The position numbers and the translations under genes were made by a program. A stretch of 64,000 nt of DNA from Leucothrix pacifica. GTDB taxonomy: Bacteria; Pseudomonadota; Gammaproteobacteria; Thiotrichales; Thiotrichaceae. The notes beneath the pieces are model-generated. The model ran no database searches and was not told the origin of the DNA. It was given only the letters and a program-made list of their open reading frames with translations. Where the stretch lies: assembly GCF_003172875.1 (NCBI RefSeq), contig NZ_QGKM01000052.1, positions 1-64,000 on the forward strand, read 5' to 3'. How positions within the stretch are numbered: position 1 is the first letter of the stretch; every line of letters begins with the position of its first letter. Shown here piece after piece: positions 1-64,000 of the stretch.

Positions 1-83
1 AAATTGTCGTGTACAGAGGTTGCCGCTAAACCGATACCTGATGTTCCACCAAAAACTAATGCTTTTTTACCACTGATTTCCAT
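1..83 (-). CDS. SDR family oxidoreductase, N-terminal fragment cut by window edge
   Basis: Only the first 27 codons are in the window; the gene continues past position 1. The visible N-terminus has a beta strand followed by FGGTSGIG, the glycine-rich NAD(P)-binding turn of short-chain dehydrogenases. The ATG is at 83-81, with GGAG six bases upstream on the minus strand. It lies 75 bp downstream of a complete SDR gene on the same strand, so the two may be co-transcribed. The substrate cannot be told from this piece. GGTSGIG is common in SDRs, so the family call is good and any finer call would be a guess. Confidence 0.7.
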   Translation of the reverse strand, partial: MEISGKKALVFGGTSGIGLAATSVHDN

Positions 84-158
84 TTTAAAACTCCAAACGT
101 TTATATGTGATTTTCTGTATATTTATGCTGTTGAATGCGTGATCAATAACGGCAAAGA

Positions 159-905
159 CTACCTGCCACCCGCCACTTCAATAAATGATCCCGTTGTATA
201 AACTGACTTTTCTGATGCTAACCAAATAATTGCCTCAGCAACTTCTTCCGGCTCACCGCCACGTTTCATTGGCACGGCTTCTTTCACGCGATTCACCCGA
301 TCAGGCTCACCACCGCTGGCATGCATTTCCGTTTTAATAATCCCCGGGCGTACACCATTAACTCGGATACCGTGCTCAGCGACTTCTGCCGCTAAACCTA
401 TGGTCAAGGTATCAACCGCACCCTTGGACGCTGCGTAATCAATATACTCATTCGGTGCTCCAAGCCTTGCTGCAACCGATGATACATTAACAATCACGCC
501 ACCTTCGCCATGATGTTTTTTAGACATACGTTTGACCGCTTCACGGCAACACAGAAAAGTCCCTGTCACATTGGTTTGAAAGGTTTGATTAATACGCTCT
601 GCATCCATCGTTTCGATACTCATTTGCTTGAGTAACATACCGGCATTATTCACCAATAAGCTAATCGGCCCGAGTTGTTCATCTATCAAAGAAAACAAGC
701 AAATCACATCTTCTTCCTGTGAAATATCAGCTTTAATGGCGACCGCCTTTTTTCCCTTATTTTGAATTTTCTGTACCACTCTCATGGCAGACACTGCATC
801 ACTGCGGTAATTGATACAAATAGAGTAACCCTCTTCAGCAAGCTTATAAGCTGTTGCTGCGCCGATGCCTCTACTACCGCCTGTGACTAATGCTACTTTT
901 GACAT
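159..905 (-). CDS. SDR family NAD(P)-dependent oxidoreductase
   Basis: This complete 248-residue classical short-chain dehydrogenase is probably a cytosolic reductase or dehydrogenase of a small carbonyl or alcohol substrate. Visible marks are the TGGSRGIG cofactor motif at residues 8-15, NNAG at 86-89, and a catalytic Ser (143), Tyr (157) and Lys (161) in VSS...YAASK order. The C-terminus ends GSFIEVAGGR, as in FabG-like glucose/ribitol dehydrogenases. Start at 905 is supported by AAAGG about six bases upstream. The gene sits between an amine oxidase upstream and another SDR downstream, all on the minus strand, which suggests a small catabolic or detoxification set. It is not the fatty-acid FabG, which is at 20095-20850. 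Substrate unknown. Confidence 0.85.
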   Translation of the reverse strand: MSKVALVTGGSRGIGAATAYKLAEEGYSICINYRSDAVSAMRVVQKIQNKGKKAVAIKADISQEEDVICLFSLIDEQLGPISLLVNNAGMLLKQMSIETMDAERINQTFQTNVTGTFLCCREAVKRMSKKHHGEGGVIVNVSSVAARLGAPNEYIDYAASKGAVDTLTIGLAAEVAEHGIRVNGVRPGIIKTEMHASGGEPDRVNRVKEAVPMKRGGEPEEVAEAIIWLASEKSVYTTGSFIEVAGGR

Positions 906-1028
906 ATAAAACCTTTAATTTGATGAGATATTCCGGCGAGTGAGTCAGTATATTAAACGCGAAGCGTCAATGCACTTAGCCAGAATTTTTCTTTATTAGT
1001 ATTCTTTGTTTTCTGGTAATTTTTTGGA

Positions 1029-2138
1029 TTAATTATTGCTCGAATTTAGTATCACCAGCGTATTGTGACTTGCTTCCAGTGCGCCTTCAAGATAGCCATT
1101 AAAACGAGTCCCGTTTGCTGCTGTTTCAGAGCCTGACCAAATCAATCGATGACCCCAGCTGGCTTCAGTGACTTGTTCAATATCATTGCTAGGGTGGGCA
1201 GTTAGCATTTTCTGATCTAAACTCGTCGCCGTAAGATCATCCTTCGCCCAGTCTTTAAAATAGACATCTAAAGGCTCGCTGGCAGCATCGCCAAACAGCC
1301 GCGTCAATTGCTGAATCGCCGCACTTCTTAACAACTCCTGATCACCCCGATTCGCTGCTGGAACACCCATAAACCCAAACAATGCGTAGGGTCCTCCTTG
1401 TTTCGGAGAAGCATCATGAATCTCATGCATGGGCCCTCGTTGACTAATACAGTCCCCGGAATAGCCCTGTTCCAACCAAAATGGTGTTTCATAAAACGCT
1501 AATAGCTTGGCATGACCTGCCATCCACGTTTTGATGTTATTCAACACATGCACCCTTTGTTCAGCAAACTCCGGCAGAAAGTCAATATGCGATAATGCGA
1601 CCCTCGGTGGCGTTGCAATGACTACATGCTCACACTCGATTAACTGCTGTTCTCCGTCTATTGATACCTCCCCTTGCACTGCTTGACCCTGATATTTCAA
1701 TTGCTTCACCCGCGCATCTAAAATCACAGATTCAATAGGCAGCTTTTCTTGCATAGCCGCAATGAGCTGTGCATTGCCACCCTGCAACCGATACGACCCC
1801 GCCATTGAAATACCATGGATACCGCGCTGAATGACACCCTGATCATTCTCGTAAATCGCATCACCGGATTCTTGCTGATAAAACACCGAATCAACAAGAT
1901 CTAACTCATGTACCAGACGCTCAATGTGCTGTTGCCCGGGCCAAAACCAAGCTGGCCCCATATCGAAAGCAGGCTTCGCTGCGGAGTATTTTTCTTGCTG
2001 CCAGTTACGCGACAATATACGACCACCTAAGCGGTCTCTGGCTTCTAGCAAAATAAATCCAACACCCTGCAGGCTCAGTTGATAAGCGGTGTGCAACCCA
2101 CTTAAACCACCACCCACTATCAGTACTTGTGTTTTCAA
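1029..2138 (-). CDS. FAD-dependent amine oxidase family protein
   Basis: This 369-residue flavoprotein belongs to the monoamine-oxidase-like family. The N-terminus has the Rossmann dinucleotide motif GGGLSGLHTA near residues 9-18, followed by the EARDRLGGR signature that contacts FAD. The C-terminus has the second FAD contact (WSGSETAANG...GYLEGAL), typical of NAD/FAD amine oxidoreductases. Such enzymes oxidise amines or related substrates with O2; the substrate here cannot be read from sequence. The length is shorter than the roughly 450 residues of many relatives, and the tail ends in a short NSSNN. It is read in the same direction as the SDR gene at 159-905 with a 123-bp gap and is divergent from the cupin gene at 2273. 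Confidence 0.82.
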   Translation of the reverse strand: MKTQVLIVGGGLSGLHTAYQLSLQGVGFILLEARDRLGGRILSRNWQQEKYSAAKPAFDMGPAWFWPGQQHIERLVHELDLVDSVFYQQESGDAIYENDQGVIQRGIHGISMAGSYRLQGGNAQLIAAMQEKLPIESVILDARVKQLKYQGQAVQGEVSIDGEQQLIECEHVVIATPPRVALSHIDFLPEFAEQRVHVLNNIKTWMAGHAKLLAFYETPFWLEQGYSGDCISQRGPMHEIHDASPKQGGPYALFGFMGVPAANRGDQELLRSAAIQQLTRLFGDAASEPLDVYFKDWAKDDLTATSLDQKMLTAHPSNDIEQVTEASWGHRLIWSGSETAANGTRFNGYLEGALEASHNTLVILNSSNN

Positions 2139-2272
2139 ACAAACCTCAACTTAGGAATTCAGAATAATGTTACTCAGAAACTGCATGATAAATCACACAT
2201 CAGGCATCCAATAGCGATATTATTCGCGTTTAATAGCATAACACTCAGATAAATATAGAAAGAGGTCGGAAA

Positions 2273-2935
2273 ATGGATGTAAATGGTGATTTTTCAAAAC
2301 GCGTCGTGCTACACAGTGATGATATTCCATGGGAAGACTCACCAATGGCAGGCGTCGAGCGTCGTCGCTTAGATAAAGTTGGTGATAACGACGTACGCGT
2401 AACCACCATCGTCCGCTATGCACCGGGCAGTCACTTCTCCACACACACCCATGACACTGGAGAAGAGTTCATTGTGCTGGAAGGCGTATTTGAAGACGAC
2501 TATGGCCACTGGCCCGCTGGCTCCTACGTCAGAAACCCACCGACCTCACGTCACCAACCCGGTTCAAAAGACGGCTGTATCATCATGGTCAAACTTGGTC
2601 AGTTCGACATGGAAGACCGCACCTTCGTACACATCGATACCAACAAAATCGACAGCATCCCCGACAGAGATCGCGATGGTGTAAGAGTAACTCCCCTATA
2701 CAAAGATCAATACGAGAATGTACGCATAGAACACTGGGAAGCAGGAGCTAATATTGAACTAATCGCAGAAGGTGGCGCTGAAATCTTTGTCCTCAATGGA
2801 AGTTGCCTGGAATCCGGCGATGAACTAACTAAAAACTCATGGCTACGCCTACCCTGCGGCTACCAAACAACCCTACAAGCCGGAAACCACGGCACAAAAC
2901 TCTGGATCAAAACCAACCACCTAAGCAAGCTATAA
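2273..2935 (+). CDS. Cupin domain protein, ChrR-like, two cupin units
   Basis: A 220-residue cytosolic protein with two consecutive cupin folds. The first has a good metal site: H58 and H60 in STHTHDTGEEF, E64/E65, and H94 in TSRHQPGS. This is the Zn- or other metal-binding pattern of the ChrR cupin domain. The second unit (about 120-215) keeps the barrel pattern but lacks the histidines, so it is probably structural. ChrR proteins with an N-terminal anti-sigma domain control sigma-E-like factors. This protein lacks that domain and no sigma factor lies nearby, so a sensor or small-molecule enzyme role (acetylacetone dioxygenase-like) is equally possible. GAGG lies about nine bases before the ATG. 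The gene is divergent from the amine oxidase. Confidence 0.8.
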   Translation: MDVNGDFSKRVVLHSDDIPWEDSPMAGVERRRLDKVGDNDVRVTTIVRYAPGSHFSTHTHDTGEEFIVLEGVFEDDYGHWPAGSYVRNPPTSRHQPGSKDGCIIMVKLGQFDMEDRTFVHIDTNKIDSIPDRDRDGVRVTPLYKDQYENVRIEHWEAGANIELIAEGGAEIFVLNGSCLESGDELTKNSWLRLPCGYQTTLQAGNHGTKLWIKTNHLSKL

Positions 2936-2999
2936 ACCAAAGCCCAAGCCCTAGAAAGCCAGCAGCCAAAAAGAACACCACTCTCAGCCCCCAAACCAG

Positions 3000-3069
3000 C
3001 AGTAGCCGATATTAACTCCGAAAATGTTCCCACCGCAGGTGGCATTGTCGGAGTTAATATCGGCTACTG
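3000..3069. repeat. Long near-perfect palindrome between convergent genes
   Basis: The arms at 3000-3026 and 3043-3069 pair over 27 bp with a single mismatch (A3022 against G3047). The 16-base loop holds a nested CCACC/GGTGG mini-stem. It fills most of the gap between the convergent cupin and YgiQ-like genes. There is no T-run on either side, so it is not a textbook intrinsic terminator. The stem could still stop both transcripts or block antisense reading. I saw no second copy in the window. It does not fit the RYYYAAC/GTTRRRY pattern of integron attC sites. Confidence 0.85.
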
Positions 3070-3080
3070 TGACCCCAAAA

Positions 3081-5300
3081 TCACCTTTTGCCAGCAGGCG
3101 CGCCACCCTTGCGCCCCTTACCACGGCCACCACGACCGCCCTTACCTTTAACCGGCCCTTTACTACCTTGCTTACCACGAATCCGGTGATGCAAATCACT
3201 ACCACTTCCACCCGTGGATTTCGCACGAGGTTTAGACGGGTCCCAGGCAGGCACCAAATGCTGCTTGCCATTACCAATCAGTTCTTCACGTCCCATACGC
3301 TTTAACGCCTGACGGATTACTGGCCAGTTTTCCGGCGCATGATAACGCAGGAAGGCTTTATGCAAACGCCGTTGACCAGAGTCACGCACACTGCCCACAT
3401 GCTCAGACTTAAGGCGGTCAACCTTCTTAAGCGGACTAATTTCAGTGTGGTACATAGCAGAAGCCAGCGCCATCGGAGTCGGCAGGAATGCCTGAACCTG
3501 ATCCGGACGGAAATTACTTTTCTTCAGCCACAACGCCAGATTCAACATATCTTCATCCGTCGTCCCCGGATGTGCCGAGATGAAGTATGGAATCAAATAT
3601 TGCTCTTTACCAGCCTCAGCAGAGTACTTATCAAACAACTGCTTAAAGCGGTCGTAAGTCCCAATCCCCGGTTTCATCATTTTTGATAAGGGCGCAGATT
3701 CCGTATGCTCCGGTGCAATTTTTAAGTAGCCACCCACATGATGCGTGACCAACTCCTTAACGTATTCTGGATCTTCAACCGCCAAGTCATAGCGCAGACC
3801 TGAAGCGATAAACACCCGCTTAATACCCGGCAATGCCCGCGCACGGCGATACACTTTAATCAGAGGTTTATGATTGGTATCCAGATTGCTACAAATGCCG
3901 GGGAATACACAGGATAGACGTCGACAAGAGGCTTCAATCTTAGGACTTTTACACGCAAGTCGATACATATTCGCCGTCGGGCCACCCAAGTCTGAAATGT
4001 TACCAGTGAAGCCCGGAACCGTATCCCGGATGGTTTCAACTTCACGAATAATCGAGTCTTCTGAGCGACTCTGGATAATTCGTCCTTCATGCTCCGTGAT
4101 AGAACAGAAAGTGCAGCCACCAAAACAGCCACGCATAATATTCACAGAGAATTTGATCATATTGTAAGCGGGGTTAGTCGCATCACCATAAGCGCTGTGC
4201 GGCTTACGGGTATAAGGCAGTTCAAACACCTTATCAAACTCCGACATACTCAATGGGACTGGCGGTGGATTAAGCCATACATCACGCTTACCGTGGCGCT
4301 GGATCAAAGCACGAGCGTTACCCGGATTGGTTTCCAGATGAAATACGCGGGAGGTGTGTGCATACAGATATTTATCTTCGACTACCTGATCATAAGATGG
4401 CAAACGAATCACACTGGTTTCGCGGTCGATATTCTTTGGGCGATGATCAAAGAACACAACTTGCGCCGCACCCTCATTCTCTTTTTCGATCTTCGCCACA
4501 GCCTCTTTATTGCTTTTTTCGCAATCGTTTTGCTTTGTGGTGTCGATATAAGGATTCGCTTCCGGATGCTCCAATGACACTTCATCGTCAATGCTGGTAG
4601 AGTCAATGACCGTCCAACCTTCCGGAATACCCTGACGCATAAATGCTGTGCCGCGAATATCAGTGATCTCGGTGATTTTATCGCCACCGGCTAAACGATG
4701 TGCCACCTCAACAATCGCTCGCTCAGCATTTCCATACACCAGCAGGTCTGCTTTGGAATCTGGCAGAATGGAACGACGTACTTTTTCCGACCAATAATCA
4801 TACTGAGCAATTCGGCGCAGACTGGCTTCAATACCACCGATAACTACCGGCACGCCTTTGTAGGCTTCTTTGGCACGCTGCGAATACACAATAGTTGCAC
4901 GGTCCGGACGTTTACCCGCTTCACCATTTGGCGTATAAGCATCATCTGAACGACGTTTGCGATCAGAGGTATAGTGATTCACCATGGAATCCATGTTTCC
5001 GGAGGCTACCCCGAAAAACAAGTTAGGTTTCCCTAGGCGCTGGAAGTCCTCCACATTATGCCAATTCGGCTGCGCAATAATGCCAACCCGAAATCCCTGA
5101 GATTCCAACAGGCGGCCAATAATAGCCATACCAAAACTAGGGTGATCAACGTAGGCATCACCGGTCAAAATGATGATATCGCAGGAATCCCAGCCCAGAA
5201 TATCCATTTCCTCACGGGTCATGGGGAGTTCTGTGGCAGGGCCAAACTTATGCGGCCAGTATTTACGGTGCGAGAAGATATCGCGAGCTTGAGTATTCAT
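3081..5300 (-). CDS. YgiQ family radical SAM protein
   Basis: This 739-residue protein has the UPF0313/YgiQ architecture. An N-terminal cobalamin-binding-like domain ([14 protein letters not shown] near residues 45-57) is followed by a radical SAM barrel with the cluster motif C392-x3-C396-x2-C399. The central body matches YgiQ segments such as [18 protein letters not shown] (153-170). The C-terminal tail, about 45 residues, is very rich in Gly, Lys and Arg, suggesting RNA or other nucleic-acid contact. The reaction is not established for the family; it is expected to be a cytosolic radical-SAM modification enzyme with a 4Fe-4S cluster. It is transcribed alone, or with the permease gene upstream, and ends against the 3000-3069 palindrome. 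Confidence 0.92.
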
Positions 5301-5328
5301 CGCGCGATTATAGCGGGTTCAGCTGGGC

Positions 5329-6558
5329 TTAAACAAATGAACTCGCTAAAAACCCTACACAAGTGATAAAGCCGAGTACCGGAACCCACAATCTCACCTG
5401 GAATATACCCTCCTCAGCCTTTTCTCCCCGTAACTTTATTCGGATCAGTGACAGGTTGATCAACGTAAAAACGGTTAGGGCAACTCGTGACGTCATCTCA
5501 GCCAATGAGTTAATCGGGAATACCAGTGCAAGCGCCAGAATAATCACAATGACGATCATGGTTGATACCACAGGGGTTTGTGTCCGGCGGCTGACTTTAG
5601 CAAACATAGCAGGCAAGCAACCCTGTTTACCCAAACCATAGAGAACCCGTGACGCCATAATCATCTGAATGATCACGCCATTTAAAGTCGCCACAATAGC
5701 GATCAGTGTAATGACTAAAGGTGAGGCGCCGGTAATACGTTCAAACAATAGACCCACCGGTGCATTTGAACCTGACAATTCGTCAATGGGTACCGTCAAA
5801 ACCGCAATTGTAACAACCGCCACATAAACCAAGGTTGCGCCGATCAAGGTAAGAAAGATTGCCCATGGGATGGTTTTACTGGGGTTCTTGGTCTCTTCCG
5901 CCAGATTGACGATATCCTCAAAGCCAATGAACGCAAAAAAGGCCAATAAGCCTGCAGCTGAGATAGCGCCAAACGCTTCAAAATCCGTGAAAGACGGAAT
6001 TACTTTCGGAATCTCCTGAACAATTTCAGGTTCATTCCAGAGTGCAGCAACAACAATCGCAACAAGACCGGCGACCTCAACAAAGGTAAATATCGCGGCG
6101 AAGGTCACTGACTCGGTGATTCCCCATAAAGCAATCAAACCCATACAGATAATTACCAACGCAATAATCACAGCATCGGGTAGATGAATAAGTGACTGAA
6201 TATAACCCGCGCTGCCTATACTGACCGTTGCCGCGGAGATTAATCCGGAAGTCACCACTAGCAACCCAGTACCCAACGCCAGTAACGGTGATCGCAAACC
6301 ATTGCGAATATAGGCTGCCTCCCCCGCACTTACCGGAAACCGTGCCGATAACTCAGCCATGGATGCCGCACTGAATATCATCACAAAGGCCGCCAACACA
6401 AAAGATAACGGAGCATAAATACCGGCTTTACCCGCTGTTGCACCAATCAGCACATAGATACCCGCACCGATCGTCACTCCCAGACCATAAAGCACCACCA
6501 GTGGCAACGACAATGAACGGCGTAATTCTGTATTTTGTGAGGATTGAGTCATTCGCAT
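5329..6558 (-). CDS. APC family amino acid permease
   Basis: A 409-residue integral membrane protein with about 11-12 hydrophobic helices. TM1 carries GLGVTIGAGIYVLIG, the unwound substrate-binding helix motif of APC-superfamily transporters. TM6 has FFAFIGFEDIVNLAEETKNP, a hallmark of the cationic/neutral amino acid permease (YfnA/CAT-like) branch. It is probably a proton- or sodium-coupled amino acid importer in the inner membrane; the specific amino acid cannot be told. The start may be at ATG 6558 or the second ATG two codons later; neither has a strong Shine-Dalgarno. Shorter than typical 450-500-residue members, with a truncated C-terminal end. Confidence 0.87.
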   Translation of the reverse strand: MRMTQSSQNTELRRSLSLPLVVLYGLGVTIGAGIYVLIGATAGKAGIYAPLSFVLAAFVMIFSAASMAELSARFPVSAGEAAYIRNGLRSPLLALGTGLLVVTSGLISAATVSIGSAGYIQSLIHLPDAVIIALVIICMGLIALWGITESVTFAAIFTFVEVAGLVAIVVAALWNEPEIVQEIPKVIPSFTDFEAFGAISAAGLLAFFAFIGFEDIVNLAEETKNPSKTIPWAIFLTLIGATLVYVAVVTIAVLTVPIDELSGSNAPVGLLFERITGASPLVITLIAIVATLNGVIIQMIMASRVLYGLGKQGCLPAMFAKVSRRTQTPVVSTMIVIVIILALALVFPINSLAEMTSRVALTVFTLINLSLIRIKLRGEKAEEGIFQVRLWVPVLGFITCVGFLASSFV

Positions 6559-6672
6559 TTACCCGCATAGCTTAATGTACAGGTTCATTATGCGATGTTG
6601 AGCAGTGTCAGCGTTGACCTAGGTCATGCGTAAGTGGAATAGGTTCTGGGGATTTGCTGAATTTCCAGGGAG

Positions 6673-8859
6673 TTATGCCAGCTCCAGTGTTTGCTCATGC
6701 AGCGGCTGTGGTTGACTCAGACAATACCCCTGAGCAAAATCAGCACCCAACTGCGTTACTTTATCCAGAATATCCGTATCACTCACATACTCAGCGACGG
6801 TTGAGATATTCATGGCATTAGCAGCTGAAATAATGGATTGAACCACAATAGCATCGATTTCATTGTGACAAATATCACGAATAAATGAGCCATCAATCTT
6901 TAAATATTTAACCGGCAGATTCTTCAAATAACCAAAAGATGATACGCCAGTTCCAAAGTCATCCAAGGCGAAACAAACGCCGAGATAATTAAGCTTTTCC
7001 ATAAATTCAATGCATTGAGTGAGATTAGTAATCGCCGATGTCTCTGTAATCTCCAGACAAATCAGACTCGCTTCTGCAGGATATTCTGAAATAACATTGA
7101 ATAGCTTGGCACGACTATTAGCCGCACTTAACGTGACGCCAGAGATATTGACGTTGAGCATGTAGTCTTTGTTTTGGCGTAAATATTTCAGCGTATTTTC
7201 CAGCACCCAAAGGTCTATCTCACTCACCTTGCCGCTACGTTCAGCCGTTGGCAGGAAGGCATTCGGTGGAATTAATTTCCCTTGGTTCTGAATTCTAAGC
7301 AGAATTTCCAAATGCGGTTTTCTGTTTGAATCAGTGATAGGCATAATCGCTTGTTTATACAAGACGAACCGGAAATCCTGATCACTATCGGTCAAAGCGC
7401 GATTGATGCAATGTAAGTAGTTCATATGCCCTTCGCGACTACCTTGCTGGCTCTGACTGTTCTCAGCAAGTGTTACCTGATTACGTCCGTTCTCCTTAGA
7501 CATCAAACACGCTTCATCAGCACGCAGGAAAACAGCATCCGCATCCGTATCTTCCATTTTGATCTCGGTAACACCAAGACTAATACCAATTGTGAAAATG
7601 CTGCCTTCCCAGCTAAACCTGAGTCGATCAATTCTTTTACGAATACGCTCGGCTATTTTAAGCGCTACTTCAATCTTGCAATGATTGAGAATGACACAAA
7701 ACTCATCGCCACCAACCCGAGCAATCACATCGTTTTTGCGTATTTCGTGTTGCATCAAAGAAGTCACTTGCTGGAGCAATGCATCTCCGGCCGGATGCCC
7801 ACCAAGATCGTTCACATGCTTGAAGCGATCAAGATCCATACAGATCAAGGCAGAGCTAAGATAGCGTTTAGAGCCCACCAAAGCACTCATTTTGTCCTCA
7901 AAACCACGTCGGTTATAAGCCTGAGTGAGTGGGTCATGGCTCGCGCGCCATTTCAGTTTCTGCTCTAGTTCATAAGCCTCGGTAATGTCAGTAAAAGTGC
8001 ACACATAATAGGTATTGTCACTTTTTAAAGTGTCCAATAGCTTAGACATATTTTGAACATTTAACCGCACCACGTGCATACGGTTGTCAGTGGTAGATAG
8101 TATGACAGGTTTTTCGTAAAACCACTGCCCGTCACCTTCACAGGTTTCTACAATTTCACGCGTTATATCCTGCGAGTTCTCATGGTCAAGTATGCGGAAG
8201 TATTGGGTAAAATGCTGACTTCGTCCGCTCTTATCGTTAATTGCCAACAAGCGTCGACCAGTAGGGTTTACAAAATAAACCATTCCTTCAGCATCCAGTA
8301 CCAAGACGCAGTCATTGATTGCATTCAATATGTGTTCCAGCTTATTTTTTTCTGCTTTGAGGTTTTCAGAGATGGTTTTAATCTGATGGCGCTGCTGCTC
8401 GTTCAGCAGAAACAACATTCTGTCGACATAAATTTGGCCAAACCGGGAGATCGGGGCGTTCATTGCCGTTATCAGACCCTCATCAAACGCTTTGGTTGTT
8501 CGCTCCAATATCATGAAGCCAAGGTTCTTAACCTTGTAACAATACCAATAACAATTACCCACTATTCGTTCTTCCAGAAAGCCGTTTGATTCCGGAATCT
8601 CAGCATCAAGATACTGCGCTAAATGAGGGTGTGACTCTATCTGCGGAGCCATAATAGGAATACGGTGTTGCTGCTCGATCAGCCCGACTGCCTTATTTTC
8701 TTTTTGCAGAATATAAATACACCGCAGATTCAATGCTTTAATAGCACGCATTGTAAACCGCTCACAAATCTCTTGAGGATCAGAGGATGAGCCCAAAGCC
8801 ATGAACAACTCATGTTGTAGCATGACCAGGCGGTGGGTGTTATTCATCGCTACGCGCAT
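6673..8859 (-). CDS. PAS-GGDEF-EAL cyclic-di-GMP signalling protein
   Basis: A 728-residue soluble protein with no membrane segment. Residues 1-150 look like a degenerate GAF-type sensor, followed by a short coiled coil. A PAS domain lies at about 172-300. The GGDEF domain has an intact active site (G383-F387) and an inhibitory RxxD site (R374-D377) exactly five residues before it, so diguanylate cyclase activity with product feedback is likely. The EAL domain (about 480-728) has EIL instead of EAL at 518-520 but keeps E518, N571, E603, D633/D634, K654 and Q710; AEGVE is altered to AEYVS at 689-693. Phosphodiesterase activity is therefore possible but uncertain. The start overlaps the end of the FIST gene by 10 bases, so the two are co-expressed. 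A downstream ATG at 8847 would avoid the overlap. Confidence 0.92.
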   Translation of the reverse strand: MRVAMNNTHRLVMLQHELFMALGSSSDPQEICERFTMRAIKALNLRCIYILQKENKAVGLIEQQHRIPIMAPQIESHPHLAQYLDAEIPESNGFLEERIVGNCYWYCYKVKNLGFMILERTTKAFDEGLITAMNAPISRFGQIYVDRMLFLLNEQQRHQIKTISENLKAEKNKLEHILNAINDCVLVLDAEGMVYFVNPTGRRLLAINDKSGRSQHFTQYFRILDHENSQDITREIVETCEGDGQWFYEKPVILSTTDNRMHVVRLNVQNMSKLLDTLKSDNTYYVCTFTDITEAYELEQKLKWRASHDPLTQAYNRRGFEDKMSALVGSKRYLSSALICMDLDRFKHVNDLGGHPAGDALLQQVTSLMQHEIRKNDVIARVGGDEFCVILNHCKIEVALKIAERIRKRIDRLRFSWEGSIFTIGISLGVTEIKMEDTDADAVFLRADEACLMSKENGRNQVTLAENSQSQQGSREGHMNYLHCINRALTDSDQDFRFVLYKQAIMPITDSNRKPHLEILLRIQNQGKLIPPNAFLPTAERSGKVSEIDLWVLENTLKYLRQNKDYMLNVNISGVTLSAANSRAKLFNVISEYPAEASLICLEITETSAITNLTQCIEFMEKLNYLGVCFALDDFGTGVSSFGYLKNLPVKYLKIDGSFIRDICHNEIDAIVVQSIISAANAMNISTVAEYVSDTDILDKVTQLGADFAQGYCLSQPQPLHEQTLELA

Positions 8860-9986
8860 AAATTTGTCACTACCAAAGACATGCTATGTAAACGTGCCAG
8901 CCCGGTTTCATTGCTGGCGATTTCTCCGAGTGAGGAAACGCCAATGATTCGGTCGGTATGGCCAATTCGATCGGATAATATATTGAGTTCCTCATTACTC
9001 TTATCACTCATATGAACACGCCGCCCTATGCAACTGAATATCACTGTCAAACTATGAGGTGACTCCGTGTCAGGATTAAACTCCCAGTCACTATCTTTGA
9101 CGTACTTCAGCAAACTATCTTGTTCGCCCTTCAGTATGAATATATTCGAAAACTCCGGGATATCACCAATAAACTCAAATTCATCTGTCTTATCATCATA
9201 CTTGAGAATATCACGAACGATCATATCCTCATCATATGGCTGAATACCAATAGGATGCTCCTGCAACATCTTTTGCAAAGAATAGCCACTTTCAACATCA
9301 TCCATACTGTCGCGAATAATTCCCTCGAAGTAGGATGCGATCGGCTGATAATCCAAGGTCTTGATACGATTTTTTTCTGCATCCGTCACTAAGTGAGGGC
9401 CTGATAAAACCGACCAACCATGCCCCACCCGCGTTTGTTGCACATACGGTAAACGCACAATTTGTATCGCATCTGTCACTAAACCGTGATTTGTAATCAC
9501 GCTGGGATCAGAACACTCTTCAGAGTACGCTGAACCTGCCCCCGCATACTGTGTAATCTGACCATTTCGATAATACAATGCATCAAGCGTTGCTTCGGCG
9601 GCTCTGGTTTTTGCATTTGAGAAGACCAAGCTACTGGTGCGCTGGTTAGTATCGGGTAAGGCGAGATCACCTTTATATAATGAGGAACCAGATGCACTTA
9701 CCTCTTCAAAGGTTTCAACAGGTAAATCATCAAACCACAGCACTGCGATAATTGCATTATTATAGTACTTGCTGTGGTAAATCACTTCCGGAAATATTCC
9801 ACCTGATACAGTGACCGGCATTCTTTGCAGGAAACTATTCATTTCATCATAAGTATGCGGATATAGCGCTGCTACCAACAGCGTTACGCTTTTCACACCT
9901 ATTTGTTCGATATCTTTGAGTTGATGTTCAAAACTGGCTAATGATTGCGAGTCACAATCAAACAGGATTTCAGGTGCTTGATTCAT
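8850..9986 (-). CDS. FIST domain sensor protein
   Basis: A 378-residue soluble protein with the FIST_N and FIST_C layout. The N-terminal half includes SVTLLVAALYP and the central VGHGWSVLSGPHLVT typical of the junction, and the C-terminal half includes the SLGEIA segment (FIST consensus GEI). FIST domains bind small ligands, proposed to be amino acids; the NosP branch binds haem and senses nitric oxide. It overlaps the start of the downstream GGDEF-EAL gene by 10 bases, so it probably supplies sensory input to that enzyme. No signal peptide or transmembrane helix, so sensing is cytoplasmic. The ligand is unknown. Confidence 0.85.
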   Translation of the reverse strand: MNQAPEILFDCDSQSLASFEHQLKDIEQIGVKSVTLLVAALYPHTYDEMNSFLQRMPVTVSGGIFPEVIYHSKYYNNAIIAVLWFDDLPVETFEEVSASGSSLYKGDLALPDTNQRTSSLVFSNAKTRAAEATLDALYYRNGQITQYAGAGSAYSEECSDPSVITNHGLVTDAIQIVRLPYVQQTRVGHGWSVLSGPHLVTDAEKNRIKTLDYQPIASYFEGIIRDSMDDVESGYSLQKMLQEHPIGIQPYDEDMIVRDILKYDDKTDEFEFIGDIPEFSNIFILKGEQDSLLKYVKDSDWEFNPDTESPHSLTVIFSCIGRRVHMSDKSNEELNILSDRIGHTDRIIGVSSLGEIASNETGLARLHSMSLVVTNLCA

Positions 9987-10065
9987 ATTATTATGATAGT
10001 AATTTTTAGTCGTACTTTATCCTATGAATCATGTTCTTGTTTAAAAAGTCGATCGATGGTCATGT

Positions 10066-10100
10066 AAAAAGGCAGTCAACTTTTCACAGTTAACTGCCTT
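10066..10100 (-). terminator. Intrinsic terminator downstream of the SulP gene
   Basis: Read on the minus strand, the stem AAGGCAGTTAACT pairs with AGTTGACTGCCTT around a six-base GTGAAA loop (one G-U pair) and is followed by a T-run. It begins 31 bases past the SulP stop codon and separates that gene from the FIST operon. There is no matching T-run on the plus strand. Confidence 0.85.
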
Positions 10101-10131
10101 AAAACAATGCATCGCATATTAAAGGAGCGAA

Positions 10132-11712
10132 CTAGTGACCAGCGGACACCTTTTTGCTGCGAGCTTCATAGGCATCAATCTCAGCAGCGGTTAAACCGGC
10201 CGCAATCGAATAAACCGGATCTTCAAGTACATTCACTTCCACCATGTCACCTGCTTTCTTCAGCAATAAACGACACTCGGGGCTGAGGTGTACCAGATGC
10301 AAACGCTTACCTGCTCTCTCATAACGCTCAGCTAATTGATCAACGGCCTCTAGTGCAGAGTGATCAGCAACACGTGAACGCTTGAAATCAATAATCACAT
10401 CTTGTGCATCCTCTTTCGGCTGGAACAACTCCTGAAAGTTATGCACTGAGGCAAAAAAGATTGGACCAATCAATTCATAGACAGTGTTACCACCATCATT
10501 GGTGTATTTCTGTACCCGAATCTTTTTAGCGTGATCCCAGGCAAACACCAGCGCAGACAATATTACACCCAGAATAACGGCTACCGCCAAGTCAGCCAGT
10601 ACGGTGGTCAGCATAACAATAGCGGTGATAATCAATTCAATATGAGGCACACGTCCGAACAATCGTAAGCTAGACCACTTGAAGGTTCCGATCACTACCA
10701 TGAACATCACACCAATCAGAACAGCAATTGGAATTTGCTCAATCAGTGGTGCACCCAATAAGATGATTGCAAGCAATGCCAACGCAGCGGTGATACCCGA
10801 TAAACGACCAGAACCACCCGAGTTGATGTTAATGATACTCTGACCGACCATCGCGCAACCACCCATTCCTCCGAACAGACCTGTCACGAAGTTTGCCAAG
10901 CCTTGCGCCATACTCTCACGATTCGCTTGTCCACGCGTTTCTGTCAGCGCATCAACCAGATTCAATGTCAGCAAACTTTCGATCAAACCTACCAGCGCCA
11001 TAATCACCGCATAAGGCAGAATAATCATAAAGGTTTCCCACGTTAGCGGGACGGTTGGAATGTGGAATGTCGGTAAATCACCCGCTACAGAAGCAATATC
11101 ACCTACGGTACGTGTTTCGACGTTAAATAAGATAACCACCAGACTCAGCGCAATAATCGCTACCAATGTTGACGGTACAGCTGTCGTGAATTTTGGTAAG
11201 AAGTGAATAATCGCCATGGTTGCGGCAACCAGCACCAACATGATAATCAGAGGGGTTCCTTCAATCCATGTGCTTGTGCCGTCTTCTCCAATGATTTGGA
11301 ATTGTTTTAGCTGCGCAAGGAAAATCACTAACGCCAAACCATTAACAAAACCCAGAAAGACCGGATACGGCACCAGACGAATGAATTTACCAAGCTGTAA
11401 CATGCCGAACAGTATCTGCAAAATACCCATCAGGATCACGGCCGCAAACAAGTATTCAACACCGTGTTGAGCGACTAAACTGACTAGTACCACCGCGATT
11501 GCACCTGTTGCACCGGAAATCATACCGGGACGACCACCAAATACTGAGGTGATCAAACCAATAATGAATGCAGCATAAAGACCCAACAAGGGATGAACTT
11601 GCGCAACCAATGCAAAGGCGACCGCTTCAGGCACCAAGGCTAGCGCCACGGTTAGACCAGAAAGCACATCATCTTTCGGGCTTTTGGGAGAGAGTTGTTT
11701 TAAAAAGGACAT
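10132..11712 (-). CDS. SulP family anion transporter with STAS domain
   Basis: A 526-residue inner-membrane protein. About 11-14 hydrophobic segments span residues 15-410, starting with the SulP signature DVLSGLTVALALVPEAVAFA and containing the conserved GGCAMVGQSIININSGG. The cytosolic C-terminus (about 420-510) is a STAS domain, with VIIDFKRSRVADHSALEAV at the usual phosphoacceptor loop. Family members carry sulfate, bicarbonate or C4-dicarboxylates, often with Na+ or H+; the substrate here is open. It is a single-gene unit closed by the terminator at 10066-10100. The start at 11712 lacks a clear Shine-Dalgarno. Confidence 0.93.
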   Translation of the reverse strand: MSFLKQLSPKSPKDDVLSGLTVALALVPEAVAFALVAQVHPLLGLYAAFIIGLITSVFGGRPGMISGATGAIAVVLVSLVAQHGVEYLFAAVILMGILQILFGMLQLGKFIRLVPYPVFLGFVNGLALVIFLAQLKQFQIIGEDGTSTWIEGTPLIIMLVLVAATMAIIHFLPKFTTAVPSTLVAIIALSLVVILFNVETRTVGDIASVAGDLPTFHIPTVPLTWETFMIILPYAVIMALVGLIESLLTLNLVDALTETRGQANRESMAQGLANFVTGLFGGMGGCAMVGQSIININSGGSGRLSGITAALALLAIILLGAPLIEQIPIAVLIGVMFMVVIGTFKWSSLRLFGRVPHIELIITAIVMLTTVLADLAVAVILGVILSALVFAWDHAKKIRVQKYTNDGGNTVYELIGPIFFASVHNFQELFQPKEDAQDVIIDFKRSRVADHSALEAVDQLAERYERAGKRLHLVHLSPECRLLLKKAGDMVEVNVLEDPVYSIAAGLTAAEIDAYEARSKKVSAGH

Positions 11713-11932
11713 CAGACTAAGTGGCTTAGAAATAAAGCTGGGAATTCTTACACATCCACTAATGTACTGCTATGTTTTAATTCAAGAATATTATGAATGG
11801 CGCTAAAGAATATTGTGCATTGATCTTCTGAGAAGAAACTTTAAACTACTCACTAAATCATGCATGCTCACTACGGCTGGACAAGCCTGAATAAGTCAGC
11901 GGCGATATAACAAGAATCACAAAGGAGATATC

Positions 11933-12865
11933 TTGGATTCTGTATCACAAGTTGTTTTGGGCGCAGCCTGCTGTCATGCCGTCGCAGGGCGTCAATTAGG
12001 AAGAAAGGCGCTCGTACTTGGAGCCGCGCTTGGCACGCTTCCTGATCTGGATGTGTTAATCAAATATGGCAATGCGGTGGCTAATTTCACCTACCACCGG
12101 GGCTTTAGTCACTCATTACTGGTACTTACTTTAATCAGCCCGGTCATTATGTTACTGCTGCGGCGATTCAGTGCTTTTAGAGTGATTAGCCAATCCAGAC
12201 TACTACTAGCCGTGTTTCTCGCCCTAATTACTCATCCTATTCTCGATAGTTTTACTGTTTACGGTACGCAACTGTTTTGGCCGCTACCTAAAGTGCCTGA
12301 ATCATGGGCCAGCATTTTTATTATCGACCCCCTGTACACTGTTCCGTTACTGATCACCGGACTGTGGGTGTTATTTAAAAAACCTAAACTAGCTAAGCTG
12401 AGTGTCATCGGCCTGATCATCAGCAGTGGCTACTTAACGTGGAGTATGTACGCCAAAGTTACGGTGGAACGTTATGTCCATCAGGAACTGAAACGACAAA
12501 ACATTCCATACCAACAAGTCAAAGTCACTCCGGAACGTTATAACACCCTATTCTGGCGTGTCATTGTCATGGATGAACAATATTATTATGAGTCTCGCGC
12601 CAATGCCCTGCGACGAGCAGGGCCGCTGAGCTTTAATGCTTACACTCACAACAAGCATTGGCTACAGAATATTCCTAATAATTGGGCAGCGAACCGTTTG
12701 GCCTGGTTTACAGGCGGTTTCTATAAACTAAGTGACCGGCAGAACATGTTAGTGGTTAGTGATTTAAGAATGGGTTCAGAGGGTTTTTCTATCTTTGAAT
12801 TTGCCGTCGCTGATATGAATAACTTGCATGAGCCATTTTGGCCACGCAATGCACCACGTCGCTGA
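11933..12865 (+). CDS. YdjM-like membrane-bound metal-dependent hydrolase
   Basis: A 310-residue inner-membrane protein of the YdjM/DUF457 family. Putative metal ligands are visible: D38 and D40 in LPDLDVL, H55 and H60 in YHRGFSHSLL, and H101 and D105 in HPILDSF. Four to five hydrophobic helices fill the first 170 residues; the C-terminal 140 are soluble. The start is TTG at 11933, chosen because AAGGAG lies ideally upstream and no better ATG exists. E. coli ydjM is LexA-controlled, but I found no CTGT-N8-ACAG box here. The biochemical substrate is unknown. It is divergent from the SulP gene across a 220-bp AT-rich gap. Confidence 0.85.
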   Translation: MDSVSQVVLGAACCHAVAGRQLGRKALVLGAALGTLPDLDVLIKYGNAVANFTYHRGFSHSLLVLTLISPVIMLLLRRFSAFRVISQSRLLLAVFLALITHPILDSFTVYGTQLFWPLPKVPESWASIFIIDPLYTVPLLITGLWVLFKKPKLAKLSVIGLIISSGYLTWSMYAKVTVERYVHQELKRQNIPYQQVKVTPERYNTLFWRVIVMDEQYYYESRANALRRAGPLSFNAYTHNKHWLQNIPNNWAANRLAWFTGGFYKLSDRQNMLVVSDLRMGSEGFSIFEFAVADMNNLHEPFWPRNAPRR

Positions 12866-12949
12866 ATTAAATTGATTGTAAATCATTTATTTTGTGTATT
12901 TTTAATGCACATAAGACTTCTTAATCTATATCATGAGTCGCCTAATAGG

Positions 12950-12978
12950 TTGACAGCTTATAAAAACCTGAATATATA
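12950..12978 (+). promoter_or_regulatory. Candidate sigma-70 promoter
   Basis: A perfect TTGACA at 12950-12955 is followed after 17 bases by TATATA at 12973-12978. Transcription would start near 12985, giving a leader of about 108 bases for the secreted-protein gene at 13093. Confidence 0.5.
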
Positions 12979-12998
12979 GGTATCCAACCCCGTGTTTT

Positions 12999-13028
12999 CT
13001 ATCCTACTCCCAACAATCGGTAGGATAG
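12999..13028 (+). repeat. Leader hairpin upstream of the secreted protein gene
   Basis: CTATCCTAC at 12999-13007 pairs perfectly with GTAGGATAG at 13020-13028 around a 12-base loop. It would be near the 5' end of the transcript from the promoter at 12950. It has no following T-run, so mRNA stabilisation or a regulatory fold is more likely than termination. The convergent-side alternative, a protein operator, cannot be excluded. Confidence 0.5.
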
Positions 13029-13092
13029 CGAACAGCAAGTATGATGAACGCCAGAAGCTGCAAGACTTCAGGCTAACTGTAAAATCATTATC

Positions 13093-14991
13093 ATGAAAAT
13101 AATTCGTATAAACCTCCGCGCAGTCATCGCGCTGGCAGTGCTTTTTAGTGTGAGCCTTTCATCACAAGCGTTTACCGGTAACCGTACCTCCCCACTGGGA
13201 ATCAACACCAACGAAACCATGGATATGGATTCGAGTGTGCCGTTTATAAACCTGTTCAAACTAGCCCTCCCTTTTGAAGAAGCGCGTCCATGGATTACAA
13301 AAGGCAACATTGAGTACGATGAAAACGGCTGGCCTAAACGACTAAATGGTGGTGTTGCTGGTACTCGTTTCATCGGAGGTTATCCGGCCAACAGTATCCC
13401 AAGCACGGTTTATTCTGTGTTTTACAAAGGTCAGGGAAAGATTCGTTATGGCGTGAATGCCAGACTGGTGCGCAGACTTCCCGGACGTGATCTTATCGAA
13501 ATACGCCCGGGGAAAGACAAGAAAATCAGCGCCTCTTTAACAATCGTTGAATCCAACCCAAACAATTACATCCGTGATATCAGCATCGTCATGCCGGGCG
13601 GTATCTGCAAAGGTAACCCATTCCGTAAAGTAAAAACTAAAAAGGATTGCGGACCAAATAACCCTTTCATGTCATTTGCCCAACACCATGAAGATATTAT
13701 CTTCAATCCTGACTATTTGAATTTCATGAAGGACTTCCGGGTTATTCGCCTGATGAATATGTCTGGAATCACCCGTAATCCACTTGGTGTCTGGGAAAAC
13801 CGTCCTACCCTGTCCAAAGCAACTTGGGGTGGTAAAGAAGGGGTTCGCGGTGCACCACTGGAAGCGATGGTTAAACTAGCGAATTTGACGGGTGCTGATC
13901 CGTGGTTCAACCTACCTCATCGCGCGAATAATGAATTTGTAAAAAAGTATGCTGAGTACGTCAGTGAGCACTTACGTCCTGAGCTAAAAGCCTATATCGA
14001 ATACAGCAATGAAACCTGGAACGGTGTTTTCTCACAGACCCATCACATGCAAAAGATGGGGCAACGTTTAGGGTTGGACGCAAATAAAATTTATGGTGGC
14101 TTTAAATACTATTCAAAACGTAGTGTAGAAATTTTTAAGATCTGGGAAGAAGCTTTTCAGGGCAATAATCGTTTGGTTCGTGTGATGGGGGGGATGACGA
14201 CCAACCTACCGATGTCGCACATGGTATTGGGTTATGAAGAAGCCTTCAAACATACCGATGCGTTAGCGATTGCTCCTTACTTCCATGCCAGTCAGAAAGC
14301 TCAAAAGCGTATCAATAGCGTTGATGAGGTATTCGCCTTATTGAGCTCTCCAAGCAACCGTTACTCTGTACCACGCACTCTTGCAATCGTAGAGCAACAA
14401 AACCGTATCGCCGCCCAGTATGGTACAGATCTAATCGCCTATGAAGGTGGACAACATTTGGTCGCCTACAAGACTCACAGCATTGAAGATGAATCTAATC
14501 GCTATTTGATTCAGGCGAATAAAGATGAGCGTATGTCCAAGATGTACTATGAGTTTCTGGAGGGGTGGAAAAAGAAAGGCGGAAAGTTATTTATTGCTTT
14601 CTCTGCACCGCGCCATTACAACTGGATTGGTAGCTGGGGAATTAAGGAACACATCGGTCAAAAAGCCGAGGATGCTCCCAAATACCGTGCACTCATGTAT
14701 TTCCAGAAAAAGAATAAGTGCTGGTGGTACGCTTGCTCTCGCGCAGGCCACGTTGCCCGCAAGAGTAAACCCAGTTATAACCCTGGTGCGTATGTGATGA
14801 ATCGCCGCTTTAAACCGGGTAAGCCAGTGCTGGCTAAGCCTGCTGCTAAACCAACGTTTGTCAAAGCCGGTTTGTCCTTAACAGAAAAGCCTGTGATGCA
14901 ACGAGCGGGCTGGAGCAACCCAACGCGTGCTGAGTCGCAAGCAATTCAGGAATTATTTAATGACCCAAGTGCACCGAACGCATGGGAATAA
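13093..14991 (+). CDS. Secreted glycoside-hydrolase-like protein (clan GH-A-type motifs)
   Basis: A 632-residue exported protein. Residues 1-26 form a Sec signal peptide with predicted cleavage after SSQA. A beta-rich N-terminal module (about 30-165) precedes a barrel-like region (about 195-540). There, YIEYSNETWNG (N306-E307) resembles the Asn-Glu acid/base pair of clan GH-A glycosidases, and IAYEGGQH (E451) resembles the nucleophile strand. Similar proteins are often named cellulose-binding in databases. The Pro/Ala/Lys-rich tail after about 570 is probably disordered. No family number can be assigned without a profile search. The promoter and leader hairpin lie upstream, and the ATL gene follows after only three bases. 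No good Shine-Dalgarno precedes the ATG at 13093. Confidence 0.65.
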   Translation: MKIIRINLRAVIALAVLFSVSLSSQAFTGNRTSPLGINTNETMDMDSSVPFINLFKLALPFEEARPWITKGNIEYDENGWPKRLNGGVAGTRFIGGYPANSIPSTVYSVFYKGQGKIRYGVNARLVRRLPGRDLIEIRPGKDKKISASLTIVESNPNNYIRDISIVMPGGICKGNPFRKVKTKKDCGPNNPFMSFAQHHEDIIFNPDYLNFMKDFRVIRLMNMSGITRNPLGVWENRPTLSKATWGGKEGVRGAPLEAMVKLANLTGADPWFNLPHRANNEFVKKYAEYVSEHLRPELKAYIEYSNETWNGVFSQTHHMQKMGQRLGLDANKIYGGFKYYSKRSVEIFKIWEEAFQGNNRLVRVMGGMTTNLPMSHMVLGYEEAFKHTDALAIAPYFHASQKAQKRINSVDEVFALLSSPSNRYSVPRTLAIVEQQNRIAAQYGTDLIAYEGGQHLVAYKTHSIEDESNRYLIQANKDERMSKMYYEFLEGWKKKGGKLFIAFSAPRHYNWIGSWGIKEHIGQKAEDAPKYRALMYFQKKNKCWWYACSRAGHVARKSKPSYNPGAYVMNRRFKPGKPVLAKPAAKPTFVKAGLSLTEKPVMQRAGWSNPTRAESQAIQELFNDPSAPNAWE

Positions 14992-14994
14992 TCG

Positions 14995-15342
14995 GTGAGT
15001 CTGTTTCAGGCTAAATTTGATACGGCTATATGGGATGTGGTTTCATCAATCCCCTATGGTCAGTTCATGAGCTATGGCCAAGTGGCGAAGGCAGCTGGCT
15101 ATCCCAGACACGCCAGAATGGTAAGCCGCGCGATGAGCCGAAGTGATAAAAAGCTGCCGTGGCACCGCGTTATTAAATCTGATGGCACACTTGCCTTTCC
15201 TGCCGACAGTGACTATTACCAACAACAAAAAGCATCTTTGATGTCGGAGGGTGTTGTGCTTTTGAACGGTAAAGTAATACCTCCTGATAATGATGAACCT
15301 GAGGATTTAGATGCTTTGATTTGGGGGGCGGACTCCCTTTAA
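14995..15342 (+). CDS. Alkyltransferase-like protein (ATL, MGMT family)
   Basis: A 115-residue protein equivalent to the DNA-binding C-terminal domain of O6-alkylguanine transferase. The helix-turn-helix region (YGQFMSYGQVAKAAG, 21-35) is present. The active-site PCHRV is PWHRV (55-59), with Trp56 replacing the acceptor Cys; this is the defining ATL change. ATLs bind O6-alkylguanine without repairing it and flag it for nucleotide excision repair; uvrB is at 30930. The start is GTG at 14995, three bases after the preceding stop, so translational coupling is likely. It is short at the N-terminus compared with full MGMT, which is normal for ATL. Confidence 0.9.
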   Translation: MSLFQAKFDTAIWDVVSSIPYGQFMSYGQVAKAAGYPRHARMVSRAMSRSDKKLPWHRVIKSDGTLAFPADSDYYQQQKASLMSEGVVLLNGKVIPPDNDEPEDLDALIWGADSL

Positions 15343-15349
15343 TATGGCC

Positions 15350-15691
15350 TTAGTAAGTGTGGTAGATCGACGGTTTTTGCGCTAAGTCACCCAATATCGT
15401 TTCTAAGGTACGGCGCACATTATCTTTAGTTCGGCCAGTGAATTGCACACCGACGCCTTGTCCTTGCGACTGTCGTGGAGACATCCAAACCACTTTTCCG
15501 GGTATTGCAAACTTCTTTGATAAGGCTTCTATCTTCACTGACAAAATAACGGTATCACCCAGTTTAAATTCCTGATCTGTGATCGCATACAAGCCCCCCC
15601 CTCTAATAAAAGGCATATAATTCGCATGCAGGGCAGTTTTGTCTCGTAGCGAAACAGCAATGACGTTGCGAACTGCTTGTTGTTTTTCCAT
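15350..15691 (-). CDS. pilZ: PilZ domain protein, type IV pilus-associated type
   Basis: A 113-residue PilZ domain with the core GDTVILSVKIEAL...GKVVWMSPR...GQGVGVQF. The canonical RxxxR c-di-GMP-binding turn is not evident at the N-terminus, as in the founding PilZ of Pseudomonas, which does not bind c-di-GMP and instead supports type IV pilus assembly by contacting FimX and PilB. Location directly after holB, 33 bp downstream on the same strand, matches the Pseudomonas order and supports the name. It ends seven bases from the convergent ATL gene, leaving no room for a separate terminator. Confidence 0.85.
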   Translation of the reverse strand: MEKQQAVRNVIAVSLRDKTALHANYMPFIRGGGLYAITDQEFKLGDTVILSVKIEALSKKFAIPGKVVWMSPRQSQGQGVGVQFTGRTKDNVRRTLETILGDLAQKPSIYHTY

Positions 15692-15724
15692 GATTTGTGC
15701 CTGATCTTATTATTATTTTGGACT

Positions 15725-16696
15725 TTATTTAGACAAAGCCTGACGTTGCCATAAAAGTAGCATGTTTTCTGTAAATAGCAGAGCGTTTAACGACGTATGG
15801 GCATGTGATTTTAACTCCATCAAGCCTTCGCGCAGTTGCCACAAACCTGCCTGAGAGCCGTTTAAGTGTTTCGCCAGGTGAGGACTAATCGCATCTACCG
15901 CCTCACCCTCAGGAAGATGTAATCGACGAATCATGGCATCTACCCACTGAAGCTGCCAATCCAGCAATTCGTGTTTAGCCGTCTTTTCCCAGTTCTTGGC
16001 GGCGCCAACCAGCGATAAACTACCACGAAGCATTTTTAATACATCAGCAGCAAACTGTTTGCGCATTGCCAAACGATCTTCGGAATCCAACATCGTTGCC
16101 AACAAAGGCTTACCAGATGCTGCAAGCAATAGCTCATCTGCCGGGTGCTCAAGTGACTGAGTGTTCAACCACTCCAATGCCTGAGCCTGACTCGGTTGAG
16201 GTAAATGCAATACCTGACAACGGCTGCGTATAGTCGGGATGAGCTCAGAGGGATTTGAACTCACCAGCAATAACACTGTTCTCTCCGGTGGCTCTTCAAG
16301 TGTTTTCAGCAGACTATTCGCTGCATTGATATTAAGGCGTTCAACAGGCGAAATGATCGCCACTCTACTTTCCTGATAACTACGGCTGAGGTAGACAAAC
16401 TCATTCAAAGTGCGTATCTGATCGACAACAATTTGTGTCTTCTTCTCGGCTAACTGTACCGAGGTAAAGTCAGGGTGAGAGTTGGCTTCAAATAAATGGC
16501 AGCTTTTGCACTCATTACACGCCATTTGCGTATGCTCATCACGCGAGTCACACATCAGCGACTTAGCAAAACTACGTGCAAAATCGAACTTACCGCAGTG
16601 TTCGGGGCCGGCAAGCAATATCGCATGGGGCATGTGATCATTGCCGATCGTTCGGGAAATTGACTCCCAAACAGCTTGCTGCCAAGTGTATATCAC
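15725..16696 (-). CDS. holB: DNA polymerase III subunit delta'
   Basis: A 323-residue AAA+ clamp-loader subunit. The P-loop is degenerate (AGPEHCGKFDFA near 30-41), as expected because delta' does not hydrolyse ATP. A zinc-binding Cys set lies in the CDSRDEHTQMACNECKSC segment, and the SRC motif (IRSRCQVL) that supplies the arginine finger is present. It works with gamma/tau and delta to load the beta clamp. The start is GTG at 16696-16694, overlapping the tmk stop as GTGA, so the two are translationally coupled. Confidence 0.95.
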   Translation of the reverse strand: MIYTWQQAVWESISRTIGNDHMPHAILLAGPEHCGKFDFARSFAKSLMCDSRDEHTQMACNECKSCHLFEANSHPDFTSVQLAEKKTQIVVDQIRTLNEFVYLSRSYQESRVAIISPVERLNINAANSLLKTLEEPPERTVLLLVSSNPSELIPTIRSRCQVLHLPQPSQAQALEWLNTQSLEHPADELLLAASGKPLLATMLDSEDRLAMRKQFAADVLKMLRGSLSLVGAAKNWEKTAKHELLDWQLQWVDAMIRRLHLPEGEAVDAISPHLAKHLNGSQAGLWQLREGLMELKSHAHTSLNALLFTENMLLLWQRQALSK

Positions 16697-17334
16697 CCAA
16701 CTGACTCCAACAGTGTCTCCACTGCACGACTCAACTGTGCCTGCACATTATCTAGTGACTGCGAGGCATCCACCACAGTGAAGCGATCAGGTTCATGCTC
16801 TGCGCGCTGCAGGTAACATAGACGTATTCGCTCGAAAAACTCAACCTGCTCCTGCTCAATTCGATCAGCAGCACTTCGGGCTTTTGCTCTGGACAAACCA
16901 ATCTCAACAGGAAGGTCGAATAAGTAAGTTTGATCCACACGAAAATCACCTAAAACCCATGCTTCCAGTTCGCGAATTCGTGACTGATCAATCTGGCGAC
17001 CACCACCTTGATAAGCAAAACTGGCATCCGTGAAGCGATCACACAATACCCATTGGCCGGCTTCCAAGGCGGGTAATATTTTATGCTGGTAATGTTCTGC
17101 TCTCGCAGCAAACATGAGTAACAACTCAGTGTCTGAGTGCATCGCTGGTAAGTCGGGATTTAGCAATACCTCACGTATACGCTCACCCACTTCAGTGCCG
17201 CCGGGTTCACGGGATATCACAACGTCTTTGCCCGTCGCTTCAATTAATGACTTAGCATGTTGAAGATTACTGGTTTTGCCAGCACCCTCAACACCTTCAA
17301 ACGTCAGAAACAGACCGCGTTGACGCCCACTCAT
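16693..17334 (-). CDS. tmk: Thymidylate kinase
   Basis: A 213-residue dTMP kinase that makes dTDP for DNA synthesis. The P-loop is FEGVEGAGKTS near residues 13-23, followed by the DR(F/Y) motif in LCDRFTDASFAYQGGGR and a lid region with Arg (AKARSAADRIEQE). ATG 17334 overlaps the mltG stop codon as ATGA. It sits in the conserved mltG-tmk-holB operon order of gammaproteobacteria. Confidence 0.96.
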   Translation of the reverse strand: MSGRQRGLFLTFEGVEGAGKTSNLQHAKSLIEATGKDVVISREPGGTEVGERIREVLLNPDLPAMHSDTELLLMFAARAEHYQHKILPALEAGQWVLCDRFTDASFAYQGGGRQIDQSRIRELEAWVLGDFRVDQTYLFDLPVEIGLSRAKARSAADRIEQEQVEFFERIRLCYLQRAEHEPDRFTVVDASQSLDNVQAQLSRAVETLLESVG

Positions 17335-18368
17335 TTATCACCCTGATACGCTTTAGCGTTACCACGTAACTGGTATTTGATAACGGCTTTACGATGATCG
17401 CGATAAGTATTTGTGAAGTGTGACGTACCGTCACCTCGCGCAACGAAGTAAAGCGCCTTGGAGGGTTCAGGATGCATAACCGCCTGAATCGCTTCAGCAC
17501 TTGGCGTTGAGATTGGCGTTGGTGTTAATCCATGGCGTGTATAGGTATTGTAAGGCGTAGGACGCCTCAGATCAGACTTTCTGATATTTCCTTTAAAACG
17601 GTCACCCATACCATAGATCACAGTAGGGTCAGTCTGTAACATCATGCCTTTACGAATTCTGTTTTGAAACACTTGTGCAATCAGTGGACGTTCTTCGGGG
17701 ACACCGGTTTCTTTCTCAACAATAGACGCCAAAATTAATGCTTCATAAGGATTTTTCAGAGGTACAACAGAGTCACGCTTTTCCCACTCAGCTTGTAGGA
17801 ACTGCTTCATGGCTTTGTGACTTCGCTTTAAAAAATCGACATCGGTTGTACCACGAGGATAGTTATAAGTATCCGGAAAGAACCATCCTTCCGGGTTTTT
17901 CTCATCCGAGCCTATCTTGGCCATGATATTTTCATACTTGTAATCATCTGGCGTCAGCGTTTTTACCAGATTAGGATCAGCCTGGAGCTTCTTAGCCAGC
18001 TCTTTGAAGGTAAACCCCTCCACAATCGTGGTGTTGTAGCTAATGGTCTTACCGGACGTAAAACGATCCAATAAGTCCTGAGGCCCCATACCAGGCTCAA
18101 TGGCAAATTCACCCGCCTTAATTTTATTTTCTTGTTTGGTGATTTTTGCCAGTAACTGAAACTGCCAGGCAGGCTTGATAATGCTTTGTGCTTCAAGATC
18201 AGCAGCAACTCGTCTGATATTGCTGCCTTTCTTGATTTCAAAAATTTCAGGAGCTGATTCCGAAACCTTTTGTTTGGTGAATTGCTCGTACTGAACAAAA
18301 CCATAGCCGCCAACAGCCAGGGCTGAGAGCAGTAAAAATAAAAATAAAGTAGTAAATACTGTTTTCAT
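17331..18368 (-). CDS. mltG: Endolytic peptidoglycan transglycosylase MltG
   Basis: A 345-residue inner-membrane protein of the YceG/MltG family. A single N-terminal TM helix (about 5-25) anchors a LysM-like subdomain and the catalytic domain. The catalytic Glu lies in LASIVEKETGVPEERP, the family signature. It cleaves nascent glycan strands and limits their length. In E. coli pabC separates fabF and mltG; here fabF is followed directly by mltG after 33 bp. GGAG precedes the ATG closely. Confidence 0.95.
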   Translation of the reverse strand: MKTVFTTLFLFLLLSALAVGGYGFVQYEQFTKQKVSESAPEIFEIKKGSNIRRVAADLEAQSIIKPAWQFQLLAKITKQENKIKAGEFAIEPGMGPQDLLDRFTSGKTISYNTTIVEGFTFKELAKKLQADPNLVKTLTPDDYKYENIMAKIGSDEKNPEGWFFPDTYNYPRGTTDVDFLKRSHKAMKQFLQAEWEKRDSVVPLKNPYEALILASIVEKETGVPEERPLIAQVFQNRIRKGMMLQTDPTVIYGMGDRFKGNIRKSDLRRPTPYNTYTRHGLTPTPISTPSAEAIQAVMHPEPSKALYFVARGDGTSHFTNTYRDHRKAVIKYQLRGNAKAYQGDK

Positions 18369-18401
18369 TGCTCCGCCTTTACTGGGCTAATGGTGAGTCG
18401 A

Positions 18402-19646
18402 TCAAATTTTCTTAAAGACCAATGTGCCGTTCGTGCCACCAAAACCAAATGAATTGCTCATCGCAACATCTACTTTGGCCTCACGAGCAGTATTGGCAAC
18501 ATAATCCAGATCACACGCCGGATCAGGGTTATCAAGATTAATAGTCGGTGGCAGAATCTGATCACGAACAGCAAGAACACTGAACACCGCCTCAATCCCA
18601 CCGGCTGCTCCGAGCAAGTGGCCTGTCATTGACTTAGTTGAACTCACCGCAACATTATTGGCATGATCACCCAAAGCACGCTTAAGTGCCATTGTTTCAG
18701 CAACATCGCCTGCTGGTGTCGAAGTACCGTGAGCATTGATGTAATCCACATCTTCAGGATTCAAGCCTGCATCACGTAGTGCATTCGTCATACAACGCGC
18801 AGCACCCTCGCCATCCTTAGAGGGTGAGGTCATATGGAAGGCATCACTACTCATACCAAAGCCAACGAGTTCACAATAGATCTCCGCGCCACGAGCTTTG
18901 GCTGTTTCATATTCTTCCAGCACCAAAATACCGGCACCGTCACCTAATACAAAACCGTCACGATCAGCATCCCATGGGCGACTTGCTGCTTCAGGATCAT
19001 CATTACGAGTCGATAAGGCGCGTGCCGCTGCAAAACCACCAATACCTAACGGCGTCGTTGCCATTTCGGCACCACCGGCCAACATAACATCAGCATCTCC
19101 ATAAGCGATCATACGGGCTGCATCTCCGATACTGTGAGTCGCAGTCGCACAGGCTGACACTGGTGACATATTGTGATTTCTAAGTCCATGCATAATAGAT
19201 AGATTACCTGCTACCATATTGACAATACTGCTTGGGACGAAGAAAGGTGAAATCTTTCGTGGGCCATTTTTCAGGTATGCCTCACAGTTTTTTTCAATCG
19301 TTCCGATACCACCGATACCAGAACCAACGATCACACCAATTCCATCAGCATTGTCTTCTGTGACGACAATACCTGAGTCATTCAATGCATCAGTACCTGC
19401 GCCAATACCGTAATGGATAAACGGGTCCATTTTGCGCAGATCTTTTGGTTTCATGTATTCAGTCGCGTCAAAGTCAGTCACATTCCCAGCAATTTGCACA
19501 CTGAATTCGCTGGCATCAAACAGATCCGGACTAATTCGATTGATACCGCTTTTACCGGCGACAATATTATCCCACGCTGTTTTAATTTTGGAACCAACAG
19601 GAGAAACAATTCCCAGTCCCGTTACCACTACACGACGTTTTGACAC
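18402..19646 (-). CDS. fabF: Beta-ketoacyl-ACP synthase II
   Basis: A 414-residue condensing enzyme for fatty acid elongation. The catalytic triad is C166 (SACATATHS), H306 ([11 protein letters not shown]) and H343 ([15 protein letters not shown]). The length is normal for FabF. It follows acpP on the same strand, with an intervening hairpin terminator at 19726-19760 that may lower its transcript level relative to acpP. It acts in the cytosol on malonyl-ACP and acyl-ACP. Confidence 0.97.
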
Positions 19647-19720
19647 GATGATACTTCCTTTACTGCTATAGGATTACCGATGAGTGAATCGATAATCGAA
19701 ATATTTTTCGTTTTTCAATT

Positions 19721-19760
19721 ACACAAAGACCGCAGTTTATGTGCAATAAACTGCGGTCTT
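19721..19760 (-). terminator. Intra-operon hairpin terminator between acpP and fabF
   Basis: On the minus strand the 14-bp stem AAGACCGCAGTTTA / TAAACTGCGGTCTT is perfect, with a seven-base loop and a TTTGTGT tail. It begins 14 bases past the acpP stop. The tail is mixed, so it is probably a partial terminator that lets some transcription read into fabF. The same stem could also protect the acpP 3' end. Confidence 0.75.
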
Positions 19761-19773
19761 AACGAATCTTGAA

Positions 19774-20010
19774 TTAACCCTGCTGTGCAACAACGTAATC
19801 GATTGCCAACTGTACAGTAGTAATCTTTTCCGCTTCTTCGTCAGGGATTTCGGTACCGAATTCTTCTTCTAGTGCCATAACCAGCTCAACGGTATCCAGT
19901 GAATCCGCGCCAAGGTCATCAACGAAAGATGCAGTGTTTACAACTTCAGCTTCATCAACACCTAATTGCTCAACAACTACATTTTTGACGCGCTTTTCAA
20001 TATCACTCAT
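19774..20010 (-). CDS. acpP: Acyl carrier protein
   Basis: A 78-residue acidic carrier protein. The phosphopantetheine site is S37 in [14 protein letters not shown]. It carries growing acyl chains for FabD, FabF and FabG. Gene order fabG-acpP-fabF is conserved. GAGG lies nine bases upstream of the ATG. Codon choice looks favourable for strong expression, and a hairpin terminator follows. Confidence 0.98.
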
Positions 20011-20094
20011 GATATTTTTTCCTCAATTAAAAAAATATAATATGCATACTATCAATATAAAAATCAAGTACACAAGTTTTGTAGCAAGACGGCA

Positions 20095-20850
20095 TTATGC
20101 CATGTGCATGCCACCGTTAATATGCAAGGTTTCACCCGTTACATAATTACCCATTTCTGAAGCTAAAAACAACACTGCATTGGCAATGTCGTCAGGTTGC
20201 CCCAACTGTCCTAATGGAATTGTCGAAGACATCGCATCTCGCTGTTCTTCTGACAAAGCTTTAGTCATATCTGTATCAATAAAACCAGGAGCGACTACAT
20301 TTGCAGTAATACCTCGTGAACCGACTTCTCTTGCCAAAGACTTTGAGAAACCGACAATACCCGCTTTCGCTGCAGCATAGTTACACTGACCGGGATTACC
20401 TGTAGCACCCACCACTGAGGCAATTGAAATAATTCTTCCATAACGTGCTTTCATCATTCCACGCAAACACGCTTTACTAAGGCGGAACACGGAACTCAGA
20501 TTCGTGTTGATAATATCATCCCACTCATCATCTTTCATACGCATTAACAAGTTGTCACGCGTAATACCGGCGTTGTTTACTAATACCTGTACCGCGCCAT
20601 ATTCATCAGTAATCACCTTCAGCAAACTTGCAATCGAATCTGCATCAGATACATCCAGTACTTTACCAGCGCCTTTAATACCGGCCTCAGCAAAGTAAGC
20701 CGAAATAGCTTCAGCCCCAGACTCAGAGGTTGCAGTTCCGACAACAATTGCACCTGACTGGCCGAGCTTCTCAGCAATCGCACGACCAATACCGCGGCTT
20801 GCACCCGTGACCAATGCAATTTTTCCGTCTAGCATAGTTTCAAAATTCAT
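20095..20850 (-). CDS. fabG: 3-oxoacyl-ACP reductase
   Basis: A 251-residue SDR enzyme that reduces 3-ketoacyl-ACP with NADPH. The cofactor motif TGASRGIG is at 15-22, NNAG near 92-95, and the catalytic residues are S145, Y158 and K162. The C-terminus ends GMHMA, with the NYVTGETLHINGG segment seen in FabG. The start at 20850 is backed by AGGA seven bases upstream. It lies three bases after the fabD stop. Confidence 0.96.
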   Translation of the reverse strand: MNFETMLDGKIALVTGASRGIGRAIAEKLGQSGAIVVGTATSESGAEAISAYFAEAGIKGAGKVLDVSDADSIASLLKVITDEYGAVQVLVNNAGITRDNLLMRMKDDEWDDIINTNLSSVFRLSKACLRGMMKARYGRIISIASVVGATGNPGQCNYAAAKAGIVGFSKSLAREVGSRGITANVVAPGFIDTDMTKALSEEQRDAMSSTIPLGQLGQPDDIANAVLFLASEMGNYVTGETLHINGGMHMA

Positions 20851-20853
20851 GTC

Positions 20854-21789
20854 TTATCCTTTCGCCGCCGTTAATGCTTTCTCTAATGACGCCATATCAT
20901 TAATTGTTAAATTACCCAGTTTGCGATTAATTCTTCGGTTAAGACCGAACAGCACCTTTCCCGGTCCAAACTCAATAATGGTGTCAGCGCCGTGGGATTC
21001 AAGCGCATGAATGGTCTCTACCCAACGAACCGGCTTATACAGCTGCTCTGCAACTGTCGTTTTCATTGACTCCTCACTACCACAAGTATCAGCACTAACG
21101 TTGTGTAGCACCGGAATGTCAGACTTTGCGAAGTTAGCTTGCGCGAGCGCTTCAGCCATATCTGCTGAGATTTCTTTTAACATACTACAATGAGACGGTA
21201 CGCTCATCGCCAACTTAATCGCCCGCTTTGCCCCCATTTCACTCAGAACCTGCATAGCACGATCAACAGCATCTGACTCTCCACCGATAACTGTTTGCTC
21301 TGGTGAATTAAAGTTTACAGCCTCAACGATTTGGCCATTCGCAGCTTTTGCGCAACCTTCAATAACAGCCTCAGCGTCCAAGCCCAAAATGGCAGCCATA
21401 CCGCCCTTTCCTTCTGGTACTGCTTGTTGCATCAGCGATGAGCGGATACCGACTAATTTTACCGTTGTCGCGTAATCAATGGTGCCACTAGCAACCAAAG
21501 CACTGTACTCACCTAAACTGTGACCGGCAGTCGCTGTCGGCATCGACCCATCTTGTGACAACCAAACGCGCCATGTTGCAACACCCGCAGCAAGCATTAG
21601 TGGTTGAGTGATCATGGTTTGGCTCAGTAGCTCTTCAGGGCCAGCGGTAACAATTTGCCAGAGGTCTTGCTCCAGAACATCAGAGGCCTGATCAAATGTT
21701 TCCTTAACAATAGGGAAATGGAATGCTAAATCATCCATCATACCCAACGACTGAGAGCCCTGACCGGGAAATACTGCTGCAAAATTCAT
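20854..21789 (-). CDS. fabD: Malonyl-CoA:ACP transacylase
   Basis: A 311-residue enzyme that moves malonyl from CoA to ACP. The catalytic Ser lies in GHSLGEYSAL; VFPGQGSQ is at the N-terminus. I place the start at the ATG 21789-21787 (MNFAAVFPGQGSQ), because the longer reading would need a TTG at 21810 and adds residues absent from the family. It is the first gene of the fab block here. fabH and plsX, which usually precede it, are missing; the upstream region is instead divergent to infA. Confidence 0.95.
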   Translation of the reverse strand: MNFAAVFPGQGSQSLGMMDDLAFHFPIVKETFDQASDVLEQDLWQIVTAGPEELLSQTMITQPLMLAAGVATWRVWLSQDGSMPTATAGHSLGEYSALVASGTIDYATTVKLVGIRSSLMQQAVPEGKGGMAAILGLDAEAVIEGCAKAANGQIVEAVNFNSPEQTVIGGESDAVDRAMQVLSEMGAKRAIKLAMSVPSHCSMLKEISADMAEALAQANFAKSDIPVLHNVSADTCGSEESMKTTVAEQLYKPVRWVETIHALESHGADTIIEFGPGKVLFGLNRRINRKLGNLTINDMASLEKALTAAKG

Positions 21790-21956
21790 GTACTTGCACA
21801 CCTGAACCAAATTAATTGCTGCGGATAATACCGCCCATAATGCAATATATCCAATAGCGCGCTCAGGGGAATTAGCAACTAACCTTATATTTAACTATTT
21901 GCGTCTTATAGTTAACTAATTAATCATAAATAAACCGCCATTCGATGAAAAATGAC

Positions 21957-21984
21957 TTGTTTAATCAATCAGGTGAGGGATAAT
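21957..21984 (+). promoter_or_regulatory. Candidate sigma-70 promoter for infA
   Basis: TTGTTT at 21957-21962 and GATAAT at 21979-21984 are 16 bases apart and lie 37 bases before the infA ATG. The rest of the 231-bp divergent gap to fabD is AT-rich and probably holds the fabD promoter as well, which I could not pin down. Confidence 0.4.
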
Positions 21985-22020
21985 ACTGCGCTTGAATGCT
22001 AAGTAAGATTATTGGAACAC

Positions 22021-22239
22021 ATGGCTAAAGAAGAAAATATTGAAATGGAAGGTACGGTCATCGAGACTTTACCAAACACAACATTCCGGGTTGAACTGGA
22101 AAACGGACACGTTGTGAATGCTCACATATCCGGACGTATGCGTAAGAACTATATTCGTATACTGACTGGTGACACGGTGACTGTTCAGCTAACACCGTAC
22201 GACCTAACGAAGGGTAGAATTACCTACCGTAGTAAATAA
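22021..22239 (+). CDS. infA: Translation initiation factor IF-1
   Basis: A 72-residue S1-like OB-fold protein, nearly the same as E. coli IF-1 ([18 protein letters not shown] at the start; [12 protein letters not shown] and GRITYRSK later). It binds the ribosomal A site during initiation. The ATG at 22021 is preferred over an in-frame TTG at 22012 because IF-1 conservation begins at MAKE. It converges on clpA, the usual gammaproteobacterial arrangement, with a shared terminator at 22291-22327. Confidence 0.97.
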
Positions 22240-22290
22240 TAAGCTGCGCCCTTATCGGGCATCACAGGCTTATTGATTCACCGAATACAT

Positions 22291-22327
22291 AAAAGGCGGT
22301 ACTTAATGTAATAAGTACCGCCTTTTT
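22291..22327. terminator. Bidirectional intrinsic terminator between infA and clpA
   Basis: AAAAGGCGGTACTT pairs with AAGTACCGCCTTTT around an eight-base loop. Runs of A and T flank both sides, so it can end infA on the plus strand and clpA on the minus strand. Confidence 0.92.
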
Positions 22328-22350
22328 GCGTGCTTCTATTTTATCAAACG

Positions 22351-24639
22351 TTAAGCAGGCTCAGCCTCTTTCTCGAACTCAAGCGATAACTTATCGTCCT
22401 TGACCGTGACTTTAACAACGCCACCCTTTACAAGATGACCGAATAAGATTTCATCAGCCAGTGGGCGCTTGATATTTTCCTGAATAACACGCTCCATAGG
22501 ACGTGCACCCATTTTGATATCATAGCCTTTATCAGCCAACCAACGCTTCGCCTTATCATCAACCACCAGACTAACCTGCTTCTCATCAAGCTGAGTTTCA
22601 AGACGAATCAGGAACTTATCAACAATTGAGGTAATCACCGACTCTGGCAGCGGATTAAACTGCACGATAGCATCCAAGCGATTCCGGAATTCCGGTGTAA
22701 AGGCATTTTCAATCGCCTTACTGGTATCCATCGAATGATCTTGCTGCGTAAAGCCCATAGAACTACGACTGATATCCTGCGCACCAGCATTACTGGTCAT
22801 AATCAATATGACATTACGGAAGTCAACGCTACGCCCGTTACTATCTGTCAGCGCCCCGTTATCCATTACCTGAAGTAACAGATTGAAGACATCCGGGTGC
22901 GCTTTTTCAACCTCGTCCAATAACAGAACAGCATGTGGGTTCTTATTAACGGCATCCGTTAACAGACCACCTTCGTCATAGCCAACATAGCCCGGAGGCG
23001 CACCAATTAAACGAGAAACAGTATGACGCTCCATGTACTCAGACATATCGAAACGCAGTAATTTAATACCTAAGTGTTCAGACAGCTGCTTGGTAACCTC
23101 AGTTTTACCAACCCCCGTAGGGCCGGCAAACAAGAAGGAACCGATCGGCTTTCCATCATCACGCAGACCAGAACGCGCCATTTTGATTGCGGTAACGATC
23201 TGCTTGATGGACTCATCCTGACCAAATACAACACGTTGTAAATTAGTCTCAAGACTCTTCAGTACGTCCATATCAGAACTTGAAACAGCCTTCGGTGGAA
23301 TACGCGCAATTTTCGCAACGATGGTCTCAACATCACCCACAGAAATCGTTTTCTTACGCGTCGCTTTTGGCTGAAGCTGGCGATTAGCTCCGGCTTCATC
23401 AATCACGTCAATTGCCTTATCCGGCAAGCGACGATCAGTAATATAACGAGCTGATAACTCAACTGCGGACTCAAGTGCAGGCATGGTGTATTTCACATCA
23501 TGATGCTCTTCAAAGCGCGACTTAAGCCCTTTCAGAATCTTTATCGTCTCAGGCACACTAGGCTCATTCACATCAATTTTCTGGAACCGACGCGCCAACG
23601 CACGATCCTTCTCAAAAATGCTGTGATACTCCTGATAAGTAGTTGATCCCATGCACTTCAATTCACCTGACGCTAGTACCGGCTTGATCAGGTTTGATGC
23701 ATCCATGGTTCCACCAGAGGTAGCACCTGCACCGATGATTATGTGTATTTCATCAACAAACAGAACCGCATGATCTTCATCACGAATCTGATTCAGAACT
23801 GCTTTTAAACGCTTCTCAAAGTCACCGCGATATTTTGTACCAGCAACCAAAGCACCCAAGTCTAGCGAGTAAATCGTCGCATCAGCTAATACCTCAGGTA
23901 CTTCGCCATCAACAATACGCTTAGCTAAGCCTTCTGCGATGGCAGTTTTACCAACACCTGCCTCACCGACTAATAAAGGGTTATTCTTACGACGACGACA
24001 AAGCACCTGAACCGTGCGCTCGACTTCTTCATCACGACCAATCAGAGGGTCAATTTTGCCCTCTTCAGCCATTTGATTCAGATTACTAGCGAAGCGCTCC
24101 AAAGGACTTGCTTTAGACTCGTCCTCAACAAATTCGCTTTCTTCATTATTGGTTTCAGAACCTGACTCTTCTTCATCAATAGATAAACTATCGAACGAGA
24201 TATCATCATCCTTCTGAATACCGTGAGAAATATAGTTTACAAGGTCGAGACGTGTCATTTCCTGACGCGCCAGATAATAAACAGCGTGTGACTCAGTCTC
24301 ACCGAAGATAGCAACCAGTATACTGTCACCAGTTACTTCTTCTTTGGATGAAGCCTGCACATGGTAAACAGCACGCTGCAACACACGCTGAAAACCAATG
24401 GTCGGACGACTTTCGCGACCGTCATCTTCAACTAATATGGGTGTGCTTTCTTCAATATGTCCCTCCAGCTCTTGCTGAAGCATAGGAATATTCACACCAC
24501 ATGCGCGCAGCGTTTCCGCCGCAGAAGGGTTCCTTGTCATGGATAGCAGCAAATGCTCAACAGTCACAAACTCGTGATGTTTTTCATTCGCTTCCCTGAA
24601 CAGGCTGTTTATAGAGTATTCAACTTCCGGACTCAGCAT
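22351..24639 (-). CDS. clpA: ATP-dependent Clp protease ATP-binding subunit ClpA
   Basis: A 762-residue Hsp100 unfoldase. Two N-terminal repeat units (1-145) bind ClpS. An acidic linker (145-178) leads to D1, with P-loop GEAGVGKT (225-232), and D2 with P-loop GPTGVGKT. Other marks are [12 protein letters not shown] and [19 protein letters not shown] (Walker B). Length matches E. coli ClpA (758). It feeds substrates to ClpP, which is not in this window. The gene starts 12 bp after clpS on the same strand. Confidence 0.97.
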
Positions 24640-24651
24640 TACTTAGTCTCC

Positions 24652-24972
24652 TTAGGCCTCTTCCATAGTACATAACAAGGGGTGCTGGGATTGACGAGCA
24701 TGCTCGTTAACCATTACGACCTTTGTTTCCGCGATCTCTCTGGTGAAAGTTCCACAGACACCCTTGCCTTTTTGGTGCACATTCAGCATGACGCGTGTAG
24801 CAGACTCATGATCCAGATTAAAGAACACCATTAGTACCTCGACAACGAATTCCATTGGAGTGAAATCGTCGTTGATAAGTATAACGCTATATCGTTTTGG
24901 TTCTTTGACTTCTGGGCGGGATTCCTCTACCGCCAAACCAGAATCGTGATCTATTTCATGCTCGTTCGCCAT
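24652..24972 (-). CDS. clpS: ATP-dependent Clp protease adaptor ClpS
   Basis: A 106-residue adaptor for N-end-rule substrates. The signature is [17 protein letters not shown], followed by the [13 protein letters not shown] segment of the hydrophobic N-degron pocket. It is directly upstream of clpA, with icd next upstream on the same strand. It docks on the ClpA N-domain. Confidence 0.96.
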
Positions 24973-24999
24973 GTTACTCCCAGCCTTCCTTCTTATTTA

Positions 25000-26256
25000 T
25001 CACATGTTTTCAATGATGCGATCACCGAACTCATCGGTAGTCTGGACTTGTGCGTCGTCCATTTCATTAGCAAAATCGAAGGTTACTGTTTTTGCAGAAA
25101 TAGCACCAGAAATACCTTTAACTATAAGGTCAGCCGCTTCCATCCAACCCATGTGACGAAGCATCATTTCTGCAGAAAGAATAATTGACCCCGGATTAGC
25201 TTTATTCTGACCTGCAATCATTGGTGCAGTTCCATGAGTTGCCTCAAATACACCGATGGTGTCAGACAGGTTAGCTCCCGGCGCGATACCGATACCACCA
25301 ACCTGAGCCGCAAGTGCATCAGAAATATAATCACCATTTAGGTTTAGTGTAGCAACTACTGAATAGTTTTCAGGGTAAAGCAAAATATTTTGTAAGAATG
25401 CATCAGCAATCACATCATTCAGGATAATATCTTCACCTGTGTTCGGGTTTTTGAATGATAACCAAGGACCACCATCTAATTCTGTTGCACCAAACTCCTT
25501 ACGTGCAACATCAATACCCCAAGTCTTAAAGCCACCTTCAGTGAACTTCATAATGTTACCCTTATGTACGATCGTTACCACCTTACGGTTGTTATCGATT
25601 GCATACTGAAGTGCTTTACGCACCAAACGCTCTGTTCCCTCACGAGAAACCGGCTTTACACCAATACCCGTTGTTTCAGGGAAACGAATCTTTGTCACAC
25701 CCATTTCATCCTGAAGGAAGCTGATCATCTTTTCAGCTTCTGGTGATCCCTGCTCCCACTCAATCCCTGCATAGATATCTTCTGAGTTTTCACGGAAGAT
25801 AACCATATCCGTCTTTTCAGGCTCTTTTACCGGGCTTGGTGTTCCTTCGTAGTAACGTACCGGACGCAGGCAAGTGTAAAGATCCAATGTCTGACGCAAC
25901 GTTACGTTTAAAGAACGCATACCGCCACCGACAGGTGTTGTTAGCGGACCTTTAATAGAGACAACATAGTCCTTAACAACATCAATTGTCTCTTCCGGCA
26001 GCCACACATCGCCACCATATAGTGAGTTGGCTTTTTCACCCGCGTAGATCTCCATCCACTGGATTGCACGGTCTGTGCCATAAGCCTTGCTTACAGCAGC
26101 ATCCACAACCTTTTGCATCACTGGCGTGACATCTGCACCGATACCATCACCCTCAACGAATGGGATAATTGGCATGTCAGGGACATTCAGAGAGTAGTCT
26201 GCATTCGTTGTGATTTTTTCCCCATTCGCAGGGACGGTAATATGCTGAAAGCTCAT
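25000..26256 (-). CDS. icd: Isocitrate dehydrogenase (NADP+)
   Basis: A 418-residue E. coli-type dimeric ICDH of the TCA cycle, making 2-oxoglutarate, CO2 and [17 protein letters not shown] contains S115, equivalent to E. coli Ser113, the AceK phosphorylation site, so phospho-control is possible; aceK is not in this window. Start is placed at ATG 26256 (MSFQHITVP), because TTGGAGCC just before it is the Shine-Dalgarno, and the in-frame TTG at 26268 would consume it. It is divergent from the adenosine kinase gene. A small ATGTAG/CTACAT dyad lies at 26289-26305 in the leader. Confidence 0.97.
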
Positions 26257-26422
26257 TATAGGCTCCAAAAATAATATTCAGTAAATTTATGTAGTTTGGC
26301 TACATCAAGTAGCAGTGATCGGCATTGTATCAAGAATAGCCCGAATAATTATCTGTTTTATTAATATAGATCGTTTGATATTCGATTAGCCATAATCACA
26401 AAAGTAATCGTTTATCTAATTT

Positions 26423-26428
26423 TATAAT
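26423..26428 (+). promoter_or_regulatory. Candidate -10 element for the adenosine kinase gene
   Basis: A perfect TATAAT lies 47 bases before the ATG at 26475. No good -35 hexamer is at 17 bases. A start near 26436 would leave the in-frame ATG at 26439 with almost no leader, which supports the 26475 start. Confidence 0.4.
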
Positions 26429-26474
26429 GCTTTAATATATGCCCCCATTCAATAATTTCAATAGAGAATCACAA

Positions 26475-27470
26475 ATGACTTATCACGTTTATGGTATTGG
26501 CAACGCACTTGTCGATATGGAGTTCGAGGTTGCTGAAACCTTTTTGCAGGACAACAACATCGAAAAAGGCTTGATGACGCTGATCGATGAGCAGCAGCAG
26601 CAAGCACTCTCCAAGAGCCTGACTGAGTCATATGGCGTGACAAAGCGTACTGGTGGTGGCTCTGCAGCAAACAGTATTGTTGCGATAAGCCAGCTTGGTG
26701 GCAATGCATTTTATGCCTGTAAAGTTGCCGATGATGAAGGCGGTAATTTCTATATGAATGACCTTCACAAGGCAGGTGTTACTACTCGTCTCGAGCAGGT
26801 TAAGCATGACGGTATCACCGGCAAATGTATGGTTATGGTGACGCCAGATGCAGAGCGCACCATGAATACTTTTTTAGGGATTACCACTGACTTCTCTGTA
26901 AGTGAACTACATTTTGAAGATCTGAAACAGGCAGAATACATTTATATAGAAGGCTACCTGGTAACATCTGATGTCTCTCGAGCAGCAGCAATAGAAGCAC
27001 GTAAAGTAGCTGCTGATAATAACGTAAAGACAGCAATGACGTTCTCAGACCCATCAATGGTGACCTACTTCCGCGATGGTGTGGCAGAAATTATCGGTGA
27101 TGGTGTAGATATTCTTTTCAGTAATGAAGAAGAAGCAACAATATTCACTGGTAAAGACAATCTGGATGACGCAATCGCTGACCTTAAAGCACTGTGTGGC
27201 ACATTGGTACTGACACTGGGCAGCAAAGGCGCGATGATTATTAAAGACAATGATGAGCGCATCGCCATTGACCCTGTAGCAACCACTGCAGTTGACACCA
27301 ATGGCGCGGGCGATATGTTTGCAGGTGCTTACCTGTATGGCGCTACTCACGGCTTTAGCGACTTACAATCTGGCAATCTGGCCAGTGAAGCAGCCTCTAT
27401 TATTGTGTCTCGTTTTGGAACACGTCTTGAAGCCGACGAACAACAGCACCTGATCAAAAAATACTGCTGA
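26475..27470 (+). CDS. Adenosine kinase, PfkB family
   Basis: A 331-residue ribokinase-fold sugar/nucleoside kinase. The N-terminus [16 protein letters not shown] and [19 protein letters not shown] carry the PfkB signature 1 and substrate site. [16 protein letters not shown] near the C-terminus has the catalytic Asp and anion hole of signature 2. Sequence style is that of bacterial adenosine kinases next to metG or icd. It is expected to make AMP from adenosine; other PfkB substrates cannot be excluded. Start chosen at ATG 26475 rather than 26439, because family conservation begins there. metG follows 16 bp downstream. Confidence 0.85.
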
Positions 27471-27486
27471 AACAACGGATATTGAA

Positions 27487-29520
27487 ATGACTCGTAAAAT
27501 TCTCGTCACCAGCGCACTACCTTATGCAAACGGCCCGATTCACATCGGCCACATGGTTGAATACATTCAAACGGACATCTGGGCCAGGTTCCAGCGTCAC
27601 CGTGGTAATAGTTGCTATTATGTCTGTGCTGATGATGCACATGGCACGCCGATTATGCTACGCGCCCAGCAAGAAGGTATTGAGCCTCAGGAACTGATTG
27701 ATAAGGTCAATCAGGAGCATCAGGCGGATTTTGCGGGTTTCAATATCAGCTTTGACAACTACTACACCACACACTCTGAAGAAAACCGAACTTTCTCCGA
27801 AGCCATCTATTGTGCTGCTAAAGATGCAGGCCACATTGCTACCCGGGTGATTAAGCAAGCATACGACCCAGAAGCAGAAATGTTTTTACCAGATCGCTTT
27901 ATTAAAGGTGACTGTCCAAACTGCGGTTCATCTGATCAATATGGTGACAACTGTGAAGTGTGCGGTGCGACCTATTCAACCACAGAAATAAAAAATGCCT
28001 ACTCTGTTGTGACGGGCGCAACACCTATCGAGAAAGACAGTGAACATTACTTCTTTAAGCTGGGTGATTTCACTGACTTTTTATCGGAATGGCTTGCCAG
28101 CGGTTCTGTGCAAAAAGAAATCGTTAATAAGATGAAAGAGTGGGTCGATGATGGCTTGGCTGACTGGGATATCTCACGTGATGCACCCTACTGGGGTTTC
28201 AAGATACCCGGTACTGAAGACAAATACTTCTATGTATGGCTGGATGCACCGATTGGCTACCTTGCTTCATTTAAGAACCTTTGTGACAGAACGGGTGAGA
28301 GTTTTGATGACTACTGGGCAGAAAGCTCTGATGCTGAGGTGTATCATTTCATCGGTAAAGATATCGCATACTTCCACACGCTGTTCTGGCCTGCGCAACT
28401 AAAAGCTGGTGGTTATCGCTTACCGACAGGGGTGAATTGTCACGGCTTCCTAAAAGTAAATGGCGAGAAAATGTCTAAATCTCGCGGTACGTTTGTGCAA
28501 GCAAGCGTGTTCCTTAAACACCTGCCTGCTGAGCAGCTGCGTTATTACTTCGCCTCAAAGCTCAACAATACAATCGATGACATCGACCTTAATCTTGCTG
28601 ACTTCCAGCAGCGCTCTAATAGCGATCTGGTCGGCAAAGTGGTCAATATTGCTTCTCGCTGTGCCGGCTTTATCAATAAGCGTTTTGATAATACGTTATC
28701 CGCTGAACTACCGGATCCTGCGCTATATGCAAAATTCGCAGCAGCCAGTGAGGAAATTGCTGAAAGCTACGAGACACGTCAATACAGCAGAGCAATGCGT
28801 CAAATCATGGCATTAGCAGATTTGGCTAATCAGTACATTGACGACAACAAGCCTTGGGTATTGATCAAAGACGAAGACACTTTTGGTCAGGTACAGGGCA
28901 TCTGCACGCAAGGCATTAATATGTTCCGTGCGCTACTGAGCTACCTTAAGCCTGTTTTACCTGAGCTAGCAGAAAAGTCTGAAGCTTTCCTCAATGCCGG
29001 TGAGTTGGTGTGGGACTCTGTACAAACGCCATTGTTGAACCATGAAGTGACAAAGTTCAAACCATTAATGACACGCATTGAAGAAACGCAAATCGATGCG
29101 ATGCTTGATGAAAACAAGCAAGTACTGGAAGCCATCCAGGCTGCTGCCGATAAACCTGCGCTGAGTGAGCATCTAGTCAACGACCCGATCAAACCAGAAA
29201 TCACGTATGAGGATTTCGATAAGATCGATTTACGTATTGCCTTAATTGAAAGTGCTGAGGCGGTCAAGGGTGCTGATAAATTGTTGCGGCTAGTGCTGGA
29301 TATCGGCGGCGAGAAACGTCAGGTATTTGCAGGGATTAAGTCAGCCTACGAGCCAGAGACTCTCATTGGTAAACAAACGGTGATGGTAGCCAATCTGGCA
29401 CCACGAAAGATGCGCTTTGGGATGTCGGAAGGCATGGTTTTAGCGGCAGGACCAGGTGGTAGCGACTTGTTCGTACTACACCCTGATGATGGTGCTCAAC
29501 CCGGAATGCGCGCTAAATAA
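27487..29520 (+). CDS. metG: Methionyl-tRNA synthetase
   Basis: A 677-residue class I synthetase that charges tRNA-Met in the cytosol. HIGH is at 19-22; the zinc knuckle Cys are C143, C146, C156 and C159; KMSKS is in [11 protein letters not shown]. The C-terminal 100 residues form a Trbp111-like tRNA-binding dimer domain ([15 protein letters not shown]... [13 protein letters not shown]). This two-knuckle-cysteine, long form matches E. coli MetG (677). It follows the PfkB gene by 16 bp and ends against a convergent DUF4124 gene. Confidence 0.98.
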
Positions 29521-29533
29521 TAATGTCTTTGGC

Positions 29534-29565
29534 GAAGAAGTCAGTTGTCCGAAGCTGACTTCTTC
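29534..29565. terminator. Possible hairpin terminator at metG/DUF4124 convergent ends
   Basis: GAAGAAGTCAG and CTGACTTCTTC pair perfectly over 11 bp around a 10-base loop; an outer GGCGAAG/CTTCGCC pair adds further potential. It overlaps the last codons of the DUF4124 gene. It has no clear T-run, so it is a weak candidate. Confidence 0.4.
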
Positions 29566-30176
29566 TCTTCGCCCGTTAACTGTGTATAACGGAGCAAATC
29601 TTTCTTGAACCGCTCTTCAATTTTGGTTCGTTCAATCTGATTATCGGTGATAGCCTGTTGATAGATATGAAGATTATCGAGAATATCATCGATCTTCATG
29701 CCCAATAAGTTTTTATCATTAGGATTGAGCATTCGCTCATGACGTGCTTCCAGCTTTTCCAGTGACTCGGACAGTTTTTTATGTCTTGCCTGTAGAATTG
29801 CAATCCCACCATCTGCCATCTCCAGCTTACTTTGGTAAACCATCTCCAGCTCTTCAAGACTACTAAACATAGAGCGAAGCTGTGTATCGCGCATTTCCTG
29901 CAGGTCAGCTTCATGCTGTTCTTCTTTTAGCTTTTTCTGAATCTCGATATCTCTGGCCGCTTTTTCAATTCTTTCCTTTCGCGCCGCCGCAGACTCAACC
30001 TTCTCTTTCGTTAGGCCACTTTTGTACAACTTCACATGCCCGTTCTGAGCGTATGCCGGCGGAATTCTATCGCCATAGTGAACCTTTCCATGCTCATCCA
30101 CCCAGCGATATAAGCCGGAGTAAACAGCGGTACTCCAAACGAATGCGAGTAAGACTAGTGAATAATGTGTTTTCAT
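29541..30176 (-). CDS. DUF4124 domain-containing exported protein (downstream copy)
   Basis: A 211-residue secreted protein. A short signal peptide (about 1-20, hydrophobic LVLLAFVWSTAV) is followed by GLYRWVDEHGKVHYGDRIPP, the DUF4124 motif, then a long charged coiled coil (about 55-205). Probably periplasmic or membrane-associated. It is a tandem paralogue of the gene at 30206-30823: same motif, same layout and similar coiled-coil tail. Function is unknown in the family. A 29-bp gap separates the two genes, so they are likely co-transcribed from the divergent region before uvrB. Confidence 0.8.
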   Translation of the reverse strand: MKTHYSLVLLAFVWSTAVYSGLYRWVDEHGKVHYGDRIPPAYAQNGHVKLYKSGLTKEKVESAAARKERIEKAARDIEIQKKLKEEQHEADLQEMRDTQLRSMFSSLEELEMVYQSKLEMADGGIAILQARHKKLSESLEKLEARHERMLNPNDKNLLGMKIDDILDNLHIYQQAITDNQIERTKIEERFKKDLLRYTQLTGEEKKSASDN

Positions 30177-30205
30177 TTTTTATTATTTTTCTTAAGCGCT
30201 AAAAT

Positions 30206-30823
30206 TTAACGATCAGCTCTGGTGAGCTTATCAAACCGGGTTAACGTTTCACGGTATTGATCGAGCATGATTTCACGGTCAGACTGATTGATTTTAATCG
30301 CCTTACGATACTCCTGCAGACTTTCATGGGTGTTCTCAATTTGCATACTTAAAGTCAGACGTGACATTTCTTCCTTCGTAGACTTGCGCTGCTTTGATAA
30401 GCGAACCAACTTCTGACTCAGGCTCTCATCCCTTGCCGATAAAATTCCGATACTCTGGTCTAGTAGAGACAGTTTCTTTTGATAAGCAGCAATGATTTCA
30501 TCACGATTTTCATAAGTCGCTAACAACTGATCATCCTGACGCTTCTGCTCTTCTTCTGCCAGTTTTGCTTCGGTTTTTTCTTCTTCCAACGCAACTTCTT
30601 TCTGCTCTTCCTGCTTTTTCTGTTTTAGTTCTTCTGCAGAAACAACTCGTTGCGACTCCACACCATTCTTGTTCAGCGATGTGTGGCCCTTTTGAGCCAT
30701 AGACGGCGGTACTTTATCGGAGAAATGCACTTTGCCATTCTCATCAACCCAACGGTACAGGCTTGCCTGAGCAACGCTACTGGTCAAAAGAAGAGTCAAA
30801 GCAATTAGCTTAATTGAAGTCAT
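30206..30823 (-). CDS. DUF4124 domain-containing exported protein (upstream copy)
   Basis: A 205-residue exported protein. The start at ATG 30823 gives a clean signal peptide (TSIKLIALTLLLTSSVAQA), then SLYRWVDENGKVHFSDKVPP, the DUF4124 motif, then a Glu/Lys-rich coiled coil. A longer reading from 30946 would add 41 residues that overlap the uvrB start and lack export features, so I reject it. No strong Shine-Dalgarno is visible. Paralogue of the adjacent downstream gene. Function unknown; a role in the periplasm or envelope is inferred from the signal. Confidence 0.78.
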   Translation of the reverse strand: MTSIKLIALTLLLTSSVAQASLYRWVDENGKVHFSDKVPPSMAQKGHTSLNKNGVESQRVVSAEELKQKKQEEQKEVALEEEKTEAKLAEEEQKRQDDQLLATYENRDEIIAAYQKKLSLLDQSIGILSARDESLSQKLVRLSKQRKSTKEEMSRLTLSMQIENTHESLQEYRKAIKINQSDREIMLDQYRETLTRFDKLTRADR

Positions 30824-30841
30824 GATATTGGGGGTTATAAT

Positions 30842-30867
30842 TGTTAGTATTGCTTTCAATCCTAACA
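30842..30867. promoter_or_regulatory. Dyad in the divergent DUF4124-uvrB region
   Basis: TGTTAGTATTG (30842-30852) pairs with CAATCCTAACA (30857-30867) at 10 of 11 positions, with a four-base centre. It sits between divergent genes and could be an operator or a leader hairpin. It is not a LexA box (CTGT-N8-ACAG). Confidence 0.4.
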
Positions 30868-30929
30868 CAGAGTCCGCGAGGATCATTTCATTTCCGACGA
30901 ATGTATGAGCCTGGCCAGAGCATGCGAAT

Positions 30930-32942
30930 ATGGCAACAGAATTCAAGATACATACTGACTACAAGCCTGCCGGAGACCAGCCGACAGCCATTGCATCGCT
31001 GGTTGAAGGGCTCAATGACGGACTGCTGCATCAAACATTACTCGGGGTCACCGGCTCCGGAAAAACCTTCACCATTGCCAATATCATTGAACAGACTCAG
31101 CGTCCGACGATATTAATGGCACACAATAAAACGCTAGCCGCACAGCTCTATGGTGAGATGAAAGAGTTTTTTCCTGACAATGCTGTGGAATATTTCGTTT
31201 CCTATTATGACTACTACCAACCAGAGGCTTATGTGCCCTCCTCTGGTGTCTATATTGAAAAAGATGCCTCGGTAAACGATCACATCGAACAAATGCGTCT
31301 GTCCGCGACTAAGGCGATGATTGAACGCCGTGACGTCATCATCGTGGCGACCGTATCAGCCATCTATGGTTTGGGTAATCCGGAATCCTATCTGAAAATG
31401 ATGTTACATCTCGACCGGGGTGAGCAGATTGATCAACGTAGCATCTTGAGACGACTTGCTGAATTACAATACTCGCGTAACGACATTGAGCTGTCACGTG
31501 GTACTTATAGAGTACGTGGCGAAGTGATTGATGTGCATCCCGCTGACTCAGATTTGGAAGCGGTACGTATCGAGCTGTTTGACGATGAAGTAGAGCAACT
31601 CAGTTATTTTGACCCACTGACGGGTGAAGTCTTGAGAAAAGTTCCCAGACTCACTATTTACCCTAAGACCCATTATGTAACACCTCGCGACACATTGCTC
31701 GAGGCCGTTGATAAAATTAAAGACGAGCTGCGCGAGCGTTTACAAAACCTGAGAGATAATGGTCGATTGGTTGAAGCGCAACGCCTTCAGGAACGTACGC
31801 TGTACGATATCGAAATGATTATGGAAGTCGGCTATTGCTCGGGCATTGAAAACTACTCTCGGTATTTGTCGGGAAGACCCGCAGGCGCGCCACCGCCCTG
31901 TTTATTTGACTACCTACCACCCAATGCGTTGGTCGTCATCGATGAATCACACGCTACTGTTCCACAAATCGGTGCCATGTATAAGGGTGACCGTTCGCGA
32001 AAGAATAATTTGGTGGACTATGGTTTCCGGCTACCGTCTGCTCTGGATAATCGACCGCTACAATTCGAAGAATTTGAACGACTCATCCCGCAAGCGATTC
32101 ATGTATCTGCGACACCGGGGAATTATGAAAATGAGCATAGCGACAATGTGGCCGAGCAAGTGGTGCGCCCTACCGGTCTGATCGACCCAACGGTTGAAAT
32201 CCGCCCCGTCGCCTCTCAGGTTGATGACGTGATGTCAGAAATCACCTTGCGTGCAGCGAAGAACGAACGAGTATTGATTACGACACTGACGAAGCGGATG
32301 GCTGAAGACCTGACAGATTACTTAATGGATCATGACATTAGGGTGCGATACCTACATTCTGATATCGACACCGTTGAACGTGTGGAAATTATTCGTGACT
32401 TACGACTCGGTGAGTTCGATGCGTTGGTGGGTATCAACTTACTCCGTGAGGGTTTGGATATGCCTGAGGTGAGTTTAGTCGCGATCTTAGATGCTGATAA
32501 AGAAGGCTTCTTACGTTCGGAGCGTTCGTTGATCCAAACCATCGGTCGTGCCGCCCGAAATGCTCAGGGACAGGCTATTTTATATGCTGATCGCATTACT
32601 AACTCCATGCAGGCCGCTTTAGATGAGACGGAACGACGTCGTACTAAACAAATCGCTCATAATGAAGAATACGGCATCACCCCCAAGACTATTAAGAAGC
32701 GCATCGCCGACATCATGGAAGGTGCCTACAGTCAAGGTAGCTCAAGAAAACGAGGCGAGCGAACCCGTAAAGTGGCTGAGCCAGCAGCAGATTACCATTC
32801 ATTGACACCTGACAAAGCGGTCAAAATGATGGCTAAGCTAGAAAAAGAAATGTTTGAACAAGCTAAAAATCTGGAGTTTGAGGCCGCCGCCAAGACTCGT
32901 GATGAAATTGCCAAGCTTCGTGAGCAGGCACTGATCCAATAA
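30930..32942 (+). CDS. uvrB: Excinuclease ABC subunit B
   Basis: A 670-residue helicase-like core of nucleotide excision repair. Walker A GVTGSGKT is at 39-46. The beta-hairpin [17 protein letters not shown] clamps one DNA strand. Helicase motifs [21 protein letters not shown] lie in the C-terminal half, and a UVR motif near the end ([16 protein letters not shown]) contacts UvrC. It works with UvrA and UvrC, which are not in this window. The ATL protein at 14995 may feed lesions to this pathway. I find no SOS box upstream, unlike E. coli. Confidence 0.98.
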
Positions 32943-33083
32943 AAACTACGATTAGTGGTCGATCCGTTTATCCAAGTTATATTTACATCACAAGAGGTTG
33001 GTTTATTATTCAGATTCTGGCAACGACCAGAGCTGGTATAAATAAAACAACAACAATAACCCCTTACAATTGGATCCCCGACC

Positions 33084-33674
33084 ATGAAAACAATTACTAA
33101 AATTGGTTTAGCTTCTGCTTTATTTCCTCTATTAACAGCACTTCCTGCACACGCCGGATTATTTGATAATTCTGGTAGCGAAGGTGGTGATTTCTTTGAA
33201 GATGTATTCTTCGGTGGCGCATTCGGCCAATCAGAGCTCGACGGCTTCTGTGGCACAGCAGGTGATTGCAACAATGAAGACACATCCTGGAAAGTTTATG
33301 GTGGTTACAAAATCAACGATATGCTTGACGCTGAAGTAAGCTATACCAGCATTGGCGACATCAACCGCACCACAGATGCAGGCACTGAAACTTCAGAAAT
33401 TTCTGCTCTGGCTATCAACGCTGTTGGTACATACGATGTAAATGACTCAGTACAGGCACTGGGTAAAATTGGTGCTGCAAGCTGGAGTGCTGATAACTCT
33501 GACAATGACGAAGATGGTATCAGCCTGACCTACGGCTTTGGTGCCAAAGTTCGCATGAACGAAAACATGAAGATTCGTGCAGAGTGGGAAAACATCTCAG
33601 ATGTTAAGACTGCCGGAGACCGTGAAAGTGATGTAACAACAATGAGCTTGGGTATTGAGTTAGATACTCTGTAA
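33084..33674 (+). CDS. Small outer-membrane beta-barrel protein
   Basis: A 196-residue exported protein. The signal peptide (1-24) ends in LPAHA. The rest alternates in the pattern of an eight-stranded OmpA/OmpX-like barrel: SWKVYGGYKINDMLDAEVSY, QALGKIGAASWSAD, SLTYGFGAKVRMNENMKIRAEWENI. A Cys pair (DGFCGTAGDCNN) may form a loop disulfide. Acidic loops and a terminal ...IELDTL complete it. The last residue is Leu rather than the usual Phe of BAM substrates. It is a single gene with its own terminator. Precise function unknown; probably a structural or surface-sensing barrel. Confidence 0.78.
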   Translation: MKTITKIGLASALFPLLTALPAHAGLFDNSGSEGGDFFEDVFFGGAFGQSELDGFCGTAGDCNNEDTSWKVYGGYKINDMLDAEVSYTSIGDINRTTDAGTETSEISALAINAVGTYDVNDSVQALGKIGAASWSADNSDNDEDGISLTYGFGAKVRMNENMKIRAEWENISDVKTAGDRESDVTTMSLGIELDTL

Positions 33675-33697
33675 GCAATCATCTAATAGTTCAGTAT

Positions 33698-33727
33698 CAA
33701 AGGCAGCCCTCGGGTTGCCTTTTTTGT
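33698..33727 (+). terminator. Intrinsic terminator after the outer-membrane barrel gene
   Basis: AAGGCAGCCC pairs with GGGTTGCCTT over 10 bp (one G-U pair) around a very short loop, followed by six or more T residues. It begins 24 bases past the stop codon. Confidence 0.88.
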
Positions 33728-33793
33728 TTTCAGCGATGCAATGATTCAGCATTTCTAGTACATTAGCCTCTTTTAAAATCTTCAGGCTAAAAC

Positions 33794-34486
33794 ATGGCAC
33801 GCCAGACCGATCTGATCTCACCTTCTATTCTTTCTGCTGACTTTGCTCGCTTGGGCGAAGAAGTTGATAACGTATTACGTTCTGGTGCAGACATGGTGCA
33901 CTTTGATGTAATGGACAACCACTACGTACCAAATCTGACTATTGGCCCGTTGGTGTGTGAAGCATTGCGCAAACATGGTGTAACCGCGGATATAGATGTT
34001 CACCTCATGGTTAAGCCGGTGGACCGCATCATTCCGGATTTTGCTAATGCCGGCGCCAGCTACATCACGTTTCACCCGGAAAGCTCTGAGCACGTCGATC
34101 GCAGTTTGCAACTGATTCGTAGCTTGGGATGTAAGTCGGGCTTAGTGTTTAATCCAGCTACACCACTGGATGTACTGGATTATGTGATGGACAAGGTGGA
34201 CATGATTCTGCTGATGTCAGTGAATCCGGGCTTTGGTGGTCAACAGTTCATTCCCGGCACACTACAAAAACTCAAGCAAGCGCGTAAGCGCATCGATGAC
34301 TCTGGCTTAGACATCCGTCTTGAAATCGATGGTGGCGTGAAAGCAGATAATATCGCAGAGATTAAGGCCGCTGGTGCTGATACCTTCGTGGCAGGCTCTG
34401 CTATTTTTGGCGCCGCGAATCAGGATGACCCGAACCATTATGATTCCATCTGCAAAGCCTTCCGCGAACAGCTGGCTAGCGTATAA
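33794..34486 (+). CDS. rpe: Ribulose-phosphate 3-epimerase
   Basis: A 230-residue TIM-barrel epimerase of the pentose phosphate pathway, interconverting Ru5P and Xu5P. Signatures are [42 protein letters not shown] and [12 protein letters not shown] metal site is expected from the His and Asp in HFDVMD and EIDGG. The gene lies 49 bp before the trp leader peptide. In many gammaproteobacteria rpe-gph-trpE are adjacent; here gph is absent between rpe and trpE. Confidence 0.97.
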
Positions 34487-34535
34487 TCACAGGGCATTTT
34501 TGAACGTGACATCATTGATCGGAAAAGTTAGACTC

Positions 34536-34598
34536 ATGAGCAATCAACTCAATACTTATATCATGTTATTAAATCTGTACAAACATTGGCGATGGTGA
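34536..34598 (+). CDS. trpL: trp operon leader peptide
   Basis: A 20-codon reading frame that ends K-H-W-R-W and a TGA stop, 58 bp before trpE. Two Trp codons close together (34587-34589 and 34593-34595) near the 3' end are the hallmark of attenuation peptides, where a ribosome stalls when charged tRNA-Trp is scarce. A GGA at 34521-34523 is a distant possible Shine-Dalgarno, so translation is an inference. A second ATG at 34563 would give an 11-residue form with the same ending. Confidence 0.75.
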
Positions 34599-34642
34599 AG
34601 CTCCCTTAATACGGCCGGATCACCCACAGTTATATGTTTTTT
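34594..34642 (+). promoter_or_regulatory. Candidate trp attenuator region
   Basis: GGTGA at 34594-34598, overlapping the leader stop, can pair with TCACC at 34620-34624, extended inside by TCC/GGA across a three-base bulge. A TTTTTT run follows at 34637-34642. I do not see a GC-rich hairpin directly abutting the T-run, so the classical 3:4 terminator is not clear. Control may use another fold. Confidence 0.35.
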
Positions 34643-34656
34643 ACAGGTTTATACAC

Positions 34657-36156
34657 ATGTTAAAAGAGACTTTTCAGGCTTGCATCGCGCAAGGTTATCA
34701 GCGTGTACCACTCGTTCGCGAAGTATTGGCAGACCTCGATACGCCACTCAGCACTTACCTCAAATTGGCCAATGGCCCATACTCCTATCTGTTTGAATCT
34801 GTTCAGGGCGGAGAAAAATGGGGTCGCTACTCAATTATAGGCTTGCCTTGTAACGAGACAATCCATATCCGTGAGAATACGGTTGAGATACGACTCAATG
34901 ATGAGGTCACCGAATCATTTCAGGTAGACGATCCACTGGCATGGGTGGAAGAGAAACAAACTGCCTGTAAAATCCCTGACGTACCTGAACTACCTCGCTT
35001 CACCGGTGGATTAGTTGGTTATTTTGGTTACGAAACCATCGGTTATATCGAACCAAAACTAGCTAAACTAAAAAATGCTGACCCGATCGATACACCAGAC
35101 ATTTTACTAATGGTATCCAATGAGGTAGTGGTGTTTGATAACCTCAGTGGCAAACTCTATCTGATCGTTCATGCGGATGCTGATGGTTATGATTCTGCTC
35201 AGCAACGTCTTACAGAACTCCACCAACAGCTACGTGAGCCTTTCAGCTACCCGCTTGACCGCCCTGTCTCGCAGCAGGAAGTTACCGAATCAGATTTTGT
35301 CTCTGAATTCACTGAAGAAAAGTTTAAAGAAGCCGTTAGTGAAGCACGCGAGTACATCTGTAGTGGTGACATCATGCAGGTTGTGTTGTCACAGCGTCTA
35401 AGTATTCCATTTAAGGCGCGCGCACTGGATCTATATCGCACACTGCGTAGCCTGAATCCATCACCTTATATGTACTTCCTGCAATTGAGCAGCTTCCAGA
35501 TTGTTGGCTCCTCACCTGAGATTTTAGTGCGGCTAGAAGATGATGAAGTCACGGTCAGACCCATTGCAGGTACACGACGTCGTGGCAAGGATGACGAGCA
35601 AGATCTGAAATTAGAAAAAGAGTTATTAGCTGACCCCAAAGAACTGGCAGAACATCTGATGTTGATTGATCTGGGTCGCAATGATGCCGGGCGTGTTAGT
35701 GAGATTGGTAGCGTACAACTCACCGAAAAAATGTGTGTTGAGCGTTACTCACACGTAATGCACATCGTGTCGAATGTGACGGGTGATCTCAAAAAAGGCA
35801 TGAGTGCGATGGATGTGCTACGCGCAACCTTCCCTGCTGGCACCGTTAGTGGCGCACCTAAGATACGTGCGATGGAAATCATTGCCGAGCTTGAGCCGAC
35901 AAAGCGTGGCGTCTATTCCGGCGCGGTCGGTTACTTATCATGGAACGGTAATATGGATACCGCTATCGCGATCCGAACTGCGGTTATTAAGGATGAAACA
36001 CTCCACATTCAGGCAGGCGCAGGCATTGTTTATGACTCCGTGCCACAATCTGAGTGGGACGAAACCATGAATAAGGCACGCGCGATATTTACCGCTGTCG
36101 CTGAAGTCAGCAATGGCCTTGATAATCTTGACCGTGACCAAGGAGCAACAGCATGA
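34657..36156 (+). CDS. trpE: Anthranilate synthase component I
   Basis: A 499-residue chorismate-using enzyme that, with TrpG ammonia, makes anthranilate, the first step of tryptophan synthesis. [15 protein letters not shown] near the N-terminus is the Trp feedback site region. The catalytic core has [30 protein letters not shown] and [17 protein letters not shown]. It overlaps trpG by four bases (ATGA). It lies behind the Trp-codon leader, suggesting attenuation. trpD, trpC, trpB and trpA are not downstream. Confidence 0.97.
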
Positions 36157-36740
36157 TTTTAATGATTGATAACTATGACTCCTTCACCTACAACCTTGTA
36201 CAGTATCTGGGCGAGTTAGGCGCTGATGTTGAAGTGCATCGTAATGACCAGATTACGATTAATGATATTAAGGAAATGGCACCGGAGCGCATTATGCTCT
36301 CTCCCGGGCCTTGTACTCCTTCTGAAGCAGGCGTTTCTTTGGAAACGATTCATGAGTTTGCAGGCAAAATACCATTATTTGGTGTATGTCTCGGTCATCA
36401 GGCTATCGGTCAGGCATTTGGCGGAAATGTGATTCGGGCAGCTGAGATCATGCATGGTAAAACGTCACCGATACATCACCTCGATGTGGGCGTTTTTTCA
36501 GGCCTGTCAAATCCCTTTACAGCCACCCGTTACCACTCATTGGTGATTGAAAAAAGCAGCCTTCCTGACTGTCTTGAAATCACTGCCTGGACCGAAAAAC
36601 CAGATGGTACTATTGATGAAATTATGGGTGTCAGACATAAGACACTGGATGTGGAGGGTGTACAGTTTCATCCGGAATCAATCCTCAGTGAACATGGCCA
36701 TGACATGCTGAAGAATTTCTTAACTGCAGAGCCACGCTAA
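36153..36740 (+). CDS. trpG: Anthranilate/para-aminobenzoate synthase glutamine amidotransferase
   Basis: A 195-residue class I glutaminase. The nucleophile Cys is in [16 protein letters not shown], and the His-Glu pair in [13 protein letters not shown]; an oxyanion segment [12 protein letters not shown] is present. It supplies ammonia to TrpE and may also serve PabB, since trpG and pabA are often the same gene. It is coupled by ATGA to trpE and by TAATG to the RDD gene that follows. Confidence 0.95.
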
Positions 36741-37180
36741 TGATTGAAGACTTCAAAGCCGCAAGTTTTATGAAGCGCCTAGGTGCCATGTTTTACGACT
36801 TCATGCTTGCCTTATCTTTCGTGATGGTCGTTGGTTTCTTTAGCATGGTTGTCGTCATGACGATCTTTAGTATAGACAGTGTTGAAGCCGGCAGCCCGGT
36901 TGCTAAAATGTTCTTTCCATACTTGTTGTTCCTGAGTTTTGTTTTTTACGGTTGGTTCTGGACGCATGGCGGCCAAACATTAGGCATGAGAGCGTGGAAG
37001 CTGAAACTGGTTGGTGAAACGAATATCCGAATTACATGGGGCCAGGCATTTTTCCGTTTTTGCTATGCCATTATCAGCTGGATACCGCTGGGTGCTGGCT
37101 ACCTATGGATGATTGTCGATAAGAAGAAACAGACCTGGCACGACAAAGTGTCACGTACCTATATTGCCGATCTGAAGTAA
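36740..37180 (+). CDS. RDD family membrane protein
   Basis: A 146-residue protein with about three TM helices. The N-terminal FMKRLGAMFYDFMLALSF has the RDD pattern (R-x-x-A-x-x-x-D), and YLWMIVDKKKQTWHDKVSRT is the conserved C-terminal Asp-rich motif. Family members are proposed transporters or envelope proteins, but function is unsettled. Its ATG shares the A of the trpG stop (TAATG), and its own stop shares with the next gene the same way. It is thus translationally coupled to anthranilate synthase genes. Confidence 0.88.
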   Translation: MIEDFKAASFMKRLGAMFYDFMLALSFVMVVGFFSMVVVMTIFSIDSVEAGSPVAKMFFPYLLFLSFVFYGWFWTHGGQTLGMRAWKLKLVGETNIRITWGQAFFRFCYAIISWIPLGAGYLWMIVDKKKQTWHDKVSRTYIADLK

Positions 37181-37914
37181 TGCAGACGCCGGATTCACCA
37201 CAACCCGCTATTACCCTGTTCCAGACATTATCATTGGGACTGCTGGTGCTGGTGGTCTATATCTTTCTTCAGAGTTCCTTATTGCAACACTTTGCCAGAG
37301 CTCAACTGGGCAACGCAGCAGACGCCAAAGCAATGACAGACACTATGAAGTCACTGGTGTATGACGCCAGAGTACTGAGCTATCTGGAAATTATCAGCGG
37401 TACCTTAACAACCCTGTTCATCGTCTTGCTGGTTCACCTGCGAAATGTATCACCCGTTGAACATCTAAAGCTCTACCGCTTTCAAAAGAGAGACTTACTG
37501 AGTTGGTTGGCGGTGTTAGCCGCATTCACCATTCTGTTGGCATTGGTTTCGTCAGTGCTGTCTCCTGAAAGCTCGGACTTTATGCAGCGCATATGGGATA
37601 GCACAGACAATATTATTCTGCTCATTATCGCAATCGTCATCGTGGCACCCATCTTTGAAGAAACACTATTTCGTGGCTTTCTGTTTACCGGTATTCAGCA
37701 AAGTCATTTAGGAACTGGTGTTGCGATTGGTTTTACATCAGCAACCTGGGCAATTATCCACACACAATACGGCGCATTTGATCTGATCAGTATTTTTATA
37801 CTCGGTATTGTATTGTCTGCTTCACGCATTGCCAGCGGCTCATTACTCGTTCCTATCATTCTGCATGGAACATTTAACTTTTTTGCGATCCTGGAAATGG
37901 CCATGTTCTCGTAA
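37180..37914 (+). CDS. CPBP family intramembrane metalloprotease
   Basis: A 244-residue membrane protein with about seven or eight hydrophobic segments. The abortive-infection/CAAX-protease (CPBP) motif is present: E160-E161 with R165 in PIFEETLFRGF, H194 in WAIIHTQYG, and a third motif in PIILHGTFNFF. Family members are glutamic-type intramembrane proteases related to Rce1. Substrate unknown. Translationally coupled (TAATG) to the RDD gene and followed by pepA after 48 bp. Confidence 0.9.
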   Translation: MQTPDSPQPAITLFQTLSLGLLVLVVYIFLQSSLLQHFARAQLGNAADAKAMTDTMKSLVYDARVLSYLEIISGTLTTLFIVLLVHLRNVSPVEHLKLYRFQKRDLLSWLAVLAAFTILLALVSSVLSPESSDFMQRIWDSTDNIILLIIAIVIVAPIFEETLFRGFLFTGIQQSHLGTGVAIGFTSATWAIIHTQYGAFDLISIFILGIVLSASRIASGSLLVPIILHGTFNFFAILEMAMFS

Positions 37915-37962
37915 AACGTGGCACAATAAAACACACTAACAACAATCTAAAATGGAAGCTTC

Positions 37963-39432
37963 ATGAATTATTCGACTATTAGTAACCTTCCCGCACCTCA
38001 GGCTGAAGGTGATTGCTTATTTCTCGCTGTCTATCAAGACAAACAATTATCTGATGCGGCAGATGCTGTTGATCAAGCATCACAGGGTGCTATTACGAAT
38101 TGCTTAAGCTTCGATGATTTTACAGGTAAAGCTGGTGAAACACAGATGCTTTATCAAGCTGATGGCATTAATGCGAAGCGTATTTTGCTCGTTGGTGTGG
38201 GTGAAAAAGAGTCGTTTGATGCGTTCGCGGTGAACAAAGCCACTAAGACTGCACTAAAAAGCTTATCCAATCAGTCCATCGGCACGATTTATAGCTACCT
38301 TGCTGATGATCTGGCTGACCAAGCCGGTGCAACGATTGCTCAAGGTGTATTAGCCGCTTCTGACAGCAACTACAAATTCACACTTCACAAGTCAGATCAC
38401 AATGCTGAAGTTCCGTCGCAAACACTGACTTTCGCCTTTAGCAGTGACGTAGACGGTTTAGACGAGGCGCTTAATCACGCCAGCGGTATGGCCTTAGGTT
38501 GTGAATTATCGCGTGATCTGTCGAACCAGCCGGGTAATGTGGCTACGCCTTCCTACTTGGCTGAAACAGCAATGGATATGGCAAAGACATTTAGCTCACT
38601 AAACGTTGAAGTGCTTGAAGAAGCCGATATGGAAAAGCTTGGTATGGGTTCTTTCATGTCTGTGAGTAAAGGAAGTGATCAGCCCGGTAAAATGGTGATC
38701 ATTCAATATAAAGGCGCTGCAGATGACCAGGCGCCGGTTGCTCTTGTCGGTAAAGGTGTGACTTTTGATACCGGTGGTATTTCATTAAAGCCTGGCGCAA
38801 GCATGGATGAAATGAAGTTCGACATGGTCGGTGCTGCCAGCGTACTCGGTACCATCAAAGCCTGTGCTGAAATGAAACTACCAATTAACGTTGTTGGTGT
38901 GCTGGCTGCTGCTGAAAACATGCCAAGCTCACGCGCAACTAAGCCGGGTGATATCGTTAAGTCAATGTCTGGCAAAACGATCGAAGTGCTGAATACAGAT
39001 GCGGAAGGCCGCTTAGTGCTGTGTGACGCCCTAACCTACGTCGGCAAATACGAGCCGCGTTTGGTGATTGATATCGCTACACTAACAGGTGCGTGCATTG
39101 TGGCATTGGGTCACGAGATCTGCGCGGTATTAGCGAATGATCAATCACTGGCTGATGAGATTATGGCATCCGGCAAAAGCATTGGTGATCAGGCATGGCA
39201 GTTACCAATGAATGATGACTATCAAAAATTACTGAAAAGCGCACATGCAGATATCGGTAACATCGGTGGTAAGTCAGCAGGTACCATAACGGCGGCTTGC
39301 TTCCTTGGACACTTCACTAAAGATTACCGCTGGGCTCACTTAGACATTGCCGGAACCGCATGGCAAGGCAAAGATGCAACCGGCCGCCCTGTCCCGCTTC
39401 TTACCCAATTCTTGATCGATCAGGTGAAATGA
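37963..39432 (+). CDS. pepA: Leucyl aminopeptidase
   Basis: A 489-residue M17 di-zinc aminopeptidase, cytosolic and probably hexameric. Metal and catalytic motifs: GKGVTFDTGGISLKPG with the first Lys and Asp, and NTDAEGRLVLCDALTY, the family signature. Some PepA proteins also bind DNA in plasmid resolution and pyrimidine control. It overlaps holC by four bases (ATGA), the normal pepA-holC-valS order. Confidence 0.97.
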   Translation: MNYSTISNLPAPQAEGDCLFLAVYQDKQLSDAADAVDQASQGAITNCLSFDDFTGKAGETQMLYQADGINAKRILLVGVGEKESFDAFAVNKATKTALKSLSNQSIGTIYSYLADDLADQAGATIAQGVLAASDSNYKFTLHKSDHNAEVPSQTLTFAFSSDVDGLDEALNHASGMALGCELSRDLSNQPGNVATPSYLAETAMDMAKTFSSLNVEVLEEADMEKLGMGSFMSVSKGSDQPGKMVIIQYKGAADDQAPVALVGKGVTFDTGGISLKPGASMDEMKFDMVGAASVLGTIKACAEMKLPINVVGVLAAAENMPSSRATKPGDIVKSMSGKTIEVLNTDAEGRLVLCDALTYVGKYEPRLVIDIATLTGACIVALGHEICAVLANDQSLADEIMASGKSIGDQAWQLPMNDDYQKLLKSAHADIGNIGGKSAGTITAACFLGHFTKDYRWAHLDIAGTAWQGKDATGRPVPLLTQFLIDQVK

Positions 39433-39848
39433 CAGAAATTAGTTTTTACGTCGGTAAAAATAACACCTTGCGCGACAGGCTTATCTTAGCCTGCCGCGTT
39501 ACTCAAAAAGCGTTTGATAAAGGCTATCATGTTCATATCCATACTGACTCTGAGAGTACTTCGCGTCAGCTGGATGATCTGCTATGGACATGGCACCCTA
39601 GCAGCTTCATTCCTCATGCATTAGCCGACAATGCCGATCAGGAACGCGTAATCATTGCGCATGATTTTGAACCAAATCAAAACTGTGACTACTTAATTAA
39701 TCTATCGAATGAGCAACCCAAGTTTTTTTCCCGATTCGAGAGAATGGGAGAGATTCTTGATCAAACCCCCGATATTTTGACCGATGGTCGCAAAAGATAT
39801 GCCTATTATCGAGATAGGGGGTATACTTTGAAGTACTACCAATTATAA
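39429..39848 (+). CDS. holC: DNA polymerase III subunit chi
   Basis: A 139-residue protein linking the clamp loader to SSB. The opening TEISFYVGKNNTLRDRLILA and the WTWHPSSFIPH segment match HolC. Start placed at ATG 39429, which overlaps the pepA stop (ATGA); a longer reading from 39360 lies inside pepA and has no conservation. It precedes a small unknown gene by 12 bp, then valS. Confidence 0.93.
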   Translation: MTEISFYVGKNNTLRDRLILACRVTQKAFDKGYHVHIHTDSESTSRQLDDLLWTWHPSSFIPHALADNADQERVIIAHDFEPNQNCDYLINLSNEQPKFFSRFERMGEILDQTPDILTDGRKRYAYYRDRGYTLKYYQL

Positions 39849-39860
39849 GGAATTACAGAG

Positions 39861-40154
39861 ATGTCGACTCCCCCATCGAAATCATCTGGCTATATCCCTG
39901 TTGTATCGGACCTTGTTGTGCCTGGTAATCCCCGACTCAGACAACAATCGAAGGCGTCCGGAAACAGTAGCTACGTAGATGCACTCAACTCAAGAATTGA
40001 CGAACTAGAATCCGCCATCGGACAAGATACAATGGGTTCGCAAAGTCGCGCCTATGCCATCCGTGAAGAAGCAAACCGAGGGAGAATTCCTCCCCGCAAA
40101 AAGATCAAAGGTAAGCACAAAAAAGAACCGGAAGATTTCAAAGAACTTTCGTAA
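39861..40154 (+). CDS. Small hypothetical protein between holC and valS
   Basis: A 97-residue protein I do not recognise. It is hydrophilic, with no signal or TM helix. A Pro/Ser-rich N-terminus leads to a predicted helix (YVDALNSRIDELESAIG), then a Lys/Arg-rich basic tail (RIPPRKKIKGKHKKEPEDF). AAGG lies 10 bases before the ATG and the frame is open to a clean TAA, so it is probably real. The basic tail suggests a nucleic-acid or protein contact, perhaps linked to HolC, but this is inference from position only. Confidence 0.7.
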   Translation: MSTPPSKSSGYIPVVSDLVVPGNPRLRQQSKASGNSSYVDALNSRIDELESAIGQDTMGSQSRAYAIREEANRGRIPPRKKIKGKHKKEPEDFKELS

Positions 40155-40266
40155 AAAAGCGATTATTTCGCCATTGCTCGTTTTTAATGAATATTAAAAA
40201 ATCCGTTTTCTGAAATTGCAATGTGTGACATGTGAATAAGCAGTGCCGTTAAGCCGTGATTCGGGC

Positions 40267-40272
40267 TATAAT
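40267..40272 (+). promoter_or_regulatory. Candidate -10 element for valS
   Basis: A perfect TATAAT inside a GGGC...GCCC pair (40263-40277), 36 bases before the valS ATG. The matching -35 position is poor. The gap 40155-40308 otherwise shows nothing else clear. Confidence 0.4.
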
Positions 40273-40308
40273 TCGCCCCTTTCAAGATGACTATCAGACT
40301 GTATTCGC

Positions 40309-43092
40309 ATGGATAAAACGTATAACCCACAGGACATTGAGCAACGTTGGTACCAGCACTGGGAATCTCAGGGCTATTTTCAACCAGCAGGCGAAGGCGA
40401 CCCATACTGCATCATGATTCCGCCACCTAATGTGACGGGAACGCTGCACATGGGTCATGCATTCCAGGATACCATTATGGATTCGCTGATTCGTTATCAC
40501 CGTATGAAAGGTGATAATACGCTTTGGCAACCAGGTACCGACCATGCGGGTATCGCCACACAAATGGTGGTGGAACGTCAGCTCAACGCTGCCGGACAAA
40601 CACGCCACGATCTTGGACGCGAAGATTTTGTTAAACGTGTCTGGGAGTGGAAAGAAGAATCTGGCGGTACGATCACGCAGCAGTTGCGTCGTTTAGGCGC
40701 GTCACCAGACTGGTCACGCGAACGCTTCACTATGGACGATGGCTTATCAGAAGCCGTCGGCGATGTATTTGAGCGTCTATACGATGAAGGTCTGATTTAT
40801 CGTGGCAAGCGTTTGGTCAACTGGGATACAGTTCTACACACTGCCCTTTCTGACCTTGAAGTACTCAACGAAGAAGAAAATGGTCACATGTGGCACTTCC
40901 GCTACCCACTGGCGGATGAGCAAGGCAACGCCACTGATGAACACTTAATCGTTGCAACCACCCGACCAGAAACCATGCTGGGTGATACCGGTGTTGCAGT
41001 TCATCCTGAAGATTCTCGTTATCAGCACCTGATCGGTAAGTTCATAAAGCTTCCGTTAGTGGGTCGTCTGATTCCAATTGTTGGCGATGATTATGCTGAT
41101 CCTGAAAAAGGGACGGGTTGTGTAAAGATCACTCCTGCTCATGACTTTAATGACTATGAAGTCGGTAAGCGTCATGACCTTGAAATGATTAACATCTTCA
41201 CTGACAGTGCTGAGATCAACGACGATTGCCCACTGGAATACCGTGGTTTAGATCGTTTTGAAGCCCGTAAAGTGATTGTTGCTGATCTGGACAAACTGGG
41301 GCTGCTCGATGAGATCAAAGACCACACTCTCATGGTACCGCGTGGCGATCGCTCCGGCACCGTTGTTGAGCCGTACCTGACAGATCAGTGGTATGTAAAA
41401 ATCACGCCATTGGCAGAGCCTGCTATCGAAGCAGTTGAAACCGGCCGTATTAAGTTCGTTCCTGACAACTACAAAAACATGTACTACAGCTGGATGAATG
41501 ATATTCAGGACTGGTGTATTTCCCGTCAATTGTGGTGGGGACATCGTATTCCGGCTTGGTATGACGATTCTGGCAAAGTTTATGTGGGTAAAACAGCTGA
41601 CATCGTTCGCGAAAAATACAACTTAGCCGCTGATACGACGCTTAGACAAGATGATGATGTATTGGATACCTGGTTCTCATCTGCCCTATGGCCCTTCTCT
41701 ACTTTAGGCTGGCCTGATCAAACGGACGCCCTCAAGACTTGGTATCCAACTAATGTATTGGTGACCGGCTTTGATATTATATTCTTCTGGGTTGCCAGAA
41801 TGATTATGTTTGGCCTCAAATTTATGGATGGCGAAGTACCGTTCAAAGAGGTCTATATTCATGGCTTGGTGCGTGATGCCGAAGGCCAGAAAATGTCTAA
41901 ATCCAAAGGTAATGTCATTGACCCATTGGATGTCATTCAAGGTATCAGCCTGCCTGATTTGCTGGAAAAACGTACCAGCAACCTGATGCAAGATCATAAG
42001 AAAGACAGTATTGCGAAAGCGACTAAGCGCCAATTCCCTGAGGGTATTCCGGCATTTGGTACCGATGCATTGCGCTTTACCTTTGCTGCGCTGGCCTCAA
42101 CAGGCCGTGATGTGCGTTTTGACCTGCAACGAATCGAAGGCTACCGTAACTTCTGTAATAAGCTTTGGAATGCCGCACGCTATGTGATGATGCAGACTGA
42201 AGACAAAGATATCGGTCTTAACAACCCGGATCGTGAGCTATCTCAGGCAGATCGCTGGATTGTGTCACGCCTTCAAAGTACAGCGACGGAAGTTGCAGAG
42301 CACTTTGAAAAGTATCGCTTTGATCTTGCGGCCAAGGCACTTTATGAATTCACATGGCATGAGTATTGCGATTGGTATTTAGAGCTATCCAAACCTGTTC
42401 TGTTTGCAGATGATGTGAGTGATGCCGCAAAGCATGGTACGCGACATACACTTGTAAGTGTGTTTGAGTCTATCTTACGCCTGCTGCACCCAATCATGCC
42501 ATACATCACCGAAGAGATTTGGCAGTCAATCAAATCTCTGCTTGAAATTAATCACGACACGATCATGCTGCAATCCTATCCTGAAGCGGATGCAACATTG
42601 ATTGATGAAGCAGCACAGCAAGGTATGGAATGGGCACAGCAGTTCATTATAGGCATTCGTAAGATTCGTTCGGAAATGGATATCAAGCCGGGTAAAACAC
42701 TCCCTGTACTGCTGAATAACTGGTCTGATACTGATCAGCAGCAGTTTGAGCAATATTCTCGAGAAATCCTGTCACTAGCTAAGATTAAATCGGTTGAATG
42801 GTTAAATAGTGATTCAGATGCACCAGACTCAGCCACCGCTTTAGTTGGAGAAATGCAGATTCTGATTCCTCTGGCCGGGCTGATTGATAAGGATGCGGAA
42901 ACAGCGCGTCTGACTCGCGAAATTGAGAAAATCAATAAGCAGCTGCAAGGTGTAATGGGGCGCTTAAACAATCCGGCATTTACTGACAAAGCACCGGCTA
43001 ATGTTGTCGCTCAGGTTCAGAAACAAGCGGATGAGCAACAGGTCGCTTTGGAGCAATTGCAACAGCAATTAGCGAAGATCGAATCAATGTAA
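40309..43092 (+). CDS. valS: Valyl-tRNA synthetase
   Basis: A 927-residue class I synthetase. The HIGH motif is HMGH at 47-50; KMSKS is in [11 protein letters not shown]. An editing domain (CP1) with [13 protein letters not shown] and the anticodon-binding and C-terminal coiled-coil ([20 protein letters not shown]) complete the usual layout. It charges tRNA-Val and edits Thr. Length is close to E. coli ValS (951). A convergent pseudokinase gene and a shared terminator follow. Confidence 0.98.
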
Positions 43093-43104
43093 ATCTATCG
43101 CTGC

Positions 43105-43147
43105 TTTCAAAAAAAGCCCGACAGGTCATCCTCTGCCGGGCTTTTTT
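43105..43147. terminator. Bidirectional terminator after valS
   Basis: AAAAAAGCCCGACAG pairs with CTGCCGGGCTTTTTT over about 16 bp with one mismatch and an eight-base loop. A and T runs on both sides let it end valS (+) and the pseudokinase gene (-). Confidence 0.92.
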
Positions 43148-43200
43148 GATGATGAATTTTTTACATCATGCGCATGTATAGCATGTGTAAAATGTGATGA

Positions 43201-45588
43201 TTAACGAGTCGTCACCCCACCTCGGGTTTTCAGGTAATCAACCACTTTGCTTTTCTTCTGCGCAATTGCCATATCTAAAGCTGTCTGACCATCTGCTGCC
43301 TTGGCGTTGACTCTCGCACCCTTGGCAATCAGCAGCTTACTCATATTCAAGTGTCCACTGCGCGCCGCAATATGCAATAGCGTCCAGCGATTACTTTGAG
43401 CAACGTTAGGATCAACTCCCACTGCCATACACGATTTTACAAATGTAAGATTTCCTGCCGCTGCCTCACGATGTATTTTACCACCTACCGTGCAATCATC
43501 AGTGACCGCTTTTATCCTTGCCATTTCCTTCTTTTTGAATGCCTGAAGACGTTGGCGTTCCTGAAGCTGCGACTGAAGTGTGCTGTTATTACCAGAGTTA
43601 GGTGCACCATTAGGTTGACTAGTGCCAACAGACGTTTCGATTGGCATCGCCTGACCTTGACTGCCTACTGCGATTACCTGACTTGAGTCCTGATCACTTT
43701 CTGCAGTAGCACTATCTTGGTTAGCATCCGCTTGACCATTGGTATTACTTCTGACAGTATCATTACTATTCTTAGCCGCCTCAGCCTCTGCCTTCTCTTT
43801 CGCAGCCTTGGCAGCTACAGCTGCTCTTCTGGCCTCTGCTTCTCTGGATCTGACCAAAGCCTGAGCCCTGAGGAGCTCCTGATTGATCCGTTGCTGATCA
43901 GCGCTCTGTTCATCTTCACCAGCTAGATCAGTTTGCTCTGTTGGTGGTTGCTCCTCCTCCGTACTTGCCTCATTCACTGCTTCAGTATTGGCAATTGCCA
44001 CCTCGTTATTAATAGCAACCACATTGATGGCAGTAGCTGTACTTGCTGTCTCTTGCGTATTAGCCGCTTTTTTCTGAGCTGCCAAAAAATCTTGCTCACC
44101 CGCATTGACTGCTTTATTGACGAGCGCGGCCAGCCCCGCAAGGTCTTGTACACTGGGTTTAACAGGAGACTCAGGGGGAGTTGTTGAATTGGATGCTACC
44201 TCAGCATCGAGAGCAGCATCTTCTCCAGACTGTGTCAGTTGCTGATGGGCTAATAGCGCCTCTTTTTGAATCAAGCTCTTCAGCTCGTTACTGTCGGCGG
44301 GATCAACTTTTGTGGCCGACGCACTCTGCTCGACATCCGCTTTAGCAGTCGTGGAATTATCAGACTCACCTGAGGCTGTAGCCGCAGACGACGTTGTAGC
44401 CACATCATCAACCGCCTTAACATTGGAAGCAGGAGTTGTTTCGATTACTGTCACTGGAACTGCCGCGATGTCTGCAGCAGAAGATGCTGCACTATCACGA
44501 CTACTGGTCGAAGTAATCTGGTCAGCATTGTTTTGACTAATTACGGTATACGCCACTGCTGCAGATGCCAGAAGTAAACCACCTAACAGCATCAATCCTT
44601 TCTTGCTTCTGGCTCCCGTGTTCTCTTTTCGAATAGAGGTGATGATTGGCTCAGCAGGTACCTCTTCCGTTTGCTCAGCCGTCTGTTTGAGAGCAGGTTT
44701 TAGAGCCACAACTTTAGACGATGACGCCGTTATCGCTGGCACAACCACTGACTGAAGCTCCTGAAGTTGTGAAATAAATTCACGACATGAATTGAATCGT
44801 TTACTCGGGTTACGAGATAACGCTTTAGCCAGTACGTCAGAGACTTCAGGAAGATCCGGACGGTGCTCTGTCAGAGGGTCAGCAATCAGTGTTGCAACAT
44901 GCATACGGTAGTCATCACCACTGTTCATGTTAGTGAATGGCTGAACTCCGGATAATGATTCATAAACCAATGTAGCCAGCAAATATTGATCGTAATTTGG
45001 TGTGTAGAAGCTTTTTAAATATTCCGGCGCCAGATGGCCTGCTACATCAAGCGTGCTGATCGCATTCTTAAACTTGCCCATTCTTTGCAAGGAAAATTCG
45101 GTAATGAAGTCGCCCAATAGCACCTGTTGAGTACTAACATACACACTGTCAGGACGAACGTTACTATGAATGTAATCTGCATCGTGCAGCTCATCCAGCG
45201 ACACAGCCAATGGGGCTGCCCAATCTAAGACAGACTCAACAGAAACCGTTTGTTTATCACTGATCTGCTTTTGAAAAAGCGTCTTAAGTGAGTCATGAGT
45301 GATGTTGGGCAGCACTGCAAAAGGCTGTGACTCATACAAGCCATTATCCAACACCTTAACAACGCCACTGATACGGGCCGCCGCCAGATTATCGCAGGCA
45401 TCTTTGAAGGCACTGGCAAATCCGGGCAGGATCAGCAATTCAATTCGGGGAAAAGACAATACAACCAATCGGTTACTCTGGTTAGCATCTTCCGCAAGGT
45501 AACAACAATTAAGGGTATTATCTGAGATTCTTTTTTGTATTTGATAGCGTCGTTCGATAACTGCGCCTGGTGTTATTGCTTTCTGCAT
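43201..45588 (-). CDS. Membrane pseudokinase with C-terminal ankyrin repeats
   Basis: A 795-residue protein. Residues 12-280 have a eukaryotic-type Ser/Thr kinase fold, but key residues are gone: the P-loop (20-30) has no glycines, the beta-3 Lys is absent (VVLSF, 42-46), HRD reads HSN (141-143), the catalytic-loop Asn is S148, and DFG is DFI (160-162). APE (187-189) and the late Arg (264) remain, so the fold is intact but catalysis is unlikely. A TM helix (331-351) leads to a long Ala/Ser/Thr/Glu-rich region (about 352-690), then about three ankyrin repeats (700-795; HIAARSGHLNMSKLLIAKGA). Inferred topology: cytoplasmic kinase fold, ankyrin domain in the periplasm. Partner unknown. The tail is convergent with valS. 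Confidence 0.8.
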   Translation of the reverse strand: MQKAITPGAVIERRYQIQKRISDNTLNCCYLAEDANQSNRLVVLSFPRIELLILPGFASAFKDACDNLAAARISGVVKVLDNGLYESQPFAVLPNITHDSLKTLFQKQISDKQTVSVESVLDWAAPLAVSLDELHDADYIHSNVRPDSVYVSTQQVLLGDFITEFSLQRMGKFKNAISTLDVAGHLAPEYLKSFYTPNYDQYLLATLVYESLSGVQPFTNMNSGDDYRMHVATLIADPLTEHRPDLPEVSDVLAKALSRNPSKRFNSCREFISQLQELQSVVVPAITASSSKVVALKPALKQTAEQTEEVPAEPIITSIRKENTGARSKKGLMLLGGLLLASAAVAYTVISQNNADQITSTSSRDSAASSAADIAAVPVTVIETTPASNVKAVDDVATTSSAATASGESDNSTTAKADVEQSASATKVDPADSNELKSLIQKEALLAHQQLTQSGEDAALDAEVASNSTTPPESPVKPSVQDLAGLAALVNKAVNAGEQDFLAAQKKAANTQETASTATAINVVAINNEVAIANTEAVNEASTEEEQPPTEQTDLAGEDEQSADQQRINQELLRAQALVRSREAEARRAAVAAKAAKEKAEAEAAKNSNDTVRSNTNGQADANQDSATAESDQDSSQVIAVGSQGQAMPIETSVGTSQPNGAPNSGNNSTLQSQLQERQRLQAFKKKEMARIKAVTDDCTVGGKIHREAAAGNLTFVKSCMAVGVDPNVAQSNRWTLLHIAARSGHLNMSKLLIAKGARVNAKAADGQTALDMAIAQKKSKVVDYLKTRGGVTTR

Positions 45589-45950
45589 GCTCCGTCCTTG
45601 ATATGCATTAAAACGAGGTCGAGATTAACATATATTAATTAAAGATCTCTAAACGGTAACCCAAAAAACCATTAATTATTGTTAGTATCTCCCGAGCTTT
45701 GAGAGAGCTGCCTGGTAAATATTATTACTAATGACATCGATTTGTTTTATTTAGGGATGAAACAATGCTGTTTGAGTTGTAAGTGGTCATTGATATCAGG
45801 TCCCGAGCATAACCTATAAATTAACTTGATTAGCTTTTACCAAGAGAGTAATTAGTATGTACAAAATAATTTGTCTATATTCTCGGTGAACTAATCCAAA
45901 CTGTTATTGTCATACCCTGCAATAACAAAAATAATGCGAGTACATCTTCA
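45589..45950. other. Divergent AT-rich intergenic region
   Basis: A 362-bp gap between the pseudokinase and DUF1800 starts. It is AT-rich and must hold both promoters, but no convincing -35/-10 pair stands out. Two short reading frames (20 and 10 codons) lack Shine-Dalgarno sequences and are not supported. No tRNA or large hairpin was seen. Confidence 0.6.
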
Positions 45951-47246
45951 ATGGGGAAACTAGGACTTTTCAAAGCCCGTCATCTGGTATCCAGAACCAG
46001 TATAGGGGCCGAGTGGGAGACTATTCAGCGCTATAAAAATTTAAACATGCGCGATGCGATAATCCACACACTAAATGCCGTCAACTATGAAACACCAAGG
46101 ATGCCTCAAACATCCGCTTGGAGTAAAACGTTGGGCAATCGTAATTCCATGGCGCGACAACGTAACATGCAGCGCATGGCTAAGACTGAAGGCAAGGCAA
46201 TTCAGAACTGGTGGGCAAATCATATGCTGACCACCAAATCTCCGTTTCTGGAACGCATGACTTTGTTTTGGCATAACCACTTCCCGTCAAATATTGATGG
46301 CACCAAGCAGCCGAGTGCGCTTCTGGAGCAAAACCAGACTCTGCGCCGTCATGCACTGGGTAACTATGGCAACCTGTTATTTGCTATCTCTAAAGACCCT
46401 GCAATGCTGCTTTACCTTGACGGCTACAAAAACGTCAAAGAAGACCCTAACGAAAACTTTGCCCGTGAACTATTGGAACTGTTCACTTTAGGCGGCACGC
46501 ACTACTACTCAGAGCGCGACATCAAAGAAGCTGCCAGAGCCTTCACCGGCTGGAGCATTGATGATCGCACGGGTAAATACCGCTTCCGCCCGGAGCTACA
46601 TGACAGAGGAATCAAAACCTTCATGGGTAAGCGCGGTAATTTCACGGGTGAAGATATTCTTAAGATTTTGCTAAAGCATCCACGAACGGCTGAAACAATT
46701 GCAGAAAAGATGTGGTCTGAGTTTATTAACACCTCCCGACCAAATCCTGGCTATACCCGTCAGTGGGCGCAGATATTCCGTAATTCTAATTACGATATCA
46801 AAACGCTACTAATGGCGGTACTTGGTAGTGATGCTTTCTGGCATCCATCTAATATGGGTGGTCTGATTAAGTCTCCTGTCGAGCTCACTATCGGTACGAT
46901 GCGAGCACTACCATATCGCTTACGCACCAATAATTTATCGCACAATCTCTCCCTCATGGGGCAGTCGCTATTTGCTCACCCTAGTGTTAAAGGCTGGGAT
47001 GGTGGTGAAAGCTGGATTAGCACGCAATCATTAATGCGTCGTAGCGGTATTTTAACCAATCTAACACGCGGCAATTTGCGCAAAACGAATGATGCGAGAA
47101 TGATGCAGCACATGCCAAATTGTAGCGATGAAGAATTAATTACCTGGCTGTTACCGGTAACTCCACTCAATCCATTACCGACTGAGCCAGGGCGACAACG
47201 CCTGGTTCGTGCACTGGTTTTGGACCCTGCTTACCAAGTTAGTTAA
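45951..47246 (+). CDS. DUF1800 domain-containing protein
   Basis: A 431-residue protein of the DUF1800 family. The N-terminal ARHLVSRTSIGAEW is the conserved opening, FWHNHFPS and FARELLELFTLGGTHYYSERDIKEAARAFTGW are the family hallmarks. It has no clear signal peptide. Function is unknown, but DUF1800 almost always pairs with a DUF1501 gene, as here, with 17 bp between. The start is the only usable ATG before an upstream stop; no clear Shine-Dalgarno. Divergent from the pseudokinase gene. Confidence 0.9.
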   Translation: MGKLGLFKARHLVSRTSIGAEWETIQRYKNLNMRDAIIHTLNAVNYETPRMPQTSAWSKTLGNRNSMARQRNMQRMAKTEGKAIQNWWANHMLTTKSPFLERMTLFWHNHFPSNIDGTKQPSALLEQNQTLRRHALGNYGNLLFAISKDPAMLLYLDGYKNVKEDPNENFARELLELFTLGGTHYYSERDIKEAARAFTGWSIDDRTGKYRFRPELHDRGIKTFMGKRGNFTGEDILKILLKHPRTAETIAEKMWSEFINTSRPNPGYTRQWAQIFRNSNYDIKTLLMAVLGSDAFWHPSNMGGLIKSPVELTIGTMRALPYRLRTNNLSHNLSLMGQSLFAHPSVKGWDGGESWISTQSLMRRSGILTNLTRGNLRKTNDARMMQHMPNCSDEELITWLLPVTPLNPLPTEPGRQRLVRALVLDPAYQVS

Positions 47247-47263
47247 TAGTCGAGGAAATTATT

Positions 47264-48424
47264 ATGGATCGTCGTGATTTTTTAAAGTATTCAGGTTTAA
47301 TTTCAGCGGCTGGTTTCGTTCCGGAGATGGCCTTCTCTGCAACTGGCAGAAGCCCTGAAAAAATTGTCGTTTTAGTAGAGCTAAAAGGTGGAAATGATGG
47401 TTTCAACACACTCGTTCCTTATATGGACGATGCGTATAAGAAACTTCGCCCGACTCTCAAGATAGACGAAAGAAAAGTCCTAAAACTAGGACAAGGCGAT
47501 ATGGGTATGCACCCTCGCCTGCAACAATTAATGAAAATTTGGGAACAAGGTGACATGGCCTGGGTTCAGGGCATTGGATACCCTCGTGGCGTGCTGTCAC
47601 ATTTCCGTTCCATGGACATTTGGGACTCCGGTTCTAACGCCAACCAATTTTTAGACGATGGCTGGTTAACGCATGTATTGCCACGTGTTAAGCAAGGGCT
47701 TCACGGTATCAGTGTTAGCAACGACGGCGGTAGCCTCGGACCTTTGCACAGCGCACGACTCAACAGCGTTAGCATGCAAAGCCCTCACATGTTCGTTAAG
47801 CAGTCAAAATCAATCAAGAATATCACCCCCGTGAATTCCACACCGGCCCTTGCGCATCTGACACAGACACAAAACCAGCTTTATGAAGTTGGTCTGCAGC
47901 TTCGTGAAAAAATGACACGAAGCCTGCGCAATCAAAAGAGAAGCAGAAGCAAGGGCGTGCTGGGTCATAGTCTTGAGTCAGTTGCGCAAATGATTATTGC
48001 CGGTATCGACTCCCCTGTTTACAAAGTAACTCAGGGTGGATTTGATATGCACTCCGGTCAGGTTGGCCGACACAACAACGTGCTATATCAGGTTGATCAT
48101 GCCCTATCACGCTTTGCAAATACCATGAAACAAAATGGTCTTTGGGACAAAGTCGTGGTTGTGACTTACTCTGAATTTGGTCGACGCGCTGCTGAAAATC
48201 GCGGTGGCGGTACTGACCATGGTACGGCGTCAGCACAATTTGTAATGGGTGGTGGAATCCGCGGTGGTCTATATGGTCGACACCCCAATATGAACCAGCT
48301 TGATGCGAATGGTAATGTGGCACATACCACAGACTTCCGTCAGGTATATGCAACCTTGGCTCAGCGGATCTGGCGTCAAAACCAGCATCCCTGGCAAGGT
48401 CACCAAACCATACCGTTTATTTAA
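47264..48424 (+). CDS. DUF1501 domain-containing protein, Tat-type leader
   Basis: A 386-residue protein. The N-terminus DRRDFLKYSGLISAAGF resembles a twin-arginine signal, so export as a folded protein is likely. VLVELKGGNDGFNTLVPY and VVVTYSEFGRRAAENRGGG, GTDHGTASAQFVMGG are family motifs related to sulfatase/alkaline-phosphatase-like folds. CGAGGAAA precedes the ATG at good distance. It forms an operon with DUF1800 and is ended by a UUCG-loop terminator. The molecular role of the pair is unknown. Confidence 0.9.
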   Translation: MDRRDFLKYSGLISAAGFVPEMAFSATGRSPEKIVVLVELKGGNDGFNTLVPYMDDAYKKLRPTLKIDERKVLKLGQGDMGMHPRLQQLMKIWEQGDMAWVQGIGYPRGVLSHFRSMDIWDSGSNANQFLDDGWLTHVLPRVKQGLHGISVSNDGGSLGPLHSARLNSVSMQSPHMFVKQSKSIKNITPVNSTPALAHLTQTQNQLYEVGLQLREKMTRSLRNQKRSRSKGVLGHSLESVAQMIIAGIDSPVYKVTQGGFDMHSGQVGRHNNVLYQVDHALSRFANTMKQNGLWDKVVVVTYSEFGRRAAENRGGGTDHGTASAQFVMGGGIRGGLYGRHPNMNQLDANGNVAHTTDFRQVYATLAQRIWRQNQHPWQGHQTIPFI

Positions 48425-48438
48425 ACCCTACGTTTAAG

Positions 48439-48466
48439 AGTGCTGTCTTCGGACGGCACTTTTTTT
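48439..48466 (+). terminator. Intrinsic terminator with UUCG tetraloop
   Basis: AGTGCTGTC pairs with GACGGCACT (one U-G pair) closed by TTCG, then six T residues. A strong stop for the DUF1800-DUF1501 operon. Confidence 0.95.
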
Positions 48467-48522
48467 GGGTAAAAGAAATAGCAGTTAGGCTATAATCACA
48501 CTTTTGCTATTTCCCTCAGACC

Positions 48523-49719
48523 ATGAATTCAGACCTGCAACGGCTACAGCCTTATCCTTTCGAAAAACTCGCAATTCTTAAACAAGGTGTTCAGCCGAAT
48601 CCTGAATTGTCACCACTATCACTATCAATTGGTGAGCCCAAACACCCAACACCGGCCATTATTCTCGACAGCCTGAAAGACAGTATTTCACAGATTGCAC
48701 AATACCCCGGCACTAAGGGCATACCAGCACTGCGGGAAGCTATCGCTGATTGGCTAATCAAACGTTTTAATCTTCCTGAAAAAGGTGTTAATCCAGACAC
48801 TCAAATACTACCGGTCAATGGTACTCGTGAAGCACTATTTGCAATTACTCAATGTCTGATTGAACGCAAACCTAATGCTAAAGTGTTGATGCCAAATCCG
48901 TTTTATCAGATTTATGAAGGGGCGACGTTGTTGGCAGGTGCTACACCCGTATATTTGCCATCTCTGGAAGAGAATAATTTCCTTCCCGACTTAGACGCGG
49001 TTGACGAAAAAACATGGCAGGATTGTCAGTTATTCTTCTTATGCACACCGGACAACCCAACAGGTGCTGTCACACCTATTAGCGAAATCAAAAAACTACT
49101 AGCACTCGCTGAAAAATATGACTTTGTTATTGCATCCGACGAGTGCTATTCAGAAATCTACTTAGATGAATCAAGCCCACCACCGGGATTACTTCAGGTG
49201 GCTGCGAGTGTCGGTAATACAGATTATAACCGCTGCTTAGTATTCCATAGCTTATCTAAACGCTCCAATGCACCGGGCCTACGCTCTGGTTTTGTTGCTG
49301 GTGATGCAGAGATTTTGAAATCCTTTTTGCTGTATCGCACTTATCACGGCTGCGCAATGCCGCCTCATACCCAGACCACTAGTATCGTGGCATGGGGTGA
49401 TGAAACACACGTACAGGAAAACCGCCGGCTTTATCGCGAAAAATTCAAAGCCGTGCTGGAGATATTGTCGCCAGTCATGGAAATTCCTCAACCTCAGGCC
49501 AGCTTCTATCTTTGGGCTAAAACGCCGATTGATGATGTCAGCTTTACCCGTGATATTTTCGAACGAGAGAACCTGAATGTGGTTCCGGGCAGCTACTTAT
49601 CCAGAGAAGTAGATGGACTTAACCCTGGTGCGGACAGAATTCGCTTAGCCTTAGTGGCTGAGCCTGCTCAATGTATTGAAGCTGCTCAGAGAATCAAACA
49701 TTTCATAGAATCACTCTGA
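48523..49719 (+). CDS. dapC: Succinyldiaminopimelate transaminase
   Basis: A 398-residue fold-type I PLP aminotransferase. The N-terminus NSDLQRLQPYPFEKL and PLSLSIGEPKH match DapC of gammaproteobacteria. The PLP Lys is in SLSKRSNAPGLRSGF, and the distal Arg in ADRIRLALV. It acts in lysine and peptidoglycan precursor synthesis, converting N-succinyl-2-amino-6-oxopimelate to N-succinyl-LL-diaminopimelate. The assignment among class I aminotransferases rests on overall similarity to DapC; other dap genes are not adjacent. It converges on tex. Confidence 0.88.
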   Translation: MNSDLQRLQPYPFEKLAILKQGVQPNPELSPLSLSIGEPKHPTPAIILDSLKDSISQIAQYPGTKGIPALREAIADWLIKRFNLPEKGVNPDTQILPVNGTREALFAITQCLIERKPNAKVLMPNPFYQIYEGATLLAGATPVYLPSLEENNFLPDLDAVDEKTWQDCQLFFLCTPDNPTGAVTPISEIKKLLALAEKYDFVIASDECYSEIYLDESSPPPGLLQVAASVGNTDYNRCLVFHSLSKRSNAPGLRSGFVAGDAEILKSFLLYRTYHGCAMPPHTQTTSIVAWGDETHVQENRRLYREKFKAVLEILSPVMEIPQPQASFYLWAKTPIDDVSFTRDIFERENLNVVPGSYLSREVDGLNPGADRIRLALVAEPAQCIEAAQRIKHFIESL

Positions 49720-49789
49720 GCTTGAGGGCACTGATTAAGCTGGCGGCAAACACCGCCAAACCTTGATCTAGTCAATTCAATAGCACACA

Positions 49790-49822
49790 AAACCGCGGTA
49801 GGTATTGTAACTACCGCGGTTT
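49790..49822. terminator. Bidirectional terminator between dapC and tex
   Basis: AAACCGCGGTAG pairs perfectly with CTACCGCGGTTT over 12 bp around a nine-base loop. Short T-rich tails lie on both sides. A smaller GGCGG/CCGCC hairpin at 49742-49757 lies nearer the dapC stop. Confidence 0.85.
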
Positions 49823-49851
49823 CTTATTTGGGCGAACTCATTATCGAAGTG

Positions 49852-52218
49852 TTACTTACCTTTCTTTGCGTTAGCAAATGCCTCAGCAAACGCATTGTTT
49901 ACCGGCGCATTATTGCTACCTGAACCCTGTGAACTCTGACCGCTACCTTGTCTTTTAGGCTTATTCGAATGAGTGCGAGAAGATTTATTCTGGTTCGGTT
50001 TATTCTGACCGGACTTCTTAGAGGTCATAGCTTCTGATTCCAATGGATCATCAAGGCGTAAACTCAGCGCAATCCGCTTACGCTCCAAATCAACTTCCAT
50101 CACCTTCACTTTCACAATTTCACCAGCCTTGACCACTTCATGCGGGTCTTTGATGAATTTGTCCGACATCGCTGAAATATGCACTAAGCCATCCTGATGC
50201 ACACCGATATCAACAAAAGCTCCGAAATGTGTGACATTACTGACTGTACCTTCCAGAATCATTCCCGGCTTCAGGTCCGAAACCTTTTCAACACCTTCTT
50301 TAAACACAGCGGCTTTAAACTCAGGACGAGGATCACGACCAGGCTTATCCAGTTCAGAAATAATGTCGGTTACAGTTGGTAAACCAAACTTCTCATCGAT
50401 GTATTTCTCAGCTTGCAGTTTCGACAAGTTCTGCTTATTACCCAGCAACTGCTTAATATCACACTGAGTATCTGCCAGCATACGCTGAACCACTGAATAA
50501 GACTCCGGATGTACTGCTGAGGCATCCAGTGGGTTATCCGAATTGCGAATGCGTATGAAACCAGCAGCTTGTTCAAATGCTTTCTCACCCAAACGCGGGA
50601 CTTTTTTCAATTGCTTGCGATTGGTAAACGCACCGTTTTCATCACGATACGCCACAATGTTATGCGCAATGGTTTTATTCAAACCTGCCACATGACTCAA
50701 TACCGCAGCAGACGCTGTATTTGCCTCTACACCTACTGAATTCACACAATCCTCAACGACAGAGTCCAGATTCTTCGCTAGTTGTGTTTGATTCACATCG
50801 TGCTGATACTGACCAACACCAATCGACTTAGGGTCAATCTTAACAAGCTCCGCCAGTGGGTCTTGTAACCGGCGCGCTATAGAAATAGCCCCCCGAATCG
50901 TCACATCCAGCTCTGGGAATTCAGCAGCGGCAATTTCTGAAGCAGAATATACCGATGCACCTGCCTCACTCACCATGATTTTCTGTAAGCCAAGATCAGG
51001 GTGTTTTTTGATCAACTCAGCACAGAGACGATCAGTCTCACGCGATGCCGTACCATTACCAATTGCCAATAAATTAACATTATGTTTAGCAGCCATCTTC
51101 GCGAGCAGAGCAATCGACTCGTCCCACTGATTGCGTGGCTGGTGAGGGAATATCGCCATTGAGTCCAGATACTTACCAGTACTATCGATGACAGCAACTT
51201 TCACACCAGTTCTGAGACCAGGATCCAGTCCCATCGTTGCTTTCTGTCCTGCCGGTGCTGCCAGTAATAAGTCTTTTAAGTTTTGCCCAAATACATGAAT
51301 TGCCTCAACTTCTGCTGCCTGACGAATTTCTGCTAATAGCTCAGTTTCCATTTTCAGCTGTAGCTTTATCTTCCAGGTCCAGCGCACCACTTCATTGAGC
51401 CAGTCATCTGCCTTACGGCCTTGCGACTGAATACCATTACGCTTGGCAATTTTAAATTCACAGGGATGAGTATCAGAGCCATCATCCGGCGCATCCACTT
51501 TTAGCTGCAAGAAACCTTCATTACGCCCCCGAAGCATCGCCAGAACACGATGAGAAGGCATTTTCTTCAGTTGATCTGTATTATCAAAATAGTCACTAAA
51601 CTTAGCCGCTTCCTGCTCTTTTCCGGGAACAACCGTCGACTTTAATTCACCTTGATCACCCATATACTGACGAATATCCGCCAGCAGATCTGCATCCTCA
51701 GCAAAACGCTCCATCAGAATGTATTTGGCACCATCAAGTACGCCTTTAGTGGCTTCAAACGCTTGTTTGAAATCTGCTGAGTCGTTGATGTATTTGGCTG
51801 CTTCCACTTCGGGGTCAAGGCTTGGGTCTTGTAGCAAGGCTTCAGCTAAAGGCTCTATTCCTGCTTCAATCGCGATTTGGCCTTTGGTCCTTCGCTTTTG
51901 CTTAAATGGTAAATAAAGATCTTCCAGACGTGTTTTACTGTCAGCTTCTAAAATATCCTTCTTCAAAGCAGGCGTTAGCTTGTCTTGCTCATCGATGAGT
52001 TTAATAATTGCATCACGTCGCGATTCCAACTCACGAAGGTAGCCCAGTCGTTCCAGCAGAAGGCGCATTTGGCCATCATCAAGACCGCCTGTCACCTCTT
52101 TGCGATATCGGGAAATAAACGGTACTGTAGCCCCCTCATCTAATAATGCCACTGCTGCAGTGACTTGCTGAGTGTTGACATTGAGTTCATTTGCGATACG
52201 TTCTGCAATAGCGATCAT
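49852..52218 (-). CDS. tex: Tex family transcription accessory protein
   Basis: A 788-residue RNA-binding protein. It has the N-terminal Tex helix-turn-helix ([25 protein letters not shown]), a YqgF-like nuclease-fold domain ([17 protein letters not shown]), helix-hairpin-helix motifs, and a C-terminal S1 domain ([26 protein letters not shown]). The tail (about 725-788) is low-complexity Ser/Gly/Asn/Lys. Tex is a broadly conserved cytosolic protein acting in transcription and stress. It starts divergently from a DUF599 gene. Confidence 0.96.
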
Positions 52219-52287
52219 AAGCTTATTTTTTAATGATTTTGGAGCGGTGCATTATGATCAATTCTCGGCAGTGATTAAAGGTCTTTT

Positions 52288-52977
52288 ATGCAACTAAACA
52301 ACCTCTCACTTTCACTACTCGATATCTTTGCGCTCGTGTGGTTTTTACTATGCTGGATAGGCTATAGCCACTACGTAAATAACAACCCCAGATCATTGAT
52401 GTCGAAGATGCGGGAGTGGCGTGCGCGCTGGTCGCTAAGCATGTTAAGGCGTGATAATCGCATCGTGGATTCGCAAGTCATCACCGGACTTAATAATGTG
52501 GTGACATTCTTTTGTTCCACCTCAATCTTCATCACTGCCGGTTTATTTGCAGCCATGGGTGCATCAGAACAAATAGTCATGATCGTCAATCAGCTCTCCT
52601 TCATGCAGTCTACTAACATAGCGACTGTAGAAATGAAGATAGGCTTACTGATCGTCATTTTGGTCTACTCGTTTTTTAAATTTGGCTGGGCAATCAAGCA
52701 ACACTCATACAGCGCTGTTGTGATGGCAGCCGTTCCAGACGCTAAAACAGCAGACCTGCGAAAAGACGCGCAACAAGCAGAGTTAATGGGAAAACTCAGT
52801 AGCTTGGGGGCTGAGCATTTTAACGATGGAATACGTGCGTATTATTTTGCACTGGCCACGATCAGCTGGTTTATCCACCCACTGATTTACATCGCTATTA
52901 TCACTTGGGTTGTACTGGTATTACATCGACGTGACTTTCGGTCAAAGCTTTTGAAGCACCTGACCGAGGTATCATAG
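52288..52977 (+). CDS. DUF599 domain-containing membrane protein
   Basis: A 229-residue inner-membrane protein with four or five hydrophobic helices (LLDIFALVWFLLCWIGY at 11-27; a run near 75-92; IGLLIVILVYSFFKFGWAI; and a C-terminal pair). The DUF599 pattern NPRSLMSKMREWRARW and a central FFCSTSIFITAGLFAAMG support the family. Function unknown. It stands alone between tex and the SPFH gene and converges on the latter with a 53-bp gap. Confidence 0.85.
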   Translation: MQLNNLSLSLLDIFALVWFLLCWIGYSHYVNNNPRSLMSKMREWRARWSLSMLRRDNRIVDSQVITGLNNVVTFFCSTSIFITAGLFAAMGASEQIVMIVNQLSFMQSTNIATVEMKIGLLIVILVYSFFKFGWAIKQHSYSAVVMAAVPDAKTADLRKDAQQAELMGKLSSLGAEHFNDGIRAYYFALATISWFIHPLIYIAIITWVVLVLHRRDFRSKLLKHLTEVS

Positions 52978-53030
52978 AACAGTATTTACTGGCAAAGACT
53001 ACAAAGCCTAACCCACCTACAGGCGAGTGC

Positions 53031-54692
53031 TTATTTCGGCGTATCTTCGTGATCCTCAGCAGCGTCATCCACCTCGCCAAAGCTGAAGAAACTGGAGGAC
53101 TCAGTGTCCTGATCAGCCAGAGCTGCCTCACCAATACTCTCTTTAGCACGAGAGACCTGACCAAGCTCCGGTGTGGACTTATTCGACTCTGGTTTCATTT
53201 CACGCTGCAAACTTTTAGTTAAATCCTTTATGCCAGAACCATTTAGACCGATTTCATTAAGTAAAGACTCGACCATTGGAGCCTGAGCGCGATAACGCAA
53301 CGCACTATCAACAACTTGATCCGCAAGACTACCACCGCCATTGCTGCCTCCGGAACCACCTGATCCGGCAGAAGCACCGCCACCGCCTGATCCACCAGCC
53401 GCACCACCGCGTCCAATAACATTTGAGAAACCATCGACCTGCATAATCTTAATACCGTCGATATTCTCTAATGGTTTAACACTTTCACGAATAATATCAG
53501 GTAATTGAGAAACTATTTGAGACTTAACTTGCATTGCTATTTGCTTATCAGAAAGCATATTAGCCGCTTCGTTTAATGCAGTTTTTCCTTTCGCCTCGAC
53601 TTCAAAACGTACTTTGGCAGCACCCGCCTCACGCACCTCTGCATCTGCCTGAGCAGCTGCAAATATTTTTTGGCGCTCTGCCTCTTTCTCAGCGCTGATG
53701 ACTTCAACTAAACGGGTCCGCTCAGCTTGCGCCTTCTCTTGTGCAGTCACAATCTCTTCTTTCTTTGCAGCAGCAGCAGCTTTCACTTCATCAGTGATAA
53801 TCCAACTTTCGGCGACCGACTTTTCAGCAGCAGCCAGCGCCAAGCTTTGTTGACGGCGAATTTCTTCCAGCTCCACTTCAGTACGAATTCGGGCTTCTTC
53901 GATTTGCAAATCCGTCTTAAACTTTGCTTCAGCAATTTTCATCTGTTGTTGCTGATCAGCGACCGCTTCCTGTTCTTCTAAATTCAGCTGTTTGTTATGC
54001 GCCGCTAAGTCACCCTCTTTAATGGCAACCTTCTTATTATTCTCAACTTCGTTTTGTCTTTTTTCGTTCTCAGCGATTTTTTCCATGACGTAAGTTCGAC
54101 CCTGTACGTCGAATGCATTCTCAGCATCAAAATAGTCAAGGCTTGCCTGATTGAGCTGAGTCAATGCGACAGATTCCAACATTAAACCCATTTTTGATAA
54201 ATCCGTCTTAACACCTTCTTCGACATTCAGGCCGAACTCTTTGCGCTTATCGTTCAGATCTTCCAGATCCATCAAGACTGCAGCACGTCGCAATGCGTCG
54301 TCACAACGACCTTCTACCTGCTCTTTCAGTGCTTCGGAGTCCATGGTCTTTGAACCCAGCGTTTGCGCGGCTCTTGAGATAGATTCCTTTACTGGCTCAA
54401 CACGAAGAAAGAACTCTGAATTAACATTGATTTTGATACGATCACGCGTTCTCAGTGACTTTTCATTACTTCGACTAATGACGATTTTCAGCGTCTTCAT
54501 ATTGACATCAATCTTGTCATGAAGCACAGGGAATACGAAACCACCGCTGTCCATGAAAACTTTTTCACCACCGAAACCTGTGCGTACAAAAGATTTTTCC
54601 TTTGTTGAACGGGTGAAGAAAAGAAAAAAAGCTAAGATCAGCAGTATCAATATGACCAGAAAAACAATACTAATAATGACAGTGATATTCAT
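53031..54692 (-). CDS. Flotillin-like SPFH domain protein
   Basis: A 553-residue membrane-anchored protein. A TM helix at about 4-28 is followed by an SPFH/band-7 domain (about 35-190), then a long Ala/Glu/Lys-rich coiled coil (about 190-400) typical of flotillins. A Gly/Ser-rich linker (about 425-460) and acidic tail follow. Flotillins scaffold lipid-ordered membrane zones. The start is ATG 54692; the in-frame TTG at 54707 is less likely. No NfeD gene is adjacent, unlike many bacterial flotillin operons. Confidence 0.9.
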   Translation of the reverse strand: MNITVIISIVFLVILILLILAFFLFFTRSTKEKSFVRTGFGGEKVFMDSGGFVFPVLHDKIDVNMKTLKIVISRSNEKSLRTRDRIKINVNSEFFLRVEPVKESISRAAQTLGSKTMDSEALKEQVEGRCDDALRRAAVLMDLEDLNDKRKEFGLNVEEGVKTDLSKMGLMLESVALTQLNQASLDYFDAENAFDVQGRTYVMEKIAENEKRQNEVENNKKVAIKEGDLAAHNKQLNLEEQEAVADQQQQMKIAEAKFKTDLQIEEARIRTEVELEEIRRQQSLALAAAEKSVAESWIITDEVKAAAAAKKEEIVTAQEKAQAERTRLVEVISAEKEAERQKIFAAAQADAEVREAGAAKVRFEVEAKGKTALNEAANMLSDKQIAMQVKSQIVSQLPDIIRESVKPLENIDGIKIMQVDGFSNVIGRGGAAGGSGGGGASAGSGGSGGSNGGGSLADQVVDSALRYRAQAPMVESLLNEIGLNGSGIKDLTKSLQREMKPESNKSTPELGQVSRAKESIGEAALADQDTESSSFFSFGEVDDAAEDHEDTPK

Positions 54693-54812
54693 AAGTTTAA
54701 CGCCCAATTTAATCGCATTGATCCAAAATCCAACAACATATCAGAACCTTGAGTATCAATTATTTGAACAGTTTACCAGTAACTCGTCATAATCTACAGT
54801 AAGAGCAATCAT

Positions 54813-56135
54813 TCAACGCTTTTTAGCGCGGGCCGCTTCGTCCCGCTCGCGAAGTGCGTTCAATTTATCGCGAATTTTTATCTCCAGACCACGCGCTACT
54901 GGCTCATAATACCGACGTCCTTCCAGCGGCTCTGGCAAATAAGTCTCACCTGCCGCATAAGCATCTTCCTCATTATGGGCATATCGATAGCCATCCCCAA
55001 ATCCCATGCCCTTCATTAGCTGGGTCGGTGCATTGCGTAGATGCATCGGCACATCATGACTACCTGAAATAGCAGCATCATCCCGGGCTTGATTATAGGC
55101 GGTGTATGCGGCATTACTTTTGGGCGCGACGGCTAAGTAAAGCACAGCCTGTGCCAGAGCCAATTCTCCCTCGGGGCTTCCAAGCCGGTCATAAGTATTC
55201 CAGGCATCCAAAGATAATGACAACGCCCTCGGGTCGGCGTTACCAACCTCTTCACTGGCCATTCGAACGATACGCCGTGCAATATAGTGTGGATCACAAC
55301 CCCCATCTAACATTCGGCAAAACCAGTACAACGCACCATCCGGGTTGCTACCGCGCACTGACTTATGTAATGCGGAAATTTGCTCGTAGAACAAATCACC
55401 CTTTTTATCAAACCGGTTAGTGTTCTCGCTGGCTAATTCCCGTATAACCGCATCTGAGATCACAGGATGTGCTTGACCCTGCTTTGTCTCAGCGAGATCT
55501 GCCGCAATCTCTAACCAATTCAAAGCACGTCTTGCATCACCATCAGCGGCAGAGGCAATATTTTCAATCACAGAATCAGATACTTGCAGACTTAGTTTAC
55601 CCAAGCCATTAACGTCATCCATCAATGCTCTACGAATAACACTCTGTATTTCCTCTGAAGTAAGTGAGCGCAACACATAGGTGCGCACACGAGACAGTAA
55701 AGCATTGTTCAGTTCGAAGGATGGGTTTTCCGTAGTAGCGCCAATAAACACGAATGTGCCATTTTCTATGTGAGGTAGAAACGCATCTTGTTGTGCTTTA
55801 TTAAACCGATGCACCTCATCGACAAATAGCACAGAGGCTTTTTGCGTCATATCAAAGTGCTGACGTGCATGATCCACTGCCAAACGAATATCTTTAACAC
55901 CTGACAATACCGCTGACAATGTCTGAAAAGCAGCACCACTATAATTGGCAATTAATCGGGCTAAAGTGGTTTTACCTGTTCCGGGTGGGCCCCAAAACAA
56001 CATGGAATGTAAGCGATCCTGATCTATAGCTGCACGCAACGGCTTACCTTGCGCCAGTAGATGTGACTGTCCCGCATAATCGTCCAGTGTTTCCGGACGC
56101 ATTCGGTCTGCAAGCGGCTGAAACGGCGAGCTCAT
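54813..56135 (-). CDS. rarA: Replication-associated recombination protein A
   Basis: A 440-residue AAA+ ATPase of the RarA/MgsA/WRNIP1 family acting at stalled forks. Walker A GPPGTGKTTLARL, Walker B VLFVDEVHRFNKAQQDAFLP and sensor 1 GATTENPSFELN are present. The C-terminal half has KSNAAYTAYNQARDDA and the tetramer domain signature VPMHLRNAPTQLMK. It starts three bases after the rnt stop, so translational coupling is likely; no Shine-Dalgarno is visible. Confidence 0.95.
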   Translation of the reverse strand: MSSPFQPLADRMRPETLDDYAGQSHLLAQGKPLRAAIDQDRLHSMLFWGPPGTGKTTLARLIANYSGAAFQTLSAVLSGVKDIRLAVDHARQHFDMTQKASVLFVDEVHRFNKAQQDAFLPHIENGTFVFIGATTENPSFELNNALLSRVRTYVLRSLTSEEIQSVIRRALMDDVNGLGKLSLQVSDSVIENIASAADGDARRALNWLEIAADLAETKQGQAHPVISDAVIRELASENTNRFDKKGDLFYEQISALHKSVRGSNPDGALYWFCRMLDGGCDPHYIARRIVRMASEEVGNADPRALSLSLDAWNTYDRLGSPEGELALAQAVLYLAVAPKSNAAYTAYNQARDDAAISGSHDVPMHLRNAPTQLMKGMGFGDGYRYAHNEEDAYAAGETYLPEPLEGRRYYEPVARGLEIKIRDKLNALRERDEAARAKKR

Positions 56136-56138
56136 GAA

Positions 56139-56768
56139 TCAGTCCGGTACGTTAGCACGCCACTTATTCATTATATGACAGAACAGATCAGCCGTTTTCT
56201 CAGCGTCATAAACCGCGGAATGGGCTTCTGAAGCATCCCAGTCAAATCCCGCTCTTTTTACTGAACGTGCCAACACAGTCTGCTGGAAAGCCATCGCAGC
56301 CAAAGTTACAGTGTCAAAGGTACTGAAGGGATGAAACGGGTTTCGCTTCTGACCAAGGCGCTCAACCGCAGCGTTCAGGAAGTTCAGGTCAAAAGCTGCA
56401 TTATGCCCCACTAACACCGCGCGGTTGCATTCATTCAGTTTAACTTCCTGCCGGACAGCTTTAAACATTTCATTTACCGCAACACTTTCATCAACCGCTA
56501 TTTGCTGACGAAACGGTTGAAATGGGTCAATTCCATTTACTTCTAGTGATTTTGGGTCTAAGTTAGACCCTTCAAATGGCTCCACATGCCAGCTCAGTGT
56601 CTTTAGTCGATGCAAGTCGCCCTGCTCATCGCGACGTAAAAAAACGGCAGCCACTTCCAGCAATGCATCGGTTTTGTGGTTGAAACCACCTGTCTCAAGG
56701 TCAATGACCACTGGCAAAAAGCCTCTGAAACGCCCTCCTAGAGGGTAAATTTGGGATTCTTCAGTCAT
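56139..56768 (-). CDS. rnt: Ribonuclease T
   Basis: A 209-residue DEDDh 3'-5' exonuclease that trims tRNA and 5S/23S rRNA ends. Catalytic residues: Asp and Glu in [10 protein letters not shown], Asp in [10 protein letters not shown], and His and Asp in [14 protein letters not shown]. Length and the opening [17 protein letters not shown] match RNase T. Precedes rarA in the same unit; divergent from aceE across 207 bp of AT-rich DNA. Confidence 0.95.
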
Positions 56769-56975
56769 TTAGGAATCTTACAGTAATGAAAAATAAATTA
56801 ACACCGCATTAAGATTTAAATCATCGTTAAAGAAAATGTATAAACGACTTTAATTTTATTTTACGTCGCTAAGTAATTGTTTTACAAATTGTTATTTTTT
56901 GATTGATTTTAACTACCCAAAAAATTAAATCACTGTTATCCTAAGCCACACATACACCAGAGGAGAGACCTTACT

Positions 56976-59639
56976 ATGTCGATCAATAACCCTGATCTGG
57001 ATATTGACCCACAAGAAACGACCGACTGGACCGAATCTATTTCGGCGATAATTGAAGCAGAAGGCGTGCAACGTGCTCATTTTATTATTGAAAAATTGAT
57101 ATCAACCGCACGAGTCAACGGCGCTAACTTACCTTACTCGTCGAACACCGCATACATCAATACCATCCCGCCTCACCTTGAAGCCCCAATTCCGGGTGAT
57201 CAGGCGATTGAGAGCCGAATTCGTACATACATACGCTGGAACGCTGCAGCGATGGTGGTACGCGCTAACCGAAAGGCATCTGAGCTAGGTGGTCACATCG
57301 CATCGTTCGCTTCGTCTGCAACGCTTTATGACGTGGGTTTTAACCACTTCTGGAAAGCACCTTCTGCAGAGAACGGTGGTGACTTGATTTACTACCAAGG
57401 CCATATTACACCGGGTATTTACGCTCGCTCTTTCTTAGAAGGTCGCATCACGACTGAAGAAATGGATAAATTCCGTCAGGAAAGTAATGGCGGTGGTCTG
57501 TCCTCATACCCTCACCCGTGGTTAATGCCTGATTACTGGCAGTTCCCGACAGTATCAATGGGTCTTGGCCCGATTAAGTCAATCTATCAAGCCCGCTTCA
57601 TGCGATACCTACATTTACGAGGTTTGGCAAATACTGAGAATCGTCGCGTCTGGGCATTCCTTGGCGATGGTGAAATGGATGAGCCGGAATCACTGGGTGC
57701 TTGTTCACTGGCAGGTCGTGAGCAGCTGGATAACCTAACATGGGTAATCAACTGTAACCTTCAGCGCCTTGATGGTCCGGTACGTGGTAACGGTAAAATA
57801 GTTCAGGAACTTGAAGCTAATCTGCGTGGCTCTGGCTGGAACGTGATTAAAGTCATGTGGGGTTCTTATTGGGATCCATTACTGGCTAAAGACAAAGATG
57901 GCATCCTTCAGCGTCGCATGATGGAAGTGGTTGATGGTGAATTCCAAAACTACAAAGCTAAAGATGGTGCGTATGTTCGTGAGCATTTCTTTGGTGCTTC
58001 ACCAGAGCTAAAAGCGATGGTGGCGAATATGACTGATGATGACATCTGGCGATTGAACCGTGGTGGCCACGATCCTCATAAAGTCTACGCGGCATACCAC
58101 GCGGCTGTTAACCACAAAGGTCAACCTACTGTCATTCTTGTACACACAGTAAAAGGTTACGGCATGGGCTCTGCGGGTCAGGGCCAAAACCGAACTCATG
58201 GTCAGAAGAAGCTGAATGAAGAAGAGATGATGGAGTTCGCTAAGCGGTTCAACATCCCAATCAGTGAAGAGGATGCTGCTGCAGCCAACTACTACATGCC
58301 TCCTGAAGATAGTGAAGAAATTCAGTACATGAAGGCACGTCGTAAAGAGTTAGGTGGCTCACTCCCTCAGCGAAACACCACAGCTGCTCCACTGACGGTT
58401 CCTGAGTTATCGGTTCTTGATCCGATCCTTAAAGGATCTGGCGATCGTGAAATGTCCACTACGATGGCATTTGTACGTATCTTAACAATCCTTACTCGTG
58501 ACAAGAAACTGGGCAAACACATTGTTCCAATCGTCCCTGACGAAGCCCGTACTTTTGGCATGGAAGGTATGTTCCGTCAGTTGGGTATTCACTCTTCGGT
58601 TGGTCAGTTATACACGCCTCAGGATTCTGAGCAGGTTATGTTCTACAAAGAAGATAAGACTGGTCAAATTCTTGAAGAAGGTATCAACGAAGCAGGTGCA
58701 TTCTCATCGTGGATCGCTGCGGCAACCTCTTACAGCACGCACGCTGTTAACATGGTTCCGTTCTATATCTACTACTCAATGTTCGGCTTCCAACGTATCG
58801 GTGACCTGGCATGGGCAGCTGGTGATTCTCGTGCACGTGGTTTCTTAGTCGGTGCAACTGCTGGTCGTACGACACTGGCAGGTGAAGGTCTGCAGCATCA
58901 GGATGGTCACGGTATGGTTCAGGCTGCACTGATTCCTAACTGTATTAGCTACGATCCGACTTATTCTTATGAGATGGCCGTTATCATCCATGATGGTTTG
59001 AAGCGCATGTACTCAGATCAGGAAGATATCTACTACTACATCACATCAATGAACGAGAACTACCAGATGCCTGCTATGCCTGAGGGCGCTGAAGAAGGCA
59101 TTCTGAAAGGTATGTACTTGCTTCAAGGTGGTGGAAAGAAGAAGAAGAAGGTTCAGCTCATGGGTTCCGGTACGATTCTTCGTGAAGTTATCGCAGCGGC
59201 TGAAATTCTTAATAAGGAATGGAGTGTGGATGCGGACATTTGGAGCTGCACAAGTTTCAATGAGCTGGCTCGTGATGCACAGGATGCAGATCGCTGGAAT
59301 CGTCTACACCCGCTCGAAGATCAGCGTACACCATATGTAGCTGAGCAACTGAAGGGACACCGTGGCCCGGTCATTGCGGCAACGGATTATATCCAGCAGT
59401 ACTCTGAGCAAATCCGTCAGTGGATTCCTGCCCGCTATACAACATTGGGAACAGATGGTTTCGGGCGAAGTGATACTCGTGTAGAACTGCGTCGTCACTT
59501 TGAAGTTGACCGTTTCCACGTAGTGGTTGCTGCGCTAAAAGCGTTAGCAGATGAAGGAACACTACCTGCCGTTAAAGTTGCTGAAGCCATTGAAAAATAT
59601 GGTATTGACGCAGATAAGATTAACCCATTAAAGGCCTGA
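56976..59639 (+). CDS. aceE: Pyruvate dehydrogenase E1 component
   Basis: An 887-residue homodimeric E1 that decarboxylates pyruvate using thiamine diphosphate. The TPP motif starts GDGEMDEPE at 230 and runs to N260 in INCNLQ. The PYR domain and C-terminal domain follow normal E. coli AceE layout (887 residues in E. coli). A local Lys run (GGGKKKKKVQ near 715) replaces a variable loop. GAGGAGA is a strong Shine-Dalgarno. First gene of aceE-aceF-lpdA; no pdhR gene lies upstream here. Confidence 0.98.
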   Translation: MSINNPDLDIDPQETTDWTESISAIIEAEGVQRAHFIIEKLISTARVNGANLPYSSNTAYINTIPPHLEAPIPGDQAIESRIRTYIRWNAAAMVVRANRKASELGGHIASFASSATLYDVGFNHFWKAPSAENGGDLIYYQGHITPGIYARSFLEGRITTEEMDKFRQESNGGGLSSYPHPWLMPDYWQFPTVSMGLGPIKSIYQARFMRYLHLRGLANTENRRVWAFLGDGEMDEPESLGACSLAGREQLDNLTWVINCNLQRLDGPVRGNGKIVQELEANLRGSGWNVIKVMWGSYWDPLLAKDKDGILQRRMMEVVDGEFQNYKAKDGAYVREHFFGASPELKAMVANMTDDDIWRLNRGGHDPHKVYAAYHAAVNHKGQPTVILVHTVKGYGMGSAGQGQNRTHGQKKLNEEEMMEFAKRFNIPISEEDAAAANYYMPPEDSEEIQYMKARRKELGGSLPQRNTTAAPLTVPELSVLDPILKGSGDREMSTTMAFVRILTILTRDKKLGKHIVPIVPDEARTFGMEGMFRQLGIHSSVGQLYTPQDSEQVMFYKEDKTGQILEEGINEAGAFSSWIAAATSYSTHAVNMVPFYIYYSMFGFQRIGDLAWAAGDSRARGFLVGATAGRTTLAGEGLQHQDGHGMVQAALIPNCISYDPTYSYEMAVIIHDGLKRMYSDQEDIYYYITSMNENYQMPAMPEGAEEGILKGMYLLQGGGKKKKKVQLMGSGTILREVIAAAEILNKEWSVDADIWSCTSFNELARDAQDADRWNRLHPLEDQRTPYVAEQLKGHRGPVIAATDYIQQYSEQIRQWIPARYTTLGTDGFGRSDTRVELRRHFEVDRFHVVVAALKALADEGTLPAVKVAEAIEKYGIDADKINPLKA

Positions 59640-59649
59640 GGAAGTAATT

Positions 59650-61308
59650 ATGTCTGTTAAAAACATTATTGTGCCCGATATCGGCGACTTTGATGAAGTT
59701 GAAATCATTGAGCTATTGGTATCTGTGGGTGATCGCATTGAAGCTGAGGACTCACTGATTACGGTTGAATCTGATAAAGCGTCGATGGAAATCCCTAGCT
59801 CTGACTCTGGAGTTGTCAAAGAAATTGCTGTCAATATTGGTGACAAAATCGCTGAAGGCAGTGTGATCCTGACGATTGAAGCTGATGCTGATGCACCCGC
59901 TGCAGAAGCACCAGTACCAGCTCCTGCTGTTGAGGCTGCACCTGCGCCGGCAACACCTGAGCCAACTCCGGCACCTGCAGCCGCACCGGCGAGTGCTCCT
60001 GTCGCTGCAGGTCCAAAAGAAATCGTTGTACCTGACATCGGTGACTTTGATTCGGTTGAGATAATCGAGTTATTAGTCTCTGTCGGTGATCGTGTTGAAG
60101 TGGAAGACTCGCTGATTACAGTTGAATCCGACAAAGCCTCTATGGAAATTCCTAGCTCGGATGCGGGGACAGTCAAAGAAATTAAAGTTGCTATTGGCGA
60201 CAATGTATCTAAAGGTAGTGTGGTATTAATACTTGAAGCAGATGCTGCGACAGCAAGCCCGGCTCAGGCCGCTGCACCAGCTGCTGCGCCTGCTCAACCG
60301 GCATCATCAACACCATCACCTGCTCCTGCAGCCGCTGCGCCAGCTGAGCAAGCTAAACCATCACCAACGGCAAAGATTGATAATGTTGGGTTTAAGCGAG
60401 CTTATGCCAGCCCATCGGTACGACGTCTCGCCCGTGAGTTAGGCGCAGACCTGGGTAAAGTCAGTGGTACTGGTCGCAAGCAACGCATCATAAAAGAAGA
60501 TGTATTCGCTTACGTGAAGTCAGTAATGACGGCACCACCGGCAAAAGCCGCACCAAGTGGTAATACACCACTGGGTATCGCACCTATGCCTGAGATTGAT
60601 TTCAGCAAATGGGGTAATATCGAAACTCAGCCACTGAGCAAGATCAATAAGCTAACGGGTGAATACTTACATCGCAGTTGGGTAAGCATTCCTCACGTCA
60701 CACAGTTCGATGAAGCTGATATCACTGAAATGGAAATCTTCCGCAAGCAAGTTGCTAAGGAAATGGAAAAAGAAGGGGTGAAAATTACACCGCTGGCATT
60801 CATTGTTCAGGCCGTCGTTGCCAGCTTGAAAGCCTTCCCTCGCTTTAACAGCTCTTTGGACTCATCAGGCGAAAATCTGATCATGAAGCAATACTTCAAT
60901 ATCGGTATTGCAGTGAATACACCTGATGGCTTGGTGGTTCCTGTGATCACTGATGCAGATAAGAAGTCTTTGGTTGAGATTTCTAATGAGATTCGTGAAT
61001 ACGCGGGTAAAGCGCGTAACAAGAAACTCAAGCCTGCTGAAATGCAAGGCGGCTGTTTCACTATCTCAAGCTTAGGTGGTGTTGGTGGCACGGCTTACAC
61101 ACCGATTATTAATGGTGCTGAAGTGGCTATTTTGGGTGTATCTAATACACGTACCTCGCCGGTTTGGGATGGTAATGAGTTTAAGCCTCGCCAGATCTTG
61201 CCGTTATCACTGTCCTATGATCATCGTGTGATTGACGGTGTTGCTGGTGCTCAATTCACAACTTACCTATGTCGCATGCTAAGCGATGTACGTCGTTTAC
61301 TGGTTTAG
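59650..61308 (+). CDS. aceF: Pyruvate dehydrogenase E2, dihydrolipoamide acetyltransferase
   Basis: A 552-residue E2. Two lipoyl domains carry lysines K43 and K162, each in [11 protein letters not shown]. Ala/Pro-rich linkers separate them from the peripheral subunit-binding domain (SPSVRRLARELGADL) and the catalytic domain, which ends with LSYDHRVIDGVAGAQF (active His). It forms the complex core and transfers acetyl to CoA. Ten bases after aceE; GAGGAAG precedes the ATG. Confidence 0.98.
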   Translation: MSVKNIIVPDIGDFDEVEIIELLVSVGDRIEAEDSLITVESDKASMEIPSSDSGVVKEIAVNIGDKIAEGSVILTIEADADAPAAEAPVPAPAVEAAPAPATPEPTPAPAAAPASAPVAAGPKEIVVPDIGDFDSVEIIELLVSVGDRVEVEDSLITVESDKASMEIPSSDAGTVKEIKVAIGDNVSKGSVVLILEADAATASPAQAAAPAAAPAQPASSTPSPAPAAAAPAEQAKPSPTAKIDNVGFKRAYASPSVRRLARELGADLGKVSGTGRKQRIIKEDVFAYVKSVMTAPPAKAAPSGNTPLGIAPMPEIDFSKWGNIETQPLSKINKLTGEYLHRSWVSIPHVTQFDEADITEMEIFRKQVAKEMEKEGVKITPLAFIVQAVVASLKAFPRFNSSLDSSGENLIMKQYFNIGIAVNTPDGLVVPVITDADKKSLVEISNEIREYAGKARNKKLKPAEMQGGCFTISSLGGVGGTAYTPIINGAEVAILGVSNTRTSPVWDGNEFKPRQILPLSLSYDHRVIDGVAGAQFTTYLCRMLSDVRRLLV

Positions 61309-61317
61309 GAGAATCCC

Positions 61318-63102
61318 ATGAGTCAGGAAATTGATGTAAAAGTCCCGAATATCGGTGATTTTGATGGTGTCGAAATCATCGAACTATTAGTTGGTGTGGG
61401 TGATGTAGTTGCTGCTGAAGATTCTTTGATTACTGTGGAGTCTGACAAGGCTTCCATGGAAATTCCAAGTTCTGATAGCGGTACCGTTACAGCTATTTAT
61501 GTAAATGTAGGTGATACAGTTGCAGAAGGCAGTCCGATTTTAAAGTTGGAAGCGAATGCATCAGCAGAGAAACCAGAGTCTCCGGCAGCTGCACCAGAAG
61601 CGCCTGCTGCACAAGCAGCAAAGCCTACCGAAGCAGCAGCTGCGCCTAGTGCACCTGCGCCTCAGGCTGTTACCTTCAGTGGTGAATCCGATCAGCATGC
61701 TCAAGTGGTTGTGCTGGGCTCCGGGCCTGGTGGTTATACCGCCGCATTCCGTGCAGCGGATCTTGGCCTGAATGTCATTATGATTGAACGCTATGAGAAT
61801 ATTGGTGGTGTTTGCTTAAATGTAGGCTGTATTCCTTCGAAGGCACTGCTACATACTGCAGAGATCATTAATGAAGCTGCAGAATTTGCTCATCAGGGTG
61901 TGACTTTCTCTGAGCCAGAAGTTGATTTGGACAAGCTGCGTGCACATAAAGATGATGTAGTAGGCAAATTAACAGGCGGATTGAAAGGTCTCGCGAAACA
62001 ACGCAAAGTCACTATTGTGAAAGGCTACGGTAAATTCTCCTCGGCCAATACCCTAAGCGTCACGGATGAAGACGGTAGTTCGCAGGTGATCAGTTTCGAT
62101 AATTGCATTATCGCAGCAGGTTCACGGGTGACTAAACTGCCGTTTATTCCATGGGATGACCCTCGCGTTATCGACTCGACCGGAGCATTGGAACTGGCAG
62201 AAGTACCTGAGCGTATGCTGGTTGTTGGTGGTGGAATTATCGGACTGGAAATGGCAACTGTTTACGACGCACTGGGCGCTAAAATCTCAGTCGTTGAATT
62301 ATCGCCAGGCCTAATTCCCGGGCCAGACCGTGATTTGATTCGCCCGTTGGAAAAGCGCATCAAGGCTAAATATGAAAATATTTACCTCAATACCAAAGTC
62401 ACCGCAATTGTGCCAACTGATGAAGGTCTGGTGTGTCATTTTGAAGGTGATAAAGCACCTGAAACCGAGACCTTTGACCGTGTTTTAGTTGCTATTGGAC
62501 GCAGCCCGAATGGCTTGGCTATTGATGCTGATCTTGCAGGCGTACAGGTTGATGAGCGTGGGTTTATCAACGTTGACAACCAGATGCGTACCAATGTTGA
62601 TCATATCTTTGCTATTGGTGACATTGTTGGTCAGCCAATGCTTGCTCATAAAGCAACTCACGAAGGTAAGGTTGCTGCTGAAGTTATCGCAGGCCACAAA
62701 GCTTATTTTGATGCGCGCACCATTCCCTCAGTCGCTTATACTGACCCTGAAATTGCTTGGATGGGTGAGACTGAAGAGAGCTGTAAATCTAAAGGTATCG
62801 CCTACACGAAAGGTGTATTCCCTTGGGCAGCCAGCGGTCGATCTCTAAGCCGTGGTCGTAATGAAGGAATGACTAAGGTGCTGTTTGACAAGGAAACCGG
62901 ACACCTGATAGGTTCCGGTATCGTTGGCTCAAACGCCGGTGAGTTAATCGCTGAAGCGGTCTTAGCGCTAGAGATGAATGCAGACGCTCATGATATCGGG
63001 CTGACGATTCATCCGCACCCGACCTTATCTGAGACACTCAACTTCGCTGCGGAAGTGGCTGAAGGAACGTGTACTGATATTTACGCGCCCAAGAAAGGTT
63101 AA
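61318..63102 (+). CDS. lpdA: Dihydrolipoamide dehydrogenase with N-terminal lipoyl domain
   Basis: A 594-residue E3. Unlike E. coli Lpd (474), it has an N-terminal lipoyl domain with K44 ([15 protein letters not shown]) and an Ala/Pro linker (about 78-118). Then come the FAD-binding [11 protein letters not shown], the redox disulfide [17 protein letters not shown], the NAD site, and the C-terminal HPHPTLSET His. This fused form is known from Neisseria and other proteobacteria. It reoxidises lipoamide with NAD+. It may also serve other dehydrogenase complexes. Confidence 0.97.
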
Positions 63103-63107
63103 AACCT

Positions 63108-63653
63108 ATGCATTCACCAGATGACATTCTAAAATTTTGGTACAGCGAGCCGATGAAATCTCATTGGTTTAAATCAACGCCTGAAATCGATGCGTTGATT
63201 ACCGAAAAATACGAATTCATCTGGCAGACTGCTGCCAATGGCGACCTTGATATCTGGCAAGATAGCCCTGAGGGCTGTCTTGCCTTATGTATCATCCTGG
63301 ATCAATTCCCTCTGAATATGTTTCGGGGCCAAGCATTAGCATTTAGTACAGAGCAACACGCGGTCACTGTCGCTAAACACGCCATTGTTCAGGATTACGA
63401 TAAGCAACTCGACAAATCCCATCTCAGCTTTTTATATATGCCATTAATGCATAGCGAAAACCTTGATGATCAGGATCTAGCCATTGCATGTTTTGAAGCA
63501 GCTGGATTAGACGATAATGTACGATTTGCACACCATCATCGGGGCATTATTGAGACATTTGGTCGCTTCCCTCACCGCAATGAAATACTTGGTCGTGAGA
63601 GCAGTGAAAATGAAATAGCTTATTTAAATTCGAAATCCGCCTTCAAGGGATAA
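63108..63653 (+). CDS. DUF924 family protein
   Basis: A 181-residue soluble protein of the DUF924 family (tetratricopeptide-like helical fold). HSPDDILKFWYSEPMKSHWF at the start and LCIILDQFPLNMFRGQALAFS, then FLYMPLMHSE, are the family blocks. Function is unknown. It follows lpdA by five bases and is probably the last gene of the pdh transcript. A weak AAGGGATAA/TTATCCTT pairing just past the stop may be its 3' end. Confidence 0.85.
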   Translation: MHSPDDILKFWYSEPMKSHWFKSTPEIDALITEKYEFIWQTAANGDLDIWQDSPEGCLALCIILDQFPLNMFRGQALAFSTEQHAVTVAKHAIVQDYDKQLDKSHLSFLYMPLMHSENLDDQDLAIACFEAAGLDDNVRFAHHHRGIIETFGRFPHRNEILGRESSENEIAYLNSKSAFKG

Positions 63654-63746
63654 TCCTTCCCTCACGCTTTCGTGTTATCCTTGCGTTTAGTGCCAATCAT
63701 GCGAATTGATAGGCGGCCATAACAAAATCGACTTATAACGCCTGAG

Positions 63747-64000
63747 ATGACCACAGTTCTATTCAAATATTTTCCAAAAAATCACCAAGGTAGAGACTTT
63801 ATCATCGGTGATTTACATGGCATGTTCCATACTCTGGAAACCATGCTGGAAACTGTTCATTTTGATAAAACACTGGACCGTTTATTTTCGGTGGGTGATC
63901 TGGTTGATCGTGGCCCACAGTCAGAACGCATTTTACAGTTTCTTGACGAGCCTTGGTTCCACGCGATTCAAGGTAATCATGAGCAATTACTACTCCAATC
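63747..64000 (+). CDS. Serine/threonine-type metallophosphatase, N-terminal part
   Basis: The first 84 codons of a gene that runs out of the window. Calcineurin-like metallophosphatase motifs are clear: GDLHGM (residues 22-27), GDLVDRGP and GNHEQ. This is the pattern of PrpA/PrpB-type Ser/Thr phosphatases or diadenosine tetraphosphatase. No kinase partner is in view. The start is the first ATG before the motif, with a weak Shine-Dalgarno. Confidence 0.8.
   Translation, partial: MTTVLFKYFPKNHQGRDFIIGDLHGMFHTLETMLETVHFDKTLDRLFSVGDLVDRGPQSERILQFLDEPWFHAIQGNHEQLLLQ

Follow-up and report, generated by a model that had tools for sequence, protein, structure and literature searches.

Most bacterial pseudokinases have yet to be tested, and dating their origin is difficult. 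Seven bacterial families have been defined by their motifs (PMC12599244): the proteobacterial GLW pseudokinases carry GLW in place of HRD and LLLL/W for the beta-3 Lys motif; ActPs1 has all three catalytic residues substituted; ActPs2 combines beta-3 Lys to Arg and HRD Asp to Asn changes with a DFG deletion and a large activation-loop insertion; and ActPs3, the MviN family, has all three motifs degraded together with a hallmark activation-loop deletion. CP1 proteins are devoid of a transmembrane (TM) region and linked to a COG3899 domain, DYD proteins pair a beta-3 Lys to Arg change with a DYD motif, and DLHK proteins keep the HRD Asp and have no TM region (PMC12599244). The MviN pseudokinase domain acts as a scaffold that interacts with PknB and FhaA (PMC12599244). 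Ankyrin repeats, for their part, work in the gammaproteobacterial periplasm in the AnkB-type proteins of P. aeruginosa (cited in PMC7567364). A literature search on Leucothrix kinases and on kinase-ankyrin pseudokinases found nothing relevant.

The window, that is, the whole stretch of DNA analysed here (64,000 nucleotides of Leucothrix pacifica, contig NZ_QGKM01000052.1), contains a minus-strand open reading frame of 795 codons with an ATG start (43201..45588), which encodes a protein-kinase fold followed by one TM helix, a low-complexity linker of about 340 residues and three ankyrin repeats. The gene converges on valS (40309-43092, plus strand), with a likely terminator stem between the two that was missed by the automatic scan, probably because of its loop length, and its other flank is a DUF1800-DUF1501 pair (45951-48424, plus strand). 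The features of the gene are as follows.

43201..45588, minus strand: gene of the predicted membrane pseudokinase-ankyrin protein, 795 aa
44743..45588, minus strand: putative pseudokinase domain, residues 1-282 (Pfam Pkinase, PDB profile match, AlphaFold and Foldseek)
44539..44595, minus strand: single TM helix, residues 332-350 (hydropathy 2.17 across 19 residues; same position in all orthologues)
43591..44538, minus strand: low-complexity, fast-changing linker, residues 351-666 (composition; 19-28% identity between Leucothrix species; pN/pS 0.62-0.87)
43204..43494, minus strand: C-x20-C ankyrin module of three repeats, residues 699-795, entered via a predicted long helix (about 667-711)
45595..45599, minus strand: Shine-Dalgarno sequence AAGGA, kept in all orthologues
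43116..43147, no strand assigned: likely two-way terminator, stem GCCCG...CGGGC flanked by A7 and T6 (sequence)

Pfam placed Pkinase at residues 87-266 (39.7 bits, cut-off 31.7) and Ank_2 at residues 706-787 (51.4 bits), Pkinase and Ank being the only families above cut-off in this protein; PASTA repeats had no Pfam match, and the NCBIfam PknB/Stk1 model scored 64 bits where its cut-off is 450. A profile built from the kinase domain and its orthologues matched M. tuberculosis PknB in the PDB at 1.2e-29, and Foldseek, given an AlphaFold model of moderate quality (mean pLDDT 69, pTM 0.71), returned PknI, PknA and PknB with a probability of 1.00. Confidence in the activation segment and glycine loop of that model was below 50, and we therefore make no claim on the shape of the pocket. 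Thus Pfam, the PknB profile and Foldseek all agree with the preliminary description of this gene, made from the DNA letters, in finding a kinase fold, and its single TM helix, low-complexity linker (Ala 20%, Ser 11%) and fused ankyrin repeats were likewise recovered.

To see what remains of the active site, we aligned the window protein to an intact orthologue (L060) and to the Leucothrix copies, of which five are full length, each from a species-level genome and at the same locus (the window, G002, G003, G004 and G006), and one is partial (G005). The positions concerned are listed below.

45502..45528, minus strand: former glycine-rich loop, residues 21-29, ISDNTLNCC (alignment; LASGGMGKV in the intact orthologue)
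45454..45456, minus strand: Ser45 at the beta-3 Lys position (all five full-length Leucothrix copies have Ser, the intact orthologue Lys)
45160..45168, minus strand: degenerate HRD, HSN, residues 141-143 (alignment; HRD in the intact orthologue)
45103..45111, minus strand: degenerate DFG, DFI, residues 160-162 (within DF[IV]TE; DFG in the intact orthologue)
45022..45030, minus strand: APE, kept, residues 187-189 (alignment)
44797..44799, minus strand: late Arg, kept, R264 (invariant alignment column)

From the intact orthologue to the window protein, GGMGKV in the glycine loop becomes DNTLNC, VCK at beta-3 becomes VLS, HRDVKPGN in the catalytic loop becomes HSNVRPDS and DFGIV becomes DFITE. 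All five full-length copies are without a glycine pattern in the loop, and they read HSN, HGS, HSN, HSH and HGN at the HRD position. The alpha-C Glu, a loss absent from the preliminary description, is gone as well (QKEV to KDAC; Ala or Val in all five). What has been kept is the DFG Asp (D160) with F161, both invariant, in a DF[IV]TE motif that is fixed apart from I/V; the APE, whose first residue is Ala or Ser and is always followed by Pro-Glu; and the late Arg, with which the APE Glu is expected to pair. The alignment with the intact orthologue therefore bears out the earlier claims that the glycine loop, beta-3 Lys, HRD Asp and DFG Gly were lost and that the APE and late Arg were retained. 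These losses are not due to chance, because the same ones are found in five species-level genomes, and together they support a pseudokinase that has retained the kinase fold.

Of the residues that handle the nucleotide, the DFG Asp is the one left in all five full-length copies, and some metal or nucleotide may be bound through it. The domain could be read as a nucleotide-binding pseudokinase, with a non-canonical pocket (built on D160, perhaps with a basic residue that has moved) that serves as a nucleotide-gated switch or for another kind of transfer, as in SelO and SidJ; the invariance of D160 and F161 and the near-fixed DF[IV]TE would fit such a role. We consider it unlikely, given that the five dead copies share no conserved Lys or Arg in their glycine loop, beta-2 or beta-3, that SelO and SidJ retain the beta-3 Lys (motif table of PMC12599244) where all five copies have Ser, that four of the five have Ser for the catalytic Asn, and that K19, although invariant in the dead copies, is also present in the active orthologue. 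A WNK-type rescue of the lost Lys was rejected as well, no basic residue being conserved in the glycine loop or beta-2, and a search for an alternative Lys/Asp pair, which the preliminary description had named as grounds for refutation, found none conserved in the active-site motifs.

The intact orthologue belongs to a metagenome-assembled genome that was deposited as 'Aquificaceae' (G047) and is placed, in our genome set, within the window's own family. Its gene (L060:4538-6556) has the same domain order, with GGMGKV, VCK, QKEV, HRDVKPGN and DFG all intact and a Pkinase match of 134.6 bits across the full domain. It shares 37% identity with the window protein over the kinase and has the same C-x20-C module, but differs in having two ankyrin modules and a linker about three times shorter; the activation segment of the window protein is three residues shorter than its own. 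A tree of 34 kinase domains groups it with the five dead copies (support 100/100), which themselves sit on a long stem of 2.07 changes per column. Two further relatives are partial: G029 holds, where a contig ends, an N-terminus whose glycine loop and Lys are intact, and G013 the C-terminus of a kinase-ankyrin relative, on a contig that starts within the kinase gene. All three genomes fall in a single sister genus, g8. No kinase closer than 37% identity was found in 369 gammaproteobacterial genomes, and relatives in a plasmid collection were ordinary Ser/Thr kinases only, at less than 30% identity.

Orthologues with full HRD and DFG motifs were expected, in the preliminary description, to speak against a dead kinase. 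Taken literally, such an orthologue does exist in G047 (and partly in G029), yet the five full-length Leucothrix copies are dead all the same; the intact orthologue is an outgroup that merely dates the loss, and the pseudokinase reading stands. Because it groups with the dead copies at 100/100, and because the glycine loop and Lys are intact in G029, the ancestor was most likely an active kinase with the same TM helix and Cys-paired ankyrins, and the Lys, alpha-C Glu, HRD Asp and glycine loop would have been lost on the Leucothrix branch. The family thus contains, in two sister genera, a dead and an intact orthologue built on the same receptor plan, each of a size suited to direct biochemistry.

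The kinase part might also be a decaying relic, in a protein that works through its membrane anchor and ankyrin module alone, and the kinase domain's identity between Leucothrix species, 51-62% compared to 82-92% for valS, could be taken that way. We find this very improbable. The ORF is full length and free of stops in five of five species, the core formed by alpha-F, APE and the late Arg is invariant, and new motifs have become fixed in the dead clade. Moreover, when the window's gene was compared with four other Leucothrix species, pN/pS (with synonymous sites near saturation) was 0.32-0.41 in the kinase domain, well under the 0.62-0.87 of the linker, and 0.13-0.30 in the ankyrins, with identities of 19-28% in the linker and 60-82% in the ankyrins. 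By these substitution patterns, the dead kinase domain is under purifying selection and not decaying.

A pseudokinase, by the general definition, misses at least one of the beta-3 Lys, HRD Asp and DFG Asp; in all five copies the Lys is replaced by Ser and the HRD Asp by Asn, Ser or His. Nevertheless, judged by its motifs and domains, the Leucothrix protein fits none of the seven families of PMC12599244. HSN, HGS, HSH or HGN and V[VMI][LI]S stand where the GLW family has its signatures. The DF of DFG and the APE are kept and the activation segment is just three residues shorter, unlike in ActPs3; there is neither the Lys to Arg change, the DFG deletion nor the insertion of ActPs2; and the invariant DFG Asp sets it apart from ActPs1. 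The TM helix at 332-350, in a protein with only Pkinase and Ank above cut-off, is at odds with CP1, Ser45 and DFI with DYD, and the lost HRD Asp and the TM region with DLHK. We define here a Kinase-TM-CysAnk receptor family, with an N-terminal Ser/Thr kinase fold, one TM helix and a C-terminal C-x20-C ankyrin module, whose members are the five full-length Leucothrix copies and the G047 protein, with fragments in G005, G013 and G029.

The ankyrin module is named after two invariant cysteines, which emerged from the comparison of ankyrin modules.

43492..43494, minus strand: Cys699, invariant
43429..43431, minus strand: Cys720, invariant

Matches to the module profile in the loci examined have either both Cys with the same spacing or neither. 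The preliminary description had the ankyrins facing the periplasm, and two observations support this placement: the N side of the TM helix (RSKKG) is positively charged, which puts the kinase inside by the positive-inside rule, and stand-alone proteins with the same Cys pair, including one in the same genome (C63), start with a signal-peptide-like sequence. From this cysteine pattern a Cys699-Cys720 disulfide is likely, though a predicted continuous helix through Cys699 would shift the pair a few residues off register and leaves the bond unproven. Small signal-peptide-like proteins ending in the C-x20-C module were seen at L002:1501-1800 (C63 of the same genome), L015-L019, L023, L099 and L100, except that L017 is a C-terminal fragment of the g8 kinase and not a small exported protein. 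Spread through the family, these small proteins are possible periplasmic partners of the pseudokinase. A separate exported, lipoprotein-like protein (L004, C125:17604-20816 of the same genome) has many ankyrin repeats without the Cys pair. At E <= 1e-15 the module profile matched in six of the eight genera of the family, with ordinary ankyrin proteins among the weaker matches, and at E <= 1e-20 it matched in none of 368 other gammaproteobacterial genomes. Ankyrins of this periplasmic, Cys-paired kind would be a further sensor type for bacterial receptor kinases, and no prior description of them was found in a literature that excludes most subscription journals.

We then turned to the neighbourhood, where the preliminary description had suggested that the gene and the divergent DUF1800-DUF1501 pair share regulation. 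The gene order, from a GATase gene to an aminotransferase, is syntenic across the genus except at contig ends (in Leucothrix arctica, L058, the orthologue lies in the same context), and adjacency alone is therefore uninformative about function; outside the genus, valS and DUF1800, where one contig holds both, are separated by tens of kilobases or more. A five-species alignment of the 362-bp gap revealed a conserved block beside each gene and, between the two blocks, about 170 bp of poor conservation.

45600..45690, no strand assigned: conserved upstream block beside the pseudokinase gene (five-species alignment)

The neighbourhood survey thus confirmed an order kept within the genus but not a functional link. 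With separate promoter-side blocks and genus-wide synteny, shared control, though conceivable, has no support, and a common promoter was rejected as unsupported on the same blocks and synteny and on the distance between valS and DUF1800 in other genera. At the DUF1800 end lies a perfect inverted repeat, TGTTATTG-N10-CAATAACA (45902-45927), mostly conserved in five Leucothrix species and likely an operator; it overlaps a promoter-like site just before DUF1800.

On balance, and with fair rather than high confidence, we read the protein as a single-pass inner-membrane receptor or scaffold with a non-catalytic cytoplasmic kinase domain, which, as part of the same reading, would no longer transfer phosphate and probably would not bind ATP-Mg normally. 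The periplasmic ankyrin module, on its long flexible stalk, would bind a partner in the cell envelope, binding would change the clustering or conformation of the receptor, and the dead kinase domain would relay the signal by protein contact, for example by docking on an active Ser/Thr kinase or serving as its substrate, as the MviN pseudokinase domain does with PknB and FhaA. Alternatively, the contact could serve to nucleate a membrane complex, as for EssB/YukC.

Every Leucothrix genome has at least one other kinase match above the Pfam cut-off. An intact Ser/Thr kinase of about 783 aa was noted at L038 (C125:34376-35134 of the same genome) and L107, with matches of similar length in G003, G005 and G006; read in G000 and G002, it has GKGGMG, VAIK, HCDLKPAN, DFG and a C-terminal TM stretch. 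This membrane-type kinase could be a partner of the pseudokinase. The two might even form a back-to-back heterodimer in which the pseudokinase, like HER3 or STRAD, activates an intact Ser/Thr kinase when the ankyrins sense a ligand; PknB-type and MviN kinases are known to dimerise back to back (PMC12599244), and kinases to pair with are there, in every Leucothrix genome and, in the intact 783-aa form, in G000 and G002. No linkage or co-occurrence test singles out the 783-aa kinase, and we regard such an allosteric pairing as distinctly unlikely. The same genome also encodes a leucine-rich-repeat protein fused to a kinase domain with HGDLYAHN and DFG (L040, C136), and at L041 / L067 (C74 of the same genome) adjacent von Willebrand-type, PP2C-like and kinase-like ORFs resemble a TerY-P triad.

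In g8 the active kinase has company. At L060 it is the last (4538-6556) of three tightly packed genes, after an FHA/4Fe-4S/cNMP-binding protein (96-2141) and a multihaem cytochrome with five CxxCH motifs (2173-4473), and the same two genes directly precede the kinase start in G029. This arrangement of an FHA/4Fe-4S/cNMP protein, a five-haem-motif membrane cytochrome and an ankyrin receptor kinase (L060:96-6556 and L072:259-4976) looks like a phosphorylation-controlled redox module, and a literature search on the cluster found nothing relevant. Of 63 genomes from the family, only G047 and G029 had full-length matches to the FHA protein, and only these two to the cytochrome; neither protein had any match in the seven Leucothrix genomes, four of which are 97% complete or better, and the FHA protein had none in G013, whose contig begins inside the kinase gene. 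The cluster may have been lost by Leucothrix or gained by g8. The lack of a match to either protein in Leucothrix is as expected if the phosphorylation output was given up, and the loss of catalysis there goes together with the absence of the phospho-reader gene. More tentatively, and with doubt prevailing, an envelope-sensing circuit of disulfide-stapled periplasmic ankyrin, kinase, FHA/4Fe-4S/cNMP reader and multihaem cytochrome may have been taken apart in Leucothrix, where the dead receptor was kept for signalling by contact only. If so, the dismantled circuit and its intact g8 counterpart would form a before-and-after pair illustrating the origin of bacterial pseudokinases.

Among known systems, the M. 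tuberculosis MviN pseudokinase domain (ActPs3) is likewise a membrane-linked dead Ser/Thr kinase domain, but MviN carries an extracytoplasmic carbohydrate-binding domain where the Leucothrix protein has ankyrins. EssB/YukC of type VII secretion is likewise a single-pass membrane pseudokinase, with a role in non-catalytic assembly; it differs in being part of a Firmicute secretion machine, in its markedly reduced activation loop and in having no ankyrins. The AnkB-type proteins, in contrast, stand alone, are linked to catalase activity and have no kinase. The PknB/Stk1 PASTA receptor kinases, which include the best PDB match, share the layout of a kinase inside, one TM helix and a repeat sensor outside, whereas they are catalytically active and carry PASTA rather than ankyrin repeats.
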